NCBI RefSeq assembly: GCF_019145355.1
Contig: NZ_JAHSTY010000001.1
Span: 2,666,001 to 2,730,000, forward strand
DNA length: 64,000 bases
Origin: Pseudomonas azadiae
Lineage (GTDB): Bacteria > Pseudomonadota > Gammaproteobacteria > Pseudomonadales > Pseudomonadaceae
Direction: 5' to 3'
Below are positions 1 through 64,000 of this stretch, one piece after another. Numbering within the stretch: the stretch's first letter is position 1; each line of letters starts with the position of its first letter. Below the pieces are notes generated by a model. It saw nothing but the letters and a program-made list of their open reading frames with translations. It was not told the DNA's origin and made no database searches. The position numbers were made by a program, and so were the translations under genes.

Positions 1-411
1 GGCAAACGCCTGTTTGTCCTTCTCACCATGGGGCGGTGGCCCACCGCCCATCTGGCCTTGCTCACGCAGGTCAGTGAACAGGTTACGCACCGCCAGCCGC
101 TCACTCATGTTCGCCGGGCTGAACTCCTTGCCGCGCGGGTCAAGCGCCGTGACGCCCTTTTTCACCAACCGGTCGGCCAAGGGCACATCGCTGCAGATCA
201 CCAACTCACCGGGCACTGCGTGCTCCACCAGGTAATCATCGGCCGCATCCGGACCGCTGGGCACCACGATCAGCTTCACACAGGCAAAACTCGGCTTGAT
301 CTGGCTTTGCCCGGCCACCAGCACCACTTCGAACTGGCGCGTAAGAGCGAATTTCACCACTTGGTCCTTGGCCGCCCGAGGGCAGGCGTCTGCATCGATC
401 CACACGCGCAT
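1..411 (-). CDS. UPF0178 / YaiI-YqxD family protein, 3' end cut by window edge
   Basis: Reading from an ATG at 411 down to base 1 gives 137 uninterrupted codons with no stop, so the C-terminus lies outside the window. The protein opens MRVWIDADACP, the usual start of the UPF0178 (DUF188, YaiI/YqxD) family, whose fold is related to PIN nucleases and whose members are about 150 residues. Further family-like stretches are VKLIVVPSGPDAADDYLV and DPRGKEFSP. The early DADA acidic motif is present. Biochemical role is unknown. The gene begins 32 bases after the stop of the iron permease gene on the same strand, so the two may be co-transcribed. Confidence 0.88.
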   Translation of the reverse strand, partial: MRVWIDADACPRAAKDQVVKFALTRQFEVVLVAGQSQIKPSFACVKLIVVPSGPDAADDYLVEHAVPGELVICSDVPLADRLVKKGVTALDPRGKEFSPANMSERLAVRNLFTDLREQGQMGGGPPPHGEKDKQAFA

Positions 412-443
412 GTTCAATCCCACCTCTGCAAGACTCCCCATAC

Positions 444-2339
444 TCAGGCGGCAATGCGCCGTTTCTCGGCCAGCCGACTACGGCCATACAGCACCACAAT
501 TGCCAGGATCGCCACCGCTTGCGCACCCAAGGAGTACGCATCGGCGTGGATGCCCAGCCAGTCGAAGTCAAAGAACGCCACCGGCCGCGTGCCGAAGATG
601 CCGGCTTCCTGCAACGCCTTCACACCATGCCCGGCAAAGACCACCGACAGCGCGCACAGCAGCGCCGCGTTGATCCCGAAGAATAGCGCCAATGGCAGCT
701 TCGCCGAACCGCGCAGGATCACCCACGCCAGGCCCACCAGCAGCACCAACGCCGTGGCGCCACCCGCCAGTACCGCGTTGTGCCCGGCAGGGCCGGCTTG
801 CAGCCACAGCGTTTCATAGAACAGGATCACCTCAAACAGCTCACGATAGACCGAGAAGAATGCCAGCATCGCAAAGCCGAAACGCCCGCCGCCGCCCACC
901 AGGCTGCTCTTGATGTAATCCTGCCAGGCAGCTGCGTGGCGTCGGTCGTGCATCCATACGCCAAGCCACAGCACCATCACGCTGGCGAACAGCGCCGTGC
1001 AGCCCTCAAGCAATTCACGCTGGGCGCCGCTTACATCAATCACATACGCGGCCAACGCCCAAGTTGCCAAGCCAGCCAACAGCGCCAGGCTCCACCCTAC
1101 GTTGACGCTGCGTACCGCCGACTGCTGGCCGGTGTTACGCAGGAACGCGAGGATTGCGGCCAACACCAGAATCGCTTCCAGGCCTTCGCGCAGCAGGATC
1201 AACAACCCGGAGATGTAGCTCAGCGACCAGCTCAGGCCGTCACTGCCCAACAAGCCGGCAGATTCGCTGAGCTTGCCCTTGGCCACGTCGAGGCGTTGTT
1301 GCACCTGCTCCACCGGCAAACCGTCCTGCAATGACTGCCGATAAGCCATCAGCGCCTTCTCGGTGTCCTTGCGCACGTTGGCGTCGACGTTATCCAGGGA
1401 GCTTTCCACCAGTTCGAAACCTTCCAGGTACGCGGCCACCGACAAGTCGTAGGCCTGCTCGTGATCACCCTTCTGGAATGCAGCCAGGCTCTTGTCCAGC
1501 GTAGTGGCAGTGTAGTCGAGCAACTGCGCCGGGCCGCGCTTGACCTGGGGCGGTTGCGCACGCTGGGCGCGGAACGTCGCTGCGGCGGCCGGGCCACTTG
1601 CGGCCAGCACTTCATCAGGCGTTTGGCGGGCCAGGTCGGCGAGATTGAACGGCTGCTCGCTGTGGGCGGCCGCCGGGTCGGCGGTGAAGCTGGCGATATA
1701 GGTGGCCAGGTCCCAGCGCTGACGGTCGTCCAACTGGTCGGCGAAGGACGGCATATCGGTGCCTTCAACGCCGAGGCCAAGGGTGTTGTAGATCGCGTAG
1801 AGGCTCAGACGGTCCAGGCGCCCGGCGTCGCGCAGGTTGGCGGGTGGCGGCGTCATGCCAACGCTGGCCGGGCCGTCACCCGCGCCCGATGCGCCGTGGC
1901 AAACCGAGCAATGCTGGGCGTAGAGCGGGGCGCCGCGCGTTGGATCAGGCGTGATCGCCGGGGCCTGGCTGACCTCATAGGCCACTGCCAGTTGGGCACC
2001 CAGTCGACGGGCTTGGCGAGCGACCGCCGCGCCGTCCTGATGCGCAGTTACAGCCGCTGACAGTTCATCGACACCTTTGGTCAAGGCCGCGCGTTCCGGG
2101 CGCTGTGGCAGTTCTGCCACCAAGCCCTGCAACACCCCGAGAAACTCCAGCTGTTCGCGGTATTCGGATTCATCGATAACCTTGCCCGCCTCCACCGTCT
2201 GCGGATAGTCAGCGCCAATGTAATCCAGCAGATGCAAGGCTTGTTGCGCGCCCTCCGCAGTCGCGGCGAACAGGTTGAAGCTGCACGACATCAACGCCGG
2301 CAGCAGCAGCCAGGCGAGAAAACGGGAAGGGGCAGTCAT
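444..2339 (-). CDS. Cytochrome c / FTR1 family iron permease
   Basis: This is a 631-residue protein. A signal peptide (about residues 1-26) is followed by a periplasmic region with a c-type haem motif CSVCH at 144-148 and a likely Met ligand near 196 (TDMPSF). A linker follows, then a C-terminal membrane domain with the FTR1 iron-transport motif REGLE at 384-388 and a second R-E pair at 499-500 (YRELFE). FTR1 permeases move iron across the membrane coupled to Fe(II) oxidation. The fused cytochrome c probably takes the electron, doing the work a separate EfeO/EfeB or multicopper oxidase does elsewhere. Substrate and coupling are inferred. It precedes the UPF0178 gene, and a REP pair and an inverted repeat lie upstream. 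Confidence 0.9.
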   Translation of the reverse strand: MTAPSRFLAWLLLPALMSCSFNLFAATAEGAQQALHLLDYIGADYPQTVEAGKVIDESEYREQLEFLGVLQGLVAELPQRPERAALTKGVDELSAAVTAHQDGAAVARQARRLGAQLAVAYEVSQAPAITPDPTRGAPLYAQHCSVCHGASGAGDGPASVGMTPPPANLRDAGRLDRLSLYAIYNTLGLGVEGTDMPSFADQLDDRQRWDLATYIASFTADPAAAHSEQPFNLADLARQTPDEVLAASGPAAAATFRAQRAQPPQVKRGPAQLLDYTATTLDKSLAAFQKGDHEQAYDLSVAAYLEGFELVESSLDNVDANVRKDTEKALMAYRQSLQDGLPVEQVQQRLDVAKGKLSESAGLLGSDGLSWSLSYISGLLILLREGLEAILVLAAILAFLRNTGQQSAVRSVNVGWSLALLAGLATWALAAYVIDVSGAQRELLEGCTALFASVMVLWLGVWMHDRRHAAAWQDYIKSSLVGGGGRFGFAMLAFFSVYRELFEVILFYETLWLQAGPAGHNAVLAGGATALVLLVGLAWVILRGSAKLPLALFFGINAALLCALSVVFAGHGVKALQEAGIFGTRPVAFFDFDWLGIHADAYSLGAQAVAILAIVVLYGRSRLAEKRRIAA

Positions 2340-2375
2340 GAACGAATCTCAAATGGAAATACGAAGTAACACATT

Positions 2376-2397
2376 GTCAAACCTAAAGGGGTTTGAC
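2376..2397. promoter_or_regulatory. 22-bp perfect inverted repeat upstream of iron permease gene
   Basis: GTCAAACC and GGTTTGAC form 8-bp perfect arms separated by six bases, about 37 bases before the permease start. Read on the minus strand, one arm runs into TTTGACA, a good -35-like sequence, so a repressor bound here could block a promoter. It does not look like a Fur box. The regulator is unknown. Confidence 0.4.
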
Positions 2398-2441
2398 TCA
2401 AGGCGTAAGTGATTCGTTGTTCTCGGACACGACAAAACAAC

Positions 2442-2531
2442 TGTGGGAGCGGGCTTACTCGCGAATGCAGAGTGACAGTCACCCGAGCGATTGACTGATC
2501 CACTGCATTCGCGAGCAAGCCCGCTCCCACA
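2442..2531. repeat. REP doublet (REPIN), family A
   Basis: Two copies of a REP with core GGGAGCGGGCTTGCTCGCG face each other with a loop of about 35 bases. The left copy has one change (TTACTCG instead of TTGCTCG). It lies 3' of the lysE-type gene and 5' of the iron permease gene. Such elements are mobilised in trans by REP-associated tyrosine transposases (RAYTs); none is encoded in this window. Confidence 0.9.
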
Positions 2532-2553
2532 TGTTTGATTCGGTTTAGTCAGA

Positions 2554-3186
2554 TCAAGCCGTCGCGCGATGCAAGCTGGCGAGAAAACCCGCCGCCCCCA
2601 CGAACAACCCGGCAAACGTCCGGTTCATGCGTTTCTGCTGCTTAGGCGTACGCAACAGGCGCAACACCTTCGACGCCAGCCCCGTATACCCCGCCATCAC
2701 CACCATGTCGACGCTGATCATCGTCGCACCGATGATCAGGTACTGGCTCAGCAACGGCGCCTGCGGGTTCACGAACTGCGGCAACACCGCCAGCATGAAC
2801 ACCAGCGCCTTGGGGTTACTGGCGTTGACCAGAAAACCTCGGAACATCATGGCGATCGGCTTGCCAATCGGGCGCACGGCCGCGTCGTCGGTCATATCCA
2901 TGGGCAAGGCGCGCCATTGCTTGATGGCCAGATACATCAGATACGCTACGCCAAACCACTTGATCGCATAGAACGCGGTGGACGACGTCGCCAGGATTGC
3001 ACCCAAGCCGAAAGCGACGACGGCAATCTGCATGGCCAGGCCCAGCTGCAGGCCGATGGCATTCCAGTAGCCGCGCAGGAAACCGTATTGCAGGCCGCTG
3101 GACATCGAGGCGATGGCGCCGGCGCCAGGGGAAAGGGAGATGATCCAACTGGCCAGGAAAAAGGCCAGCCACGTGTCGAGTGCCAT
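2554..3186 (-). CDS. LysE/RhtB family amino-acid exporter
   Basis: The product has 210 residues, the usual size for the RhtB branch of LysE exporters. It begins with a hydrophobic helix carrying the family signature SPGAGAIASMSSGLQYG (about residues 19-35). Helices follow around 38-65, 70-90, 120-140, 148-170 and 180-205, with the typical NASNPKALVF segment near 125. Members export amino acids such as homoserine, threonine or lysine from the cytoplasm. The substrate cannot be told from sequence. It appears to stand alone on the minus strand, with a REP pair downstream. Confidence 0.85.
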   Translation of the reverse strand: MALDTWLAFFLASWIISLSPGAGAIASMSSGLQYGFLRGYWNAIGLQLGLAMQIAVVAFGLGAILATSSTAFYAIKWFGVAYLMYLAIKQWRALPMDMTDDAAVRPIGKPIAMMFRGFLVNASNPKALVFMLAVLPQFVNPQAPLLSQYLIIGATMISVDMVVMAGYTGLASKVLRLLRTPKQQKRMNRTFAGLFVGAAGFLASLHRATA

Positions 3187-3274
3187 AACACACCTCAGGG
3201 GGAGTTAGCTGTTGTGGCCTTAAGCTAACTCCGCCGGCCGCGAGGTGGCTATAAATTTTTATGCGATCTGATTA

Positions 3275-3847
3275 CTAACGATCGCCCGGAAACACGTGGG
3301 TACCTGGCCAACGTCGCACCGAGCGCTGAAAAAACAGGCTGTTGGGCACCTGTACCATCGCACTGTCAGTGCCGGCTTCCGCCACTTCGACCAGCGTGGT
3401 GTAAAGGAGGTTGATCGCCACGACCCGCCCCTTCACACCTGGCTTATCGACAGTGTCCACCAGCTCGACGATGTCACCGAGGCGAAACGGCCCGACCGTA
3501 AAGATCAGGATGGCGCACAACAAGTTCGACAGCACCGACCACATGGCGAAAAACGCCACGGCGGCGACCGCCACGAACCCCGACAATGCCGTCCACAGTA
3601 CCGTCGCGGAAACGCCCAGCCGTCCCAGGACGAAGATCAGCGCACTGCCCATGATCAACCAGCGCAGACCACCGCGCAGCGGCATCAGCAGCTGCGGGGG
3701 GAACGGATAGCGCTCACCCAGGCGAGTCAGGCCTTTGCCGACAAAACGTTGGGCGAGGTAACCGGCCAGCAGGATCAACAGGATTTGCACGCCGATCCAT
3801 ACGGGTTCGACCCACTGCGCCGGTAACGCCAACTGCAACGCTTCCAT
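3275..3847 (-). CDS. Small MscS-type mechanosensitive channel protein
   Basis: This is a 190-residue membrane protein. Three hydrophobic helices lie near residues 15-35, 62-82 and 88-110. A pore-helix-like Gly/Ala-rich segment (ALSGFVAVAAVAFFAMWSVLSN) comes next, then a short beta domain (GPFRLGDIVELVDT) as in MscS. It is shorter than E. coli MscS (286), with only the start of the cytoplasmic cage. I place the start at the ATG at 3847, which overlaps the TGA of the ABC-F gene by one base (TGATG), a translational-coupling arrangement; an in-frame TTG one codon earlier is less likely. Its role is probably osmotic-shock relief, inferred from family. Confidence 0.8.
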   Translation of the reverse strand: MEALQLALPAQWVEPVWIGVQILLILLAGYLAQRFVGKGLTRLGERYPFPPQLLMPLRGGLRWLIMGSALIFVLGRLGVSATVLWTALSGFVAVAAVAFFAMWSVLSNLLCAILIFTVGPFRLGDIVELVDTVDKPGVKGRVVAINLLYTTLVEVAEAGTDSAMVQVPNSLFFQRSVRRWPGTHVFPGDR

Positions 3848-5757
3848 CAAGACAGCGCCTCCAGCTCCGCTTGCAAGGATTCGAGCAGTTCGAGGGCCTC
3901 CATCCAGGTTTCCTCCAATTGCCCTTCGCGCACCTTGAGCTTGGCTTGCTCAGCCAGCAAGTCGCGCAATTCGTCCTTGCGGGCGGCTTCGTAGACGGCG
4001 CTGTCACCCAGGCTGGCTTCGATACTGGCCAGGCGCTCATGCACCTTGCCCAACTCGGCTTCCAGCTTGTCCGCTTCACGCTTGTGCGGTGCCAACTGCT
4101 GACGCAGTGCAGCGGCGGCTTGACGCTGGGCTTTCTTGTCGGTCTTGTCCGGGTTGACGGGGGTGTTGCTGACCGGCGCGTTGCGTAGGCGGTAATCCGT
4201 CAGCCAACGCGCGTAGTCATCCAGGTCGCCGTCGAACTCTTCGACTTTACCGTCCGCCACCAACAGGAAATTGTCGGTGGTGCTCTTGAGCAAGTGGCGG
4301 TCGTGAGACACCACCAGTACCGCACCGCTGAATTCCTGCAGGGCCATGGTCAGCGCCAGGCGCATTTCCAGGTCCAGGTGGTTGGTCGGTTCATCGAGCA
4401 GCAGCAGGTTCGGGCGGTCCCAGGCGATCAACGCCAGGGCCAGGCGGGCTTTTTCGCCGCCGGAGAAATTCAGCACCGGCTCGTCGATTCGCGCGCCACG
4501 GAAGTCGAAACCACCGAGAAAGTCGCGCAGGGTCTGCTCGCGTTCGGTTGGCGCCAGACGCTGCAGGTGCAACAACGGGCTGGCCTTGGCGTCGAGCGAG
4601 TCCAACTGATGCTGGGCGAAGTAGCCCACCACCAGGTTTTCGCCGCGCATCAGCCGGCCGGCCAAAGGTTGCAGCTCGCCCGAGAGGTTCTTGATCAGCG
4701 TCGATTTGCCCGCGCCGTTAGGCCCGAGCAAACCGATGCGCGCGCCCGGCGTGAGCTGCAGCTTCACTTTTTCGAGGATGGTTTTATCGCCATAACCCAG
4801 GCGTGCGTCAGAAAGATCCAGCAACGGGCTGGAGATCTTCACCGACTCGCGAAAAACAAAGTCGAACGGCGAATCGACGTGGGCCGCCGAGAGCTCTTCC
4901 ATGCGCTCCAGGGCCTTGATTCGGCTCTGCGCCTGCCGGGCCTTGGTGGCCTGGGCCTTGAACCGGGCAATGTAGCTTTCCATGTGCGCACGCTGCGCCT
5001 GTTGCTTCTCGAACGCTTGCTGCTGCTGGGCCAGGCGCTCGGCACGGGCACGTTCGAACGCGGTGTAGCCGCCCCGGTAGAGGGTGATTTTCTTCTGTTC
5101 AACGTGGGCGATGTTGTCGACCACGGCGTCGAGGAAGTCCCGATCGTGGGAAATCAGCAGCAAGGTGCCCTGGTAGTTCTTGAGGAACTCTTCCAGCCAC
5201 AGGATCGCATCGAGGTCCAAGTGGTTGGTCGGTTCGTCGAGCAGCAGCAGGTCCGAAGGGCACATCAGCGCCTGGGCCAGGTTCAGGCGCATGCGCCAGC
5301 CGCCGGAGAAGTCGGCAACCGGGCGGTCCATCTGTTCGTTGGTAAAGCCAAGGCCGGCCAGCATCTTGCGGGCGCGGGCGTCGGCGGTGTAACCGTCGGC
5401 GCTGTCGAGTTCCGAATGCAGGCGTGCCTGGGCGGCGCCATCCTGGGCTTTCTCGGCCTCGGCCAGGTCGTGCTGTACCTGGCGCAGGCGCAGGTCGCCA
5501 TCGAGCACGTAGTCGATCGCGATGCGGTCCAGGGTGTCGATTTCCTGGCGCATATGGGCGATGCGCCAGTCGGCTGGCAGCAGGCAATCCCCGGAGTCTG
5601 GGGTCAGCTCACCGAGCAACAGGGCGAACAACGTGGATTTGCCGGCGCCATTGGCACCGATCAGACCGGCTTTGTGACCGGCGTGCAGGGTCAGCTCGGC
5701 GTCTTCGAGAAGACGTTGCGGGCCACGCTGTAATGTTAGGCTTTGAAGTCGGATCAT
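3847..5757 (-). CDS. ABC-F family ATPase (YheS-like)
   Basis: With start ATG at 5757 (MIRLQSLTLQ) the protein has 636 residues, the size of YheS. It has two ABC nucleotide-binding domains in tandem and no membrane segment. Domain 1 has Walker A GANGAGKST, signature FSGGWRMRL and Walker B LLLLDEPTNHLD. Domain 2 has GPNGAGKST, NFSGGEKARL and LLLLDEPTNHLD. A charged interdomain linker and a C-terminal coiled coil complete the protein. ABC-F proteins act on the ribosome, YheS in relieving particular stalled states, rather than as transporters. Longer upstream reading is not supported: no start in it has family resemblance. It overlaps the mscS-like gene. Confidence 0.9.
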   Translation of the reverse strand: MIRLQSLTLQRGPQRLLEDAELTLHAGHKAGLIGANGAGKSTLFALLLGELTPDSGDCLLPADWRIAHMRQEIDTLDRIAIDYVLDGDLRLRQVQHDLAEAEKAQDGAAQARLHSELDSADGYTADARARKMLAGLGFTNEQMDRPVADFSGGWRMRLNLAQALMCPSDLLLLDEPTNHLDLDAILWLEEFLKNYQGTLLLISHDRDFLDAVVDNIAHVEQKKITLYRGGYTAFERARAERLAQQQQAFEKQQAQRAHMESYIARFKAQATKARQAQSRIKALERMEELSAAHVDSPFDFVFRESVKISSPLLDLSDARLGYGDKTILEKVKLQLTPGARIGLLGPNGAGKSTLIKNLSGELQPLAGRLMRGENLVVGYFAQHQLDSLDAKASPLLHLQRLAPTEREQTLRDFLGGFDFRGARIDEPVLNFSGGEKARLALALIAWDRPNLLLLDEPTNHLDLEMRLALTMALQEFSGAVLVVSHDRHLLKSTTDNFLLVADGKVEEFDGDLDDYARWLTDYRLRNAPVSNTPVNPDKTDKKAQRQAAAALRQQLAPHKREADKLEAELGKVHERLASIEASLGDSAVYEAARKDELRDLLAEQAKLKVREGQLEETWMEALELLESLQAELEALS

Positions 5758-5807
5758 AATGGCGGCGGAGTCTACCAGCTTCGTTGCCCGCTGGCTTGGG
5801 TGTGAAT

Positions 5808-6275
5808 ATGTGCGCTGACCTGTGGAGCTTTTCCCTTTCGACTTATGCCCGCCCGGGCGTCGAAGCGGCTTGCCTGCGTTTGCAGGAGCAAGGTGCGGAT
5901 GTGTGCCTGTTGCTCTGTGGTGCGTGGTTGGAGCAACGCGCTGTTGCCGCGACCGCCGAGCGCATACAGGCGCTGAAACAGATCGCCGGACCTTGGCAAA
6001 CCCAAGTAATCGAGCCATTACGACAGGTGCGCAGGCAATGGCGCGAAACGGCGCAGCACGATAAGAATTTGGCGGGGTTGCGCGAGCGGGTCAAGGCCCT
6101 GGAGCTGGATGCCGAACGACAACTGCTGACGCGCCTGGAGGCACTGGCGCAGCTATGGCCGACGGATGACGCAATAACTCAGCAACCGTGGTTGGAAGGA
6201 CTGGCGGCTGAGGATGCCGCCAACCTTGACCACGACGTGCTGCAAGCGCTGCGCGTCGTGGTCACCAGCGCTTAA
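5808..6275 (+). CDS. TIGR02444 family protein
   Basis: This gives 155 residues starting MCADLWSFSLSTYARPGVEAACL, matching the conserved N-terminus of the TIGR02444 family of small, mostly helical proteins of unknown function found in pseudomonads and relatives. The W-x-F-S pair and the LLLCGAWLE stretch near residue 38 are family features. There is no signal peptide or membrane helix. An upstream in-frame ATG at 5784 is less likely because the family motif begins at 5808. It is divergent from the ABC-F gene, and its stop overlaps the stop of convergent algP within TTAA at 6272-6275. Confidence 0.8.
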   Translation: MCADLWSFSLSTYARPGVEAACLRLQEQGADVCLLLCGAWLEQRAVAATAERIQALKQIAGPWQTQVIEPLRQVRRQWRETAQHDKNLAGLRERVKALELDAERQLLTRLEALAQLWPTDDAITQQPWLEGLAAEDAANLDHDVLQALRVVVTSA

Positions 6276-7354
6276 GAGGCGCTGCTTGGGGTGGCGCTTG
6301 GCGCTGCCGGTGCAGGTGTGCTGCCGGTCGGTGCAGTTGGCGCGGTGGACGCTACCGCAGCGACAGCGGGCGTGGCGGGCTTGGCAGCCGATGGCTTTAC
6401 TGCGGCTGGTTTGGCAGCAGCAGGTTTGGCGGTTGGCTTGGCGGCCGGTTTCGCAGCGGCAGTTTTAACAACTGGCTTGGCGGCCGGTTTCGCAGCAGCA
6501 GTTTTAGCAACTGGCTTGGCGGCCGGTTTCGCAGCAGCAGTTTTAGCAACTGGCTTGGCGGCCGGTTTCGCAGCAGCAGTTTTAGCAGCTGGCTTGGCGG
6601 CCGGTTTCGCAGCAGCAGTTTTAGCAGCTGGCTTGGCGGCTGGTTTCGCAGCAGCAGTTTTAGCAGCTGGCTTGGCGGCTGGTTTCGCAGCAGCAGTTTT
6701 AGCAACTGGCTTGGCGGCTGGTTTCACAGCAGCAGTTTTAGCAGCTGGCTTGGCGGCTGGTTTCGCAGCAGCAGTTTTAGCGGCTGGCTTGGCGGCTGGT
6801 TTCACAGCGGCAGTTTTAGCAGCTGGCTTGGCGGCTGGTTTCGCAGCAACGGTTTTAGCAGTTGGCTTGGCGGCTGGTTTCGCGGCAGCCGTTGTTTTGG
6901 CAGCGGATTTGGCTACTGGTTTGGCGACAGGTTTTGCCGCTACTTTGGCAGGCGTACGAGCGCTCAATGCTTTAGATACGGCTTCCTTCACACGGCCAAC
7001 GCCCTGGGCCAATTTCAGGCTTTCCTGGGCATCTTTCTTGAGTTGGGAAATGTAGGCGCGGGTTTCAGCCTGGCGATCCTTGAGGGCGTCCAGCAGGTCC
7101 TCAAGCTCTTTGACAGCATCCTTGGCTTTGGCTTGAGCCTTGGCCTTGCCGGCGGTGGCGGCGTCTTGCAGCTTGGTGCGGGATTTGTGCAGCTTTTCTT
7201 GCGCTTTACCGCGTTGTTTTTCCAGCTTGGCGAGCAGTTTTTCTGCATCGGCCAAGGCTTGGGAACAAGCGCTTTCCAGATGTTCGAGCAAGCTGCCCGA
7301 AAGTTGTTGGAGTAAGTGCAACGGGGTATTAACAGGCTTCTGTTTGGCCGACAT
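6272..7354 (-). CDS. algP: AlgP, histone H1-like Lys/Ala/Pro-repeat regulator
   Basis: The product has 360 residues. The N-terminal ~120 form a helical, charged coiled-coil region (LEKQRGKAQEKLHKSRTKL). The C-terminal ~220 are a low-complexity array of KPAAKPxAKTAAx units, resembling the C-terminal tail of eukaryotic histone H1. In P. aeruginosa AlgP (AlgR3) binds DNA through this tail and affects algD transcription, though its requirement has been disputed. Placement beside algQ and near algR is the expected one. A strong ribosome-binding site (AGGAGGT) precedes the ATG at 7354. The repeat array makes length variation between strains likely. Confidence 0.9.
   Translation of the reverse strand: MSAKQKPVNTPLHLLQQLSGSLLEHLESACSQALADAEKLLAKLEKQRGKAQEKLHKSRTKLQDAATAGKAKAQAKAKDAVKELEDLLDALKDRQAETRAYISQLKKDAQESLKLAQGVGRVKEAVSKALSARTPAKVAAKPVAKPVAKSAAKTTAAAKPAAKPTAKTVAAKPAAKPAAKTAAVKPAAKPAAKTAAAKPAAKPAAKTAAVKPAAKPVAKTAAAKPAAKPAAKTAAAKPAAKPAAKTAAAKPAAKPAAKTAAAKPAAKPVAKTAAAKPAAKPVAKTAAAKPAAKPVVKTAAAKPAAKPTAKPAAAKPAAVKPSAAKPATPAVAAVASTAPTAPTGSTPAPAAPSATPSSAS
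6442..6890. repeat. 39-bp tandem repeat array inside algP
   Basis: A 39-bp unit recurs with the same phase about twelve times (start points 6442, 6481, 6520, 6559 and so on), each encoding 13 residues of the KPAAKPVAKTAAA type. Units at low coordinates carry GGCCGG and AGCAACTGG variants; those further on carry GGCTGG and AGCAGCTGG. This block structure suggests local duplication or conversion. The array is in frame throughout, so loss or gain of units keeps the gene open. Confidence 0.9.
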
Positions 7355-7546
7355 GGTTTACCTCCTGGCTGACGTGGGTGCGGCTCATACTAGCCCTCTG
7401 CTCTTACCGCCGCTAGGGCATGTTGACAGTATCGTTTGGCTTGCGTTGCAGCCGGCGAAAATTCTTATGGATATAACGAAAATACGCGGCACTTTTTACC
7501 CATTCACGCTGGCATAATCCGTCCCACTTTCGGCGGGAGCACACCC

Positions 7547-8224
7547 ATGTCGCGTTACGTCTTTCTTATACTTGGCTTGGCGATTTCAGCGGCCAATGCC
7601 AGTGATCAATCGCCTGCAAAGAACCGTGATCAGCACCAGCACGACCTTGCCTACAGCCTGGGTGCCAGCCTCGGTGAACGCCTGCGCCAGGAAGTCCCCG
7701 ACCTGCAGATCCAGGCCTTGATCGATGGCCTCAAGCAAGCCTATCAAGGCAAACCGCTGGCGTTGGACAACGCGCGCATCGAGCAGATTCTTGCCCAACA
7801 CGAAGCACAAAACGAAGCCGACACGCAGGTTCCTGAAAGCGAAAAAGCACTCTTGGCCGAACGGCTGTTCCTGAGCAAAGAAAAAGCCGCGAAGGGTGTG
7901 CGCGAATTGGCGGATGGCATCCTGCTCAACGAGCTTACGCCCGGCACCGGTGAAAAACCGAAGGCCAGCGACCAGGTTCAAGTGAAATATGTGGGCCGGC
8001 TGCCCGATGGGACGGTATTCGACCAGAGCACGCAGCCCCAATGGTTTCGCTTGGACAGCGTGATCAATGGGTGGAGCAGTGCATTGCAACAGATGCCGGT
8101 CGGTGCGAAATGGCGCCTGGTGATTCCATCGGCCCAGGCGTATAGCGCCGACGGTGCCGGCGAGTTGATCCCGCCCTATACACCACTGGTATTTGAGATC
8201 GAACTGCTTGGCATCCGACACTGA
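7547..8224 (+). CDS. FKBP-type peptidyl-prolyl cis-trans isomerase, exported
   Basis: The start ATG at 7547 follows GGCGGGAG and gives 225 residues with a signal peptide (MSRYVFLILGLAISAANA). An FKBP N-terminal helical domain (about residues 28-120, with DLAYSLGASLGERL) is followed by a C-terminal FKBP fold: VQVKYVGRLPDGTVFDQS, WSSALQQMPVGAKWRL and IPPYTPLVFEIELL. These enzymes isomerise proline peptide bonds and chaperone proteins in the periplasm, like FkpA/FklB/Mip. I do not assign a specific symbol. It stands between the divergent algP gene and the convergent algQ gene, and shares a bidirectional terminator with algQ. Confidence 0.88.
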   Translation: MSRYVFLILGLAISAANASDQSPAKNRDQHQHDLAYSLGASLGERLRQEVPDLQIQALIDGLKQAYQGKPLALDNARIEQILAQHEAQNEADTQVPESEKALLAERLFLSKEKAAKGVRELADGILLNELTPGTGEKPKASDQVQVKYVGRLPDGTVFDQSTQPQWFRLDSVINGWSSALQQMPVGAKWRLVIPSAQAYSADGAGELIPPYTPLVFEIELLGIRH

Positions 8225-8229
8225 CCCAT

Positions 8230-8261
8230 AAAAAAACGGCGCGCCATGCGCACCGTTTTTT
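8230..8261. terminator. Bidirectional Rho-independent terminator
   Basis: A run of A, a GC-rich stem (ACGGCGCGC / TGCGCACCGT region) and a run of T form a hairpin flanked by A and T tracts, so it can work in both directions. It lies between the convergent FKBP and algQ genes. Confidence 0.85.
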
Positions 8262-8277
8262 CTAACGCTGTCGAGGA

Positions 8278-8736
8278 TTAAGCCTGAGTCGCGGACTCTT
8301 CCTTGTGAGCGTTATGCAGCACTTCGATCAAGCAGTCTTCCAGCTCGAAACGCTCGTGCAGCAATGCGCCCAACTCCTTGAATTTTTCTGCAACACATTT
8401 CCCCGCATCACACAGGTCGGTGAACGCCAGCAGCTTCTCGGTGATGACATCGAGACGCGGATAAATCGTCTCGGCCAATTCCAAGCCACGCTGATCGTCG
8501 AAGGCTTGTGCCTCCTTGGTCAGTTGCTCGTAGACGCCGAAATGACCGGCGGACACGTAGTCAACCAATACACTGCAGAAATCCTGTAACGGCTCGCGGT
8601 TCTCAGCCAGTGCCTCGGGTTTGGCGCCGAGCGCATCAAAGGCCCGAACCAGTTCGTGACGCGCCTTCAGCCAGCTATCGATCAGCTTGTGCACCCCACC
8701 CCAGCGTTCCTGAGCATTCTGACAACTTTCCAGCAT
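8278..8736 (-). CDS. algQ: AlgQ / Rsd-type anti-sigma-70 regulator
   Basis: The protein has 152 residues, the size of Rsd and AlgQ. It starts [20 protein letters not shown] and is all helical, with the family motifs [16 protein letters not shown] (about 58-73) and [16 protein letters not shown] near the C-terminus. Rsd/AlgQ binds region 4 of the housekeeping sigma factor RpoD and shifts RNA polymerase toward alternative sigma factors. In P. aeruginosa AlgQ (AlgR2) affects alginate, siderophore and Ndk levels. Position between dsbH and algP agrees with this. Confidence 0.93.
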
Positions 8737-8842
8737 GGTGATCTCTCTTCCCTATAGGGGCGCTGCCGCCTGGTGCCCGCGCAACACTTCAAGGTAAAGC
8801 CGCAGCCGGACAGGGCCGCATCTGACAAATGGTTTCAATAAC

Positions 8843-8870
8843 GCGTGCGGGCCAGATTATGCCCGCATGC
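8843..8870. terminator. GC-rich hairpin downstream of dsbH
   Basis: GCGTGCGGGC pairs with GCCCGCATGC across an 8-base loop. It lies 3' of dsbH and 5' of algQ, both on the minus strand. No clear T tract follows, so termination is possible rather than certain. The remaining bases of the gap show no gene. Confidence 0.45.
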
Positions 8871-8943
8871 CTATGGCTTCAAGGTACGCAGGACAGAAAG
8901 TTCATACAAGTGTTTAATCCCGGCCTTGAAACCGCGCACGGGC

Positions 8944-9465
8944 TCACTGCCTCGTCGGACGCGAACGCTGGCGCACACACAGCCGTGAAAACTGCATCAC
9001 GCCCACTACCAGCATCCCGACAAAGAACAGCAGGCTCCACTCGGGAAGGCTCAGCTCAAACAGCGTCCAGTTGGTTTCCACGCAATCGACGGTGCCTTTG
9101 ACGGTCAGTTGCAAGGCCTGCCAGAACGACAGGTTTTCGATCATGTAATGCAGGCTTGGCCAGCAATCGGCGGCCTGGTCCGGCGCGGCATTTTGTAGCA
9201 GCACCTGGCGCACGGCCGTCAGGGCACCGAGCAATGCGAAGCCGATGCTCGTCAGCCCGTAAAAGTGCAGAGCCCCACGTTTGGGGTCATGGAGGGCGGC
9301 GACCAAGTTGATCACGGTGAAAGCGGCCAGGAATCCCCGCTGCACCTGGCAGAGGAAACACGGACGCAATGACACGCCGAACTCGAGGTAAAAGGACGCG
9401 GCCAATGTCAGCGCACCCGCCAGGAACGCAAGAAAAAACAAGGAGCGTGAAGGGGCCAAAGACAT
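8944..9465 (-). CDS. dsbH: DsbB-family disulfide oxidoreductase (DsbH)
   Basis: This is a 173-residue inner-membrane protein with four predicted helices (about residues 8-28, 42-60, 70-88 and 143-163). The first cysteine pair is RPCFLCQVQRG near residues 35-38. The second periplasmic loop has cysteines in ADCWPSL and VDCVET. DsbB-type proteins reoxidise DsbA and pass electrons to quinone. In P. aeruginosa a DsbB paralogue called DsbH is found at this place between algQ and hemY; the name rests on that context and the CxxC pattern. Confidence 0.85.
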   Translation of the reverse strand: MSLAPSRSLFFLAFLAGALTLAASFYLEFGVSLRPCFLCQVQRGFLAAFTVINLVAALHDPKRGALHFYGLTSIGFALLGALTAVRQVLLQNAAPDQAADCWPSLHYMIENLSFWQALQLTVKGTVDCVETNWTLFELSLPEWSLLFFVGMLVVGVMQFSRLCVRQRSRPTRQ

Positions 9466-9653
9466 GCTTTATCCGCATCGCGAAAGATAGGTCGCTACGG
9501 TAGAGGAAAGGCCTGACCCCTTTCAATACGTGCCAGAGCAGACAATTCCGCGAGAAGGTACGGACTTTCCGCCAAAAGATGGAGGACCTGGGAAAATTGA
9601 GCGTCGGACCTTGCCTACAAACGCTCAACTCCCGGCCTTGTCGGCCTTATGCG

Positions 9654-9686
9654 GGGTCGGCTGCCAGATAATATCTGAGCCGACCC
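9654..9686. terminator. Long nested inverted repeat downstream of hemY
   Basis: GGGTCGGCT pairs with AGCCGACCC over nine bases, and inside the loop AGAT pairs with ATCT around AAT. It begins 18 bases after the hemY stop on the minus strand. There is no T tract. It may mark the end of the hem operon or protect its mRNA end. The rest of the dsbH-hemY gap shows no gene. Confidence 0.45.
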
Positions 9687-9703
9687 TGGCCAATTTGCCT
9701 ACA

Positions 9704-10945
9704 TCAAACGCGAGCCGGAACAGGCAACGGCGACGCCAGCAGACGGTTATCCAGCAATCCCAGCCCTTCCTGGAACAGCTGGTTACTGCGCTCAGCGTCC
9801 CCCAGTTGGGCCAACAAACGCGCCAGCTCGGCACAGGCCTCGGGATTGCGTTGCACTTGAAGGCTACTTTCCAGGTAATCCCGCGCCTTGCCCCACAGGC
9901 TGTTTTGCAGGCACAGGCGGCCCAGCGTCAGCAGCAGGCTGGCATCACTTGGATGGTCCTTGAGCCAGCCTTCGGCAAACTTCAATTGCCGGGCCGGGTC
10001 ACTGCCACGCAGCAGGCCGTACAGCCGGATCAGGTGGCTGTCGTAGCCGCGTTTAATAGCGCCACGCAGCGCTTCCTCGGCCTTCGCATCGGCACCCAGT
10101 TGACGCAGTTGTTCGGCGTAGGCCAGAACCAGTTGCGGCTCCTGCCGCTGGGCAGAAGTCAGTTGCTGCCAGGCCCGCTCAAGGGACTGCAAACCGGCTT
10201 CACCCTCCTCTTCGCGCCGGGCCGCCAGGCTCAGGTTTTCACCCCAGGCGCGGCGCTCAAGCTCGGCCAGTTCGCTGGCCGGCAGCACTTTATCCTTACG
10301 TAATTGCGGCAAAAGGCGGATCACCGACGTCCAATCGCCCCGCTGCTGGTGCAGACGCTGCAATTGACGCAAGAGCTGGGCGTTATTGGGATGACGCTCG
10401 TGCATGGCCTGCAGCGTGGTCAATGCACCGTCTGTATCGCCGCGGTCCAACTGCAGTTGCGCGTGGCTCAAGGCAACCGCAAGCTCCGCCTGGGGCTGAC
10501 GCTCAAGGGCGCGCTCCAGCAAACCATCGGACTCTTCGTAACGCCCCTGTTCATTCGCGGCACGGGCCGCGCCGAGGTAGTACAGCAGTGGCTGGCGCTC
10601 GGCTTCGGCGGCACGGTGCAGGTGGCGTTCAGCGCTGGCCCAGCGGCCCTCGGCGAGGTCCATCTGACCTTGCTCGATAGCGATCTGCACGCGGCGGCTG
10701 CGGTTGCGCCGCGACCACGGGTTGACCACGCCACCGGAGGTGGTGACCAGGCTCAACAGCACTCGAATCAGGTAGATCGCCAAACCGATGGCCACCACCG
10801 CCACCAAGGTCGCCCACAGGCTCGACTCGTAATGCAACACATGGGGGTAGGTAATCAGCACGTAGCCGGTGTGTTTCGAAATGCCCACAGCCAGCGCCAG
10901 CGCGATGGCAACCGCCAGCACCAGGATCACATAGAAACGTTTCAT
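9704..10945 (-). CDS. hemY: HemY, membrane-anchored TPR protein of the hem operon
   Basis: The product has 413 residues. Two N-terminal hydrophobic helices (about 5-24 and 40-62) are followed by a TPR-rich cytoplasmic or periplasmic domain (units such as RWASAERHLHRAAEAERQPLLYYLGAARAANEQGRY). It belongs to the gammaproteobacterial HemY family, not to the protoporphyrinogen oxidase given the same name in Bacillus. Its function is accessory to haem synthesis and not settled. The gene starts five bases after the hemX stop and is last in the algR-hem series. Confidence 0.9.
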   Translation of the reverse strand: MKRFYVILVLAVAIALALAVGISKHTGYVLITYPHVLHYESSLWATLVAVVAIGLAIYLIRVLLSLVTTSGGVVNPWSRRNRSRRVQIAIEQGQMDLAEGRWASAERHLHRAAEAERQPLLYYLGAARAANEQGRYEESDGLLERALERQPQAELAVALSHAQLQLDRGDTDGALTTLQAMHERHPNNAQLLRQLQRLHQQRGDWTSVIRLLPQLRKDKVLPASELAELERRAWGENLSLAARREEEGEAGLQSLERAWQQLTSAQRQEPQLVLAYAEQLRQLGADAKAEEALRGAIKRGYDSHLIRLYGLLRGSDPARQLKFAEGWLKDHPSDASLLLTLGRLCLQNSLWGKARDYLESSLQVQRNPEACAELARLLAQLGDAERSNQLFQEGLGLLDNRLLASPLPVPARV

Positions 10946-10950
10946 CGGCT

Positions 10951-12072
10951 CTACTCCTGCTTCGCCGACGTGGCCGCCGGCGTCGCTGCCGCCTTGGCTT
11001 CGTCGGCAGACAGATGACGGCGCTCAAGGTAGGCCTGCACGGCGGCCAGGCTCGCGGCCAGGTCCGGCGTCACCACCGACACCGCCTTGGGCTCAAGCTC
11101 GGCGATACGCGCCAGCATCGCCTTGCTTTGCGGGTTGTCCTGGTTGAAGTTGTCCTGCAACACGCTGCGCGCCTCGCCGAGTGAGCGGCTATACACCGCC
11201 GACTCGCCGTTGAGCGCCGCCCATTGCGCTTGCTCCAGGGCCAGGCTCAAAGCCAGGCGCACCTGGTTCAGGCCTTGACCGGCCAGCAGCGGGCGAATGT
11301 TGTCGTCCGGGTTGAAGTCGATGCGGAAATACCGGGAAATCTGCTCCCACCACTGGCTCCAGCGGCTCTCCGTGTCGGTGGTCGAGCGCCCCTGGGAAGC
11401 GGGCTCGGTCAGTTGATACTCCGGGGCGATGGCTGCCAATTGCACAACCTGATCGCGCAAGGCCGCCAACTGCAGATACAGCCCGGTGCGGTCAGGTTGC
11501 TCGGTACTGCGCAGCGCGACGAGGCTCTTGGCCAATTGCTCGCGGGCAGCGTAGGCGCCCGGATCGCTCTGTTCGCGAAGAATCTCGTCGGCACCCTGGA
11601 CCAGCGCCTGGGCGCTGTTGATATCTTGCAAGGCCGACAGGCGCAGGCTCGCCAGGCGAATCAGGTGTTCGGCCTCGGCCAAGCGCCAGTCCTTGCGGCT
11701 GGAACCCAGCACGGTTTCCAGGCGCTGACTGAGGCGCTGCTGATCACCCTGTAACTGGGCCACCAGGCGACGACGTTCCTCCAGCTCATCCGCTGCCGGC
11801 AACTGCGCCAGCCGCGCAGCCAGTTGTTGCTGGCTTTGCTTGAGGGACTGGGATTGCTCATCGAGGGTCTGCACCTGGCCCAACTGCTGCTGGCTGCTGG
11901 CTTGCAGGGCACGGACCTGCCAGATCCCCCAACCGCCGGCGGCAACGCCAGCGGCGCCCAGCAGCAGGGCAACGATTGCCAGGCCATTGCCACGGCGCGG
12001 CGCGGGGGCCGGTGCAACCTGCGCATCAGGTGCGGGTTGAGCTTCATCTTTAGGCAAGGCTGTTTCGCTCAC
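10951..12072 (-). CDS. hemX: HemX, hem-operon membrane protein
   Basis: This 373-residue protein has a Pro/Ala-rich cytoplasmic tail (1-28), one transmembrane helix (about 29-50, NGLAIVALLLGAAGVAAGGWGIW) and a long Gln-rich coiled coil (55-130), then the HemX domain with SRYFRIDFNPDDNIRPLLAGQ near 245. The family is often labelled uroporphyrinogen-III C-methyltransferase, but it lacks the SAM-binding fold. A scaffolding role with HemY and HemD is suggested by context. Start codon is GTG at 12072. It follows hemD after 18 bases. Confidence 0.9.
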   Translation of the reverse strand: MSETALPKDEAQPAPDAQVAPAPAPRRGNGLAIVALLLGAAGVAAGGWGIWQVRALQASSQQQLGQVQTLDEQSQSLKQSQQQLAARLAQLPAADELEERRRLVAQLQGDQQRLSQRLETVLGSSRKDWRLAEAEHLIRLASLRLSALQDINSAQALVQGADEILREQSDPGAYAAREQLAKSLVALRSTEQPDRTGLYLQLAALRDQVVQLAAIAPEYQLTEPASQGRSTTDTESRWSQWWEQISRYFRIDFNPDDNIRPLLAGQGLNQVRLALSLALEQAQWAALNGESAVYSRSLGEARSVLQDNFNQDNPQSKAMLARIAELEPKAVSVVTPDLAASLAAVQAYLERRHLSADEAKAAATPAATSAKQE

Positions 12073-12090
12073 GTATCCGTCCTTTGCGTA

Positions 12091-12849
12091 TCAGAGAGTG
12101 GGAACGGTATAGCTCCGTATCGCCACTAACAAAGCCGCGGCACTCGCACCGCGACAATCCATAACTTTTTCTGCGCCGGCGGCCCGCGCCATCTCCTGGA
12201 CTCGCGGGCTCGGTACGAACAACGGCAGCTGTGCCACTTGTGGCCAATCGGCTGCGGCCAGAGCTCGCAAGTGTAAAAAACCTTGCCCACTGCTGACCAC
12301 CAGGCCGTTCAAGCGTTCCAACTGGATGCGTCGCATCAGTACCCCGGCGTCGTAGGCCGGCAGGAACCGACGATACAGCTCCAGGTAGTCGACACTAGCA
12401 CCTCTCTCGCGCAAACGCTCCGCCAGCAGCTCGCGGCCGCCCTCGCCGCGCAGGATCAGCACCCGGGGATCGGCGCCTGCGATAGCCTCGCGCAGTGCAG
12501 GCAATTGAAGCAAGGCCTCGCTGTCGTCGCCAGTAGGGGGATACTTAACATCCAGGCCGTGCTGGGCCAGTACGTGCGCGGTGGCTGCGCCCACGCTGAA
12601 CCATCGCAACTGCGGCCATGCTCGATCAAGCTGTTGCACGGCCAGGCGCGCGGCAGGCTTGCTGACGACGATGACCGCACAGTAGCGGCCCAGGTCATCA
12701 AAGACTGCCTGCTGTTGAGCTGTAACGGGCAGTGGCTCGATATCCAGCAACGGCAAGCTGCTGCTGAAGATGCCAGCTTCGGACAACGACGCCGCCAGGG
12801 CGGCCGATTCCTCGGCAGGCCGCGTCAGCAGCACACGCCATTGCGTCAC
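12091..12849 (-). CDS. hemD: Uroporphyrinogen-III synthase
   Basis: A 252-residue protein with the weakly conserved two-lobed HemD fold. Recognisable parts are [12 protein letters not shown] at the N-terminus, [14 protein letters not shown] near 80-93, [21 protein letters not shown] near 107-127 and [11 protein letters not shown] in the C-terminal lobe. It closes hydroxymethylbilane with inversion of ring D to make uroporphyrinogen III. The start is GTG at 12849 within GTGA, overlapping the hemC stop by four bases, so the two successive enzymes are translationally coupled. Confidence 0.92.
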
Positions 12850-13787
12850 TGCGGACCCGCCTCGCCGTAGACTTTTTGCAGAATGGCACCGGCGCCCTTT
12901 TCCAGTAGCTCTTCAGCCACCTGGACACCCAGCGCCGTGGCGTCACGCTGTGGGCCACGCACCTCGGCGGTCAACAGCGTGCCGCCGTCGGGGTCGCCTA
13001 CCAGGCCACGTAACCACAGGTTTTCACCTTCGAGCACGGCGTAGCAGGCGATCGGCACCTGACAGCCACCGTTGAGGTGCTTGTTCAGGGCACGCTCGGC
13101 CGTGACGCGCACTTCGGTGTCGTGGTGATCCAGCGGCTTGAGCAGGGCATGGATTTCGCTGTCGGCGGTACGGCATTCGATGCCAACGGCGCCCTGGCCA
13201 CCCGCTGGCAAGCTGTCCTCGACGCTGAGGGCCGAGGTGATACGGTCTTCGAAGCCCAGGCGGATCAGGCCGGCCGCCGCGAGGATGATCGCGTCATATT
13301 CACCGGCGTCCAGCTTTGCCAGGCGGGTGTTGACGTTGCCGCGCAGGAAGCGGATCTGCAGGTCCGGTCGACGTGTCAGCAATTGCGCCTGACGGCGCAG
13401 GCTGGACGTACCGACGATGCTGCCCACAGGCAATTCATTCAGGGACGCGTACGTGTTGGAAACGAAAGCATCACGCGGGTCTTCGCGCTCGCAGATACAA
13501 AACAGGCCCAGGCCTTCGGGGAAGTCCATGGGCACGTCTTTCATCGAATGCACGGCGATGTCGGCTTGGTTTTCCAGCAGCGCGGTTTCCAGTTCCTTGA
13601 CGAACAAACCTTTGCCGCCGATCTTCGACAGTGGCGAGTCGAGCAGCTTATCGCCGCGACTGACCATGGGCACCAGTGACACCTTGAGGCCAGGGTGAGC
13701 CAGCTCCAGGCGTGCTTTGACGTATTCGGCCTGCCACAAGGCAAGGGCGCTTTTACGGGTGGCGATGCGGATTTCGCGAGAGGACAT
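12846..13787 (-). CDS. hemC: Porphobilinogen deaminase (hydroxymethylbilane synthase)
   Basis: The 313-residue protein starts [18 protein letters not shown], a family hallmark. Other signatures are HSMKDVP (80-86), [11 protein letters not shown] (126-136) and [13 protein letters not shown]. Cys242 in [10 protein letters not shown] is the attachment site of the dipyrromethane cofactor. It polymerises four porphobilinogens into hydroxymethylbilane in the cytosol. It lies 138 bases downstream of algR on the same strand; an AT-rich TATTAT-like -10 near 13816 in that gap could provide a promoter separate from algR. Confidence 0.96.
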
Positions 13788-13925
13788 GGAGCAATCCGTA
13801 CTGAATAGATACGGCAGATAATAACAGCTCAGGCAAATACGCTTTGATTTGAATCAGCAAGTGCGAGGCCTCCCTGGCCACGTCGCACCGGGATATAGAA
13901 TGCAGGCCTCGCCACAACCCTTGGG

Positions 13926-14672
13926 CTAAAGCTGCTGCATCATCTTGCGCACACCGGCGACATGCCGCCGGCTGACGATCAACGCGTCGCCGTTGAGACC
14001 TTTAAGAAATAACTGAAAGTGCCCCAGGGGCGTGCGCTGCAGGCGCTCGATTCGCTCGCGGGCCACCAGCGCGTTGCGATGGATGCGCACGAAGCGGTCG
14101 CCGAACTCATCCTCAAGCGCCTTGAGCGGCTCATCGAGCAGCACCTCACCGCCTTGGTGGCGCAGGGTCACATACTTGTGATCAGCGATAAAATAGACCA
14201 CCTCTCCCAGGGGGATCAATTCAATGCCTTTGCGTGTGCGCGCGCTGATATGGCTGCGCGGCCCATTACCACTTTGGGCGGCGGGCTGAGTCAGGGCGGC
14301 GAGCTGGACGCGGGTTGGGCGCTCGGCTTTTTTCAAGGCCTTGAGCAAGGCATCGCCAGCCACCGGCTTGGTGAGGAAACTGACACCGCTGGCTTCCAGC
14401 GTCTGCGCGGGAAACTCGTCAGTCGCGGCACAAAAGACCACGGCCGGCGGCGACTCTCGCTCGCTCAGTCGGGCGGCAACTTGCAAGCCATCAAGACCAG
14501 GCATACGGATATCAAGCAACACCACATCCGGCTTGAGGCTGTCGATCAGCGTCAACGCCTCTTCGCCCGTGGTGGCGCTTGGCTCCAATACGGTATAACC
14601 CTCGATTTCACTGACTGAACGACTCAGTCGCTCGCGGGCTTGGGGTTCGTCATCAACGATCAGGACATTCAT
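13926..14672 (-). CDS. algR: AlgR, LytTR-type response regulator
   Basis: ATG at 14672 gives 248 residues, the same as P. aeruginosa AlgR. The receiver domain (1-120) has acidic residues D8-D9, the phospho-acceptor Asp54 in LLDIRMPGLDG and a Lys in FLTKPVAG. The C-terminal LytTR DNA-binding domain (about 140-245) contains RTRKGIELIPLGEVVYFIADHKYVTLR and RFVRIHRNALVA. AlgR controls alginate, twitching and virulence genes in P. aeruginosa with the kinase AlgZ/FimS. Here the gene looks intact, but the upstream algZ is a relic; the ATGA overlap between the algZ stop and the algR start survives. Confidence 0.95.
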   Translation of the reverse strand: MNVLIVDDEPQARERLSRSVSEIEGYTVLEPSATTGEEALTLIDSLKPDVVLLDIRMPGLDGLQVAARLSERESPPAVVFCAATDEFPAQTLEASGVSFLTKPVAGDALLKALKKAERPTRVQLAALTQPAAQSGNGPRSHISARTRKGIELIPLGEVVYFIADHKYVTLRHQGGEVLLDEPLKALEDEFGDRFVRIHRNALVARERIERLQRTPLGHFQLFLKGLNGDALIVSRRHVAGVRKMMQQL

Positions 14673-15130
14673 ATAGCGCTGGATTCCTGCGTGAGTCTCG
14701 CACAAGGATAGCGTAGACAGGTGCGGTGACTTGCGTCACAGCGATCCACGCTAAGACTGGCGCGAGCGGCAAAAAGTGCCCTGAGAGTGGCACCCATGTT
14801 TACCCGGACCTGTTCAATAGCGCCCAAGACCTGCTGTCTTCGGGCATCGTCGTAGGGTTTGCTGATACACAATCCGAATCCCCCCCTTTTCAATGGATAG
14901 TCTGGGCTCTGACCGCACCACCTGACTTTGGTGCATTCAAACACGGTCAGTCCAACTGTAGACGCTCGCTGAGACGACATTGCTCAATCGACAAATAAGG
15001 TTTCAATAAGCACCCGCGCCCAGTCTCGTCCTGGACGCGTCCGGCGGCAAGGCACTTAGCCATCCTTTGCGCAAATAAAATGCCGACAACCCACAGCGCC
15101 GCCTTCCCAGGCAACCCTGTTATTATCGAC
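14669..15130 (-). pseudogene. algZ: Decayed remnant of algZ (fimS) sensor histidine kinase gene
   Basis: No intact gene is open between algR and argH, where algZ stands in related genomes, but pieces of an AlgZ-like C-terminal half can be read on the minus strand. From about 15130 one frame reads [11 protein letters not shown] and then PYLSIEQCRLSERLQLD, stopped by TGA at 14947-14949 where the family has Trp. A second frame continues with GGFGLCISKPYDDARRQQ, LRALFAARASLSVDR and TCLRYPCARLTQESSAI. It stops in an ATGA overlap with algR. The N-terminal membrane part, the HFLFN phospho-histidine box and the segment around the ATP lid are absent. About 460 of an expected ~1,070 bases remain. The match is from memory of the family; an alignment would settle it. 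Confidence 0.78.
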
Positions 15131-15173
15131 GGCACACTTCCCTGTCTCTTATAAGCACATCACGAGCGAATCC

Positions 15174-16568
15174 ATGAGCACCGACAAGACCAACCAGTCC
15201 TGGGGCGGCCGCTTCAGTGAACCCGTCGACGCCTTCGTCGCCCGCTTCACCGCCTCCGTCACCTTCGACCAGCGCCTGTACCGCCATGACATCATGGGCT
15301 CCATCGCCCACGCGACGATGCTGGCCAAGGTCGGCGTGCTGACCGACGCCGAGCGCGACAGCATCATCGACGGCCTGACCACTATCCGTGGCGAGATCGA
15401 AGCCGGCACGTTCGACTGGCGCGTCGACCTGGAAGACGTGCACATGAACATCGAAGCCCGCCTCACCGACCGCATCGGTGTGACCGGCAAGAAGCTGCAC
15501 ACCGGCCGTAGCCGCAACGACCAGGTGGCGACCGATATCCGCCTGTGGCTGCGTGACGAAATCGACCTGATCCTGGCCGAAATCACCCGCCTGCAAAAAG
15601 GCCTGCTGGAACAGGCCGAGCGTGAAGCGGACACCATCATGCCAGGCTTCACTCATTTGCAGACCGCGCAGCCTGTGACATTCGGTCACCATTTGCTGGC
15701 CTGGTTCGAGATGCTCAGCCGCGACTACGAGCGCCTGGTGGACTGCCGCAAGCGCGCCAACCGCATGCCGCTCGGCAGCGCCGCGCTGGCCGGCACCACC
15801 TACCCGATCGACCGCGAATACACCGCGCAACTGCTGGGCTTTGACGCCGTCGGCGGCAACTCTCTGGACGGTGTGTCGGATCGTGACTTCGCCATTGAAT
15901 TCTGCGCCGCCGCCAGTATCGCGATGATGCACCTGTCGCGCTTCTCCGAGGAGTTGGTGCTGTGGACCAGCGCGCAGTTCCAGTTCATCGACTTGCCGGA
16001 CCGTTTCTGCACCGGCAGCTCGATCATGCCGCAGAAGAAAAACCCCGACGTGCCTGAACTGGTACGTGGCAAGAGCGGCCGTGTATTCGGCGCGCTGATG
16101 GGCCTGCTGACCCTGATGAAAGGCCAGCCGCTGGCCTACAACAAGGACAACCAGGAAGACAAGGAGCCGCTGTTCGACGCCGCCGACACCCTGCGCGACT
16201 CGCTGCGTGCGTTTGCCGACATGATTCCCGCGATCAAACCCAAACACGCGATCATGCGTGAAGCGGCACTGCGTGGGTTCTCCACCGCGACCGACCTGGC
16301 GGACTATCTCGTGCGCCGTGGCCTGCCGTTCCGCGACTGCCACGAAATCGTCGGCCATGCCGTGAAGTATGGCGTAGACACCGGCAAGGACCTGGCGGAA
16401 ATGAGTCTGGAGGAACTGCGCAGGTTCAGCGACCAGATCGAACAGGATGTATTTGCCGTGCTGACCCTGGAAGGTTCGGTGAACGCCCGTAACCACATCG
16501 GCGGCACTGCGCCGGCGCAGGTGAAGGCCGCTGCTATGCGTGGCCAGGCGCTGCTCGCCAGCCGCTAA
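15174..16568 (+). CDS. argH: Argininosuccinate lyase
   Basis: A 464-residue protein of the fumarase/aspartase superfamily, full length. It begins with the lyase N-terminus [21 protein letters not shown]. It has [13 protein letters not shown] (about 105-117), the TH pair in [10 protein letters not shown] (about 160) and the signature loop [20 protein letters not shown] (from about 281) bearing the catalytic Ser. It splits argininosuccinate into arginine and fumarate, the last step of arginine synthesis. It is divergent from the algZ relic and algR. Its upstream sequence directly abuts the decayed kinase gene. Confidence 0.97.
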
Positions 16569-16571
16569 AAG

Positions 16572-16640
16572 CTTCGCGAGCAAGCCCGCTCCCACATTTG
16601 GAATGCATTTCAAAATGTGGGAGCGGGCTTGCTCGCGAAG
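16572..16640. repeat. REP pair in tail-to-tail orientation, family A
   Basis: Arms of about 28 bases (core GGGAGCGGGCTTGCTCGCG) are perfectly complementary around a 12-base loop. The order of the two copies is opposite to the other family A pairs in the window, giving a long perfect hairpin. It fills the gap between the convergent argH and GST genes and may serve as transcript end. Confidence 0.9.
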
Positions 16641-16663
16641 GCGTCATCACAGACACCCAAATC

Positions 16664-17323
16664 CTATTTCCTGGCGGCAATCTTTGCCATAAAACCCGGC
16701 ATCGCCGCCAGCCTGTCCGCCTCCACCTTCTGTGCGTTGGGCATTTCATTCAGACGTCCCAGCAACGCCTTGGCCTTCGGCAACTCAGCCAGCAGATCCA
16801 GCCCAAACAGCTTCTCGCCGACACCACAGGCCAGGTTCATGCTGTACATGAAATACAGATCGGCAAGGGTGAAGCTGTCGCCCGCCACGTAAGGCGCGAA
16901 CTTGCCGTGCCTTCCCAGCGAACCGATCCCCAGCAGCAGCTCCGCCCTGGATTTTTCCTTGATCGCCTCCGGCACCGTCATGCCGAAAAACGCTTCGGCG
17001 AAACACGCACGCGCAGGCAACTCGATGTAGAGCTCTATTTCCCTGCACAACGCCAACACCTGAGCACGCTGGAACGGCTCGGCGGGTAGCAGCGCAGGCC
17101 CATCCTGGGTCTGCTCGATATACTCAAGGATCACACTGGTTTCGTTGATGAACCCCTGCTTGACGCCCAGCACCGGCACCTTGCCACGCGGGCTCACGGC
17201 CAGCGCTTCGGGCGTCTGCCCTGCATAAAAAGGCACCTCTTCGAACGGCAGTCCTTTCTCCAGGAGCGCCAGTTTCACCATGTTGTAGTAGTTGCTGACC
17301 GAAAATCCGTAGAGCTTGAGCAT
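16664..17323 (-). CDS. Glutathione S-transferase family protein
   Basis: ATG at 17323, preceded by GGAGGC, gives 219 residues. The N-terminal thioredoxin-like domain starts MLKLYGFSVSNYYNMVKLAL and has the cis-Pro turn GKVPVL and NETSVILEYIEQT, the glutathione-binding E-S/T type motif. The C-terminal domain is helical, with FAPYVAGDSFTLADLYFMY (N-capping box). Substrate is unknown; a role in conjugation of electrophiles or peroxide detoxification is inferred from family. A much longer upstream reading is open but has no family resemblance, so the internal ATG is preferred. Confidence 0.9.
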   Translation of the reverse strand: MLKLYGFSVSNYYNMVKLALLEKGLPFEEVPFYAGQTPEALAVSPRGKVPVLGVKQGFINETSVILEYIEQTQDGPALLPAEPFQRAQVLALCREIELYIELPARACFAEAFFGMTVPEAIKEKSRAELLLGIGSLGRHGKFAPYVAGDSFTLADLYFMYSMNLACGVGEKLFGLDLLAELPKAKALLGRLNEMPNAQKVEADRLAAMPGFMAKIAARK

Positions 17324-17449
17324 CGCAAAGCCTCCAGGCCATGTGTGGGGTTGGCTGCAAGCGTTATAGATGCCCTGGCGCGTCCTGACCAGCAGCATCA
17401 CCTGCCTGAATGGCGGTAGACTGATGCCCTTTTCCTTGAGGAGCCTGCC

Positions 17450-17734
17450 ATGAGCGAGCCAACCGATATCGACAACGACGAAGAAGAATTCACCGAAAGC
17501 ACGCTGGTCCAGGCCATCGAGAACCAGATCGAAAGCGACAACCCGCCGGCGGCCAAGGCCACGTTCAACAAGCTGACGCTGGTGGGCTACGAGCAAGAAG
17601 AGATATTGAATCTGATGGCCCACGTGCTGGCCTTCGAGATCGACGCAATGCTGGATGAGGACCGCGCGTTTGATACCCAATGGTATGAAACCGCGCTGCG
17701 AGCGCTGCCGGAGCTGCCGCCCGAAAAGGAATAG
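17450..17734 (+). CDS. Conserved hypothetical acidic protein
   Basis: The 94-residue product is strongly acidic, with an N-terminus of MSEPTDIDNDEEEFTES. It has no signal peptide, membrane helix or recognisable motif, and looks mainly helical (VQAIENQIESDNPPAAKATFNKLTLVGYEQEEILNLMAHVL). A ribosome-binding site (TTGAGGAG) precedes the ATG. I have the impression of a conserved Pseudomonas small protein but cannot name a function. It is divergent from the GST gene with a shared ~125-base promoter region, and precedes the TIGR02647 gene. Confidence 0.72.
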   Translation: MSEPTDIDNDEEEFTESTLVQAIENQIESDNPPAAKATFNKLTLVGYEQEEILNLMAHVLAFEIDAMLDEDRAFDTQWYETALRALPELPPEKE

Positions 17735-17828
17735 TCCAGCCGCGCTGCAACATGCTGGACAGTTCGGCAAAGTGCGTTCACCTTATGGCCTGCTAGCCTC
17801 TAATAAATTTAGAACGTCTGGAGTCCTT

Positions 17829-18083
17829 ATGTCGTATACCCCTGAGTTGGTTGCCGAACTGGAAATCCTCGTACTCTTCCCCCTGGACAGCACCAAGGAG
17901 GGTCTGAAAGTCCACCAGACCGCCGCGCCCACTGCTATCGCCGCTGCCAAACGCCTCCACGCGAAAGGTTTGATCGACCAGCCGGACGGAGGCTACCTGA
18001 CCAGCCTTGGCCGGGACGCTGCAGAGCAAGCCCAAACCCTGCTGACTATCTTGACCACCGCCTCGACCAAAGAAGCCGCCTGA
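17829..18083 (+). CDS. TIGR02647 family small protein
   Basis: Start ATG at 17829 (after GGAGTCC) gives 84 residues: MSYTPELVAELEILVLFPLDSTKEG followed by VHQTAAPTAIAAAKRLHAKGLIDQPDGGYLTSLG. This resembles the TIGR02647 family, described as a probable DNA-binding domain: the A-x-x-RL-x-x-KGLI segment looks like a winged-helix recognition helix and wing. Function is unknown. It follows the acidic protein gene by 94 bases and precedes cyaA on the same strand. Confidence 0.78.
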   Translation: MSYTPELVAELEILVLFPLDSTKEGLKVHQTAAPTAIAAAKRLHAKGLIDQPDGGYLTSLGRDAAEQAQTLLTILTTASTKEAA

Positions 18084-18099
18084 CACCTGATACGCCCAT

Positions 18100-18122
18100 G
18101 GAGTCCGCCCTGTGCGGATTCC
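18100..18122 (+). terminator. Hairpin after the TIGR02647 gene
   Basis: GGAGTCCGC pairs with GCGGATTCC (one G-U) around a 5-base loop, 17 bases after the stop. There is no T tract, so it may be a weak or Rho-assisted terminator. It separates this gene from cyaA. Confidence 0.45.
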
Positions 18123-18250
18123 GAGGGCGTTGCCGTGCCAGAGTGAAAATTCTGACGTCTAATTCCATTTCCCGCTAAACCTCCTACGCTACTGGCTGTA
18201 AACTCCTACATGGCCGCCCACGTCGGGCCCTGCGAGCCGCCGAGTTCGAC

Positions 18251-21091
18251 ATGACCCGCACCCATGAAATCCGCCCCGACCTGGACGAAGGCATCGACCG
18301 CAAGGTGCTGGCCCAATTGCGCGCGCGTTTCATGGCCCTCAACGAAGGGCGCATGGCCCGGGCGATCGAGGGGCTGACGCCGCGCCAGCAAAGCGTGCTG
18401 ACCCTGCTGCCGCTGTTCTTCCACGTCAACCATCCGCTGCTGCCCGGTTATGTATCTGGCAGTACGCCAGCAGGCCTGTCGAATTACGAACCTGACCCCC
18501 AAGCCCTGTCCGAAGCACAGCGTCTGACCCGCTCGTTCTCCTACAAGCCACGCCACGGCAACCCGCCAACACCTATCCACGGCCTGTTCCTGATGGGCAG
18601 CCTGGGCACGCTGGCCCAGGCCGACCAGAGCGATATGGACGTGTGGGTCTGCCACGCCGCCGACCTGAGCGAGAATGAACTGGCCGAGCTGCGCAAGAAA
18701 TGCCAGTTGCTGGAAGCCTGGGCCCTGAGCATGGGCGCCGAGGCGCACTTCTTCCTCATCGAGCCGACACGCTTCGTGCTCGGCGAGCGCGACACCCAAC
18801 TCAGTTCGGATGACTGCGGCACCACCCAGCATTACCTGCTGCTGGACGAGTTCTACCGCACCGCGATCTGGTTGGCCGGGCGTACGCCGATCTGGTGGCT
18901 GGTGCCGGTGTATGAAGAAACCCGCTATGCCGAGTTCACCCACACGCTGATCAGCAAGCGCTTTATCCGCGGCGATGAAACCCTCGACCTTGGTCACCTG
19001 GCGCACATCCCCCCCGGCGAATTTATCGGCGCCGGGCTGTGGCAACTGTTCAAGGGCATCGAGTCGCCCTACAAGTCGGTGCTCAAACTGCTGCTGACCG
19101 AGGTCTACGCCAGCGAACACCCGAATGTGCAGTGCCTGAGCCTGCGCTTCAAGCGGGCGGTATTCGCCAACCAGATGGACCTGGACGAGCTGGACCCGTA
19201 CATCGTGGTGTACCGCCGCATCGAGGAATACCTCAAGGCCCGCAACGAGCCCGAGCGTCTGGAGCTGGTGCGGCGCGCGCTGTACCTGAAGGTCAACCGC
19301 AAGCTCAGCGCCGGCCAGCGCACCACCAGTTGGCAACGGCTGTTACTGGAGCGTCTGGCCCATGAATGGGGCTGGAACCAGCGCCAACTGGCACTGCTTG
19401 ACAGCCGCAGCCAATGGAAAGTGCGCCAGGTCGCGTCCGAGCGCAGGGCACTGGTCAACGAGCTCAATTACAGTTATCGCTTCCTGACTCAGTTCGCGCG
19501 CACCGAGCAGACCGTGAGCCTGATCAACAAGCGCGACCTCAACGTGCTGGGCCGGCGCCTGTACGCCGCCTTTGAACGCAAGGCCGGCAAAGTCGAGTTC
19601 ATCAACCCCGGCATCGCCCCGGATTTGGCCGAAGACACCCTGACGCTGGTGCAGTCGCCCAACCGCAAGGAACCGGGCCAGCACCACTGGGGCCTGTACA
19701 ACGGCAACCTCACCGCCCTGGAATGGGAGCATTTTGCGCCGATCAAGCGCAGCCGCGACCTGCTGGAAATGCTCACCTGGTGCCATCGCAACGGCGTGAT
19801 CGACAGCAGCACGCGGCTGGCGCTGCACCCCGGCACCAGCGACATGACCGAATTCGAGCTGTTCAACCTGCTGGGCAGCCTGCAACAGGCCATCGCCCTG
19901 CCCCTGGCCAGCGTTGATGAAGAGCGCCTGCTGCGCTCGGCAGTGCCCGAAGAAGTGTTGCTGCTGATCAACGTTGGCGTCGACCCGCTCAAGCATCACC
20001 GCGACCTGAATATCCTGATGACCACCGAGCGCACCGACTCCCTGAGTTATGCCGGCGTGCGCGACAACCTGGTGTTGACCTTGGACCAGGTCACGCTCAA
20101 CAGTTGGAACGAGGTGATGGTCAGCCGCTACGACGGCCCCCACGCCTTGCTCGACTGCCTGCGCGATTACCTCAACCAGTTGCCGCCGGATCACTTGCCA
20201 AGACTGCGGGTGCGCTGCTTCTGTCACAACCGTGCGCCGTTCATCGCGCAGCGCGTGGAAGAAATCTTCGACACGGCGCAGAACCTGCTGCTGGGTCAGT
20301 CCAACCATCGCTATCTATTGCAGGTGCAACAGCACTATCACGTGATGGAGTTGATGCCGGGCCAGGCCACCCATGTGTCACTGCCGACCCAGGATGCACT
20401 GATCGCCTACCTCAGCGAAGAACTCGCCCGCTACAGCCCGCTGCATCTGGATGCCATGGCGCTGGAGGATCACGACCTGGCGTTGCTGCTGCCAATGGGC
20501 TTGGCCGATTGCGTGCAGGTGTTCTACCGGGTCAACGAAGGTTTCGCCGAGTTGTATGTGTTGGATGAATTCAACGCGCTCTGGCAGCAACGCCTGCCAT
20601 TCCATGATGAGCAGGGCCTGTTGGCGCCGGTGCAGCGCTTTCTGCAATCGATCATCTATCGCCGGGAGGCGCTGTCGCCGCTGGACCCGCAACAACCGTT
20701 GGGCGCGGTGCAGACGCTGTTTTACCAGCTGCTGCCCTCGGGCAGCGGCCGCGCTCGCAGCATCGAACCGCGACCGGTGCCGATGGACCCGGCGAACAAA
20801 CCTTTTTATGACGTGCAGGCGATTATCGCCAAGGCAGCGCCTGGCCAGGTCGGCATTACCCTGTATTGCGATCAGCGCGAATTTTCCGAACTGGAATTTG
20901 GCGACCAACTGTTTGCAGTGGTCGCCCGGGAAATCGTCGGGCAACGCCGGGAAATCGAACGGTACCGCTGCTACATCACCGATCTGGACCTGTCTGGGCT
21001 GATCGGCGATGTGCAAAGCCCGAGTAACCTGTACCTGCGTTACAAGGCCGAACTGGAGCTGTCGCTCAACGAGGCGCTGAGCCAGATATAG
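18251..21091 (+). CDS. cyaA: Class I adenylate cyclase
   Basis: The 946-residue protein is the usual length for Pseudomonas class I cyclases. The N-terminal catalytic half has the nucleotidyltransferase motif GSLGTLAQADQSDMDVWVCH (G116-S117 with D128/D130). LSSDDCGTTQHYLLLDEFYRT and PIWWLVP follow in order. The C-terminal half is the regulatory region. It makes cAMP from ATP in the cytosol, feeding the CRP-like regulator Vfr/Crp. It is flanked by the TIGR02647 gene and convergent rnk, as in other pseudomonads. Confidence 0.95.
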   Translation: MTRTHEIRPDLDEGIDRKVLAQLRARFMALNEGRMARAIEGLTPRQQSVLTLLPLFFHVNHPLLPGYVSGSTPAGLSNYEPDPQALSEAQRLTRSFSYKPRHGNPPTPIHGLFLMGSLGTLAQADQSDMDVWVCHAADLSENELAELRKKCQLLEAWALSMGAEAHFFLIEPTRFVLGERDTQLSSDDCGTTQHYLLLDEFYRTAIWLAGRTPIWWLVPVYEETRYAEFTHTLISKRFIRGDETLDLGHLAHIPPGEFIGAGLWQLFKGIESPYKSVLKLLLTEVYASEHPNVQCLSLRFKRAVFANQMDLDELDPYIVVYRRIEEYLKARNEPERLELVRRALYLKVNRKLSAGQRTTSWQRLLLERLAHEWGWNQRQLALLDSRSQWKVRQVASERRALVNELNYSYRFLTQFARTEQTVSLINKRDLNVLGRRLYAAFERKAGKVEFINPGIAPDLAEDTLTLVQSPNRKEPGQHHWGLYNGNLTALEWEHFAPIKRSRDLLEMLTWCHRNGVIDSSTRLALHPGTSDMTEFELFNLLGSLQQAIALPLASVDEERLLRSAVPEEVLLLINVGVDPLKHHRDLNILMTTERTDSLSYAGVRDNLVLTLDQVTLNSWNEVMVSRYDGPHALLDCLRDYLNQLPPDHLPRLRVRCFCHNRAPFIAQRVEEIFDTAQNLLLGQSNHRYLLQVQQHYHVMELMPGQATHVSLPTQDALIAYLSEELARYSPLHLDAMALEDHDLALLLPMGLADCVQVFYRVNEGFAELYVLDEFNALWQQRLPFHDEQGLLAPVQRFLQSIIYRREALSPLDPQQPLGAVQTLFYQLLPSGSGRARSIEPRPVPMDPANKPFYDVQAIIAKAAPGQVGITLYCDQREFSELEFGDQLFAVVAREIVGQRREIERYRCYITDLDLSGLIGDVQSPSNLYLRYKAELELSLNEALSQI

Positions 21092-21095
21092 AGAG

Positions 21096-21113
21096 CATGT
21101 GTATTTACACATG
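21096..21113. other. Perfect palindrome after cyaA
   Basis: CATGTGTA and TACACATG are exact reverse complements with two bases between them, starting 5 bases after the cyaA stop. It abuts the REP doublet. The half-site spacing does not fit a CRP site. It could be a short mRNA-end hairpin. Confidence 0.5.
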
Positions 21114-21114
21114 T

Positions 21115-21245
21115 GTAGTGAGCGGGCTTGCCCCGCGCTGGGTGGCGAAGCCGCCCCAATAAAGACACTGTCGAGTTCCAGATAGAACCGAGTCGCCTGG
21201 TTTGGGGCCGCTGCGCAGCCCAGCGCGGGCAAGCCCGCTCACTAC
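21115..21245. repeat. REP doublet, family C
   Basis: Outward ends GTAGTGAGCGGGCTTGCC and its reverse complement flank about 95 bases, which include CGCGCTGGG/CCCAGCGCG inner arms and a second GGCGAAGCCGCCCC / GGGGCCGCTGCGC stem. Sequence differs from families A and B (TAGTGAG in place of TGTGGGAG). It fills the gap between convergent cyaA and rnk. Confidence 0.88.
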
Positions 21246-21254
21246 AATATCGAT

Positions 21255-21668
21255 TTAAAGAGGGAACGCGCCGCCATCCTTAGGTTGGCCTTCGACGCTG
21301 AGCAGTTCCAGCTTGAGGGTCTTGCCGCCGGGTGCCGGCCAGTCGATATGCTGGCCCACTTGCAGGCCGAGCAAGGCGCTGCCCACCGGGGCCAGGATCG
21401 AGATCTTGCCCTCATCGGCGTTTGCGTCTTTCGGATAGACCAGGGTCAGGTGGTAATCCTTGCCGCTGCCTTGCTCGCGGCAATGCACGCTGGAGTTCAT
21501 GGTCACGACACTTGCAGGCACTTCATCGTGGCCAACCACTTCTTCGGCGCGGTCGAGTTCGTGTTGCAACGCTTCGACGCCGGGAAACTCGTCGCCCAAG
21601 CGGTCGATCAATTGCTCCAGACGCTGCACGTCAAGACGGGTGAGGATGATGGACGGTGCGGTGGTCAT
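21255..21668 (-). CDS. rnk: Rnk, nucleoside diphosphate kinase regulator
   Basis: The 137-residue protein fits Rnk: a short N-terminal coiled coil (LTRLDVQRLEQLIDRL) and a C-terminal FKBP-like/GreA-type domain with VVTMNSSVHC, LTLVYPKDAN and ILAPVGSALLGLQVGQHIDW. Rnk binds RNA polymerase near the secondary channel like GreA but without the catalytic acidic tip. In Pseudomonas and E. coli it influences Ndk level. It was first found as a suppressor linked to AlgQ (AlgR2), whose gene is also in this window. Confidence 0.93.
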   Translation of the reverse strand: MTTAPSIILTRLDVQRLEQLIDRLGDEFPGVEALQHELDRAEEVVGHDEVPASVVTMNSSVHCREQGSGKDYHLTLVYPKDANADEGKISILAPVGSALLGLQVGQHIDWPAPGGKTLKLELLSVEGQPKDGGAFPL

Positions 21669-21704
21669 GATTCAGGCAGACTCCTTTTTTCTGCACAAAA
21701 AAGC

Positions 21705-21733
21705 AAAACCCCGCCAGGAAAAGGCGGGGTTCT
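21705..21733 (-). terminator. Rho-independent terminator of the cyaY-DUF1289 pair
   Basis: Read on the minus strand, AACCCCGCC and GGCGGGGTT form a 9-bp stem with a 7-base loop, followed by TTGCTTTTTTG. It lies about 70 bases after the DUF1289 stop and before rnk, so rnk has its own promoter in between. Confidence 0.85.
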
Positions 21734-21800
21734 CACGGGCCTCGATGAGTTGAGGCGTACCCGGACACTACCACAGCGTCACAAATAAACAAGACGACTC

Positions 21801-22019
21801 TCAGGCGTGGGCCCGGCGCTGCTCGGCTTCGGCACAGATCACGCGGCGCCTCTCATCGTCGGCAGAGCGCCATTCGCGGATATCTTCCACATGGCGGAAG
21901 CAGCCGAGGCAGACTTTCTGCTCGTCCAGACGACACAAACTGATACAAGGTGACGGCACCGCCGGGCTGACGTTACTGAACAGCGGCTTGGGCGGGCGTA
22001 CCGGTGCAGGCTGGGTCAC
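21801..22019 (-). CDS. DUF1289 domain protein
   Basis: This is a 72-residue protein with the DUF1289 pattern: PSPCISLCRLDEQKVCLGCFRHVEDIREW, four cysteines in C-x3-C-x7-C-x2-C spacing. The pattern suggests a metal site. Function is unknown (E. coli YdhL type). It starts two bases after the cyaY stop on the same strand, so the pair is an operon; proximity to frataxin hints at iron or Fe-S metabolism, which is inference only. Confidence 0.85.
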   Translation of the reverse strand: MTQPAPVRPPKPLFSNVSPAVPSPCISLCRLDEQKVCLGCFRHVEDIREWRSADDERRRVICAEAEQRRAHA

Positions 22020-22021
22020 GA

Positions 22022-22369
22022 TCAGTTCTCGTCCTGGCCCAACTCATCAAAGTCCAGCTCGGCGCCGGTATATTCCTGGACCAGACGAGCGAGCATCTCG
22101 CCCAGCAGCTCTTCACTCTTGTCGCACTGCCATTTGCCGCTTTCTTCGTCGTAATCGAAGTGAACACCACCGGAGCGCGCCGCCAGCCACAGCTGACGCA
22201 ATGGCTCCTGGCGACTGAAGATCAGTTGCTGGCCGCTCTCGAACTTGACGGTCAGCACGCCCGCCGAGTTTTCCAGGTCCACGTCCAGGCCACTCTCGTC
22301 GAAAATATCTTCCAGCGCCTGCTGGGTCGCATCCACCAGGTCGTGAAAACGGGCTTCGGTCAAACTCAT
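22022..22369 (-). CDS. cyaY: CyaY, bacterial frataxin
   Basis: The 115-residue protein opens with the acidic first helix MSLTEARFHDLVDATQQALEDIFDES, the iron-binding ridge of frataxins. It continues with the beta sheet (GVLTVKFESGQQLIFSRQEPLRQLWLAARSGGVHFDYD), including the conserved Q-x-P-x-x-Q-L-W-L-A segment. Frataxin binds iron and modulates the cysteine desulfurase IscS in Fe-S cluster assembly. It heads a two-gene operon with DUF1289 and is divergent from lptM-lysA. Confidence 0.94.
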   Translation of the reverse strand: MSLTEARFHDLVDATQQALEDIFDESGLDVDLENSAGVLTVKFESGQQLIFSRQEPLRQLWLAARSGGVHFDYDEESGKWQCDKSEELLGEMLARLVQEYTGAELDFDELGQDEN

Positions 22370-22567
22370 TGTGGCAACCTCAAAAGTGTCTGGTTTTGCT
22401 CAAGCGCCGCACGATACGGGCGAGCCCCGCCGATTGCAAAGGATACCGATTCCAACACGATTGACGGTGTGAAATATCCTCAACCAGCGTAGTCCGCTTC
22501 TCGGTTATCTCGGCAAACCCCCGCCGGACGGGTATTCCAGCGCATAGGCAAGCCGGCGGGTGGTCGG

Positions 22568-22573
22568 TATACT
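22568..22573 (+). promoter_or_regulatory. Candidate -10 element for lptM-lysA operon
   Basis: TATACT lies 34 bases before the lptM ATG. The -35 region at the usual distance (AGGCAA) is weak. It is the best sigma-70 -10 match in the 238-base gap between divergent cyaY and lptM. No other gene is seen in that gap. Confidence 0.35.
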
Positions 22574-22607
22574 CGGGCGCAATTAATGCATATTCAAGGA
22601 TTTCGCC

Positions 22608-22778
22608 ATGAAGCGCCTGATCTCTTCCCTTGCTGCGCTCGTCGCGGTCGCTTGCCTCGTTAGTGCCTGTGGTCAAAAAGGCCCGTTGTACCTGCCCGAT
22701 GACAGTAAAGACCCGAATGAGCAGGCGCAATCGTCGCAAAAGCCGTCAAAAGCGCATAAGCACGATACCTACGAATAA
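22608..22778 (+). CDS. lptM: LptM (YifL/LppL) small lipoprotein
   Basis: A 56-residue lipoprotein. [17 protein letters not shown] is the signal, and the lipobox VSAC places Cys21 as the lipidated residue. It is followed by the family signature [11 protein letters not shown] and a Lys/Gln-rich hydrophilic tail. LptM (formerly YifL) stabilises the LptDE lipopolysaccharide translocon at the outer membrane. In pseudomonads the gene (lppL) always precedes lysA; here lysA starts ten bases after its stop. Confidence 0.92.
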
Positions 22779-22787
22779 GGGAACTCC

Positions 22788-24035
22788 ATGGACGCTTTTA
22801 ACTACCGGGACGGCGAGCTGTTCGCGGAAGGCGTGGCGTTGTCCGCGATTGCCGAGCGCTTTGGGACCCCGACCTATGTGTATTCCCGTGCACATATCGA
22901 AGCCCAATACCGCTCCTTCACCGACCCCTTGGACGGCGTGCCGCACCTGGTGTGCTACGCGGTCAAGGCCAACTCCAACCTGGGTGTACTCAATGTCCTG
23001 GCGCGCCTGGGCGCCGGTTTCGACATCGTATCCCGTGGCGAGCTGGAACGTGTACTGGCTGCCGGCGGCAAGGCTGACAAGATCGTTTTCTCCGGCGTCG
23101 GCAAGAGCCGCGATGACATGCGCCGCGCCCTCGAAGTGGGCGTACATTGCTTCAACGTCGAATCCACTGACGAGCTGGAGCGCCTGCAAATCGTCGCCGC
23201 CGAGATGGGCGTTCGCGCGCCGATCTCGCTGCGCGTCAACCCGGACGTCGATGCTGGCACCCACCCGTACATTTCCACCGGTCTCAAAGAGAACAAGTTC
23301 GGCATCGCCATTGCCGACGCCGAGGACGTGTACATCCGCGCCGCGCAGTTGCCGAACCTGGAAGTATTGGGCGTCGACTGCCATATCGGCTCGCAACTGA
23401 CCAGCCTGCCGCCCTTCCTCGATGCGCTCGACCGCCTGCTGGCGCTGACCGACCGCCTCGGCGAGTGCGGCATCTACCTGCAGCACATCGACCTGGGTGG
23501 CGGTGTGGGCGTGCAGTATCGCGACGAAGAGCCGCCGCTGATCGCCGATTACATCCGGGCCGTGCGCGAGCGTACCGAAGGCCGAGGCCTGGCGCTGATG
23601 TTCGAGCCGGGCCGTTATATCGTCGCCAATGCCGGCGTGCTGCTGACCCAGGTCGAGTACCTCAAGCACACCGAATACAAGGATTTCGCCATCGTCGATG
23701 CGGCGATGAACGACCTGATCCGCCCGGCGCTGTACCAGGCCTGGATGAATGTCACCGCCGTGACGCCTCGCGACAGCGAAGCGCGCACTTATGACATCGT
23801 CGGACCGATCTGCGAGACCGGCGACTTCCTGGCCAAGGAGCGTCAGTTGGCCCTGGAAGAGGGCGACCTGCTGGCCGTACATTCGGCCGGTGCCTACGGG
23901 TTTGTCATGAGTTCCAACTACAACACCCGCGGGCGTGCCGCCGAGGTGCTGGTGGACGGTGATCAAGCGATTGAAGTGCGTCGCCGCGAGACGGTAGCCG
24001 AGTTGTATGCTGGCGAAAGCCTGCTGCCGGAGTAA
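22788..24035 (+). CDS. lysA: Diaminopimelate decarboxylase
   Basis: A 415-residue PLP-dependent decarboxylase of the alanine-racemase fold. PLP Lys60 is in YAVKANSN. H-x-GSQ is in CHIGSQLTS, the glycine-rich phosphate loop is [12 protein letters not shown], and the active-site Cys is in [11 protein letters not shown]. It decarboxylates meso-diaminopimelate to L-lysine. It lies between lptM and dapF with gaps of 9 and 3 bases, so the enzyme that uses meso-DAP and the one that makes it are co-transcribed. Confidence 0.97.
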
Positions 24036-24038
24036 GCC

Positions 24039-24869
24039 ATGCTGCTGCGTTTTACCAAGATGCACGGGCTGGGCAATGATTTCATGGTCCTCGACCTGGT
24101 CAGCCAGCACGCGCACATCCTGCCCAAACACGCTAAACAGTGGGGCGACCGTCATACCGGCATCGGTTTCGACCAATTGCTGCTGGTGGAAGCGCCGACC
24201 AACCCGGAGGTGGATTTCCGTTACCGGATTTTCAACTCCGACGGTTCCGAAGTGGAACAGTGCGGCAACGGTGCGCGCTGCTTCGCACGCTTCGTGCTGG
24301 ACAAGCGTCTGACCGCCAAACGGCAGATTCGCGTCGAGACCAAGGGCGGCGTGATCGAACTGGACATCCGCAGTGACGGCCAGATCAGCGTCAACATGGG
24401 CGCGCCACGCCTTGTGCCGGCGGACATTCCGTTCCAGGCGCCCGAGCAGGCCCTCAGTTATGCGCTGGACGTGGACGGCAACACCGTGGATATCGCCGCC
24501 GTGTCCATGGGCAACCCCCACGCCGTGCTGCGGGTCCATGACATCAACCATGCGCCCGTGCATGAACTGGGGCCGAAGATCGAACACCACCCGCGCTTTC
24601 CGGCGCGGGTCAACGTAGGGTTCCTGCAGGTGATCGACCGTTCCCGCGCGCAATTGCGCGTGTGGGAACGCGGCGCCGGCGAAACCCAGGCCTGCGGTAC
24701 CGGTGCGTGCGCCGCTGCCGTGGCCGCGATCAGCCAGGGCTGGATGGATTCGCCGCTGCTGATCGACCTGCCCGGCGGACGCTTGTCCATCGAGTGGGCA
24801 GGCCCTGGCCACCCAGTGATGATGACTGGACCGGCCTCGCGCGTATACGAAGGACAGGTCCGTCTATGA
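24039..24869 (+). CDS. dapF: Diaminopimelate epimerase
   Basis: A 276-residue PLP-independent epimerase of two similar lobes. Its catalytic cysteines are Cys75 in QCGNGARC and Cys219 in [21 protein letters not shown] at the N-terminus and MGNPHAV around 158 are conserved. It interconverts LL- and meso-diaminopimelate for lysine and peptidoglycan. It lies three bases after lysA and 13 before the DUF484 gene. Confidence 0.97.
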
Positions 24870-24882
24870 GTGAGTCAAGCCA

Positions 24883-25599
24883 ATGACCGATAAGCCTCAA
24901 GTACCCGCACACGCCAACCCGAGCGATAGCCTGGAGGCCGCTGCCGTCGCGGCGTACCTCGAGGCTAATCCGGACTTCTTCGTCGACCATGAAGAACTGC
25001 TGGCGGCCCTGCGCATTCCTCACCAGCGCGGCGATACCGTGTCGCTGGTGGAGCGGCAGATGAAGATCCTGCGTGAGCGCAATATCGAGATGCGCCACAA
25101 GCTCTCGCACCTGATGGATGTCGCCCGCGACAACGACCGCCTGTTCGACAAGACCCGCCGCCTGATCCTCACCCTGATGGACGCCAGCAGCCTGGAAGAA
25201 ACGGTGATTGCCGTGGAAGACAGCCTGCGCCAGGATTTCCAGGTGCCCTTTGTCAGCCTGATCCTGTTCAGCGACAACCCGATGCCGGTGGGTCGCTGGG
25301 TCAGCGGCAGCGACGCGCAGACTGCGATCGGCGGCTTGCTGTCCGAGGGCAAGACCATCAGCGGCACCCTGCGTGAGCATGAACTGGACTTCCTGTTTGG
25401 TGCCGAACAGCGCCAACAGATCGGCTCCACCGCCGTGGTCGCCCTCAGCCATCAGGGCCTGCATGGCGTCCTGGCCATCGCCAGCCGCGATCCCGCGCAC
25501 TACAAGAGTTCGGTGGGCACGTTGTTCCTCACCTATATCGCCGAAGTACTTGGTCGCGTATTGCCGCGCTTCACCACTGCCCTGCGCGCGGTGCGCTAG
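24883..25599 (+). CDS. DUF484 family GAF-like protein
   Basis: A 238-residue protein with the DUF484 layout: [35 protein letters not shown] at the N-terminus, a coiled helix ([26 protein letters not shown]) and a GAF-like domain to the end ([34 protein letters not shown]). Function is unknown. It is conserved between dapF and xerC in gammaproteobacteria (YigA position), and it ends two bases before xerC. Confidence 0.9.
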
Positions 25600-25601
25600 C
25601 C

Positions 25602-26501
25602 ATGGAGCGGCAACTGGACGCTTACTGCGCTCACCTGCGCAACGAGCGCCAGGTGTCGCCCCATACCCTGGAAGCCTACCGCCGGGACTTGAACAAGGTC
25701 ATGGCGTTCTGCGAGAAACACCAGATCAGCAGCTGGAAGGCCCTGGATATCCAGAGCCTGCGCAGCCTGGTCGCGCGCCTGCACCAGGCGGGCCAGTCTT
25801 CGCGCAGCCTGTCGCGCCTGCTCTCGGCGGTACGTGGGCTCTATCACTACCTGAACCGTGAAGGCCTGTGCGACCACGACCCGGCCAATGGCCTGTCGCC
25901 GCCCAAGGGCGAGCGGCGCCTGCCCAAGACCCTGGACACCGACCGCGCCCTGCAATTGCTGGATGGCGCCGTCGAGGATGACTTCCTGGCCCATCGCGAC
26001 CAGGCGATCCTGGAGCTGTTCTATTCTTCGGGCTTGCGCCTGTCGGAGCTGACCGGCCTGAACCTGGATCAACTGGACCTGGCGGACGGCCTGGTGCAAG
26101 TGCTCGGCAAAGGCAGCAAGACCCGCGTCCTGCCAGTTGGCCGCAAGGCGCAGGAAGCCTTGCAGCGTTGGCTACCGCTGCGACTGCTGACTAACCCGGC
26201 GGATGACGCGGTATTTGTCAGCCAGCAAGGCCGGCGCCTGGGGCCCCGGGCGATTCAGGTGCGCGTCAAGGCAGCCGGCGAGCGCGAATTGGGGCAGAAC
26301 CTGCACCCGCACATGCTGCGACACTCGTTTGCCAGCCACCTGCTGGAATCGTCCCAGGACTTGCGCGCGGTGCAGGAGTTGCTCGGCCACTCCGATATCA
26401 AGACCACACAAATCTACACCCACCTGGACTTTCAACACCTGGCAACGGTGTACGACAGCGCCCATCCACGGGCCAAACGCATCAAGGGCGGCGACTCATG
26501 A
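25602..26501 (+). CDS. xerC: XerC site-specific tyrosine recombinase
   Basis: A 299-residue recombinase. The N-terminal SAM-like core-binding domain (1-95) is followed by the catalytic domain with all expected residues: Arg146 (SGLRLSEL), Lys170 (GKGSKTR), His237 and Arg240 (HMLRHSF), His263 (LGHSDI) and nucleophile Tyr272 (QIYTH). With XerD and FtsK it resolves chromosome dimers at dif. No dif-like site was recognised here. Its stop overlaps the HAD gene start by four bases (ATGA). Confidence 0.96.
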
Positions 26502-27199
26502 GTATCAAGCTGATCACCTTCGACCTAGACGACACGCTCTGGGACAACGTACCCGTCATCATCAGCGCCGAAGCGTCGATGCGCGAATGGCTGGCGGTCC
26601 ACGCCACCAAGGTGGGCGACCTGCCCCTCGAACATTTCGCCAGCTTGCGTCAGCAGGTGCTGGAGCGTCATCCCGAGCTGAAGCACCGCATCAGCCTGCT
26701 GCGTCACCGGGTGTTGATGCATGCGTTTGAAGAGGCCGGTTATCCACAGCCTGAAGCCACGCAGATGGCGGATGTGTGCTACGAGGCGTTCATTCATGCG
26801 CGGCATCAACTCACTGTATTTCCTGAAGCCGAGCCAATGTTGAAAGCCCTGCGCCAGGACTTTTTGCTGGGGGTGATCACCAACGGCAATGCCGATGTGC
26901 AGCGCGTGGGCCTGGCGGACTATTTCCACTTTGCCCTGCGTGCCGAAGATATCGGCATCGCCAAGCCGGATGCGCGCTTGTTTCAGGAGGCGTTGCAACG
27001 CGGTGGGGTGGACGCCGGTGCTGCGGTGCATGTGGGCGACCATCCGGGAGATGACATTGCCGGAGCGCAGCAGGCCGGGCTGCGGGCGGTGTGGTTCAAC
27101 CCGACGGGCAAGGTGTGGGAAGGGGATAGAGCCCCAGATGCGCAGGTTCGCAGCCTTACTGAGTTGCCGCCGTTGCTGAGTAGCTGGAATCAGCGCTGA
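26498..27199 (+). CDS. HAD-IA family hydrolase (YigB-like)
   Basis: A 233-residue HAD-superfamily phosphatase. Motif I is [10 protein letters not shown] (nucleophile Asp near residue 9), motif II is GVITNGNAD, motif III Lys is in [10 protein letters not shown] and motif IV is [17 protein letters not shown]. The helical cap lies between motifs I and II. E. coli YigB, at the same place after xerC, dephosphorylates FMN among other substrates; the same activity is possible here. It is translationally coupled to xerC and is the last gene of the lptM operon. Confidence 0.9.
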
Positions 27200-27204
27200 A
27201 CCCA

Positions 27205-27293
27205 TGTGGGAGCTGGCTTGCCTGCGATTGCGGAGTATCTGCTAGCCCTGTGTTGTCTGGCCCACCGCTATCGCAGGCAAGCCAGCTCCCACA
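27205..27293. repeat. REP doublet, family B
   Basis: Inverted copies of a REP with core GGGAGCTGGCTTGCCTGCG, followed by the tail GATTGCGG (left) and its relative CCGCTATC (right), are separated by about 35 bases. It lies in the gap between the convergent HAD and sutA genes. Confidence 0.9.
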
Positions 27294-27330
27294 GGAATTG
27301 TGGCAGGCTTGCAGTTATGCACCAGGCATG

Positions 27331-27359
27331 AAAAAGCCCGCAGCGACGGCGGGCCTTTT
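27331..27359 (-). terminator. Rho-independent terminator of sutA
   Basis: On the minus strand GCCCGC and GCGGGC form a stem with a 7-base loop flanked by AAAAGG and CTTTTT. It is 21 bases beyond the sutA stop. Confidence 0.85.
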
Positions 27360-27379
27360 CGGCAAGCGCGAGGCAGACC

Positions 27380-27712
27380 TTAAATAGGTCGGCTGCCGTA
27401 CTTGTTGTCCGGCTTCTTCGGAGGATCGGCAACCACATTGGGCTCGACTTCGACCACTTTGCCGCCTTTGGCGAGGAACTCTTCCATCGCACGGGCCAGG
27501 GCATCGCGCTCTTTGTTCTTGGCCTCAACGCTGGGCAGTTCGTCTACCGAAACAGCAGCTTTGGCCTTGCCTTTGGCTTTGGGAGCGGCATCATCGCCAG
27601 CACTGTCATCAAGGTCTTCAGCAACGTCATCAGCCGCCACTTCAAGACTTTCTTCAGTGTCCTCTTCGTCACCTACTTCAAGGTCGTCGTTTTCCAGATC
27701 ATCGTCGCTCAT
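27380..27712 (-). CDS. sutA: SutA, RNA polymerase-binding regulator
   Basis: This is a 110-residue, intrinsically disordered-looking protein. The N-terminal half is nearly all Asp/Glu (MSDDDLENDDLEVGDEEDTEE), then a KAKGKAKAA basic patch, and then a helix (EAKNKERDALARAMEEFLAKGGKVVEVEPNVV). The tail is KPDNKYGSRPI. This matches SutA, which binds the RNA polymerase beta subunit in P. aeruginosa and raises housekeeping transcription during slow growth. It is monocistronic here with its own terminator. Confidence 0.88.
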   Translation of the reverse strand: MSDDDLENDDLEVGDEEDTEESLEVAADDVAEDLDDSAGDDAAPKAKGKAKAAVSVDELPSVEAKNKERDALARAMEEFLAKGGKVVEVEPNVVADPPKKPDNKYGSRPI

Positions 27713-27814
27713 GTTCTACCTCATGACTTGCGAAAAGCAGATTAGTTATAGCCCAGCTTCCACCTCTGTCGAGGCCGCCGGAAAAAAATCAACATCCACC
27801 AGATAACCAGTGGC

Positions 27815-28240
27815 TTATGCCCCATCACCGTGCAAGGTGGCGAGGACTTTACGGGCACCGCCATGATCGCGGTGCTCGCCCAGATAAACACCTTGCCAGG
27901 TGCCCATCGCCAAGCGGCCGGCCTTGACCGGCAAACTCAGCTGGCAGCCCAGGAGACTGGCCTTGAAGTGCGCCGGCAGATCATCCGGACCTTCGTCGTT
28001 GTGTTCAAACCCTGCACGCCCTTGCGGCACCAGCGAGTTGAAAAAACGCTCGAAGTCACGGCGAACCGCCGGGTCGGCATTCTCGTTGACCGTCAACGAG
28101 GCCGAGGTGTGCTGCAGCCACAGATGCAACAGACCGACGCGACACGCCTTTAATTCAGGCAAGCCGGCCAGCAACTCATCGGTTACCAGGTGAAAGCCCC
28201 GAGGCTTGGCCCGCAGGGTAATCAGGGTCTGTTGCCACAT
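27815..28240 (-). CDS. YjbQ / UPF0047 family protein
   Basis: A 141-residue protein of the UPF0047 family: [21 protein letters not shown] (with the conserved His and T-S-A-S), [28 protein letters not shown] and [18 protein letters not shown]. The histidines likely form a metal or phosphate site. Members can show weak thiamine-phosphate synthase activity in vitro, which is not proven as the native role. It sits between sutA and amtB on the minus strand with 102 bases to sutA. Confidence 0.9.
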
Positions 28241-28408
28241 ACAGTTCTCCGCCCATCGGCGCGCATTCTAGCGCGCTCTGGGAAAAAACAAAGTGCCGAA
28301 TACGCCCACATGCCTGTAAGACATTGGCACGCTTGAAAGTGTCGTGTGTATCCCACCACAAATGCAGCATAAAACCGGCACAGATTGTTATGACTGACAA
28401 ACGCCAGG

Positions 28409-28442
28409 CAAAAAAATGCCCGGCAAGCCGGGCATTTTTTTT
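28409..28442. terminator. Strong terminator of glnK-amtB, bidirectional
   Basis: ATGCCCGGC and GCCGGGCAT form a 9-bp stem flanked by seven A on one side and eight T on the other. It lies seven bases past the amtB stop. The A and T tracts allow use in both directions. The remaining gap to yjbQ holds no gene. Confidence 0.9.
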
Positions 28443-28449
28443 CGCGTAC

Positions 28450-29787
28450 TTACAAGTTGTAGCCGCGCTCGTTGTGTTGCGCCAGGTCGAGGCCAACAGC
28501 CTCTTCCTCTTCGGTTACCCGCAGGCCCATGACCATGTCCAGCACCTTGAGGATGACGTAAGTCACGATCGCTGTGTAAAGCACAGTGAAGCCCACGCCT
28601 TTGCACTGGATCCAGACTTGTGCGGCGACGTCCGTCACGGTGCCGAAGCCGCCCAATGCAGGCGCTGCGAACACACCGGTGAGGATCGCACCGACGATAC
28701 CGCCGATACCGTGCACGCCGAATGCGTCCAGGGAGTCATCGTAGCCCAGCTTGCGCTTGAGGCTGGTCGCGCAGAAGAAGCAGATCACACCGGCGACCAG
28801 GCCGATCACCAGCGCACCCATCGGGCCCACGGTGCCAGCAGCCGGAGTGACTGCAACCAGGCCGGCCACTACGCCCGAGGCAATGCCCAATGCGCTTGGC
28901 TTACCGTGGGTGAGCCACTCGGCGAACATCCAGCCCAGCGCTGCGGCAGCGGTCGCAATCTGAGTGACGAGCATCGCCATGCCGGCAGTGCCGTTGGCCG
29001 CGGCGGCGGAACCGGCGTTGAAGCCGAACCAGCCGATCCACAGCATGGCTGCACCGATCAGGGTGTAACCGAGGTTGTGCGGCGCCATCGGGGTGGTCGG
29101 GAAGCCTTTACGCTTGCCGAGCACGATGCACGCTACCAGGCCAGCCACACCGGCGTTGATGTGCACCACGGTGCCACCGGCGAAGTCCAGCACACCCCAG
29201 TCCCACATCAGGCCGCCGTTACCGCTCCATACCATGTGCGCGATTGGCGCATAGACCAGGGTGAACCAGATAGCCATGAAGATCAGCATCGCGGAAAACT
29301 TCATGCGTTCGGCGAACGCACCGACAATGAGTGCCGGAGTGATGATGGCGAAGGTCATCTGGAAGGTGATGAACACCGCTTCCGGGAACAGCGCCGCAGG
29401 CCCGGTGATGCTGGCCGGGGTAACGCCCGCCAGGAACGCCTTGCCCATGCCGCCGAAGAAGGAATTGAAGTTGACCACACCCTGTTCCATACCGGTGGTA
29501 TCGAACGCGATGCTATAGCCGTAGACAACCCACAGGATGCTGATCAGGCCGGTGATGGCAAAACATTGCATCATCACCGACAGAATATTCTTGGAACGAA
29601 CCATGCCGCCGTAGAAAAGCGCCAGGCCGGGGATGGTCATGAACAGCACCAGAGCGGTGGCGGTCAGCATCCACGCAGTGTCGCCGGAATTGAGGACTGG
29701 AGCAGCCACTTCGTCTGCCGCCATGGCCAGGCTTGGCATTACGATGGACAACAGGGCTCCGAGCCCTGCGAATTTACGCAGAGTCAT
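28450..29787 (-). CDS. amtB: Ammonium transporter AmtB
   Basis: ATG at 29787 (after GGAGAA) gives 445 residues: a cleaved signal peptide (MTLRKFAGLGALLSIVMPSLAMA) then eleven membrane helices. Signatures include GLALFYGGMVRSKN, the gating Phe region, DFAGGTVVHINAGVAGL and FGVHGIGGIVGAI with the second of the twin pore histidines. It conducts ammonium across the inner membrane and is closed by deuridylylated GlnK. Upstream reading is also open but has no similarity, so the ATG is chosen. It follows glnK by 34 bases in one operon. Confidence 0.96.
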   Translation of the reverse strand: MTLRKFAGLGALLSIVMPSLAMAADEVAAPVLNSGDTAWMLTATALVLFMTIPGLALFYGGMVRSKNILSVMMQCFAITGLISILWVVYGYSIAFDTTGMEQGVVNFNSFFGGMGKAFLAGVTPASITGPAALFPEAVFITFQMTFAIITPALIVGAFAERMKFSAMLIFMAIWFTLVYAPIAHMVWSGNGGLMWDWGVLDFAGGTVVHINAGVAGLVACIVLGKRKGFPTTPMAPHNLGYTLIGAAMLWIGWFGFNAGSAAAANGTAGMAMLVTQIATAAAALGWMFAEWLTHGKPSALGIASGVVAGLVAVTPAAGTVGPMGALVIGLVAGVICFFCATSLKRKLGYDDSLDAFGVHGIGGIVGAILTGVFAAPALGGFGTVTDVAAQVWIQCKGVGFTVLYTAIVTYVILKVLDMVMGLRVTEEEEAVGLDLAQHNERGYNL

Positions 29788-29821
29788 ATTGTTTTCTCCT
29801 GGGGCGTTGGGGTTTGGCGGC

Positions 29822-30583
<762 letters not shown>

Positions 30584-30847
30584 ATGCTCGCGCCAAAAGA
30601 TTTCCTCGACGCCCTGAGCGGCCACGCCTCTCGCTTGTTCAGCGGTGAAACCCAACTGCCCCGCAATGAAATCGAAAGCCAGTTCAAGGCGCTGCTGCAA
30701 AGCGGCTTCAGCAAACTCGACCTGGTGAGCCGGGAAGAGTTTGATAGCCAGATGGTAGTGCTTGCGCGCACCCGTGCGCGGTTGGAGAGCCTGGAGGCAA
30801 AAGTCGCCGAGCTGGAAGCCAAACTCACACCCACCACCCCTGAATAA
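30584..30847 (+). CDS. ubiK: UbiK ubiquinone-biosynthesis accessory factor
   Basis: An 87-residue protein with the BMFP (YqiC) pattern: an amphipathic helix (DFLDALSGHASRLFSG) then a C-terminal coiled coil (SREEFDSQMVVLARTRARLESLEAKVAELEAKL) that trimerises. UbiK binds UbiJ and membrane lipid and helps the aerobic ubiquinone complex. It is followed by a REP pair and comM on the same strand, as in many pseudomonads (glnK-ubiK-comM). Confidence 0.9.
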   Translation: MLAPKDFLDALSGHASRLFSGETQLPRNEIESQFKALLQSGFSKLDLVSREEFDSQMVVLARTRARLESLEAKVAELEAKLTPTTPE

Positions 30848-30857
30848 ACGCGCTCAA

Positions 30858-30947
30858 TGTGGGAGCTGGCTTGCCTGCGATAGCGGTGGGTCAGCTGATA
30901 AAACCCATCACAGACTCACCGCTATCGCAGGCAAGCCAGCTCCCACA
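30858..30947. repeat. REP doublet, family B
   Basis: Left copy with core GGGAGCTGGCTTGCCTGCG and tail ATAGCGGTG, right copy its exact complement, loop about 30 bases. It lies between two genes on the same strand (ubiK and comM), inside the probable comM upstream region. Confidence 0.92.
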
Positions 30948-31064
30948 CGGGTCCTGCGCACCCTCACGGATACGTTCTGTAAAACCTCCCCCGCCTCGCT
31001 TTCCTCTACCTCGTCTACCCTTGAAAAACCGCAGGAAGCGGCCTCCCATTTCAAAGGAACGAGC

Positions 31065-32561
31065 ATGTCCCTCGCCATCGTCCATAGCCGCGCCCAGATC
31101 GGCGTCGAAGCCCCCGCCGTCACCGTCGAAGTGCATATGGCCAATGGTTTGCCGTCCCTGACACTCGTGGGCCTGCCGGAAACGGCGGTCAAGGAAAGCA
31201 AGGACCGCGTGCGCAGTGCCATCCTCAATTCAGCCCTGCAATATCCGGCCCGCCGCATCACGCTCAACCTCGCGCCCGCCGACCTGCCCAAGGACGGCGG
31301 GCGTTTTGATTTGGCGATTGCCCTGGGGATCCTGGCGGCCAGCGTCCAGGTGCCGGCGTTGATGCTTGATGAGGTGGAATGCCTGGGTGAGTTGGCGCTG
31401 TCCGGCGAGGTGCGGGCGGTCAAAGGTGTGCTGCCTGCCGCGCTGGCGGCGCGCAAGGCCGGGCGCACCGTGATAGTGCCTCGGGCGAATGCCGAGGAAG
31501 CGTGCCTGGCGTCGGGGTTGAAGGTGATTGCCGTGGATCACTTGCTGCAGGTCGTTGCGCACCTGAACGGGCATGTGCCGATTGAGCCCTACAAGTCCGA
31601 TGGCTTGCTGTACCTGAATAAACCTTACCCCGATCTGAATGAGGTCCAGGGCCAGTTGGCGGCCAAGCGCGCATTACTGATCGCTGCGGCGGGGGCGCAC
31701 AACCTGTTGTTCAGCGGCCCGCCCGGCACCGGCAAGACCTTGCTCGCCAGCCGCCTGCCCGGCCTGCTGCCACCGTTGAGTGAGCAGGAAGCCCTGGAAG
31801 TCGCCGCGATACAGTCAGTGGTCAGTCTCGCGCCGCTGAGCCATTGGCCGCACCGGCCGTTTCGCCAGCCACATCACTCGGCATCCGGACCTGCGCTGGT
31901 GGGCGGCGGATCAAAGCCGCAACCAGGGGAAATTACCCTGGCCCATCACGGCGTACTGTTTCTGGATGAATTGCCGGAGTTCGACCGCAAGGTGCTGGAG
32001 GTGTTGCGCGAACCTTTGGAGTCGGGGCATATCGTGATTTCCCGTGCCCGTGATCGCGTGAGCTTTCCGGCACGCTTCCAACTGGTGGCCGCCATGAACC
32101 CCTGCCCTTGCGGCTACCTGGGCGAACCGAGCGGACGTTGTCGCTGTACACCGGAGCAGATTCAGCGCTATCGCAACAAGCTGTCCGGGCCGTTGATGGA
32201 TCGTATCGACCTGCACCTGACCGTTGCACGGGAAGCCACTGCGTTGAATCCAGCCCAACAGGCTGGCGATAACACCGCAAAGGCCGCAGCAGAGGTGGCC
32301 AAGGCCCGGGAACGCCAGGAGCGGCGTCAGGGTTGTGCGAATGCCTTCCTTGATCTGCCCGGGCTGCGCAAGCACTGCAAGCTGGCAAAGGTGGATGAAG
32401 GCTGGCTGGAGAGTGCCTGCGAGCGACTGACGTTGTCGTTGCGCGCGGCCCATCGCCTGCTCAAGGTGGCACGTACCCTGGCGGATCTGGATCACGTGGA
32501 CGCCATCACCCGGGACCATCTCAAGGAGGCTTTGCAATACCGCCCGGCGGCGATCACTTGA
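31065..32561 (+). CDS. comM: ComM / YifB, Mg-chelatase-like AAA+ ATPase
   Basis: ATG at 31065 (after AAAGGAACGAGC) gives 498 residues. The N-terminal domain starts MSLAIVHSRAQIGVEAPAV and has the family LPSLTLVGLPETAVKESKDRV. The AAA+ core has Walker A GPPGTGKTLLASRLPG, Walker B GVLFLDELPEF, and a zinc-like cysteine cluster MNPCPCGYLG...GRCRC. The C-terminal helical domain follows. ComM is a hexameric helicase that promotes branch migration during natural transformation. The open frame extends upstream through the REP pair, but without family resemblance. Confidence 0.93.
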   Translation: MSLAIVHSRAQIGVEAPAVTVEVHMANGLPSLTLVGLPETAVKESKDRVRSAILNSALQYPARRITLNLAPADLPKDGGRFDLAIALGILAASVQVPALMLDEVECLGELALSGEVRAVKGVLPAALAARKAGRTVIVPRANAEEACLASGLKVIAVDHLLQVVAHLNGHVPIEPYKSDGLLYLNKPYPDLNEVQGQLAAKRALLIAAAGAHNLLFSGPPGTGKTLLASRLPGLLPPLSEQEALEVAAIQSVVSLAPLSHWPHRPFRQPHHSASGPALVGGGSKPQPGEITLAHHGVLFLDELPEFDRKVLEVLREPLESGHIVISRARDRVSFPARFQLVAAMNPCPCGYLGEPSGRCRCTPEQIQRYRNKLSGPLMDRIDLHLTVAREATALNPAQQAGDNTAKAAAEVAKARERQERRQGCANAFLDLPGLRKHCKLAKVDEGWLESACERLTLSLRAAHRLLKVARTLADLDHVDAITRDHLKEALQYRPAAIT

Positions 32562-32581
32562 GCCATAGGCGGGACGATTTG

Positions 32582-32669
32582 TGTGGGAGCTGGCTTGCCT
32601 GCGATAGCATCACATCGGTGTGTATGGGGAACCGAGGTGCCTGCATCGCGGGCAAGCCCGGCTCCCACA
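32582..32669. repeat. REP doublet, hybrid B / B-variant
   Basis: The left arm is family B (GGGAGCTGGCTTGCCTGCG). The right arm, read back, is GGGAGCCGGGCTTGCCCGCG, a variant with CCGGG and CCCG. The two arms have therefore diverged or recombined. It is in the gap between convergent comM and the chemoreceptor gene. Confidence 0.88.
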
Positions 32670-32708
32670 CAAATCCACACACAGCTGCGGTGTCTCCCGG
32701 CTCAGACT

Positions 32709-34685
32709 TCAGCGGAAGCGGTCTACTTCATGCCGCAAGCCCGCTGCCAGAGTTTCCAGCTCCTTCGCCGTAATCGCCAGGTTCGACACCACCTCACGCT
32801 GTTCGCTGTTGGCCAGCGCAATGCTCTGCAGGTTGCTGCTGAGCAAGGTCGCGGTGCTGCTCTGCTCCTGGGTGGCGGTGGTGATCGCGGCGAACTGCTC
32901 GCCGGCCGAGCGGCTTTGCTCGTCGATGCGCGCCAGCGCCGAAGCGACATCGGCGTTGCGCGACAGGCCTTCCTGCATCAACACATTGCCCTGCTCCATG
33001 GTGCTGATGGCGTTGCCGGTTTCCTGCTGGATGCTCTGGATCATCCCGGAAATTTCATCGGTGGCTTGGCGCGTGCGCGAGGCCAGGTTGCGCACTTCGT
33101 CGGCGACTACGGCAAAACCACGTCCTTGTTCACCCGCCCGTGCGGCTTCAATGGCGGCGTTGAGTGCCAGCAAGTTGGTCTGTTCGGCAATCGAGGTGAT
33201 CACCCCGACGATACCGCCGATTTCCTGAGAGCGTTGGCCCAGGGTGTTGATCACCGTAGCGGTGCTGTTCAGGGCGGCGGCGATGTGTTCCAGGGACGAC
33301 GAGGCCTCTTGCATCGAGTTACGCCCGATGCGGGTTTGCTGGGCGTTTTCCTGGGCCAGACGCTCGGTGGCGCCCATGTTGTCGGCAATGTTCAGCGAGG
33401 TAGCGCTGAACTCTTCCACCGCGCCCGCCATGCTGGTGATTTCGCCGGACTGCTGCTCCATGCCTTCATAGGCGCCGCCGGACAAGCCGGACAACGCCTG
33501 GGCGCGGCTATTGACCTGTTCGGCCGCCGTGCGAATGTGCGAGACCATGGTCGACAACGCTTCACCCATCTGGTTGAAGCTGCGCGCCAGTTGGCCGATT
33601 TCGTCATGGCTGGACACGTTCAAGCGTGCGCTCAAGTCACCCGCGCCCAAGGCTTCGGCCTGGCGCACCAGATCGCTCAACGGTGCCAGCTTGCTGCGCA
33701 GCAACCACACCGTGGCGCCGACCGCCAACAGCATTGCGAGCACGCTGCCGATCACCAGGCGAATGCCGACATCCCAGGTCACCGAACGAATCTCGGCCTT
33801 GGGCATGCTGGCTACCACGGCCCAGGGCCCGCCTTCGAAAGGGACCGAAACGCTATAGAAATCTTCGCTTTTGTCAGCCCAGAAGCGGCCCACGCCCGGG
33901 GTCTTGGCCAGGTCCAGCATCACCGGGACCGCCTGGTCAGGCGTTTGCACGCCGGCTGGCGGCACCAGCCAGCGTTTTTGTTCATCCAGCAACGCGAGAG
34001 AACCCGTCTGGCCGATCCTGAAACGCTTGAGGTTTTCAAACTGCGTGTTCTGAGCGTCGGTGTAGTCGAAGCCGATGAACAGCACCGCAATCACTTTGCC
34101 GCTGGCGTCGCGCACCGGGCTGTATTGAGTCATGTAGGAGCGGTCAAACAGCACCGCACGACCGATGTAGGTCTGCCCGCTGGAAACACGCGGATACGCC
34201 GGCCCATTGCGATCGAGCACAGTGCCGATGGCGCGGTTGCCGTCCTGCTTGGTCAGGGAGGTGCTGACGCGAATGAAGTCGTCACCGCTGCGCACAAAGA
34301 CCGTGGCCACGCCACCGGACATCTGCTTGAACTCGTCGACCTTGTCGAAGTTGTTATTGAGGACCTCGCTGCCCAGGTACAGGCTCGGCGTCTGTACACC
34401 GGCGACGGCGACTTGCTGGTCCGCCCGCACGCTCAAGCCGGCGCTGAAGCGCTTCTCGAAAAGCCCCGTCAGACGCTCGGTGCTCTCACGCAGCGTGCTG
34501 TGGAACGTATTGAGCTGGTCAGCGAGCAGTCGCGCCTCGCTGGCCAAGTGTTCCTCACGGGTAGCGAGGTTGGCGGCGTCCAGCGAACGCAGGGCAAAAA
34601 CGGTGCTGCCACCAATGGCGACAGCCAGGATCACGGCAAGCGCGATCCCGAGTTGAGAGGCGATCCGAGCGCGAGGTTGAGACAT
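32709..34685 (-). CDS. Methyl-accepting chemotaxis protein with Cache sensor
   Basis: A 658-residue chemoreceptor. TM1 lies about 10-32, and a periplasmic Cache-type sensor of the Cache3/Cache2 fusion kind lies about 34-305 ([39 protein letters not shown]). TM2 lies about 310-332, followed by HAMP and the cytoplasmic four-helix bundle with the hairpin tip [19 protein letters not shown] and [15 protein letters not shown]. It signals to CheA/CheW. The ligand is unknown. No chemotaxis genes stand next to it. The 157-base gap upstream toward the LysR gene has no other gene. Confidence 0.93.
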
Positions 34686-34842
34686 GACAGCTCCTGGCCG
34701 AGGCCAGGATCATCCTGATCTCATCGCTACTCGGCAATTATCTAGTGAGGAATCGTTGGTGCACGACTGTTCCAACACACCTTCTTCGGCAGGCAAAGGC
34801 AATACTTGAGCGCGTCACAGGGATATCTCGCAAACGATTGCA

Positions 34843-35781
34843 TCAGGGTCCTGTTTGCCCTTGATTGAGCCGTTCAACATAGGGCAAGTCCATGGCGTCG
34901 ACTTCCGCCTGCAGAAACTCCGCCAGCCGCCGCAAGCGCTCGCCGCCAGGGCGGGTCTTCGGCCAGACCAGGTAGTAGCTCTCGCCACTGGCCACGGCGG
35001 TTGGCCATGGCAGGCTAAGCCGGCCCTGGGCCACGTCTTCGGCCACCATCAGCAAGTCCCCCATGGACACGCCGTAGCCTCGGGCGGCGGCGATCATGCC
35101 GAGTTCGAGGGTATCGAAGACCTGGCCACCCTTGAGCGACACCTGGGACGACAGCCCCATGCGCTCCAGCCAACTGCGCCAATCGCGACGGTCGGGCGTG
35201 GGGTGCAACAATTCGGCAGTGGCCAGGCGGGCCGCGTCCCATGGGCCATCCTCCAGCAGGTTCGGCGCGCCCACGGGAATCAGCAATTCCGGGAACAGAT
35301 AACACGCCTCCCAGTCCGCCGGAAAATGGCCGAAGCTCAGCAGCACCGCGCAATCGAAGGGCTCCTGGTTGAAGTCCACTTCGTCAATGTTCATCCAGGC
35401 GCTGGTCAATTGCACCTCATTGCCCGGCTGCAAGGCCCGGAAGCGACTGAGCCGCGCCAGCAACCAGCGCATGGTCAGGGTCGACGGCGCCTTCATGCGC
35501 AGGATGTCATCTTCTGCGTTCAGGGTATGGCAGGCACGCTCCAGTGCGGCGAAGCCTTCGCGCACGCCCGGCAACAACAGGCGCGCCGCTTCAGTGAGCT
35601 GCAAGGTTCGACCATTGCGCTGGAACAGGCGGCAAGCGAAGTGCTCCTCCAGCGTGCGGACATGTCGGCTCACTGCACTTTGCGTAATGGACAGCTCCTG
35701 CGCCGCGCGGGTAAAGGAGTTGTGCCGAGAAGCGGCTTCGAAGGCCCGCAAGGCATAAAGCGGAGGAAGACGACGCGACAT
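34843..35781 (-). CDS. LysR-family transcriptional regulator (GcvA-like)
   Basis: ATG at 35781 gives 312 residues. The winged helix-turn-helix is at 5-65: LPPLYALRAFEAASRHNSFTRAAQELSITQSAVSRHVRTLEE. The effector domain has the GcvA/AmpR style (AARLLLPGVREGFAALERA). Ligand and targets are unknown. It is divergent from the MATE pump gene across 144 bases, the usual arrangement for a LysR regulator and its target, so control of the pump is a reasonable inference. Confidence 0.9.
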   Translation of the reverse strand: MSRRLPPLYALRAFEAASRHNSFTRAAQELSITQSAVSRHVRTLEEHFACRLFQRNGRTLQLTEAARLLLPGVREGFAALERACHTLNAEDDILRMKAPSTLTMRWLLARLSRFRALQPGNEVQLTSAWMNIDEVDFNQEPFDCAVLLSFGHFPADWEACYLFPELLIPVGAPNLLEDGPWDAARLATAELLHPTPDRRDWRSWLERMGLSSQVSLKGGQVFDTLELGMIAAARGYGVSMGDLLMVAEDVAQGRLSLPWPTAVASGESYYLVWPKTRPGGERLRRLAEFLQAEVDAMDLPYVERLNQGQTGP

Positions 35782-35925
35782 ATGGAAACCTCGCACAGAA
35801 CAATGCCGCACCCTAGCATGAGTTTTAATCATGCGAACGATCGCATTTATCCCTTTGTGCAATGGGCTGGGAGCGCCGAGAATCAACCCTTTCCTTAACC
35901 CTCCGACTTTTCGAGCGTGATGATC

Positions 35926-37323
35926 ATGCAGCATCCGGCACGTACCGAACTCTGGGCTATTCTGCGGCTGTCAGGGCCGTTGATTGCCTCACAGTTGGCG
36001 CACATGCTGATGGTGCTGACCGACACCCTGATGATGGCCCGCCTGAGCCCCGAAGCCTTGGCCGGTGGTGGCCTGGGCGCGGCGAGCTATTCGTTCGTGT
36101 CGATTTTCTGCATTGGTGTGATTGCCGCCGTGGGCACGCTGGTTGCCATTCGTCACGGCGCGGGTGATATCGAAGGCGCCACTCGCCTGACTCAGGCCGG
36201 GCTGTGGCTGGCTTGGCTGATGGCCTTGGCGGCCGGCCTGCTGCTGTGGAACCTCGAGCCGCTGCTGCTGATGTTTGGCCAAACCGAAACCAACGTGCAC
36301 TCGGCTGGGCAATTCCTGACGATATTGCCGTTCGCCCTGCCCGGCTACTTGAGTTTCATGGCCCTGCGCGGCTTCACCAGCGCCATTGGCAAAGCCACGC
36401 CCGTGATGGTGATCAGCCTCGGCGGTACGGTGCTCAACTACCTGCTCAACCATGCGCTGATCGAGGGCATGTTCGGTCTGCCCAAACTCGGCCTGATGGG
36501 CATCGGCCTGGTCACCGCCATCGTCGCCAACGGCATGGCACTGGCGCTGATGTGGTACATCCGCAGCAACCGCAGCTACGCCGCTTACCCACTGAGCGCC
36601 GGTTTGCTGCGCCTGGACACCCGGTACCTGCGCGAGCTGTGGCGCCTGGGCCTGCCGATTGGCGGCACCTACGCGGTGGAAGTCGGCCTGTTTGCCTTCG
36701 CAGCGTTGTGCATGGGCACCATGGGCAGCACGCAGTTGGCGGCGCATCAGATCGCGCTGCAGATCGTTTCGGTGGCCTTCATGGTGCCGGCGGGGATGTC
36801 CTACGCGGTAACCATGCGCATCGGCCAGCATTACGGTGCCGGGCAGCTGCTGCATGCGCGCATGGCCGGGCGCGTCGGTATCGGTTTTGGTGCAGCGGTG
36901 ATGTTGGGATTTGCCGCCGTGCTGTGGCTTTATTCCGATCCGCTGATAGGACTGCTCATCGACCACAACGACCCGGCGTTCCACGACGTGATCGTCCTGG
37001 CCGTCAGCCTGCTCGCCGTGGCCGCCTGGTTCGAGCTGTTCGACGGCGTGCAAACCATCGCCATGGGTGGCATTCGCGGGCTCAAGGACGCCAAGACCAC
37101 CTTCCTGATCGGTGCGGGCTGCTATTGGTTGATTGGCGCACCGTCGGCCTGGTTGATGGCCTTTACCCTGGGTTGGGGGCCGACCGGCGTCTGGTGGGGC
37201 TTGGCCCTGGGCCTGGCATGTGCGGCGGTCAGCCTGACCTGGGCGTTTGAGGCGAAGATGAAGCGGATGATTCGGCGCGAGCCTGAGGTTCAAACTGAAG
37301 TTCAGGCCATGCAGCCGCACTAG
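35926..37323 (+). CDS. MATE family multidrug efflux transporter (NorM-like)
   Basis: About 465 residues from the ATG at 35926 (MQHPARTELWAILRL); GTG at 35917 and ATG at 35920 are in frame and possible. Twelve hydrophobic helices are visible. The two halves each begin with family-like segments: SGPLIASQLAHMLMVLTDTLMMARL and RLGLPIGGTYAVEVGLFAFAALCMG. MATE proteins export cationic drugs in exchange for sodium or protons at the inner membrane. It is likely controlled by the divergent LysR regulator. A REP pair follows its stop. Confidence 0.9.
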   Translation: MQHPARTELWAILRLSGPLIASQLAHMLMVLTDTLMMARLSPEALAGGGLGAASYSFVSIFCIGVIAAVGTLVAIRHGAGDIEGATRLTQAGLWLAWLMALAAGLLLWNLEPLLLMFGQTETNVHSAGQFLTILPFALPGYLSFMALRGFTSAIGKATPVMVISLGGTVLNYLLNHALIEGMFGLPKLGLMGIGLVTAIVANGMALALMWYIRSNRSYAAYPLSAGLLRLDTRYLRELWRLGLPIGGTYAVEVGLFAFAALCMGTMGSTQLAAHQIALQIVSVAFMVPAGMSYAVTMRIGQHYGAGQLLHARMAGRVGIGFGAAVMLGFAAVLWLYSDPLIGLLIDHNDPAFHDVIVLAVSLLAVAAWFELFDGVQTIAMGGIRGLKDAKTTFLIGAGCYWLIGAPSAWLMAFTLGWGPTGVWWGLALGLACAAVSLTWAFEAKMKRMIRREPEVQTEVQAMQPH

Positions 37324-37340
37324 AGGTCGCAGAGGGTCAG

Positions 37341-37430
37341 TGTGGGAGCGGGCTTGCTCGCGAATGCGGTGAATCAGTCAATAAATTCGGTGACTGGCAT
37401 ACCGCATTCGCGAGCAAGCCCGCTCCCACA
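37341..37430. repeat. REP doublet, family A
   Basis: Perfect inverted copies with core GGGAGCGGGCTTGCTCGCG plus AATGCGGT tails around a loop of about 30 bases. It lies in the gap between the convergent MATE and EAL-domain genes. Confidence 0.93.
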
Positions 37431-37448
37431 TTTAACAGCATTTGCAAC

Positions 37449-39113
37449 TTAGCCCAGCAGCGCCTGCTGGCCCTTCGCGAACGTCAGGTAATCGACCAAT
37501 TCCGGCAACGGCAGTGGCTTGCTGATCAAATAACCCTGGGCCTGGTCACACCCGAACAAGCGCAACAACGCAAGCTGCTCGGGAGTTTCCACACCTTCGG
37601 CAACCACTTCCAGGTTGAGGTTGTGGGCCAGGTTGATCATGGCATGCACCAACTTGCGGTTCTCTTCGCGCTCTTCCATGCCGCCGACAAAGCTCTTGTC
37701 GATCTTCAACAAGGCAATCGGCAGGCTGTTGAGGTGCACGAACGAGGAGAAACCGGTGCCGAAATCATCCAGGGAAAACCGCACACCGAGGCGGCCGAGG
37801 GCGTCCATGGTCTGCTTGACCAGGTCGCTGCGGCGCATCACGGCGGTTTCGGTGAGTTCGAACTCCAGCCATTGCGCCTCCACGCCCCGCTCGGCAATCA
37901 GCCGGCTGAGGGTCGAGAGCAACTGACTGTCCTGAAACTGTCGGAACGACAGGTTGACCGCCATGTGCAACGGCGGCAGGCCACGTTCGCGCAGGTCCTG
38001 CATGTCGCGAAGAGCGCGGGAAATGACCCAATAACCCAAAGGGACGATCAGGCCGCTTTGCTCGGCCAAGGGCACGAATTCGCTCGGCGGCAGCAGGCCA
38101 CGCTCGCCATGGCGCCAGCGCACCAGGGCTTCCAGGCCGACGATATGCCCGTCGTCCAGGTCAAGCCGTGGCTGGTAATGCAGCTCCAGCTCATCACGAC
38201 GCAAGGCGCGGCGCAGCTCGCTTTCCAGGTCGGCGAGGCTGCGCGCGTTGCGGTTGATACGTTCGTTGAAGATATGAAAGGTGCAGCCCTGGGTGCTTTT
38301 GGCTTGTTGCATGGCGATATGGGCGTGCCACATCAACGGGTCGGCGCCCGCACGGGCACGGGCATGTGCCACGCCCAGGCTGCAACCGATCAGCAGGCTT
38401 TCGCCATCCACCCAGTAGGGTTCGGCCATGACTTCGGTGATGCGCTCGGCCATCCACTCGGCACGCTGGGGCGCACGGCGGGTGTCGATCAACAGGGCGA
38501 ATTCGTCGCTGCCCAGGCGCGCCAGTTGGTCCCCGGCTTCGAGCTGGCTCTTGAGCCGCGAGACCACTTGCAGGATCAACCGGTCGCCGGCCTGGTGGCC
38601 AAGCGCATCGTTGGCATGGCGAAAGTTGTCGAGGTCCAGGTGACCCAGGGCCAGGCCGCGCCCTTCATTCTCGGCCAACCGCGCGGTCAGCAGGGTCTGG
38701 AAGCCCTGGCGGTTGGCGATGCCGGTGAGCGGGTCCTGTTCGGCCAGGCGCTGCAGGGTATTTTCCAGCAGCCCACGCTCGCGCACATGGCGCAGGCAGC
38801 GGCGCAGTGTGTCGGCGTCCAATCCATCACGGACCAGCCAATCGCTGACACCAAGGGGGGCTACCCGCGGTTCCTGCTCCAGCAGCAACACGCACGGCAA
38901 GCTGCAACGGCCAGGGCCGGGTTGCAGACTGGGCGTGGTCAATAGCACGGCGCTCTGGTCGTCATCGAACAGACGACTCACGGATGCCCAATTTGGCGCA
39001 CTGATCAGCACAGCCCCATCGCCCATCGGCGCCAGGCACTCGCGCAACAACGCTGCCCACGCGGGCTCATCGGCCAGCAGCAGCAAACGCAAGGGTTCGA
39101 CAGGCGTAGACAA
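37449..39113 (-). CDS. c-di-GMP phosphodiesterase with pseudo-receiver and degenerate GGDEF
   Basis: The 554-residue protein has three parts. Residues 1-115 have a receiver-like fold (LRLLLLADEPAWAALLREC) without an Asp where phosphorylation would occur (AVLLTTPSL). Residues 118-280 are a GGDEF domain with the signature altered to GSDEF. Residues 295-550 are an EAL domain with apparently intact catalytic motifs: EALVRW, NLSFRQF, ELTET, DDFGTGFSS, KIDKSF and EGVET. It probably hydrolyses c-di-GMP, with GGDEF as a regulatory GTP-binding part. It matches the gene next to rep in P. aeruginosa (PA5295, ProE). Start is TTG at 39113 after AGGGAG. Confidence 0.88.
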   Translation of the reverse strand: MSTPVEPLRLLLLADEPAWAALLRECLAPMGDGAVLISAPNWASVSRLFDDDQSAVLLTTPSLQPGPGRCSLPCVLLLEQEPRVAPLGVSDWLVRDGLDADTLRRCLRHVRERGLLENTLQRLAEQDPLTGIANRQGFQTLLTARLAENEGRGLALGHLDLDNFRHANDALGHQAGDRLILQVVSRLKSQLEAGDQLARLGSDEFALLIDTRRAPQRAEWMAERITEVMAEPYWVDGESLLIGCSLGVAHARARAGADPLMWHAHIAMQQAKSTQGCTFHIFNERINRNARSLADLESELRRALRRDELELHYQPRLDLDDGHIVGLEALVRWRHGERGLLPPSEFVPLAEQSGLIVPLGYWVISRALRDMQDLRERGLPPLHMAVNLSFRQFQDSQLLSTLSRLIAERGVEAQWLEFELTETAVMRRSDLVKQTMDALGRLGVRFSLDDFGTGFSSFVHLNSLPIALLKIDKSFVGGMEEREENRKLVHAMINLAHNLNLEVVAEGVETPEQLALLRLFGCDQAQGYLISKPLPLPELVDYLTFAKGQQALLG

Positions 39114-39369
39114 GCTAGCTCCCTAGACTCTGCAAGATTTCGATGGCGGCGGGCATTATGACCTGCGGCCCGATAATCACCAATGATAGGGGTTACCAAA
39201 TACGCGAACTGTAAAGATTAGTCTCACATAACCCCCACATCCTGCGGCAAAGTAACAAAACCGGCAAATTTAGATCGAGTGGTACGTCACACTGTCGTTC
39301 TGACAGAGCAGAATCCTGCCAGCCTGTTAAAATGCCCGCCCTTTTGAATAACGACTCCCTGAATTCCGT

Positions 39370-41379
39370 ATGTCCCGACTCAATCCCCGGCAGCAAGAAG
39401 CCGTGAACTACGTCGGCGGCCCTCTATTGGTGCTCGCCGGTGCAGGCTCCGGCAAGACCAGCGTGATCACCCGCAAGATCGCGCACCTGATCCAGAACTG
39501 CGGCATCCGCGCCCAGTACATCGTCGCCATGACCTTTACCAACAAGGCCGCGCGTGAGATGAAAGAGCGTGTCGGCACCCTGCTCAAAGGTGGCGAAGGC
39601 CGTGGCCTCACCGTGTGCACCTTCCACAACCTGGGCCTGAACATCATCCGCAAGGAACATGCGCGGCTGGGCTACAAGCCGGGCTTCTCGATCTTCGACG
39701 AGACCGACGTCAAGGCCCTGATGACCGACATCATGCAGAAGGAATACGCAGGCGACGACGGCGTGGACGAGATCAAGAACATGATCGGCGCCTGGAAAAA
39801 CGACCTGGTCCTGCCCGCCCAGGCCCTGGAAAACGCACGCAACCCCAAGGAGCAGACCGCCGCCATCGTCTACACCCACTATCAGCGCACGCTCAAAGCG
39901 TTCAACGCGGTGGACTTCGACGACCTGATCCTGCAGCCGGTCAAGCTGTTCCAGGAACACGCCGACATCCTTGAGAAATGGCAGAACAAGGTGCGCTACC
40001 TGCTGGTGGACGAATACCAGGACACCAACGCCAGCCAGTATTTGCTGGTGAAGCTGCTGATCGGCACACGCAACCAGTTCACCGTGGTGGGCGACGATGA
40101 CCAGTCGATCTACGCCTGGCGCGGCGCCCGCCCGGAAAACCTGATGCTGCTCAAGGTCGATTTCCCGTCCTTGAAAGTGGTGATGCTGGAGCAGAACTAC
40201 CGCTCCACCAGCCGCATCCTGCGCTGCGCCAACGTGCTGATCTCCAACAACCCCCACGAGTTCGAAAAGCAACTGTGGAGCGAGATGGGCCACGGCGATG
40301 AGATCCGCGTGATCCGCTGCCGCAACGAAGACGCCGAAGCCGAGCGCGTGGCCGTGGAAATCCTCAGCCTGCACCTGCGCACCGACCGGCCTTACAGCGA
40401 TTTCGCCATCCTGTACCGCGGCAACTACCAGGCCAAGCTGATCGAGCTGAAACTGCAGCATCACCAGATTCCGTATCGCCTGTCCGGCGGCAACAGCTTT
40501 TTCGGACGCCAGGAAGTCAAGGACCTGATGGCCTACTTCCGCCTGATCGTGAACCCGGACGACGACAACGCCTTCCTGCGCGTGATCAACGTGCCCCGCC
40601 GGGAAATCGGCTCCACGACCCTGGAAAAGCTCGGCAATTACGCCACCGAACGCAAGATCTCGATGTACGCCGCCACCGATGAAATCGGCCTGGGCGAGCA
40701 CCTCGACACGCGCTTCACCGATCGCCTGTCGCGCTTCAAGCGCTTCATGGACAAGGTGCGCGAGCAATGCGCCGGCGAAGACCCGATCAGCGCCCTGCGC
40801 AGCATGGTCATGGACATCGACTACGAGAACTGGCTGCGCACCAACAGTTCCAGCGACAAGGCCGCGGATTACCGCATGGGCAACGTCTGGTTCCTGATCG
40901 AAGCACTGAAAAACACCCTGGAAAAAGACGAAGACGGCGAAATGACCGTCGAAGACGCCATCGGCAAACTGGTGCTGCGCGACATGCTCGAGCGCCAGCA
41001 AGAAGAGGAAGACGGCGCAGAGGGCGTGCAGATGATGACCTTGCATGCCTCCAAGGGCCTGGAATTTCCCTATGTGTTCATCATGGGCATGGAAGAGGAA
41101 ATCCTTCCGCACCGTTCCAGCATCGAGGCCGACACCATCGAAGAAGAACGGCGCCTGGCCTACGTGGGCATTACCCGCGCGCGTCAGACCCTGGCCTTCA
41201 CCTTTGCCGCCAAGCGCAAGCAATACGGCGAAATCATCGACTGTGCCCCCAGCCGGTTCCTCGATGAGCTACCGCCGGACGATCTGGCGTGGGAAGGCAA
41301 TGACGACACGCCCACCGAAGTGAAGGCCGTTCGCGGCAACACCGCCCTGGCGGATATACGCGCGATGTTAAAGCGCTAG
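39370..41379 (+). CDS. rep: Rep ATP-dependent DNA helicase
   Basis: A 669-residue SF1A helicase. The Q motif LNPRQQEAVNY leads into Walker A AGAGSGKTSV (24-33). Then come TFTNKAAREMKERV, motif II VDEYQDTN, motif III VVGDDDQSIYAWRGA, motif IV LEQNYRSTSRIL, motif V MTLHASKGLEFPYVF and motif VI EERRLAYVGITRARQTL. It unwinds DNA 3'-5' and helps replication forks pass bound proteins. It is divergent from the EAL gene across 256 bases with no gene in them. Confidence 0.96.
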   Translation: MSRLNPRQQEAVNYVGGPLLVLAGAGSGKTSVITRKIAHLIQNCGIRAQYIVAMTFTNKAAREMKERVGTLLKGGEGRGLTVCTFHNLGLNIIRKEHARLGYKPGFSIFDETDVKALMTDIMQKEYAGDDGVDEIKNMIGAWKNDLVLPAQALENARNPKEQTAAIVYTHYQRTLKAFNAVDFDDLILQPVKLFQEHADILEKWQNKVRYLLVDEYQDTNASQYLLVKLLIGTRNQFTVVGDDDQSIYAWRGARPENLMLLKVDFPSLKVVMLEQNYRSTSRILRCANVLISNNPHEFEKQLWSEMGHGDEIRVIRCRNEDAEAERVAVEILSLHLRTDRPYSDFAILYRGNYQAKLIELKLQHHQIPYRLSGGNSFFGRQEVKDLMAYFRLIVNPDDDNAFLRVINVPRREIGSTTLEKLGNYATERKISMYAATDEIGLGEHLDTRFTDRLSRFKRFMDKVREQCAGEDPISALRSMVMDIDYENWLRTNSSSDKAADYRMGNVWFLIEALKNTLEKDEDGEMTVEDAIGKLVLRDMLERQQEEEDGAEGVQMMTLHASKGLEFPYVFIMGMEEEILPHRSSIEADTIEEERRLAYVGITRARQTLAFTFAAKRKQYGEIIDCAPSRFLDELPPDDLAWEGNDDTPTEVKAVRGNTALADIRAMLKR

Positions 41380-41424
41380 AATCGACTACTTTTTAATCGA
41401 CTTTCGGCGCACACCCGCCATTAG

Positions 41425-42009
<585 letters not shown>

Positions 42010-42049
42010 TCGCGACCTCGCACGTATCTGGTGCGAACACGGTTAAACA

Positions 42050-42138
42050 TGTGGGAGCGGGCTTGCTCGCGAATGCGCAGTGTCAGTCAATACATCATTG
42101 ACTGACAGACTGCATTCGCGAGCAAGCCCGCTCCCACA
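42050..42138. repeat. REP doublet, family A
   Basis: Perfect inverted copies with core GGGAGCGGGCTTGCTCGCG and AATGC tails. The loop itself contains the smaller inverted repeat GTCAGTCAAT / ATTGACTGAC. It fills the gap between convergent xpt and the CoA hydrolase gene. Confidence 0.93.
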
Positions 42139-42157
42139 TTTGGTTTTGTGGTGTCTG

Positions 42158-44080
42158 TTAGTGCGCGGTTGCCTGTAAACCCGCCAGCAATAGGCGCTGA
42201 TACAGCTCCTCTTTCAAACCCTGCGGCTTATCCAACTGCATCCGCTTCAAATGCTCAGGAAATGCCTCCGGCTCCGGCGCGTCCAGCGCGGCCTTGCCCA
42301 GCTCCAGAATCTCCGTCAGCTTGAACTTGCTCTTGAGCCAGTTCAGCGCGCGCAACAGGTCCCGCTCCTCATCCGTGAAATCACTGCCCAGCGGATACTC
42401 CGTAAACAACCGACGATGGCGCGCTTGAATAGCCTGCAACCGCTCGGGCGTGTTGTCGGCAAAGCGCGGATCCAGTTGAAAGTCCTTGGGCAACTTGCCG
42501 GCCTTCTGCGCCTGCTCGATCAAATCATGCTGGAAGCGTGAATCGGTGATGTTGAGCAACGCTTCGATCACCTTGGCATCCGTCTGGCCACGCAGATCGG
42601 CGATTCCGTATTCGGTGATGACAATATCCCGCAGGTGCCGGGGAATCGTGCAGTGACCATACTCCCAGACGATATTGGAACTGACCTCCCCCGCCGACTC
42701 ACGCCAGCTGCGCAGGATCAGGATCGACCGCGCGCCTTCCAGTGCATGGCCCTGGGCAACGAAGTTATATTGCCCGCCCACACCGCTGAGCACTCGACCC
42801 TCTTCAAGCTGGTCAGCCACGCCTGCGCCGAGCAGCGTCACCATGATCGCGCTGTTGATAAACCGCGCATCCAGGCGTTGCAGGCGCTTGAGTTCTTCCT
42901 GGCCGTAGAGCTCGTTGATGTAGCTGATGCAGGTCATGTTGAATTCGAGACGCTTGGCGTGGGTCATTTCCTGCAAGCGCTGGTAAAAACTGCGCGGGCC
43001 GAGAAAGAAACCGCCGTGGATCGAAATGCCGTCAGGCTGCGCCGCGTCGTCGAGGGTGCCGGCGTTGGCCCGCTCCTGGGTTGCCACGTCAGGGTAGACT
43101 TTGCGGCGGATAATCCCCGCGTCCGCCAGCACCAACAGACCGTTGACGAACATCTCGCTGCAGCCGTAAAGGCCGCGGGCGAAGGGATCGACCCCGCCTT
43201 CACGGCTGATCAGGGGCGCCCATTGGTACACGTCGAGGTCGGTCAGCAGCAATCGATAGGCTTCGTTGTCGGCCTGGCGCGCCAATAGCGCGGCGGTCAG
43301 CGCATCGCCCATGGAGCCAATGCCGATCTGCAAGGTGCCGCCGTCGCGCACCAGGGTGCTGGCATGCAGGCCGATAAAGTGATCCTGGAAACCCACCGGC
43401 ATATTCGGCGTGGAGAACAGCGTGGTGCTGTCTTTTTCGTCGATCAGGTAATCGAAGGCATCCATGCCCAACTCGGCATCCCCAGGCATGTAGGGCAAAT
43501 CGCTGTGGACTTGGCCGACGATCAGCACGGTTTCCCCGGCGTCACGGCGTTTGGCGATCATCGGCAGCAGATCAAGGGTGATGTCCGGGTTGCAGCTCAA
43601 GCTCAGGCGGTCGGGATGGTCGGTGCTGCTCGCCACCAGTTGCGCCACCAGGTTCAGCCCTGCAGCGTTGATGTCGCGGGCAGCGTGGCTGTAGTTGCTG
43701 CTGACGTAATCCTGCTGGGCCGACTCGCTGTGGAGCAAGCTGCCCGGCTGCATGAAGAACTGCTGCACGTGGATGTTTTTCGGGAGACGGTCTTTCTGCA
43801 GGTCGGCGAGGAAATCCAGTTCGGGATAATCGCCAAACACCCGCTCGATAAAGGGTTCAAGAAAGCGTTTCTGCAAGCCGTCGCCCAGTGTGGGTCGGCC
43901 CAGGCTCAACGCGGTATAGATCGTCAACGACCGTTCGGGCAACTTGGCGACACGGCGGTACAGGGCGTTGGCAAACAGATTGGGCTTGCCCAGGCCAAGC
44001 GGCATGCCCATGTGGATATGCGCCGGCAGGCGCGCCAGTACGTCTTCAACTGCTTGCTCGATTGAACACAACTGCACCAT
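42158..44080 (-). CDS. Acetyl-CoA hydrolase/transferase family protein
   Basis: ATG at 44080 after GGAGGG gives 640 residues, longer than the ~500 of typical SucC-type CoA transferases. It has the N-terminal hydrolase/transferase domain (AHIHMGMPLGLGKPNLFANALYRR) and the C-terminal domain with VGGQYNFVAQG and ITEYGIADLRGQTD, the latter a family signature. Members move CoA between acids or hydrolyse acyl-CoA. The substrate is not evident. It stands between convergent xpt and upstream cycB, as in P. aeruginosa. Confidence 0.88.
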   Translation of the reverse strand: MVQLCSIEQAVEDVLARLPAHIHMGMPLGLGKPNLFANALYRRVAKLPERSLTIYTALSLGRPTLGDGLQKRFLEPFIERVFGDYPELDFLADLQKDRLPKNIHVQQFFMQPGSLLHSESAQQDYVSSNYSHAARDINAAGLNLVAQLVASSTDHPDRLSLSCNPDITLDLLPMIAKRRDAGETVLIVGQVHSDLPYMPGDAELGMDAFDYLIDEKDSTTLFSTPNMPVGFQDHFIGLHASTLVRDGGTLQIGIGSMGDALTAALLARQADNEAYRLLLTDLDVYQWAPLISREGGVDPFARGLYGCSEMFVNGLLVLADAGIIRRKVYPDVATQERANAGTLDDAAQPDGISIHGGFFLGPRSFYQRLQEMTHAKRLEFNMTCISYINELYGQEELKRLQRLDARFINSAIMVTLLGAGVADQLEEGRVLSGVGGQYNFVAQGHALEGARSILILRSWRESAGEVSSNIVWEYGHCTIPRHLRDIVITEYGIADLRGQTDAKVIEALLNITDSRFQHDLIEQAQKAGKLPKDFQLDPRFADNTPERLQAIQARHRRLFTEYPLGSDFTDEERDLLRALNWLKSKFKLTEILELGKAALDAPEPEAFPEHLKRMQLDKPQGLKEELYQRLLLAGLQATAH

Positions 44081-44173
44081 CCGACCCTCCTGAACATTCC
44101 ATGATTGGGGCTTGGACAGAGCGTGGCGGGTCTTTGCTGCAAAGAACAGCCTGGAAACACAAATTAGGCCCAC

Positions 44174-44201
44174 AAAAAAGCCGCTGATCAGCGGCTTTTT
44201 T
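44174..44201. terminator. Bidirectional terminator after cycB
   Basis: GCCGCTGATCAGCGGC is a 16-bp perfect palindrome flanked by AAAAAA and TTTTTTT. It lies 13 bases past the cycB stop and upstream of the CoA-hydrolase gene, both on the minus strand. Confidence 0.9.
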
Positions 44202-44213
44202 ACGAAGACCGGT

Positions 44214-44642
44214 TTATTTCAGACCCGACATCTTCTGGATTGCGCCCTTGAGCTCTTCATCCGAGCAATCCGCACATGTGCCCTTGGGCGGCATGGCGTT
44301 GATGCCCGTGATGGCCTTGGCCAGAATGCCATCGAGGCCACCCTGATGGTCGGCGCGCTCTTTCCAGGCCGCGGTATCGCCGATTTTCGGGGCGTTCAGC
44401 AGGCCAGTACCATGGCAGGCGTTGCAGTGCTTGGCGATCACTTCGTCCGGGGTCTTGGCTCCCCCGCCACCGCCCGCCGCCACTGCGACTTCCATCCCCT
44501 TGCATTCCTGGCCTTGGACGCAAACCTGGCCCACAGGCTCCAGGCGCTTGGCAATGTCATCAGTGGTCGCAGCTTGAGCGCTGACAGCCCATAGGGCCAG
44601 TACGGTTGCTGGTGCGGCCAGCATTTTCATAATTAGGTTCAC
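44214..44642 (-). CDS. cycB: Cytochrome c5
   Basis: I choose GTG at 44642, eight bases after GAGG, giving 142 residues; an internal ATG four codons on is also possible. A signal peptide ends near AQA (residue 24). Haem motif CNACH is at 73-77, followed by GTGLLNAPKIGD. The Met ligand is in AMPPKGTCADCSDEEL, whose extra Cys pair is typical of the c5 class. It carries electrons in the periplasm. It is monocistronic with its own terminator. Confidence 0.9.
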   Translation of the reverse strand: MNLIMKMLAAPATVLALWAVSAQAATTDDIAKRLEPVGQVCVQGQECKGMEVAVAAGGGGGAKTPDEVIAKHCNACHGTGLLNAPKIGDTAAWKERADHQGGLDGILAKAITGINAMPPKGTCADCSDEELKGAIQKMSGLK

Positions 44643-44809
44643 GCGTTCACCCTCATGGTGGCTATTCACGCCTGCGGCCACGGTTTCGCAGGCGGCGAAA
44701 GTATAACGGTTAGCCCGCCTGGCCGAAACAACCCTATTAAATAAAGGGAGATTCAGTCTCGCGGATACTGCACGGGTGTCTCTGCAACGCTGGCAGGACG
44801 CCTCTTTTG

Positions 44810-45358
44810 TTAAAAGTTCGCGGGGGTGGCTGCGCTGATTAGTCGCGCCGGCACGTCGAACGGATTGCGAAAACGATGGGGCTTGGTACTTTCAAAGTAG
44901 TAGCTATCGCCCGCTTCGAGCACAAAAGTTTCGAGACCGACCACCAACTCCAGACGGCCCTCCACCAGAATCCCGGTTTCCTCGCCTTCGTGGGTGAGCA
45001 TTTCTTCGCCCGTATCGGCACCCGGCGGGTAGATTTCGTTGAGAAACGCAATCGCCCGGCTAGGATGCGCCCGGCCCACCAGTTTCATGGTGACGGCGCC
45101 GTCGGAGATATCGATCAGCTCATTGGCTTTATAGACGATCTGGGTCGGTATTTCCTGGAGGATCTCCTCGGAAAAAAACTCGACCATCGACATGGGGATG
45201 CCGCCCAGCACCTTGCGCAAGGAGCTGATCGAGGGACTGACGCTGTTTTTTTCGATCATCGAAATGGTGCTGTTGGTGACACCCGCGCGCTTGGCGAGCT
45301 CCCGCTGGGAAAGACCTTTCAGTTTACGGATGGATTGCAGTCGTTCGCCGACGTCCAA
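44810..45358 (-). CDS. XRE-cupin transcriptional regulator (PuuR-like)
   Basis: A 182-residue protein. The helix-turn-helix is at 5-60 (RLQSIRKLKGLSQRELAKRAGVTNSTISMIEKN). The C-terminal cupin domain (about 105-175) has HEGEETGILVEGRLELVVG and GDSYYFESTKPHRFRN. This layout is that of PuuR, the polyamine-responsive repressor. Polyamine-type genes (49.5 and 57.2 kb) are in the window but not adjacent. It lies between cycB and dadX on the minus strand, with about 115 bases to dadX. Confidence 0.88.
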   Translation of the reverse strand: MDVGERLQSIRKLKGLSQRELAKRAGVTNSTISMIEKNSVSPSISSLRKVLGGIPMSMVEFFSEEILQEIPTQIVYKANELIDISDGAVTMKLVGRAHPSRAIAFLNEIYPPGADTGEEMLTHEGEETGILVEGRLELVVGLETFVLEAGDSYYFESTKPHRFRNPFDVPARLISAATPANF

Positions 45359-45474
45359 TGCAGGTGCCTCCTAGGATTCAGGCTTTGTTGTAATTGAGCG
45401 TTATCATGGCGACAGCGTTCAGTATTTACAACACTTGGGCCTAAATCCCGGGCAGAGGCGTTCGTGCCTGGCGC

Positions 45475-46548
45475 TCAAGCGCCGCAATAGAGCCTTGGCA
45501 CGCGGCGCAGGTTGCAGAACAGCTGGTAGGGAATGGTCTCGGCGCATACCGCGACGTCACTGGCAAGGATCTGTTTGCCCCACAGTTCCACCGTGGAACC
45601 GAGCCCGGCCTGCGGCACGTCGGTCAGGTCGATGCACAGCATGTCCATGGACACGCGCCCCAGCAACTGGCTGCGTTGCCCGGCCACCAGCACCGGCGTG
45701 CCCGTCGGTGCATGGCGCGGGTAGCCGTCGGCATAACCCATGGCCACCACACCGATGCGCATCGGTTTTGGCGTAATGAACTTGGCGCCGTAGCCCACCG
45801 GCTCGCCGGCCGGCAGTTCACGTACGCAGATAACCTTGGATTCCAGGGTCATCACCGGCTGCAGACGCGATGCCACCGCCTGTTCTTCGCCGAACGGCGT
45901 GGCGCCGTAGAGCATGATGCCAGGGCGCACCCAATCACTGGACACCTTCGGCCAGCCCATCACCGACGGCGAATTGCGCAGGCTGACCTCGGCCGACAAG
46001 CCTTGGCGCGCCGCTTCAAATACCGCCACCTGTTCATCACTGCGCCCGCAGTCGAGTTCATCGGCGCGGGCAAAGTGGCTCATCAACACAATCTTGGCCA
46101 CTTTTGCGCTGGCCAGCAGGCGCTGGTAAGCCTCGTGGTAATCCTTGGGGTGCAGGCCAACGCGGTGCATGCCCGAGTCGAGCTTGAGCCAGATGGTCAG
46201 CGGTTTGCCCAGCCTCGCCTGTTCGATGGCCTCCAGTTGCCACAACGAATGCACCACGCACCATAAGTCATGCTCGATGATCAGCGGCAGCTCGTCAGCT
46301 TCGAAAAAACCTTCCAGCAGCAACACCGGCGCACGGATGCCCGCGGCGCGCAGCTCCAAGGCTTCCTCGATGCAGGCCACGGCAAACCCATCGGCCTGGG
46401 CCTCCAGCGCCTGGGCCACGGGCACGGCGCCATGGCCGTAGGCATCGGCCTTGATCACGGCAAGGGCCTTGGCCCCCGCGACTTCGCGAGCCAGTTGGTA
46501 GTTGTGGCGCAGGGCCTGGAGGTCGATCAGGGCACGGGCTGGGCGCAT
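45475..46548 (-). CDS. dadX: Catabolic alanine racemase
   Basis: A 357-residue PLP enzyme with PLP Lys33 in [10 protein letters not shown], the [14 protein letters not shown] segment, and catalytic Tyr in GYADGYPR / [10 protein letters not shown]. It interconverts L- and D-alanine. Placement next to ridA and dadA marks it as the catabolic racemase that makes D-alanine for DadA rather than the biosynthetic Alr. It is the last gene of the dadA-ridA-dadX operon, 83 bases after ridA. Confidence 0.94.
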
Positions 46549-46631
46549 GGCGGCGGGCTTCTAGGCGGCAGAGTGAAAAAACCGGCACTGACAGATTGCG
46601 CCAGCGCCGGGAAAGGGATCTTTGTTAAGGG

Positions 46632-46985
46632 TTAAGGCAGGGCCGCCACGACGGACAGCTCTACCAGAATTTGCGGTTCGCACAGTTTGGCTTCAACCGT
46701 GGCGCGAGCCGGGGCGACACCCTTGGGCAGCCACTCGTCCCACACGCGGTTCATGCCGGCAAAATCGGCATCGATGTCTTTCAGGTAGATCGTCACCGAC
46801 AGCAGCCTGGTCTTGTCGGTACCGGCCAGGTCCAGCAGGCGCTCGATATTGGCCAAGGTTTCCCGGGTCTGCTGTTCAATGCCGGCATTCATGTCGTCGC
46901 CGACCTGCCCGGCCAGGTACACGGTACCGCTGTGGACAACGATCTGGCTCATGCGCTCATTGGTGAGCTGGCGCTGGATTGACAT
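46632..46985 (-). CDS. RidA family deaminase
   Basis: ATG at 46985 after AGGAG gives 117 residues. Family features are [17 protein letters not shown], the trimer core [21 protein letters not shown], and the active-site segment [19 protein letters not shown] with Arg and Glu in RidA positions. RidA hydrolyses reactive imine or enamine intermediates. Here the likely substrate is the imine released by DadA oxidising D-alanine. The gene overlaps the 3' end of dadA by 29 bases. Confidence 0.9.
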
Positions 46986-48258
46986 GTTTTGCGGACTCCT
47001 GGTGGTTGCCATAACGGGAAATATCGAGGCCGGCGGCACTGATCTGCGGCGTTTTTTTCGCCATCAGATCGGCCAGCAAACGGCCGGAACCACAGGCCAT
47101 GGTCCAGCCGAGGGTACCGTGGCCGGTGTTCAGGAACAGGTTCTTGAACGGGGTGGCACCGACAATCGGCGTGCCGTCGGGTGTGGTCGGGCGCAAGCCG
47201 GTCCAGAACGTGGCTTCGGTCAGATCACCGCCCTGAGGATAAAGGTCGTTGACGATCATCTCCAGGGTTTCGCGCCGGCGCGGGTTGAGCGACAGGTCAA
47301 AACCGGCTATTTCAGCCATGCCGCCGACGCGGATGCGGTTGTCGAAACGGGTGATCGCGACCTTGTAGGTCTCGTCCAGAATGGTCGAAGTCGGTGCCAT
47401 CGCCGGGTTGGTGATCGGCACGGTCAGCGAGTAACCCTTGAGCGGGTAGACCGGCGCCTTGATCCCCAGCGGCTTGAGCAGTTTCGGCGAGTAGCTGCCG
47501 AGGGCCAGCACGTAGCGGTCGGCGGTTTCCAGCGCGCCATCGACCCAGACGCCGTTGATGCGGTCGCCGGCGTAATCGAGGCGCTGGATGTCCTGCTCGA
47601 AACGGAATTGCACACCCAATTGCTTGCACATGTCGGCCAGGCGGGTGGTGAACATCTGGCAGTCGCCCGTCTGGTCATTTGGCAGGCGCAGGGCACCGGC
47701 GAGGATATCGGTGACACTGGCCAGGGCCGGCTCGACGCGGGCGATGCCGGCGCGATCGAGCAGTTCGAACGGCACGCCGGACTCCTTCAATACGGCAATG
47801 TCCTTGGCCGCGCCGTCAAGCTGGGCCTGGGTGCGGAACAGTTGGGTAGTCCCAAGGCTACGGCCTTCGTAGGCGATGCCGGTCTCGGCGCGCAGTTCAT
47901 CAAGGCAATCGCGGCTGTACTCAGACAGACGCACCATGCGCTCCTTGTTCACCGCATAACGGCTGGCGGTGCAGTTGCGCAGCATCTGCGCCATCCACAG
48001 GTATTGATCGATATCGGCGGTGGCCTTGATCGCCAGCGGTGCGTGGCGCTGCAACAGCCATTTGACCGCCTTGAGCGGCACGCCCGGAGCGGCCCATGGC
48101 GACGCGTACCCAGGGGACACCTGGCCGGCGTTGGCGAAACTGGTTTCCATCGCAGCGGCGGGCTGACGGTCGACCACGACCACTTCAAAGCCGGCCCGCG
48201 CCAAATAGTAGGCACTGGTCACACCAATGACGCCGCTACCCAAGACCAGAACGCGCAT
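46957..48258 (-). CDS. dadA: D-amino acid dehydrogenase small subunit
   Basis: A 433-residue flavoprotein: FAD-binding [23 protein letters not shown] at the N-terminus, [21 protein letters not shown] near 50, and a second flavin segment [16 protein letters not shown] near 395. It oxidises D-alanine to pyruvate at the inner membrane face, giving electrons to the respiratory chain. It is first in dadA-ridA-dadX and divergent from the Lrp-type regulator gene. Confidence 0.95.
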
Positions 48259-48336
48259 TTTATATCCTCATCGCGGGCAAGGCCGCTGACGTGTGTTATT
48301 CGAGCAATGATGAGCGCAGTGTAAAAAACTATAGCC

Positions 48337-48358
48337 AGTGCAATTCACTATATAAGTG
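48337..48358. promoter_or_regulatory. Alternating AGTG/CACT half-sites between dadA and lrp
   Basis: AGTG, CACT and AGTG start nine bases apart (48337, 48346, 48355), so each neighbouring pair forms a small inverted repeat around five AT-rich bases. The region is the control gap of dadA and the Lrp-type gene. Regular spacing suits a multimeric Lrp-type protein, but no binding is shown. Confidence 0.4.
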
Positions 48359-48413
48359 CCTATATTTGGCGACAATTCTCGGCAAAAACCCTTTTCACAG
48401 AGGCGTATCCCCT

Positions 48414-48902
48414 ATGCGTACCAACACCCAGTCCAAACGGGAGCTGGACAAGATCGACCGCAATATCCTGCGCATCCTGCAGACCGATGGGCGTATTTCA
48501 TTCACGGAGCTGGGGGAAAAGGTCGGCCTGTCGACCACGCCGTGCACCGAGCGCGTGCGCCGGCTGGAGCGTGAGGGGATCATCATGGGCTACAACGCGC
48601 GGCTCAACCCCCAGCATTTAAAGGGCAGCTTGCTGGTATTTGTCGAGATCAGCCTCGATTACAAGTCCGGCGACACCTTTGAGGAGTTCCGCCGCGCCGT
48701 GTTGAAGCTGCCCCATGTGCTGGAGTGCCACCTGGTGTCGGGGGACTTCGACTACCTGGTGAAAGCGCGGATTTCAGAGATGGCGTCTTATCGCAAACTG
48801 CTCGGCGATATCCTGCTCAAACTTCCCCATGTGCGCGAATCCAAGAGCTATATCGTGATGGAAGAGGTGAAGGAGAGCCTGAACCTGCCGATCCCGGATT
48901 GA
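48414..48902 (+). CDS. lrp: Lrp/AsnC family regulator of the dad operon
   Basis: ATG at 48414 gives 162 residues, very like enteric Lrp. The DNA-binding domain is LDKIDRNILRILQTDGRISFTELGEKVGLSTTPCTERVRRLEREGII (about 11-58). The RAM effector domain is at 75-150, with VLECHLVSGDFDYLVKARI as ligand pocket. In pseudomonads the Lrp-type gene next to dadA (also called dadR) activates dadAX with L-alanine as effector. A longer upstream reading has no resemblance. Confidence 0.92.
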   Translation: MRTNTQSKRELDKIDRNILRILQTDGRISFTELGEKVGLSTTPCTERVRRLEREGIIMGYNARLNPQHLKGSLLVFVEISLDYKSGDTFEEFRRAVLKLPHVLECHLVSGDFDYLVKARISEMASYRKLLGDILLKLPHVRESKSYIVMEEVKESLNLPIPD

Positions 48903-48920
48903 CTGACACAACACGCTCAA

Positions 48921-49009
48921 TGTGGGAGCTGGCTTGCCTGCGATAGCGGTGGATCAGTCAGCACCTGTTTACCTGACATACCGCTATCGCAGGCAAGCCA
49001 GATCCCACA
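48921..49009. repeat. REP doublet, family B
   Basis: Core GGGAGCTGGCTTGCCTGCG with ATAGCGGT tails on the left; the right copy has one change (AGATCCC for AGCTCCC). It lies in the gap between the convergent lrp and YkgJ-family genes. Confidence 0.92.
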
Positions 49010-49029
49010 TTTTTAACCGCACGCATCCT

Positions 49030-49383
49030 TCAAACCAGCACTTGCCGCGTACTCGCCATGTACTCATGAATCTGCTTTTCCACCCGCGGATGAATCAGCT
49101 CAACAGGCCTGCGGCCGTTCGGGCACGGCAACGTCTTGGTAGTGCCGAACAGCCGGCAGATCAGCGGCCTTTCGTCGTAAACCGTGCAACCATTGGGCCC
49201 CAGGTGCACGCAGTTCAACTCATCCATGGCCGCGTCCTGCTCGGCGGCGGTCTTACGTGGCAGGCGTGACATCTCCTCGGGCGAAGTGGTCACCGGCCCA
49301 CAGCAATCGTGGCAACCGGGGACGCATTCGAACGACGGTATCTGCCGACGCAGCGCGCTGATTTTCTGACTGTTGCAACTCAT
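49030..49383 (-). CDS. YkgJ-family cysteine cluster protein
   Basis: A 117-residue protein with the YkgJ (CxxCxxCC) zinc/iron-chelating pattern: FECVPGCHDCCGPV near 19-32, NCVHLGPNGCTVYDERPLICRLFG near 57-80 and LPCPNGRRP after it. Eight or more cysteines suggest bound Fe-S or zinc. Function is unknown. It is divergent from the FAD oxidoreductase gene across 113 bases. Confidence 0.88.
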   Translation of the reverse strand: MSCNSQKISALRRQIPSFECVPGCHDCCGPVTTSPEEMSRLPRKTAAEQDAAMDELNCVHLGPNGCTVYDERPLICRLFGTTKTLPCPNGRRPVELIHPRVEKQIHEYMASTRQVLV

Positions 49384-49496
49384 CGAAATACATACCGAAC
49401 GGTGAATAGCCGTGGATTCTGCCGCAAAATGAGCTGCGCAGACAGCTTCGTCCGACCGTTGTATCCTGCGTCAAATTTTCCAAACAGGCATGCCCC

Positions 49497-50789
49497 ATGA
49501 CCGCCAGCGCCCAGCACACCGCTTCCTACTACGCCGCAAGCAGCCTGCCGCAGCCCGACTACCCGGCGCTTACGGGAGAAGTGACGGCCGACGTGTGCGT
49601 GGTTGGCGGGGGCTTTTCCGGGCTCAATACGGCACTGGAGCTGGCCGAACGCGGTTTCAGCGTGGTGTTGCTCGAAGCGCGCAAGATCGCCTGGGGCGCG
49701 AGCGGACGGAATGGCGGCCAATTGATTCGCGGCGTCGGTCACGGCCTGGACCAGTTCGCCAATGTGATCGGCACCGACGGCGTACGCCAGATGAAGCTGA
49801 TGGGCCTGGAAGCCGTGGAAATTGTGCGTGAGCGCGTCGAGCGCTTCCGCATCCCCTGCGACTTGACTTGGGGCTACTGCGACCTCGCCAACAAACCGCG
49901 TGACCTGCAGGGTTTGGCCGAAGACGCTGAAGAACTGCGCAGCCTGGGTTACCGACATGCAGTACGCCTGCTGCACGCCAGCGAAATGGGCAGCGTGATC
50001 GGTTCCGAGCGTTATGTAGGCGGCATGATCGACATGGGCTCCGGCCACTTGCACCCGCTGAACCTGGCCCTGGGTGAAGCCGCCGCGGCGCAGCAACTGG
50101 GCGTGAAGCTGTTCGAACAGTCCGAAGTCACGCGCATCGACTACGGCGCTGAAGTCAACGTGCACACTGCCCAAGGCAACGTGCGCGCCAAGACCCTGGT
50201 ACTGGCGTGCAATGCCTACCTCAATGGCCTCAACCCTCACTTGAGTGGCAAAGTGCTGCCCGCCGGCAGTTACATCATCGCCACCGAGCCGTTGAACCAA
50301 GCCCAGGCTGCCAGCCTGTTGCCGCAGAACATGGCGGTGTGTGACCAACGTGTCACGGTAGACTACTTCCGACTGTCCGCCGACTGCCGCCTGCTGTTCG
50401 GCGGTGCTTGCCACTACTCCGGCCGTGACCCCCAGGACATCGGCGCCTATATGCGCCCGAAGATGCTGCGCGTGTTCCCGCAATTGGCCGAAGTGAAGAT
50501 CGATTACCAATGGGGCGGCATGATCGGGATCGGGGCGAACCGCCTGCCGCAGATTGGCCGACTGGCCGACCAACCCAACGTGTATTACGCCCAGGCCTAC
50601 GCCGGCCACGGGCTTAACGCCACGCATCTGGCGGGCAAGCTGTTGGCCGAAGCGATCAGCGGCCAGCAACAGGGCCGCTTTGACCTGTTCGCCCAGGTGC
50701 CGCACATGACCTTCCCCGGTGGCAAGCACCTGCGCTCGCCGCTGCTGGCCCTGGGAATGCTCTGGCACCGCCTCAAGGAGCTGGTCTAA
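49497..50789 (+). CDS. FAD-dependent oxidoreductase, PuuB-like
   Basis: A 430-residue DAO-family flavoprotein with the nucleotide motif DVCVVGGGFSGLNTALELAERG (about 31-52), EARKIAWGASGRNGGQLIRG and a C-terminal FAD loop YYAQAYAGHGLNATHLAGK. It resembles gamma-glutamylputrescine oxidase PuuB and related polyamine oxidases. The PuuC-like dehydrogenase at 57.2 kb and the PuuR-like regulator support a polyamine role by context. Substrate is inferred. Its stop is one base from the stop of the convergent DUF1127 gene. Confidence 0.85.
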   Translation: MTASAQHTASYYAASSLPQPDYPALTGEVTADVCVVGGGFSGLNTALELAERGFSVVLLEARKIAWGASGRNGGQLIRGVGHGLDQFANVIGTDGVRQMKLMGLEAVEIVRERVERFRIPCDLTWGYCDLANKPRDLQGLAEDAEELRSLGYRHAVRLLHASEMGSVIGSERYVGGMIDMGSGHLHPLNLALGEAAAAQQLGVKLFEQSEVTRIDYGAEVNVHTAQGNVRAKTLVLACNAYLNGLNPHLSGKVLPAGSYIIATEPLNQAQAASLLPQNMAVCDQRVTVDYFRLSADCRLLFGGACHYSGRDPQDIGAYMRPKMLRVFPQLAEVKIDYQWGGMIGIGANRLPQIGRLADQPNVYYAQAYAGHGLNATHLAGKLLAEAISGQQQGRFDLFAQVPHMTFPGGKHLRSPLLALGMLWHRLKELV

Positions 50790-50790
50790 G

Positions 50791-51015
50791 TCAGCTGCGC
50801 CAGAAAGGTTTCAAGCCTTCCTGGCGTGCCTGTTCAGCGCTCAGCCCGACGTCGCGAAGTTGCTCGCGGCTCAGGTGCAGCAAGGCCTTGCGCGTGTGAC
50901 GACGCTGCCAGAACACACGCCAGCAACTGTTATGGCGCGGCGCCGTCGCCCGTTCCTGTCCGGCCTCCAACTCCTGGCTGTGTAACGCCAGCCGCACATC
51001 GCTCATTCCGTTCAT
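50791..51015 (-). CDS. DUF1127 small basic protein
   Basis: A 74-residue protein (or 71 from the second Met) ending with the DUF1127 motif WRVFWQRRHTRKALLHLSREQLRDVGLSAEQARQEGLKPFWRS, a basic amphipathic helix with Arg/Leu pattern. Small DUF1127 proteins bind RNA in some alphaproteobacteria and affect phosphate and carbon metabolism; here the role is unknown. It is tightly convergent with the oxidoreductase gene and divergent from the MocR gene (169-base gap). Confidence 0.85.
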   Translation of the reverse strand: MNGMSDVRLALHSQELEAGQERATAPRHNSCWRVFWQRRHTRKALLHLSREQLRDVGLSAEQARQEGLKPFWRS

Positions 51016-51184
51016 GTGTATTGCCCCTCATTTGCCGTATTTGCCATGAGAGACCAGCATGGGTGCGTGGTAAAAACCATTACAGATTCAACCAAACTTT
51101 ATTAAAACCATACAGACCCTGCCTATGAGCGGCTGAATCCTGTATTTTGCGCTTATTTGTACTGGTCACCAGGGAGCGACCGCC

Positions 51185-52609
51185 ATGACCCTCTATGTGA
51201 ACCTCGCCGAATTACTGGGCACGCGTATCGAACAGGGCTTCTACCGCCCCGGTGATCGCTTGCCTTCTGTACGGGCCTTGAGCGTGGAGCACGGGGTCAG
51301 CCTGAGCACCGTGCAGCAGGCCTACCGTTTGCTGGAAGACAATGGGTTGGCGATGCCCAAGCCGAAATCCGGCTACTTCGTACCGGTCGGTCGCGAGCTG
51401 CCCGCGCTGCCTGAGGTTGGCCGCCCGGCCCAACGGCCGGTGGAGATTTCCCAGTGGGACCAGGTGCTGGAGTTGATCCGCGCGGTCCCGCGCAAAGATG
51501 TCATACAGCTGGGTCGCGGCATGCCGGATGTATTGTCGCCCACCCTCAAGCCCCTGCTGCGCAGCCTGGCGCGGGTGAGTCGCCGCCAGGACTTGCCCGG
51601 CCTGTATTACGACAACATCCTCGGCTGTATGGACTTGCGTGAGCAAATTGCGCGGCTGTCATTGGATTCCGGCTGCCAGCTGACCGCCGAGGATATTGTG
51701 ATCACCACCGGATGCCATGAGGCGCTGTCGGCCAGCATTCACGCTATCTGTGAACCCGGCGATATCGTCGCGGTGGACTCACCGAGCTTCCACGGCGCGA
51801 TGCAGACCCTCAAGGGCCTGGGCATGAAAGCCCTGGAAATCCCCACCGACCCGATCACCGGCATCAGCCTTGAAGCCCTGGAATTGGCCCTGGAGCAGTG
51901 GCCGATCAAAGTCATCCAGCTGACGCCCAACTGCAACAACCCGCTGGGCTACATCATGCCGGAAGCGCGCAAACGCGCGTTGCTGACCCTGGCTCAGCGT
52001 TTTGATGTGGCGATCATTGAAGACGATGTGTACGGCGAACTGGCCTACAGCTACCCGCGCCCGCGTACCATCAAGTCCTTCGACGAAGACGGCCGTGTCT
52101 TGTTGTGCAGTTCCTTCTCGAAAACCCTGGCCCCCGGCCTGCGCATCGGTTGGGTCGCGCCCGGCCGATACCTGGAACGGGTGCTGCACATGAAGTACAT
52201 CAGCACCGGTTGCACCGCCACGCAGCCACAAATCGCGATCGCCGAGTTCCTCAAGGGCGGGCATTTCGAGCCCCATTTGCGCCGGATGCGCAGCCAATAC
52301 CAACGCAATCGCGACCTGATGCTCGATTGGGTCAGCCGTTATTTCCCTGCGGGCACCCGCGCCAGCCGCCCCCAGGGCAGTTTCATGCTGTGGATAGAAC
52401 TCGCCGAGGGTTTCGATACCCTCAAGCTCAACCGGATGCTGGTGGAGCAAGGCGTACAGATCGCGGTGGGTAGCATCTTTTCCGCGTCGGGCAAATACCG
52501 CAACTGCCTGCGCATGAACTACGCCGCCAAGCCAACCGCTCAAATCGAAGAAGCCGTGCGCAAGGTCGGTGCGGCCGCCAGCAAAATGCTGGCCGAAGCG
52601 GTCGACTGA
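51185..52609 (+). CDS. MocR-type (GntR/aminotransferase) regulator
   Basis: A 474-residue fusion. The N-terminal GntR winged helix (1-75) has RIEQGFYRPGDRLPSVRALSVEHGVSLSTVQQAYRLLEDNGL. The C-terminal domain (about 95-470) is a fold-type I aminotransferase with TPNCNNPLGY, EDDVYGEL and PLP Lys in SFSKTLAPGLRIGW. Such proteins are regulators using PLP as sensor, for example in vitamin B6 or amino-acid metabolism. Target unknown. It is transcribed toward the phospholipase D gene, 61 bases downstream. Confidence 0.9.
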   Translation: MTLYVNLAELLGTRIEQGFYRPGDRLPSVRALSVEHGVSLSTVQQAYRLLEDNGLAMPKPKSGYFVPVGRELPALPEVGRPAQRPVEISQWDQVLELIRAVPRKDVIQLGRGMPDVLSPTLKPLLRSLARVSRRQDLPGLYYDNILGCMDLREQIARLSLDSGCQLTAEDIVITTGCHEALSASIHAICEPGDIVAVDSPSFHGAMQTLKGLGMKALEIPTDPITGISLEALELALEQWPIKVIQLTPNCNNPLGYIMPEARKRALLTLAQRFDVAIIEDDVYGELAYSYPRPRTIKSFDEDGRVLLCSSFSKTLAPGLRIGWVAPGRYLERVLHMKYISTGCTATQPQIAIAEFLKGGHFEPHLRRMRSQYQRNRDLMLDWVSRYFPAGTRASRPQGSFMLWIELAEGFDTLKLNRMLVEQGVQIAVGSIFSASGKYRNCLRMNYAAKPTAQIEEAVRKVGAAASKMLAEAVD

Positions 52610-52670
52610 CCTTTCCAGGGAAATGGCCGTCATATACCGACAACGCCCTGATCTGGAAGCGACTCCCTTG

Positions 52671-54239
52671 ATGATTCAACGGCTATTTCCGTTTTTCCTG
52701 TTGGGAGCCCTGGCCCTGGGCGGCTGCGCCACGGTGAGCGCGCCGCGAATCCCCAGTGACGCCCTGCCCGCTGCGCAATCGTCGTTCGGCCGCTCGATCC
52801 AGGCCCAGGCCGCGCCTTACCAGGGCCGCTCGGGTTTCCGCCTGCTGCCCAACAGCAGCGAGGCGTTCATGGCCCGCGCCGAGTTGATCCGCAACGCCCA
52901 GACCAGCCTCGACCTGCAGTACTACATCGTGCATGACGGCATCAGCACCCGCATGCTGGTGGACGAACTGCTCAAGGCGGCCGACCGTGGCGTTCGCGTG
53001 CGCATCCTGCTGGACGACACCACCAGCGACGGCCTCGACCAGGTCATCGCCACCCTCGCGACCCATCCCAGCATCGAGATCCGCCTGTTCAACCCCCTGC
53101 ACCTGGGGCGCAGTACCGGCGTGACGCGGGCCATGGGCCGCCTGTTCGACCTGTCGCTGCAACACCGGCGCATGCACAACAAGCTGTGGCTGGCGGACAA
53201 CAGCGTGGCCATCGTCGGCGGACGCAACCTGGGGGACGAATATTTCGATGCCGAGCCCAACCTGAACTTCACCGATATCGACATGCTCAGCGTGGGGCCG
53301 GTGGCCGAGCAACTGGGGCACAGTTTCGACCAGTACTGGAACAGCGCGCTGAGCAAGCCGATTGCTGATTTCGTCTCCGTTACGCCGTCCAGAGTCGACC
53401 TGGCCGCTGCGCGCGTGCGCCTGGAAGCCTCCCTGGCCGAGTCGCGCCAGCAAAACCACGCGCTGTACAACCGCTTGCGCACCTACCAGACCCAACCGCG
53501 CATGGACACCTGGCGCCGGGAGCTGATCTGGGCGTGGAACCAGGCACTGTGGGACGCACCGAGCAAAGTGCTGGCCAAGGCCGACCCGGACCCTCGGTTG
53601 TTGCTCACCACGCAACTGGCGCCGGAACTGGACGGGGTCACGCATGAGTTGATGATGATCTCGGCGTATTTCGTGCCGGGGCAACCGGGGCTGGTGTACC
53701 TGACCGGCCGCGCCGATGCTGGCGTGTCGGTCAGCCTGCTGACCAACTCCCTGGAAGCCACTGACGTACCGGCGGTGCACGGTGGTTATGCACCCTATCG
53801 CAAGGCATTGCTGGAACACGGGGTCAAACTCTACGAGCTGCGTCGCCAGCCGGGTGACCCCAGCGCAGGCAGCGGGCCGCACCTGTTTCGACGCGGCTCG
53901 TTCCGTGGCTCGGATTCCAGCCTGCACAGCAAGGCGATGATCTTCGATCGCACGAAATCATTTATCGGCTCCTTCAACTTCGACCCACGTTCAGTGCTGT
54001 GGAACACCGAGGTCGGCGTGCTGGTGGACAGCCCCGAGTTGGCGGAGCACGTGCGCAACCTGGCGCTGCAAGGCATGGCGCCAGCGTTGAGCTATGAAGC
54101 GAAATTGCAGGACGGGCAAGTGGTGTGGGTGACCGAAGATAACGGTCAATTGCACACCCTGACCCACGAGCCGGGCAGTTGGTGGCGCAGGTTCAACGCC
54201 TGGTTTGCTACCTCTGTCGGGCTGGAACGCATGCTCTAA
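52671..54239 (+). CDS. Phospholipase D family lipoprotein
   Basis: ATG at 52671 gives 522 residues. A lipoprotein signal with lipobox LGGC (Cys19) comes first. Two HKD motifs follow: HNKLWLADNSVAIVGGRN near 165 and HSKAMIFDRTKSFIGSFN near 418, the pair expected for PLD and cardiolipin-synthase-like enzymes. SLDLQYYIVHDG and VRVRILLDDT are family segments. It probably acts on phospholipids at the outer membrane. Substrate unknown. It follows the MocR gene on the same strand. Confidence 0.9.
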   Translation: MIQRLFPFFLLGALALGGCATVSAPRIPSDALPAAQSSFGRSIQAQAAPYQGRSGFRLLPNSSEAFMARAELIRNAQTSLDLQYYIVHDGISTRMLVDELLKAADRGVRVRILLDDTTSDGLDQVIATLATHPSIEIRLFNPLHLGRSTGVTRAMGRLFDLSLQHRRMHNKLWLADNSVAIVGGRNLGDEYFDAEPNLNFTDIDMLSVGPVAEQLGHSFDQYWNSALSKPIADFVSVTPSRVDLAAARVRLEASLAESRQQNHALYNRLRTYQTQPRMDTWRRELIWAWNQALWDAPSKVLAKADPDPRLLLTTQLAPELDGVTHELMMISAYFVPGQPGLVYLTGRADAGVSVSLLTNSLEATDVPAVHGGYAPYRKALLEHGVKLYELRRQPGDPSAGSGPHLFRRGSFRGSDSSLHSKAMIFDRTKSFIGSFNFDPRSVLWNTEVGVLVDSPELAEHVRNLALQGMAPALSYEAKLQDGQVVWVTEDNGQLHTLTHEPGSWWRRFNAWFATSVGLERML

Positions 54240-54255
54240 AGCCAAAAGAGGTCAC

Positions 54256-54346
54256 TGTGGGAGCCGGGCTTGCCCGCGATAGCGCAGTGTCAGGCAACGG
54301 GTGAGCTGGCTGAGCCACCGCTATCGCAGGCAAGCCAGCTCCCACA
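54256..54346. repeat. REP doublet, hybrid B-variant / B
   Basis: The left arm is GGGAGCCGGGCTTGCCCGCG and the right arm, read back, is the family B form GGGAGCTGGCTTGCCTGCG, the mirror image of the arrangement at 32.6 kb. It lies in the gap between convergent PLD and MFS genes. Confidence 0.9.
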
Positions 54347-54365
54347 TTTTGACCGTATTTCAAGA

Positions 54366-55508
54366 TTAGGCCGGCTGTGCAACGCCGAATGCCCCCTGGC
54401 GCAACAACAGCAGCACCAACCCCAACGCACCGGCCGCCATCAGCAGTGGCAACGCATGCCCGCTGATCCACTGGCTGCCAGCACCGGCCACCAGCGGGCC
54501 GATCAGGCAACCGATACCCCACAGCTGCGCTACGTGAGCATTGGCGCGCACCAGCGCATCGTCGCGGTAACGCTCGCCAATCAGGATCAACGACAGCGTG
54601 AACAGCCCACCGGCACTGGCACCGAACACCACCCATACTGGCCAGATCAGCGGTGTATGCAGCAACAACGGGACGGCCAGGCTCGACACCAGCAGCAGCA
54701 CCGCGCAACTCAGGAATAGCGTGCGCCGCGGCAGGTAGTCGGCCAGCGCGCCAATCGGCAGTTGCAGCAGCGCGTCGCCCACCACCACGGTGCTGACCAT
54801 CGCCAAGGCGACCTCAGCGGTGAAGCCTTGTTGCAGGCAATACACCGGCAACAACGTCAGAATCATCGCCTCAAATGCGGCAAACAAGGCCACCGCCCAG
54901 GCGATGGCCGGCAGGCTCAGGCAGAAGCGCCACAGGTCGGCAAAGGTCACGCTGAAGGACTCGGCGGTCGGCGCGCCGGTACGGCCCAGCAACAGCAAGG
55001 GCGCGACCACCAACAGGCCGACGCCGACCCAGAACCCGTAGTCATGGTCGGTGCCGATCAAGCCCAGCAGCAAGGGGCCCGAGAGTTGGCTCAAGGCATA
55101 ACTGCAGCCATACAGCGCCACCAGCCGGCCACGCCACTGCTCCACCACCAACTGGTTGATCCAGCTTTCGCCGAGGATAAACACGATGGTCAGGATCACC
55201 CCGATCATCAGCCGCAGCACCAGCCACACCGGGTAGTTGGGCAGGATGGCCAGCAAGCCGATGGACACCGCGCCAGCCCAGAGGCACAGGCGCATGAGAT
55301 TGGCGGTGCCGAGCCATGACGCCATGCGACTGGACACCTTTGCGCCGAGCAGTACGCCAAAGGCCGGCATCGCCGCCATCACCCCGATGGCGAAACTGCC
55401 ATAGCCCCAGCTTTCAAGGCGCAGGGACACCAGCGGCATGCTGACGCCCAGGGCCAGCCCGACGCTGAGCACCGAGGCCAGCACGGCGAAATAAGTCGCC
55501 CAACGCAT
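54366..55508 (-). CDS. MFS transporter (YcaD/UMF-like)
   Basis: ATG at 55508 gives 380 residues and about twelve helices, starting MRWATYFAVLASVLSVGLALGVSMPLVSLRLESWGYGSFAIGVMAAMPAFGVLLGAKVSSRMASW with the loop-2/3 pattern of the major facilitator superfamily. It resembles the YcaD-type group of small MFS proteins. Substrate is unknown. Longer upstream reading runs into a REP element and is not part of the gene. Its promoter region is largely REP sequence. Confidence 0.85.
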   Translation of the reverse strand: MRWATYFAVLASVLSVGLALGVSMPLVSLRLESWGYGSFAIGVMAAMPAFGVLLGAKVSSRMASWLGTANLMRLCLWAGAVSIGLLAILPNYPVWLVLRLMIGVILTIVFILGESWINQLVVEQWRGRLVALYGCSYALSQLSGPLLLGLIGTDHDYGFWVGVGLLVVAPLLLLGRTGAPTAESFSVTFADLWRFCLSLPAIAWAVALFAAFEAMILTLLPVYCLQQGFTAEVALAMVSTVVVGDALLQLPIGALADYLPRRTLFLSCAVLLLVSSLAVPLLLHTPLIWPVWVVFGASAGGLFTLSLILIGERYRDDALVRANAHVAQLWGIGCLIGPLVAGAGSQWISGHALPLLMAAGALGLVLLLLRQGAFGVAQPA

Positions 55509-55550
55509 TTCCACGCTCCTGTGGATAATTTTGAAGGTCACGCAAAACAG

Positions 55551-55670
55551 TATGGGAGCGGGCTTGTGCGGGAGCCGGGCTTGCCCGCGATGCAGACGCC
55601 TCGGTGTGTCAGCCACACCTCGGTGATGCTATCGCAGGCAAGCCAGCTCCCACACAAGCCCGCTCCCACA
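55551..55670. repeat. Nested REP doublet: B-type pair inside A-type arms
   Basis: Outer arms TGGGAGCGGGCTTG (55553-55566) and CAAGCCCGCTCCCA (55655-55668) belong to family A. Between them sits a complete family B-type pair, 55567 to about 55654. Its left arm is GGGAGCCGGGCTTGCCCGCG and its right arm, read back, is GGGAGCTGGCTTGCCTGCG. Outer arms lack their usual CTCGCGAA tails. It lies between puuC-like and MFS genes on the minus strand. Confidence 0.88.
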
Positions 55671-55688
55671 TTTGAACTGCGGTGCTAC

Positions 55689-57182
55689 TTAGAGTTTGAT
55701 CCAGGTCGCCTTGAGTTCGGTGTACTTGTCGAACGCATGCAGCGACTTGTCGCGGCCGTTACCCGACTGCTTGAAGCCGCCAAACGGCGCGGTCATGTCG
55801 CCGCCATCGTACTGGTTGACCCACACGCTGCCGGCACGCAGCGCCTTGGCGGTCAGGTGCGCCTTGGAGATATCGGCGGTCCACACCGCTGCGGCCAGGC
55901 CGTAGACCGTGTCGTTGGCGATCTTGATCGCCTCTTCGGCGCTGTCGAAGGTGATCACCGACAGGACCGGGCCAAAGATTTCTTCCTGGGCGATTTTCAT
56001 CGCGTTGGTCACGCCGTCGAAAATCGTTGGCTCGACATAGGTGCCACCGGTTTCTTCCAGGGTGCGCTTGCCACCGGCGACCAACTTGGCGCCATCGGCA
56101 TGGCCGGCTTCGATGTACGAGAGCACGGTGTTCATCTGCTGGGTGTCCACCAGCGCGCCCACGTTGGTGGCAGGGTCCAGCGGGTTGCCAGGTTTCCAAC
56201 CCTTCAGGGCCTCGATCACCAGCGGCAGAAAGGTGTCTTTGATGGAGCGCTCCACAAGCAGGCGCGAACCGGCGGTGCAGACTTCGCCCTGGTTGAAGGC
56301 GATGGCACCGGCGGCGGATTCGGCGGCGGCTTGCAGGTCCGGCGCATCGGCAAACACGATATTCGGGCTCTTGCCACCGGCTTCCAGCCACACGCGCTTC
56401 ATGTTCGACTCGCCGGAGCGGATCAACAGCTGCTTGGCGATCTTTGTCGAACCGGTGAACACCAGGGTGTCGACGTCCATGTGCAGCGCCAGCGCATTGC
56501 CCACGGTGTGACCGTAGCCCGGCAGCACGTTGAACACGCCTTTTGGAATACCGGCTTCAACCGCCAGGCCCGCGATGCGGATGGCCGTCAGCGGGGATTT
56601 TTCGGACGGCTTGAGGATCACCGAGTTACCAGTCGACAGCGCAGGCCCCAGCTTCCAGCAGGCCATCATCAGTGGGAAGTTCCACGGCACGATAGCGCCG
56701 ACAACACCAACAGGCTCGCGCGTCACCAGACCAAGCTGGTCATGCGGGGTCGCGGCAACTTCGTCGTAGATCTTGTCGATGGCCTCGCCGCTCCAGCTCA
56801 GGGCATTCGCCGCGCCGGGTACATCGATGTTCAGGGAGTCGCTGATCGGCTTGCCCATGTCCAGGGTTTCGAGCAACGCCAGCTCTTCGGCATTGGCCTT
56901 GAGCAACGCGGCGAAACGGAGCATGGCGGATTTGCGCTTGGCTGGCGCCAGGCGCGACCAGACGCCGGAATTGAAGGTGGCGCGGGCGTTTTCCACGGCG
57001 CGCTGGGCGTCGTCGGCGTCACAGCTGGCAACAGTGGCCAGCAGGCGGCCATCGACCGGGCTGATGCATTCGAAAGTGTCACCGGAAACGGCGGCGGTGT
57101 ACTCGCCATTGATGTAGGCGCGGCCTTCGATCTTCAGGTCCTTGGCGCGTTGCTCCCAGTCGGCACGGGTCAGGGTGGTCAT
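55689..57182 (-). CDS. Aldehyde dehydrogenase, PuuC/KauB-like
   Basis: A 497-residue NAD(P)-dependent aldehyde dehydrogenase. It has VVGAIVPWNFPLMMACWKLGPAL with the catalytic Asn, VFTGSTKIAK (cofactor loop), Glu in LEAGGKSPN and the nucleophilic Cys in NQGEVCTAGSRLLVE. It is very like PuuC/KauB enzymes oxidising gamma-glutamyl-aminobutyraldehyde and related aminoaldehydes from polyamines. It is divergent from the cupin gene across 230 bases that hold an AT-rich palindrome. Confidence 0.9.
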   Translation of the reverse strand: MTTLTRADWEQRAKDLKIEGRAYINGEYTAAVSGDTFECISPVDGRLLATVASCDADDAQRAVENARATFNSGVWSRLAPAKRKSAMLRFAALLKANAEELALLETLDMGKPISDSLNIDVPGAANALSWSGEAIDKIYDEVAATPHDQLGLVTREPVGVVGAIVPWNFPLMMACWKLGPALSTGNSVILKPSEKSPLTAIRIAGLAVEAGIPKGVFNVLPGYGHTVGNALALHMDVDTLVFTGSTKIAKQLLIRSGESNMKRVWLEAGGKSPNIVFADAPDLQAAAESAAGAIAFNQGEVCTAGSRLLVERSIKDTFLPLVIEALKGWKPGNPLDPATNVGALVDTQQMNTVLSYIEAGHADGAKLVAGGKRTLEETGGTYVEPTIFDGVTNAMKIAQEEIFGPVLSVITFDSAEEAIKIANDTVYGLAAAVWTADISKAHLTAKALRAGSVWVNQYDGGDMTAPFGGFKQSGNGRDKSLHAFDKYTELKATWIKL

Positions 57183-57351
57183 GCGAGTGTCCTCCTCTTA
57201 TTGAATACGAGGGCCGGGCGATGTCCCCCGGCAGCCTCAAAGAATGCTTGCCCCGCCAGCCAGTTGTTCGGCTCAAGGCAGCTGCCACCCTAAACCAGCG
57301 GCCGGGGATGTTTCAATATATTTGACATTACACGGGTAAACGCCCTTGCGA

Positions 57352-57369
57352 TGTTCATTTTAATAAACA
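57352..57369. promoter_or_regulatory. AT-rich imperfect palindrome, candidate operator
   Basis: An 18-bp sequence (TGTTCATTTTAATAAACA) pairs at eight of nine positions with its own complement. It lies in the gap between divergent ALDH and cupin genes, 43 bases before the cupin start. It may bind a PuuR/PauR-like regulator; that is speculation. The rest of the gap shows no gene. Confidence 0.4.
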
Positions 57370-57412
57370 TAGACTTTGGGCTCTCCAACCGCAGGCCAGA
57401 CGGGACACGCAC

Positions 57413-57775
57413 ATGAGCATCCAGGATATCGTCGACTTCAGCCAAGCCAACACCGCCCCCGAACGCTACCGCCCTGACGCCGAAAAAATCCTCAAGGGCG
57501 ACCCGGAGCAGACCGTCTACAACCACTACAACAGCCCCTGCGGCCAGATGAACGCGGGTGTCTGGGAAGGTGAGGTCGGGCAATGGAAGGTCAATTACAC
57601 CGAGCACGAATACTGCGAGATTGTGCAAGGCGTGTCCGTGCTGCGCGATGCCGATGGCAATGCCAAGACCTTGCGCGCCGGTGACCGCTTCGTGATCCCC
57701 GCCGGCTTCAGTGGCACTTGGGAAGTGCTGGAACCGTGCCGCAAGATCTACGTGGTGTTTGAACAGAAAGCTTGA
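57413..57775 (+). CDS. Small cupin-domain protein
   Basis: A 120-residue single-domain cupin (Cupin_3 type): PCGQMNAGVWEGEVGQWKVNYTEHEYCEIVQGVSVL near 41-76 and GDRFVIPAGFSGTWEVLEPCRKIYVVFEQKA at the end. It has the E-x-E/H metal-like positions but no demonstrated activity. Homologues are often next to polyamine or aminobutyrate catabolism genes. It is divergent from the PuuC-like gene. Confidence 0.88.
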   Translation: MSIQDIVDFSQANTAPERYRPDAEKILKGDPEQTVYNHYNSPCGQMNAGVWEGEVGQWKVNYTEHEYCEIVQGVSVLRDADGNAKTLRAGDRFVIPAGFSGTWEVLEPCRKIYVVFEQKA

Positions 57776-57821
57776 GGTTGCAGCGGGACGCAGAGCGTCC
57801 GGGGCGGGGTTACCACCAGGC

Positions 57822-57858
57822 AAAAAAAAGCCCGGATCGTGAGATCCGGGCTTTTTTT
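57822..57858. terminator. Strong bidirectional terminator
   Basis: GCCCGGATC and GATCCGGGC form a 9-bp stem with a GTGA loop, flanked by eight A and seven T. It separates the convergent cupin and rpmG genes. Confidence 0.92.
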
Positions 57859-57876
57859 CACAAGGAAGAAAATCAA

Positions 57877-58032
57877 TTACTTGATTTTGCCTTCTTTGTA
57901 GATCACGTGCTTGCGAACGCGCGGGTCGAACATTTTCTTTTCGAGCTTGTCCGGGGTAGTACGCTTGTTCTTGTCGGTAGTGTAGAAGTGACCAGTACCG
58001 GCGCTAGAGATCATTCGAATCAATTCACGCAT
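57877..58032 (-). CDS. rpmG: 50S ribosomal protein L33
   Basis: A 51-residue protein, [21 protein letters not shown] to KEGKIK, basic and without cysteine, so it is the zinc-independent (C-) form of L33. The segment [19 protein letters not shown] is typical. It follows rpmB by 11 bases on the minus strand, the rpmBG operon of bacteria, and ends at a terminator. Confidence 0.96.
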
Positions 58033-58043
58033 GATAGAGCTCC

Positions 58044-58277
58044 TTAGATCTTGCCAGCGGCACGAATTTCGGCCAGCACGACAGTGATGCCACGCTTGTC
58101 GATAATACGCATGCCTTTGGCAGATACACGCAGGCGAACAAAACGTTTCTCTTCTTCAACCCAGAAGCGGTGATGCTGCAGGTTCGGCAGGAAACGACGA
58201 CGGGTTTTGTTATTTGCGTGGGAAATGTTATTCCCAGTCACCGGACCCTTACCGGTAACTTGACAGACTCTCGACAT
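58044..58277 (-). CDS. rpmB: 50S ribosomal protein L28
   Basis: A 77-residue basic protein, [21 protein letters not shown] at the start, then [31 protein letters not shown]. It is full length and matches gammaproteobacterial L28. The ribosome-binding site is AGGGCTGAGGC before the ATG. It is first in rpmB-rpmG; a promoter candidate and a leader hairpin are upstream. Confidence 0.97.
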
Positions 58278-58302
58278 GCCTCAGCCCTCTAAAACCACAT
58301 GC

Positions 58303-58321
58303 CCAACCCGGCATGGGTTGG
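58303..58321 (-). promoter_or_regulatory. Hairpin in the rpmB leader
   Basis: CCAACCC and GGGTTGG pair over seven bases around a 5-base loop, about 26 bases before the rpmB start codon and close to its ribosome-binding site. It might be a protein-binding or translational-control stem for L28. No established leader is known to me here. Confidence 0.4.
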
Positions 58322-58425
58322 CCGCTTAATCTCTCAGTCATTTGGCGCCAGGCGCCGCGTTTCTTTAGGGTCTTACCGGCTACACCTACAAGCGAAGGAA
58401 CCGGGCCCCTAGAAAAGAGCGCTGC

Positions 58426-58454
58426 TTTATACCAGAAAGACCCAGGTGCAACAA
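58426..58454 (-). promoter_or_regulatory. Sigma-70 promoter candidate for rpmB-rpmG
   Basis: On the minus strand TTGTTG (58449-58454) and TATAAA (58426-58431) are separated by 17 bases. The -10 is preceded by TGG. It leaves a leader of about 140 bases before rpmB. Confidence 0.55.
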
Positions 58455-58735
58455 CAGCCCGTGTGTTTTTACCGGCGTAAATCCGCGCAAAACATACTTG
58501 AACCGTTGCCAGGAGGGGCCGCTGCCCCAGCCGACCGCTCGTCGCACAGAATGATTTACAGCGCCGGCGTGCACCGTGAAGAACTCGACGAAACGCGCTG
58601 AGGCGCCATCAAAACAGCATTTGGGGCAAAAGCACAGGCAAAAATGGACTAGTCATTTAGCAATCAGACCACTACGGTAGGACTTTTCCAGACTGCACTC
58701 GCAGATGGGCCTTCGATCTGCACAGGAAACCGAAC

Positions 58736-60328
58736 ATGCGCCTCGCTGCCCTACCGCTCTTGCTTGCCCCTCTATTTATCGCTCCGGCGGCGCTCGCGGC
58801 CACCAACCTGAGCGTTTGCACCGAGGCCAGCCCGGAAGGGTTCGATGTGGTGCAATACAACTCGCTGACCACCACCAACGCCTCCGCCGATGTGCTGATG
58901 AACCGCCTGGTGGACTATGACGCAGCCAGCGGCAAGCTGGTGCCAAGCCTGGCCGACAGCTGGGAAGTCTCGCCGGATGGCCTGACCTATACCTTCAAGC
59001 TGCACCCGGGCGTGAAGTTTCATCGCACCGAATACTTCACGCCAAGCCGTGCCCTGACCGCCGAAGACGTGCGCTTCAGCTTCGAGCGCATGCTCGACCC
59101 TGCCAACCCGTGGCACAAGATCGCCCAGAGCGGCTTCCCACACGCCCAGTCCCTGCAGTTGCCCACCCTGGTCAAGAAGATCGACGCCCTCGACCCGCTG
59201 ACCGTGCGCTTCACCCTGGATCACGCCGACTCTACCTTCCTCGCCGCCCTGAGCATGGGCTTTGCCTCGATCTATCCGGCGGAATACGCCGATAAACTGC
59301 TCAAGGCCGGCACGCCGGAGAAGCTCAACAGCCAGCCGATCGGCACCGGGCCGTTCATTTTCAGTCGTTTCCAGAAAGATGCCGTGGTGCGCTACAAAGC
59401 CAACCCGGACTATTTCGCCGGCAAACCGGCGGTGGATAACTTGATCTTCGCCATCACGCCGGATGCCAACGTGCGCCTGCAGAAGTTGCACCGCAACGAA
59501 TGCCAGATCGCCCTGTCGCCCAAGCCGCTGGATGTGGGCGCGGCCGAAAAGGACCCGGCGCTCAAGGTCGAAAAAACCGCCGCGTTCATGACGGCCTTCG
59601 TGGCCATCAACAGCCAGCACCCGCCCCTGGACAAGCCCGAAGTGCGCCAGGCGATCAACCTGGCCTTCGACAAGGCCAGCTACCTCAAGGCCGTATTTGA
59701 AGGGACTGCCGAAGCGGCCAACGGACCGTTCCCGCCCAACACTTGGAGCTACGCCAGGGACCTGCCGGGTTATCCACAGGACCTCGCCAAGGCCAAGGCA
59801 TTGCTGCAACGCGCCGGCCTCAAGGACGGTTTCAAGACCACTATCTGGACCCGTCCCACCGGTAGCCTGCTCAACCCCAACCCGAACCTGGGCGCACAAC
59901 TGCTGCAGGCGGACCTGGCCAAAGTCGGCATCCAGGCCGAAATCCGGGTGATCGAATGGGGCGAGCTGATCCGTCGTGCCAAAGCCGGCGAACATGATCT
60001 GCTGTTCATGGGCTGGGCCGGCGATAACGGCGACCCGGATAACTTCCTCACCCCGCAGTTCTCCTGCGCGGCGGTGAAGTCCGGCACCAACTTTGCGCGC
60101 TACTGCGATCCGGCGCTGGACAAGCTGATCAGCGCCGGCAAGACCACCAGCGAGCAAGGGGTGCGCAGCAAGCTGTATCAACAGGCCCAGGCACAGATCC
60201 AGCAGCAGGCGCTGTGGCTGCCGTTGGCGCACCCGACGGCGTTTGCCCTGGCGCGCAAGAGTGTCCAGGGCTATCAGGTGAGCCCGTTCGGGCGCCAGGA
60301 TTTTTCGAAGGTCAGCGTCAAGCCCTGA
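58736..60328 (+). CDS. Periplasmic peptide-binding protein of an ABC importer
   Basis: A 530-residue family 5 (DppA/OppA type) solute-binding protein with signal peptide MRLAALPLLLAPLFIAPAALA. The start of the mature form is ATNLSVCTEASPEGFDVVQYNS, followed by the family segments LADSWEVSPDGLTYTFKLHPGVKFH and VRQAINLAFDK. It is typical of dipeptide-binding DppA. No permease or ATPase genes follow in this window; the next gene is convergent radC. Which ABC system it serves is therefore not visible here. Confidence 0.9.
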   Translation: MRLAALPLLLAPLFIAPAALAATNLSVCTEASPEGFDVVQYNSLTTTNASADVLMNRLVDYDAASGKLVPSLADSWEVSPDGLTYTFKLHPGVKFHRTEYFTPSRALTAEDVRFSFERMLDPANPWHKIAQSGFPHAQSLQLPTLVKKIDALDPLTVRFTLDHADSTFLAALSMGFASIYPAEYADKLLKAGTPEKLNSQPIGTGPFIFSRFQKDAVVRYKANPDYFAGKPAVDNLIFAITPDANVRLQKLHRNECQIALSPKPLDVGAAEKDPALKVEKTAAFMTAFVAINSQHPPLDKPEVRQAINLAFDKASYLKAVFEGTAEAANGPFPPNTWSYARDLPGYPQDLAKAKALLQRAGLKDGFKTTIWTRPTGSLLNPNPNLGAQLLQADLAKVGIQAEIRVIEWGELIRRAKAGEHDLLFMGWAGDNGDPDNFLTPQFSCAAVKSGTNFARYCDPALDKLISAGKTTSEQGVRSKLYQQAQAQIQQQALWLPLAHPTAFALARKSVQGYQVSPFGRQDFSKVSVKP

Positions 60329-60333
60329 GCACC

Positions 60334-60357
60334 AGGCCCGCCCCTCGGGGCGGGCCT
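60334..60357. terminator. GC-rich hairpin shared by convergent genes
   Basis: AGGCCCGCCCC and GGGGCGGGCCT form an 11-bp perfect stem with a two-base loop and no T tract. It starts six bases after the peptide-binding gene and overlaps the radC stop codon (60356-60358), so it can end both transcripts. Confidence 0.6.
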
Positions 60358-61030
60358 ACATCCAGCCATATTCCGCCATCGACAACGGGTCGCCATCCCC
60401 AACGATGATGTGATCCAGCACCCGCACATCCACCACTTCCAGGGCCTTCTGCAGGACCTTGGTCAATTTTCGATCAGCTGCACTGGGCTCGGCGCTGCCG
60501 GAAGGATGGTTGTGGCACAGGATCAACGCCGCCGCGTTATACGCCAGGGCACGCTTGACCACCTGCCGGGGGTAGACCACGGCGGCGTCGATGGTGCCTT
60601 GGGACAACGCCTCGAAACCCAGCACCCGATGCTTTGAATCAAGAAACAGGCAACCGAAGATCTCATGGGGCTCATGGCGCAGCAGTGCCTTTAGGTAATC
60701 GCGCACGGCCACCGGGCTTTCCAACACCGAATCGGTGCGCAGGCGTTCGGCCATATGGCGCCGGGACATTTCCAGCACCGCCTGCAACTGGGCAAACTTC
60801 GCCGGCCCCAGCCCCAACTGCTGGCTGAACAGGGTCTGGCTGGCCTCCAGCAGCGGGCGTAAACCGCCAAATTGCGCCAACAGGTGGCGCGCCAGGTCCA
60901 CCGCGCTTCTGCCAGAAACCCCTGTACGCAGGAAGATCGCCAGCAACTCGGCATCCGACAGGCTCGCCGCGCCCCATTCCAACAGTTTCTCTCGCGGCCG
61001 CTCTGCCACCGGCCAATCGCGAATACTCAT
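60356..61030 (-). CDS. radC: RadC family JAB-domain protein
   Basis: A 224-residue protein: [37 protein letters not shown] (helix-hairpin-helix-like N-terminal part), then a JAMM/JAB metalloprotease-type motif in [21 protein letters not shown]. RadC was linked to repair from an E. coli mutation later shown to be in recG; the true role is unsettled. It is divergent from coaBC across 152 bases and convergent with the peptide-binding gene. Confidence 0.93.
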
Positions 61031-61182
61031 CCTGACTCCCTCTCCCTATGCGCCACGTGCAGCGCTGTTGCCTCGCGGACGCTGTGTTATCGTAGGCCCT
61101 CTTTTTTGCATGTGATTTCCCCTGGGGAGGGGGCATCGCAGGCGTCACTGAACCGGCATCACTGAACTGGAAAGGCAAACCA

Positions 61183-62391
61183 ATGCAGCGTCTGTATCGC
61201 AAACGCATCGTTCTCGGCGTCGGCGGCGGCATTGCCGCCTACAAGAGCGCAGAGCTGGTCCGCAGGCTCCTTGACCACGGCGCCGAGGTGCGCGTGGTCA
61301 TGACTCGCGGCGGCAGTGAGTTCATCACGCCACTGACCATGCAGGCCCTGTCCGGGCACCCGGTTCACCTGGACCTGCTGGACCCGGCAGCCGAAGCCGC
61401 CATGGGCCATATCGAGCTGGCCAAATGGGCCGACCTGGTGCTGATCGCCCCGGCCACCGCCGACCTGATCGCGCGCCTGGCCCAGGGGATCGCCGATGAC
61501 CTGCTGACCACCCTGGTACTCGCCACCGACGCCACCGTCGCCATTGCCCCGGCCATGAACCAGGCCATGTGGCGCGACCCGGCCACCCAGGCCAACACGC
61601 AACTGCTGCAAAACCGTGGCCTGAAGGTGTTCGGCCCGGCGTCCGGCAGCCAGGCCTGCGGCGATGTCGGCATGGGCCGCATGCTCGAAGCCACCGACCT
61701 GGCGCTGTGCGCCGCCGAATGCTTCCAGCACCTGGCCCTGACCGGCAAGCACGTGCTGATCACGGCGGGCCCGACCCAGGAGAACATCGACCCGGTGCGC
61801 TACATCACCAACCATAGCTCAGGGAAAATGGGTTTTGCGCTGGCCGAAGCGGCGGTCGAGGCAGGCGCACGCGTCACTCTGATCACCGGCCCGGTGCATT
61901 TGCCGACCCCGGATCGGGTCACGCGAATCGACGTAGTCAGCGCCCGCGACATGCTGGCGGCCTGCGAGGCGGCTATTCCGTGCGACCTGTTTATCGCCTC
62001 GGCAGCGGTTGCGGATTACCGCCCGGAAGTTGTCGCCCCACACAAACTCAAGAAAGACCCTACAAGCGGTGACGGTCTGCTCCTGCAAATGGTGCGCAAC
62101 CCGGACATCCTGGCCACCATCGCCACGCGTCCGGACCGCCCGTTCAGTGTCGGTTTCGCTGCCGAGACCGAGCATTTGCTGGACTACGCGGCACGCAAAT
62201 TGAAAGACAAAAACCTCGATCTGATCGTTGCCAATGATGTCGCCAACCCAAGCATCGGCTTCAACAGCGAGGAAAATGCCTGCAGCGTGATTGACCGCGA
62301 GCTGCATGCCACCCTTTTTGCCCAGACCAGCAAAGGCAAAATTGCCCGCCAACTGATCTCTTTTATCGCCCAACGGCTGAACCAGGTTTAA
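61183..62391 (+). CDS. coaBC: CoaBC bifunctional coenzyme A synthesis enzyme
   Basis: A 402-residue fusion. The CoaC part (flavin-binding decarboxylase, about 1-190) has [37 protein letters not shown], and the PAMNxxMW motif (APAMNQAMW). A Cys-containing [13 protein letters not shown] closes over the active site. The CoaB part (phosphopantothenoylcysteine synthetase) has [23 protein letters not shown] and KLKKDP. It makes 4'-phosphopantetheine from phosphopantothenate. It is followed by dut after five bases, as in most gammaproteobacteria. Confidence 0.96.
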
Positions 62392-62396
62392 TCTCC

Positions 62397-62852
62397 ATGC
62401 ACGCTTTGCAAGCCAAGATCCTCGACCCCCGCATCGGTACCGAATTCCCGCTGCCCGCCTACGCCACTCCAGGCTCCGCCGGCCTCGACCTGCGCGCCAT
62501 GCTCAAGGCCGACACCGTCCTTGAACCGGGCCAGACCCTGCTGATTCCGACCGGCCTGTCGATCTACGTGGGCGACCCTGGCCTCGCCGCGCTGATTTTG
62601 CCGCGCTCCGGCCTGGGCCATAAGCACGGCATCGTGCTGGGCAACCTGGTGGGCCTGATCGACTCGGACTACCAGGGCGAGCTGATGGTGTCGTGCTGGA
62701 ACCGTGGCCAGACCACGTTCAAGATCGCCGTGGGTGAGCGCATCGCACAGTTGGTGCTGGTGCCGGTGGTACAGGCGCAGTTCGAGCTGGTGCAGGCATT
62801 CGATGAAACCCAACGCGGCGCCGGCGGTTTCGGGCATTCCGGCAGCCGCTGA
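62397..62852 (+). CDS. dut: Deoxyuridine 5'-triphosphate nucleotidohydrolase
   Basis: A 151-residue trimeric dUTPase with the five conserved motifs in order: 1 [10 protein letters not shown], 2 [11 protein letters not shown], 3 [11 protein letters not shown] (with catalytic Asp), 4 [10 protein letters not shown] and 5 [11 protein letters not shown] (the flexible C-terminal P-loop-like arm). It hydrolyses dUTP to dUMP, keeping uracil out of DNA and supplying thymidylate synthesis. It is co-directional with coaBC and ends in a hairpin. Confidence 0.97.
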
Positions 62853-62865
62853 CTAAGCTGAGTCA

Positions 62866-62887
62866 GGCCGGGCAACGTAGCCCGGCC
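62866..62887 (+). terminator. Hairpin after dut
   Basis: GGCCGGGC and GCCCGGCC form an 8-bp perfect stem with a 6-base loop, 14 bases past the dut stop. No T tract follows. The remaining gap to algC (about 230 bases) has an AT-rich patch (TTTTTTATAAAAATC near 62946) that may hold an algC promoter; no AlgR-box match was recognised. Confidence 0.6.
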
Positions 62888-63115
62888 AGACGCCAAGTCC
62901 CAGGCGCTTCAGGACGAAGAATGCGTGGATTTTATCGGTGGAAATTTTTTATAAAAATCAATGCGTTACGTGACCATCGAGACAAGGCCGGTGCGCCGAT
63001 GGCATTTTTGCACCACGAACTCTCTGCCGAAAACACCGTCATACCCTTCAGTTTGAGCCTGCCGGTCAGTCATTAAGGCCAGCCTTGCCCCCTTCAGATG
63101 GAGTTTCCCCCCGCG

Positions 63116-64000
63116 ATGAGTACCGCAGCCCGAGTAGCCCCGACATTCCCCGACAGCATCTTTCGCGCCTATGACATTCGTGGCGTGGTGCCCAAGACGC
63201 TGACCGCCGAAACCGCCTACTGGATTGGCCGCGCCATCGGCTCCCAAAGTTTGGCCCAGGGCGAGCCCAACGTCTCGGTCGGCCGTGACGGTCGCCTGTC
63301 CGGCCCCGAGCTGGTAGAACAACTGATCCAGGGCCTGGCCGACAGCGGCTGCCACGTCAGCGACGTGGGCCTGGTGCCTACTCCGGCGCTGTACTACGCC
63401 GCCAACGTACTGGCTGGCAAATCCGGGGTGATGCTCACCGGTAGCCATAACCCGTCGGACTACAACGGCTTCAAGATCGTCATCGCGGGCGACACCCTCG
63501 CCAATGAACAGATCCAGGCCCTGCACACGCGCCTCAAAACCAACGACCTGACCAGCGGCCAGGGCACCGTCACCAAAGTCGACATCCTGCAGCGCTACTC
63601 TGACGAAATCACCCGCGACGTCAAACTCGCGCGCCGCCTCAAGGTGGTGGTGGATTGCGGCAACGGCGCGGCCGGCGTAATCGCCCCGCAGTTGCTTGAG
63701 GCCCTGAACTGCGAAGTGATCCCCTTGTTCTGCGATGTCGACGGCAACTTCCCCAACCACCACCCGGATCCGGGCAAGCCCGAAAACCTGGTGGACCTGA
63801 TCGCCAAGGTCAAGGAAACCGGGGCTGACGTCGGCCTGGCCTTCGACGGCGACGGCGACCGTGTGGGTGTGGTGACCGAGACCGGCGAGATCGTGTTCCC
63901 GGACCGCTTATTGATGCTGTTCGCCCGGGACGTGGTGGCGCGCAATCCTAACGCCGAGATCATCTTCGACGTGAAATGCACCCGCCGCCTGACGCCGCTG
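63116..64000 (+). CDS. algC: AlgC phosphomannomutase/phosphoglucomutase, 3' end outside window
   Basis: ATG at 63116 opens 295 codons to the window edge without a stop; the whole protein should be near 463 residues. Present are YDIRGVVP, the phosphoserine loop MLTGSHNPSDYNGFK with Ser110, and the metal loop FDGDGDR with Asp244, 246 and 248. The sugar-binding domain 3 and domain 4 are missing from view. AlgC makes mannose-1-phosphate and glucose-1-phosphate for alginate, other exopolysaccharides and LPS. Its expression needs AlgR in P. aeruginosa; here no AlgR box was seen upstream. Confidence 0.95.
   Translation, partial: MSTAARVAPTFPDSIFRAYDIRGVVPKTLTAETAYWIGRAIGSQSLAQGEPNVSVGRDGRLSGPELVEQLIQGLADSGCHVSDVGLVPTPALYYAANVLAGKSGVMLTGSHNPSDYNGFKIVIAGDTLANEQIQALHTRLKTNDLTSGQGTVTKVDILQRYSDEITRDVKLARRLKVVVDCGNGAAGVIAPQLLEALNCEVIPLFCDVDGNFPNHHPDPGKPENLVDLIAKVKETGADVGLAFDGDGDRVGVVTETGEIVFPDRLLMLFARDVVARNPNAEIIFDVKCTRRLTPL

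Follow-up and report, generated by a model that had tools for sequence, protein, structure and literature searches.

A decayed algZ gene with an embedded promoter-like sequence upstream of algR in Pseudomonas azadiae, and the spread of kinase loss across the genus

AlgR is usually explained from Pseudomonas aeruginosa, where the sensor kinase AlgZ (FimS) phosphorylates it. Also known are orphan or atypical response regulators that function unphosphorylated. In P. aeruginosa, argH lies divergently upstream (PMC8787478; this and the papers below are cited from excerpts). Just before algR is a promoter read by AlgU, GCACTT-N17-TCTGA (PMC4064291). This region, PalgR, lies within fimS; both AlgU and RpoS act on it, and its transcript codes for no protein but AlgR, which is then mostly non-phosphorylated (PMC10134789). 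Phosphorylation of AlgR is needed for fimU and not for algD (PMC5790918), and the non-phosphorylated protein serves algD and stress targets (PMC5790918, PMC10134789). In Pseudomonas putida WCS358 the AlgR homologue is PprA (PMC4064291).

Here we describe the corresponding locus in a 64,000 nucleotide stretch of the P. azadiae genome (the window; all coordinates are positions in it). As in P. aeruginosa, there is a regulator of the AlgR family with D54 and a LytTR domain, argH is divergent upstream and an AlgU promoter, putative here, lies inside the 3' end of algZ (PMC4064291, PMC10134789). Unlike in P. aeruginosa, the kinase gene is a relic, the switch residue Thr82 and the alpha4-beta5 part of AlgR are changed, and a search of the window's genome for PilY1 gave no match. 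The regulator is, like PprA, an AlgR homologue, and the P. putida-type loci that we examined, other than WCS358, are likewise without algZ. These loci differ from the window in having a shorter gap between algR and argH and, in nine out of ten, a GAA-type promoter with N16 spacing. As in known orphan regulators, the partner kinase is lost and the DNA-binding half conserved; unlike in those, the full acid pocket is kept and the lost kinase gene survives as the promoter region of the regulator.

Remains of algZ between algR and argH

The algR gene (13926-14672, minus strand) encodes 248 aa, with a receiver at approximately residues 1-120 and a LytTR DNA-binding domain at approximately 141-248, these limits being estimates. 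It stands back to back with argH (15174-16568, plus strand), which encodes argininosuccinate lyase and is the fixed neighbour that places the locus; 501 bp separate the two. At this locus P. cedrina subsp. fulgida is the nearest relative with a name (AlgR 99%, argH and hemC 95%). For comparison we used a first set consisting of the best 80 of 542 confirmed AlgR relatives, in which near relatives are over-represented.

A tblastn search, using AlgZ proteins from loci with an algR-argH gap of intact length, found the C-terminal 76 aa of AlgZ in the 501 bp gap (14675-14902, minus strand; 66% to L016, the best query, E 1.8e-23). At E<=0.01, AlgZ matches were obtained in 38 of 42 short gaps, the window included, and in 0 of 210 shuffled gaps (five per gap, 3-base blocks). 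Further upstream in the relic, the piece PYLSIEQCRLSERLQLD (14950-15000, minus strand) is followed by an in-frame TGA at 14947-14949. This YLSIEQ..RLQLD piece aligns with intact algZ at the DNA level and runs into the TGA, a position occupied by a sense codon in intact relatives. The piece from GGFGLCISKPYDD to QESSAI is in a different frame, within an ORF at 14669-14980. The decayed 3' part of algZ (fimS), as recognised by tblastn and DNA alignment, thus occupies 14673-15000 on the minus strand in two frames.

Using tblastn, we found no convincing match to the AlgZ H box in the gap. A weak second segment with L044 as query (33% over 87 positions, 30 bits) nominally covers the H-box residues, and looks real only over the YLSIEQ..RLQL part. 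In DNA alignments with relatives the window lacks the N-box segment, and the membrane part of AlgZ is not recognisable in the relic. No PF06580 kinase was found in the 6.1 Mb assembly, which consists of three contigs and is rated 100% complete. The relic matches the AlgZ/FimS (LytS-type, PF06580) kinases in C-terminal pieces only. The gap is thereby confirmed to hold broken algZ/fimS remains and not an intact gene. The initial annotation, made from the letters alone, had proposed just such a relic, with C-terminal pieces in two frames, an in-frame TGA, the membrane part and H box gone, and several lesions that make the loss seem old. All of this holds for the multiply broken relic described here, from which the N box is missing too; the fragments align significantly with AlgZ, no second copy was found in the genome, and AlgR is kept as an orphan.

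The same annotation took the ATGA overlap with algR as a surviving feature. The overlap is present but carries no information, since the second codon of AlgR is an unvarying Asn and ATGA is seen in 42/42 kinase-less loci; L058 and L063 have it though the old algZ frame closes one codon upstream. A 103 aa ORF starting at 14980 terminates in the ATGA at the algR start, as it might if the relic still coded for a small working peptide or were translated as a leader coupled to algR. We consider this highly improbable, since neither the start codon nor the length of the ORF is conserved (in L001, the closest relative, this frame opens farthest upstream at a TTG, 67 codons away), a single open codon precedes ATGA in L058 and L063, and ATGA follows from the invariant algR codon in any case. 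That a normal algZ was broken by an assembly or sequencing error has practically no probability; no point in its favour was found, and similar relics occur in separate assemblies, namely in the 38 of 42 short gaps, window included, and in 38/38 further kinase-less loci (second set, below).

The sequence TATAAGAGACAG at 15142-15153 was considered as a sequencing adapter and rejected; L001 has a close variant at the same place, and it is probably natural. An Rfam search gave a single match, with E 0.72, far below the gathering score.

Distribution of the kinase across Pseudomonas

AlgR is found at E<=1e-60 in 395 of 398 genomes of the genus, and the three genomes without it are fragmented assemblies (560-880 contigs, 73-91% complete). 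A PF06580 kinase was found in 120 of the 398, and the remaining 278 gave no match. Among the first set, 79 of the 80 named loci have argH; the gap between algR and argH is 296-628 bp in 41 of these, 1175-1359 bp in 37 and 3376 bp in one.

A quick tree of argH and hemC was made with 79 rows, 42 without algZ (window included) and 37 with algZ, leaving out L068 (the 3376 bp gap) and L072 (no argH). Branch support is SH-aLRT only, and 26 of the 76 inner branches are under 80 and drawn open. On this tree the kinase state changes at least five times, and three of the changes are forced by well-supported branches. The tree count alone would allow either gain or loss; as the short gaps still carry algZ remains, we read the changes as losses. 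The kinase loss that was noted from this DNA is thus true for the window, but it extends well beyond one strain, with 278/398 genomes lacking PF06580 and at least three forced changes. Kinase-bearing L012, L016 and L079 are placed inside the fluorescens group (branch support 94, not starred), which suggests more than one loss within that group, or possibly a regain by exchange.

A second set comprised 80 stretches from 80 of the 398 genomes, with 37 kinase-bearing and 38 kinase-less loci usable after L087, which gave no algR, and four duplicates of the first set had been dropped. Its kinase-less loci were drawn from the best AlgR matches listed, and putida-type genomes are probably missing from it.

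A few genomes and loci stand apart. AlgR matches in G316, G388 and G232 fall well short of those in other genomes (best 1.6e-77, 3.3e-71 and 5.0e-68, respectively), and G232 has two of them, which suggests that algR is partial or broken there. Genome G378 has two PF06580 matches, and it was the stretch beside the one on contig C28 (L087) that gave no algR. L002 is recorded as Pseudomonas viridiflava p11.D4 but lacks algZ and sits with the fluorescens type on the tree. L027 (P. viridiflava p4.B4) carries algZ and sits among syringae-type loci; L002 may be misnamed. The frame ending at ATGA is short in kinase-bearing L069, L074, L076, L077 and L078, where algZ may end upstream of the overlap or be interrupted.

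Among the open-licence papers listed, we recognised none, by title, opening of the abstract or excerpts, stating that the P. fluorescens or P. putida groups lack AlgZ. It should be noted that algZ is also an old name of amrZ. An 'algZ' is given for P. fluorescens PCL1751 in an excerpt of PMC4599888, and it may not be the kinase. FimS/AlgR pairs are described for three P. syringae genomes (PMC2222644, also an excerpt), in agreement with the syringae-type loci here.

A putative promoter and leader of algR within the relic

The AlgU-type sequence GCACTT-N17-TCTTA is located inside the relic at 14752-14779 on the minus strand and ends 79 bp before the algR ATG; it is a motif match with a counterpart in P. 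aeruginosa (PMC4064291). It has the spacing of that sequence and a similar place, and is one base off the published -10 (TCTTA in place of TCTGA). Kinase-bearing relatives have TCTCA in 20 cases, TCTGA in 11 and TCTTA in five. GCACTT-N17-TCTKA has one match in the 64 kb, at this position, against 0.04 expected. The final 107 bp of the relic correspond to the AlgU-type promoter and the algR leader, including AGGAA (14684-14688, minus strand), the probable algR ribosome-binding site by sequence and alignment, inside the former algZ 3' end. By analogy with P. aeruginosa, algR would be transcribed from 14752-14779 in an AlgU-dependent manner.

The form G-ACTT-N17-TCT-A is found 79 bp before the ATG in 32/42 kinase-less and 36/37 kinase-bearing loci of the first set, and in 38/38 and 36/37, respectively, of the second. 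Nine further kinase-less loci of the 42 have the GAA-type variant with N16, and neither form was found in L059. Among 30 fluorescens-type relics, the 20-nt blocks of the promoter and leader (14673-14773) are the best kept, with conservation of 0.86-1.00. A second island reaches 0.81-0.82; values are 0.64-0.89 on the side of argH, 0.26-0.72 in the remainder of the relic and only 0.15-0.18 at 15014-15073.

It could be argued that the relic is merely slow to decay and that its conservation reflects chance or recent descent, as most of it is common to close relatives and its middle pieces are still recognisable (blocks 0.47-0.72). Conservation is, however, concentrated in the promoter-leader and the second island, with deletions and drift between them. 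The last 100 bp are also more conserved than fourfold sites of argH in each of 14 fluorescens-type comparisons (0.86-0.98 against 0.66-0.90) and in L041 (0.78 against 0.70). In comparisons with the putida group the promoter scarcely exceeds fourfold argH sites; over eight loci these sites are at 0.65-0.71 and the last 100 bp at 0.67-0.78, a small excess, and in L060 the promoter is the lower of the two. Since intact algZ genes, too, preserve the leader at silent sites, we regard slow decay as very unlikely.

The latter observation comes from 32 intact algZ genes, five of the 37 kinase-bearing loci having been dropped for a short frame ending in ATGA. At fourfold third positions, the final two blocks of 10 codons show identities of 0.83 and 0.77, compared with 0.36-0.47 for codons -90 to -41. 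Within the last 190 codons, the column mean is 0.72 for the final 38 and 0.50 for the others (one-sided p 0.001). The blocks with the AlgU -35 and -10 have third-position identities of 0.54 and 0.61, and the half with the H box (codons -190 to -131) 0.55-0.62, so that a clear excess is limited to the final 20 codons, which form the leader, and does not extend to the AlgU hexamers. For the -35 the codons used are informative; GCACTT is present in 36/37 intact algZ genes and GCA-CTT is in codon phase in 33/37, and CTT makes up 117 of 3405 Leu codons in argH and hemC of the same loci. Judged from these patterns, the leader appears clearly to have been under non-coding constraint before algZ was lost, and the -35, by its CTT codon, likely so. 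The initial annotation had described the relic as what is left to serve as the upstream region of algR. It is that, but not a passive one, as it carries the counterpart of the P. aeruginosa algR promoter.

Several smaller elements surround the AlgU-type sequence. A GTGAC-GCAA-GTCAC inverted repeat (14726-14739, minus strand) lies just downstream of the expected AlgU start, and GTGAC-N4-GTCAC is at the same place in 30/42 kinase-less loci. Its loop, GCAA in the window, is GGAC or GGAT in 16/42, which we take to resemble a GGA hairpin of the RsmA/RsmE type. The algR leader folds as RNA with an unremarkable energy (z -0.70), and folding energy by itself thus lends the hairpin no support. The sequence TCTACGCT (14710-14717, minus strand) fits the sigma-S -10 consensus KCTAYRCT and is a candidate RpoS element. 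As KCTAYRCT is no commoner than chance (two matches in the window, 5.7 expected), this candidate depends on its position and on the statement about PalgR in the excerpt of PMC10134789, and not on the motif.

A second conserved element, CGTCTACAGT (14955-14964, minus strand), is present in 42/42 kinase-less loci despite the broken frame, starting 150-368 bp before algR, and in 18/37 kinase-bearing loci. In intact genes the motif could be located in 29/37, of which 26 use the triplet CTA (0.8% of Leu codons in argH and hemC). We suggest it as a candidate upstream promoter or operator of algR, and by analogy it may correspond to the upstream promoter that has been reported for algR in P. aeruginosa. 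On the argH side, alignments show GGCAACCCTGTTATTATC (15110-15127, plus strand), a possible extended -10 element of argH, to be conserved in relatives, the block 15114-15133 scoring 0.89. A sigma-70 consensus scan of 14600-15300 found no promoter, and none at GGCAACCCTGTTATTATC either. A Crp/Vfr site was considered as a candidate reading of TGTGACGCAAGTCAC.

The AlgR receiver and the proposed mode of regulation

The AlgR of the window has the acid pocket and LytTR domain of its family and lacks the receiver signature of kinase-bearing loci. At ten receiver positions (7, 8, 54, 82, 83, 84, 92, 94, 99 and 102) it reads DDDAATLAFK; D7, D8, D54 and K102 are kept, and residues 82, 84, 92, 94 and 99 are Ala, Thr, Leu, Ala and Phe. 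The signature DDDTAHFVYK occurs in 36/37 kinase-bearing loci of the first set, the exception having Tyr84, and in 0/42 kinase-less ones. The positions were chosen after inspecting this set, and the second set, which served as their test, gave 37/37 and 0/38. Among the 80 kinase-less loci of both sets D8, D54 and K102 are kept in all and D7 in 79, while position 82 is Thr in 30, Ala in 46, Val in two, Ser in one and Met in one. In the putida-type loci Thr82 is kept, H84 and V94 are changed in each (84 is a gap in L080), and A83 is changed in all but L039. A PDB sequence search gave no AlgR entry that we noticed among the best 60 of 179 matches.

The divergence lies mainly in one part of the protein. 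Pairwise identity among kinase-less AlgRs is 0.70 in beta4, 0.53 in alpha4, 0.63 in beta5 and 0.66 in alpha5, as against 0.95, 0.93, 1.00 and 0.80 among 74 kinase-bearing AlgRs, segment limits being estimates. Beta3, with D54, is at 0.90 against 0.97 and alpha1 at 0.80 against 0.84, and beta2, alpha2, alpha3 and LytTR are similarly or better kept in kinase-less AlgRs. Within-group identity of residues 141-248 is 0.952 in the 42 kinase-less loci (window included) and 0.908 in the 37 kinase-bearing ones. The initial annotation was thus right that AlgR retains Asp54 and its LytTR domain, but the protein is not intact as it appeared to be, with Ala in place of the switch Thr82 and a diverged beta4-alpha4-beta5-alpha5 part.

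On a fixed tree, receiver branch length relative to ArgH and HemC is 2.16 without the kinase and 0.55 with it, and that of LytTR 0.48 and 0.63, respectively. Among kinase-less tips the ratio for the receiver comes to about 2.1 for the putida type, 2.8 for the fluorescens type and 0.9 for the two others. Relative to neighbouring genes the receiver hence evolves about four times faster without the kinase, and LytTR does not. In close pairs (20 kinase-less and 17 kinase-bearing, picked greedily by dS with no shared locus, though tree paths may overlap) the median receiver dN/dS is 0.10 without and 0.06 with the kinase (one-sided p 0.0499), and for LytTR 0.02 and 0.05 (two-sided p 0.02). The dN/dS estimate that had been proposed for algR reveals purifying selection; the effect of kinase loss on the receiver is strong in the tree lengths and borderline in the pair test. 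A median of 0.10 is far below 1, so the receiver is under selection for something.

We consider it probable that AlgR is here a stand-alone regulator, dosed by an AlgU/RpoS promoter and with its phospho-switch decoupled, whose kinase gene was lost long ago. In brief, algZ would have been lost in ancestors of the window's Pseudomonas, and separately in other branches, and its 3' end would have been retained because the internal algR promoter (PalgR) and leader had been part of it for a long time. AlgR would now be made from this promoter through AlgU, and probably through RpoS too, and work without a kinase, control being mainly by the amount made under envelope or oxidative stress and not by phosphorylation. 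As the phospho-pocket is kept but the switch residues and alpha4-beta5 have drifted, AlgR probably acts like the non-phosphorylated form of P. aeruginosa, on alginate and stress targets; from this receiver drift we infer that it would regulate with D54 unphosphorylated. The phosphorylation-dependent pilus output would have been given up.

Two ALGX-domain genes, 4.3 kb apart, are kept in the genome, as expected of an alginate cluster. PilY1 is found in 116/120 genomes with a PF06580 kinase and 112/278 without (Fisher 5e-30, kinship not corrected), an association that is compatible with release from the pilus branch and only suggestive. With PilY1 kept in 112 kinase-less genomes, the pilus tip was not in every case lost before the kinase. 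The four PF06580-bearing genomes without a PilY1 match are G138, G185, G240 and G260.

The strict conservation of D8, D54 and K102 speaks against decoupling, as it is not required of a dead switch. Together with the purifying dN/dS of about 0.1 it would fit an AlgR rewired to another phosphate donor, be it a kinase of another family or acetyl phosphate, with an adapted receiver in which Asp54 phosphorylation matters. Alpha1 is a usual kinase-docking part of a receiver. It is little changed overall, though L11 is Gln in 20/42 kinase-less loci, and position 82 is Ala, Val or Met in 49/80. The receiver substitutions differ from lineage to lineage, which looks like release and not like one new fit. 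We therefore find rewiring unlikely, if still the most serious competitor of a decoupled switch.

Orphan regulators are already known; the more notable features of this well-resolved case are the old promoter and leader embedded in the relic, the common and recurrent loss, and a receiver released in its switch region. What this pseudogene has kept best is a promoter region that was embedded in coding sequence before the gene was lost. Constraint on the receiver fell with the kinase, and constraint on the DNA-binding half did not. With 278 of 398 genomes lacking a PF06580 kinase, the P. aeruginosa model of AlgR would not fit many other Pseudomonas. AlgR sites have been suggested upstream of P. 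fluorescens prrF (PMC13104616, an excerpt), and that suggestion would need to be read for a kinase-free AlgR. We lean slightly towards the broader view that repeated loss of AlgZ turned a two-component switch into a one-component regulator dosed by sigma factors, with the kinase gene as promoter region and the phospho-switch lost differently in each lineage. If true, the genus would offer a natural series of experiments on the uncoupling of a response regulator from its kinase.
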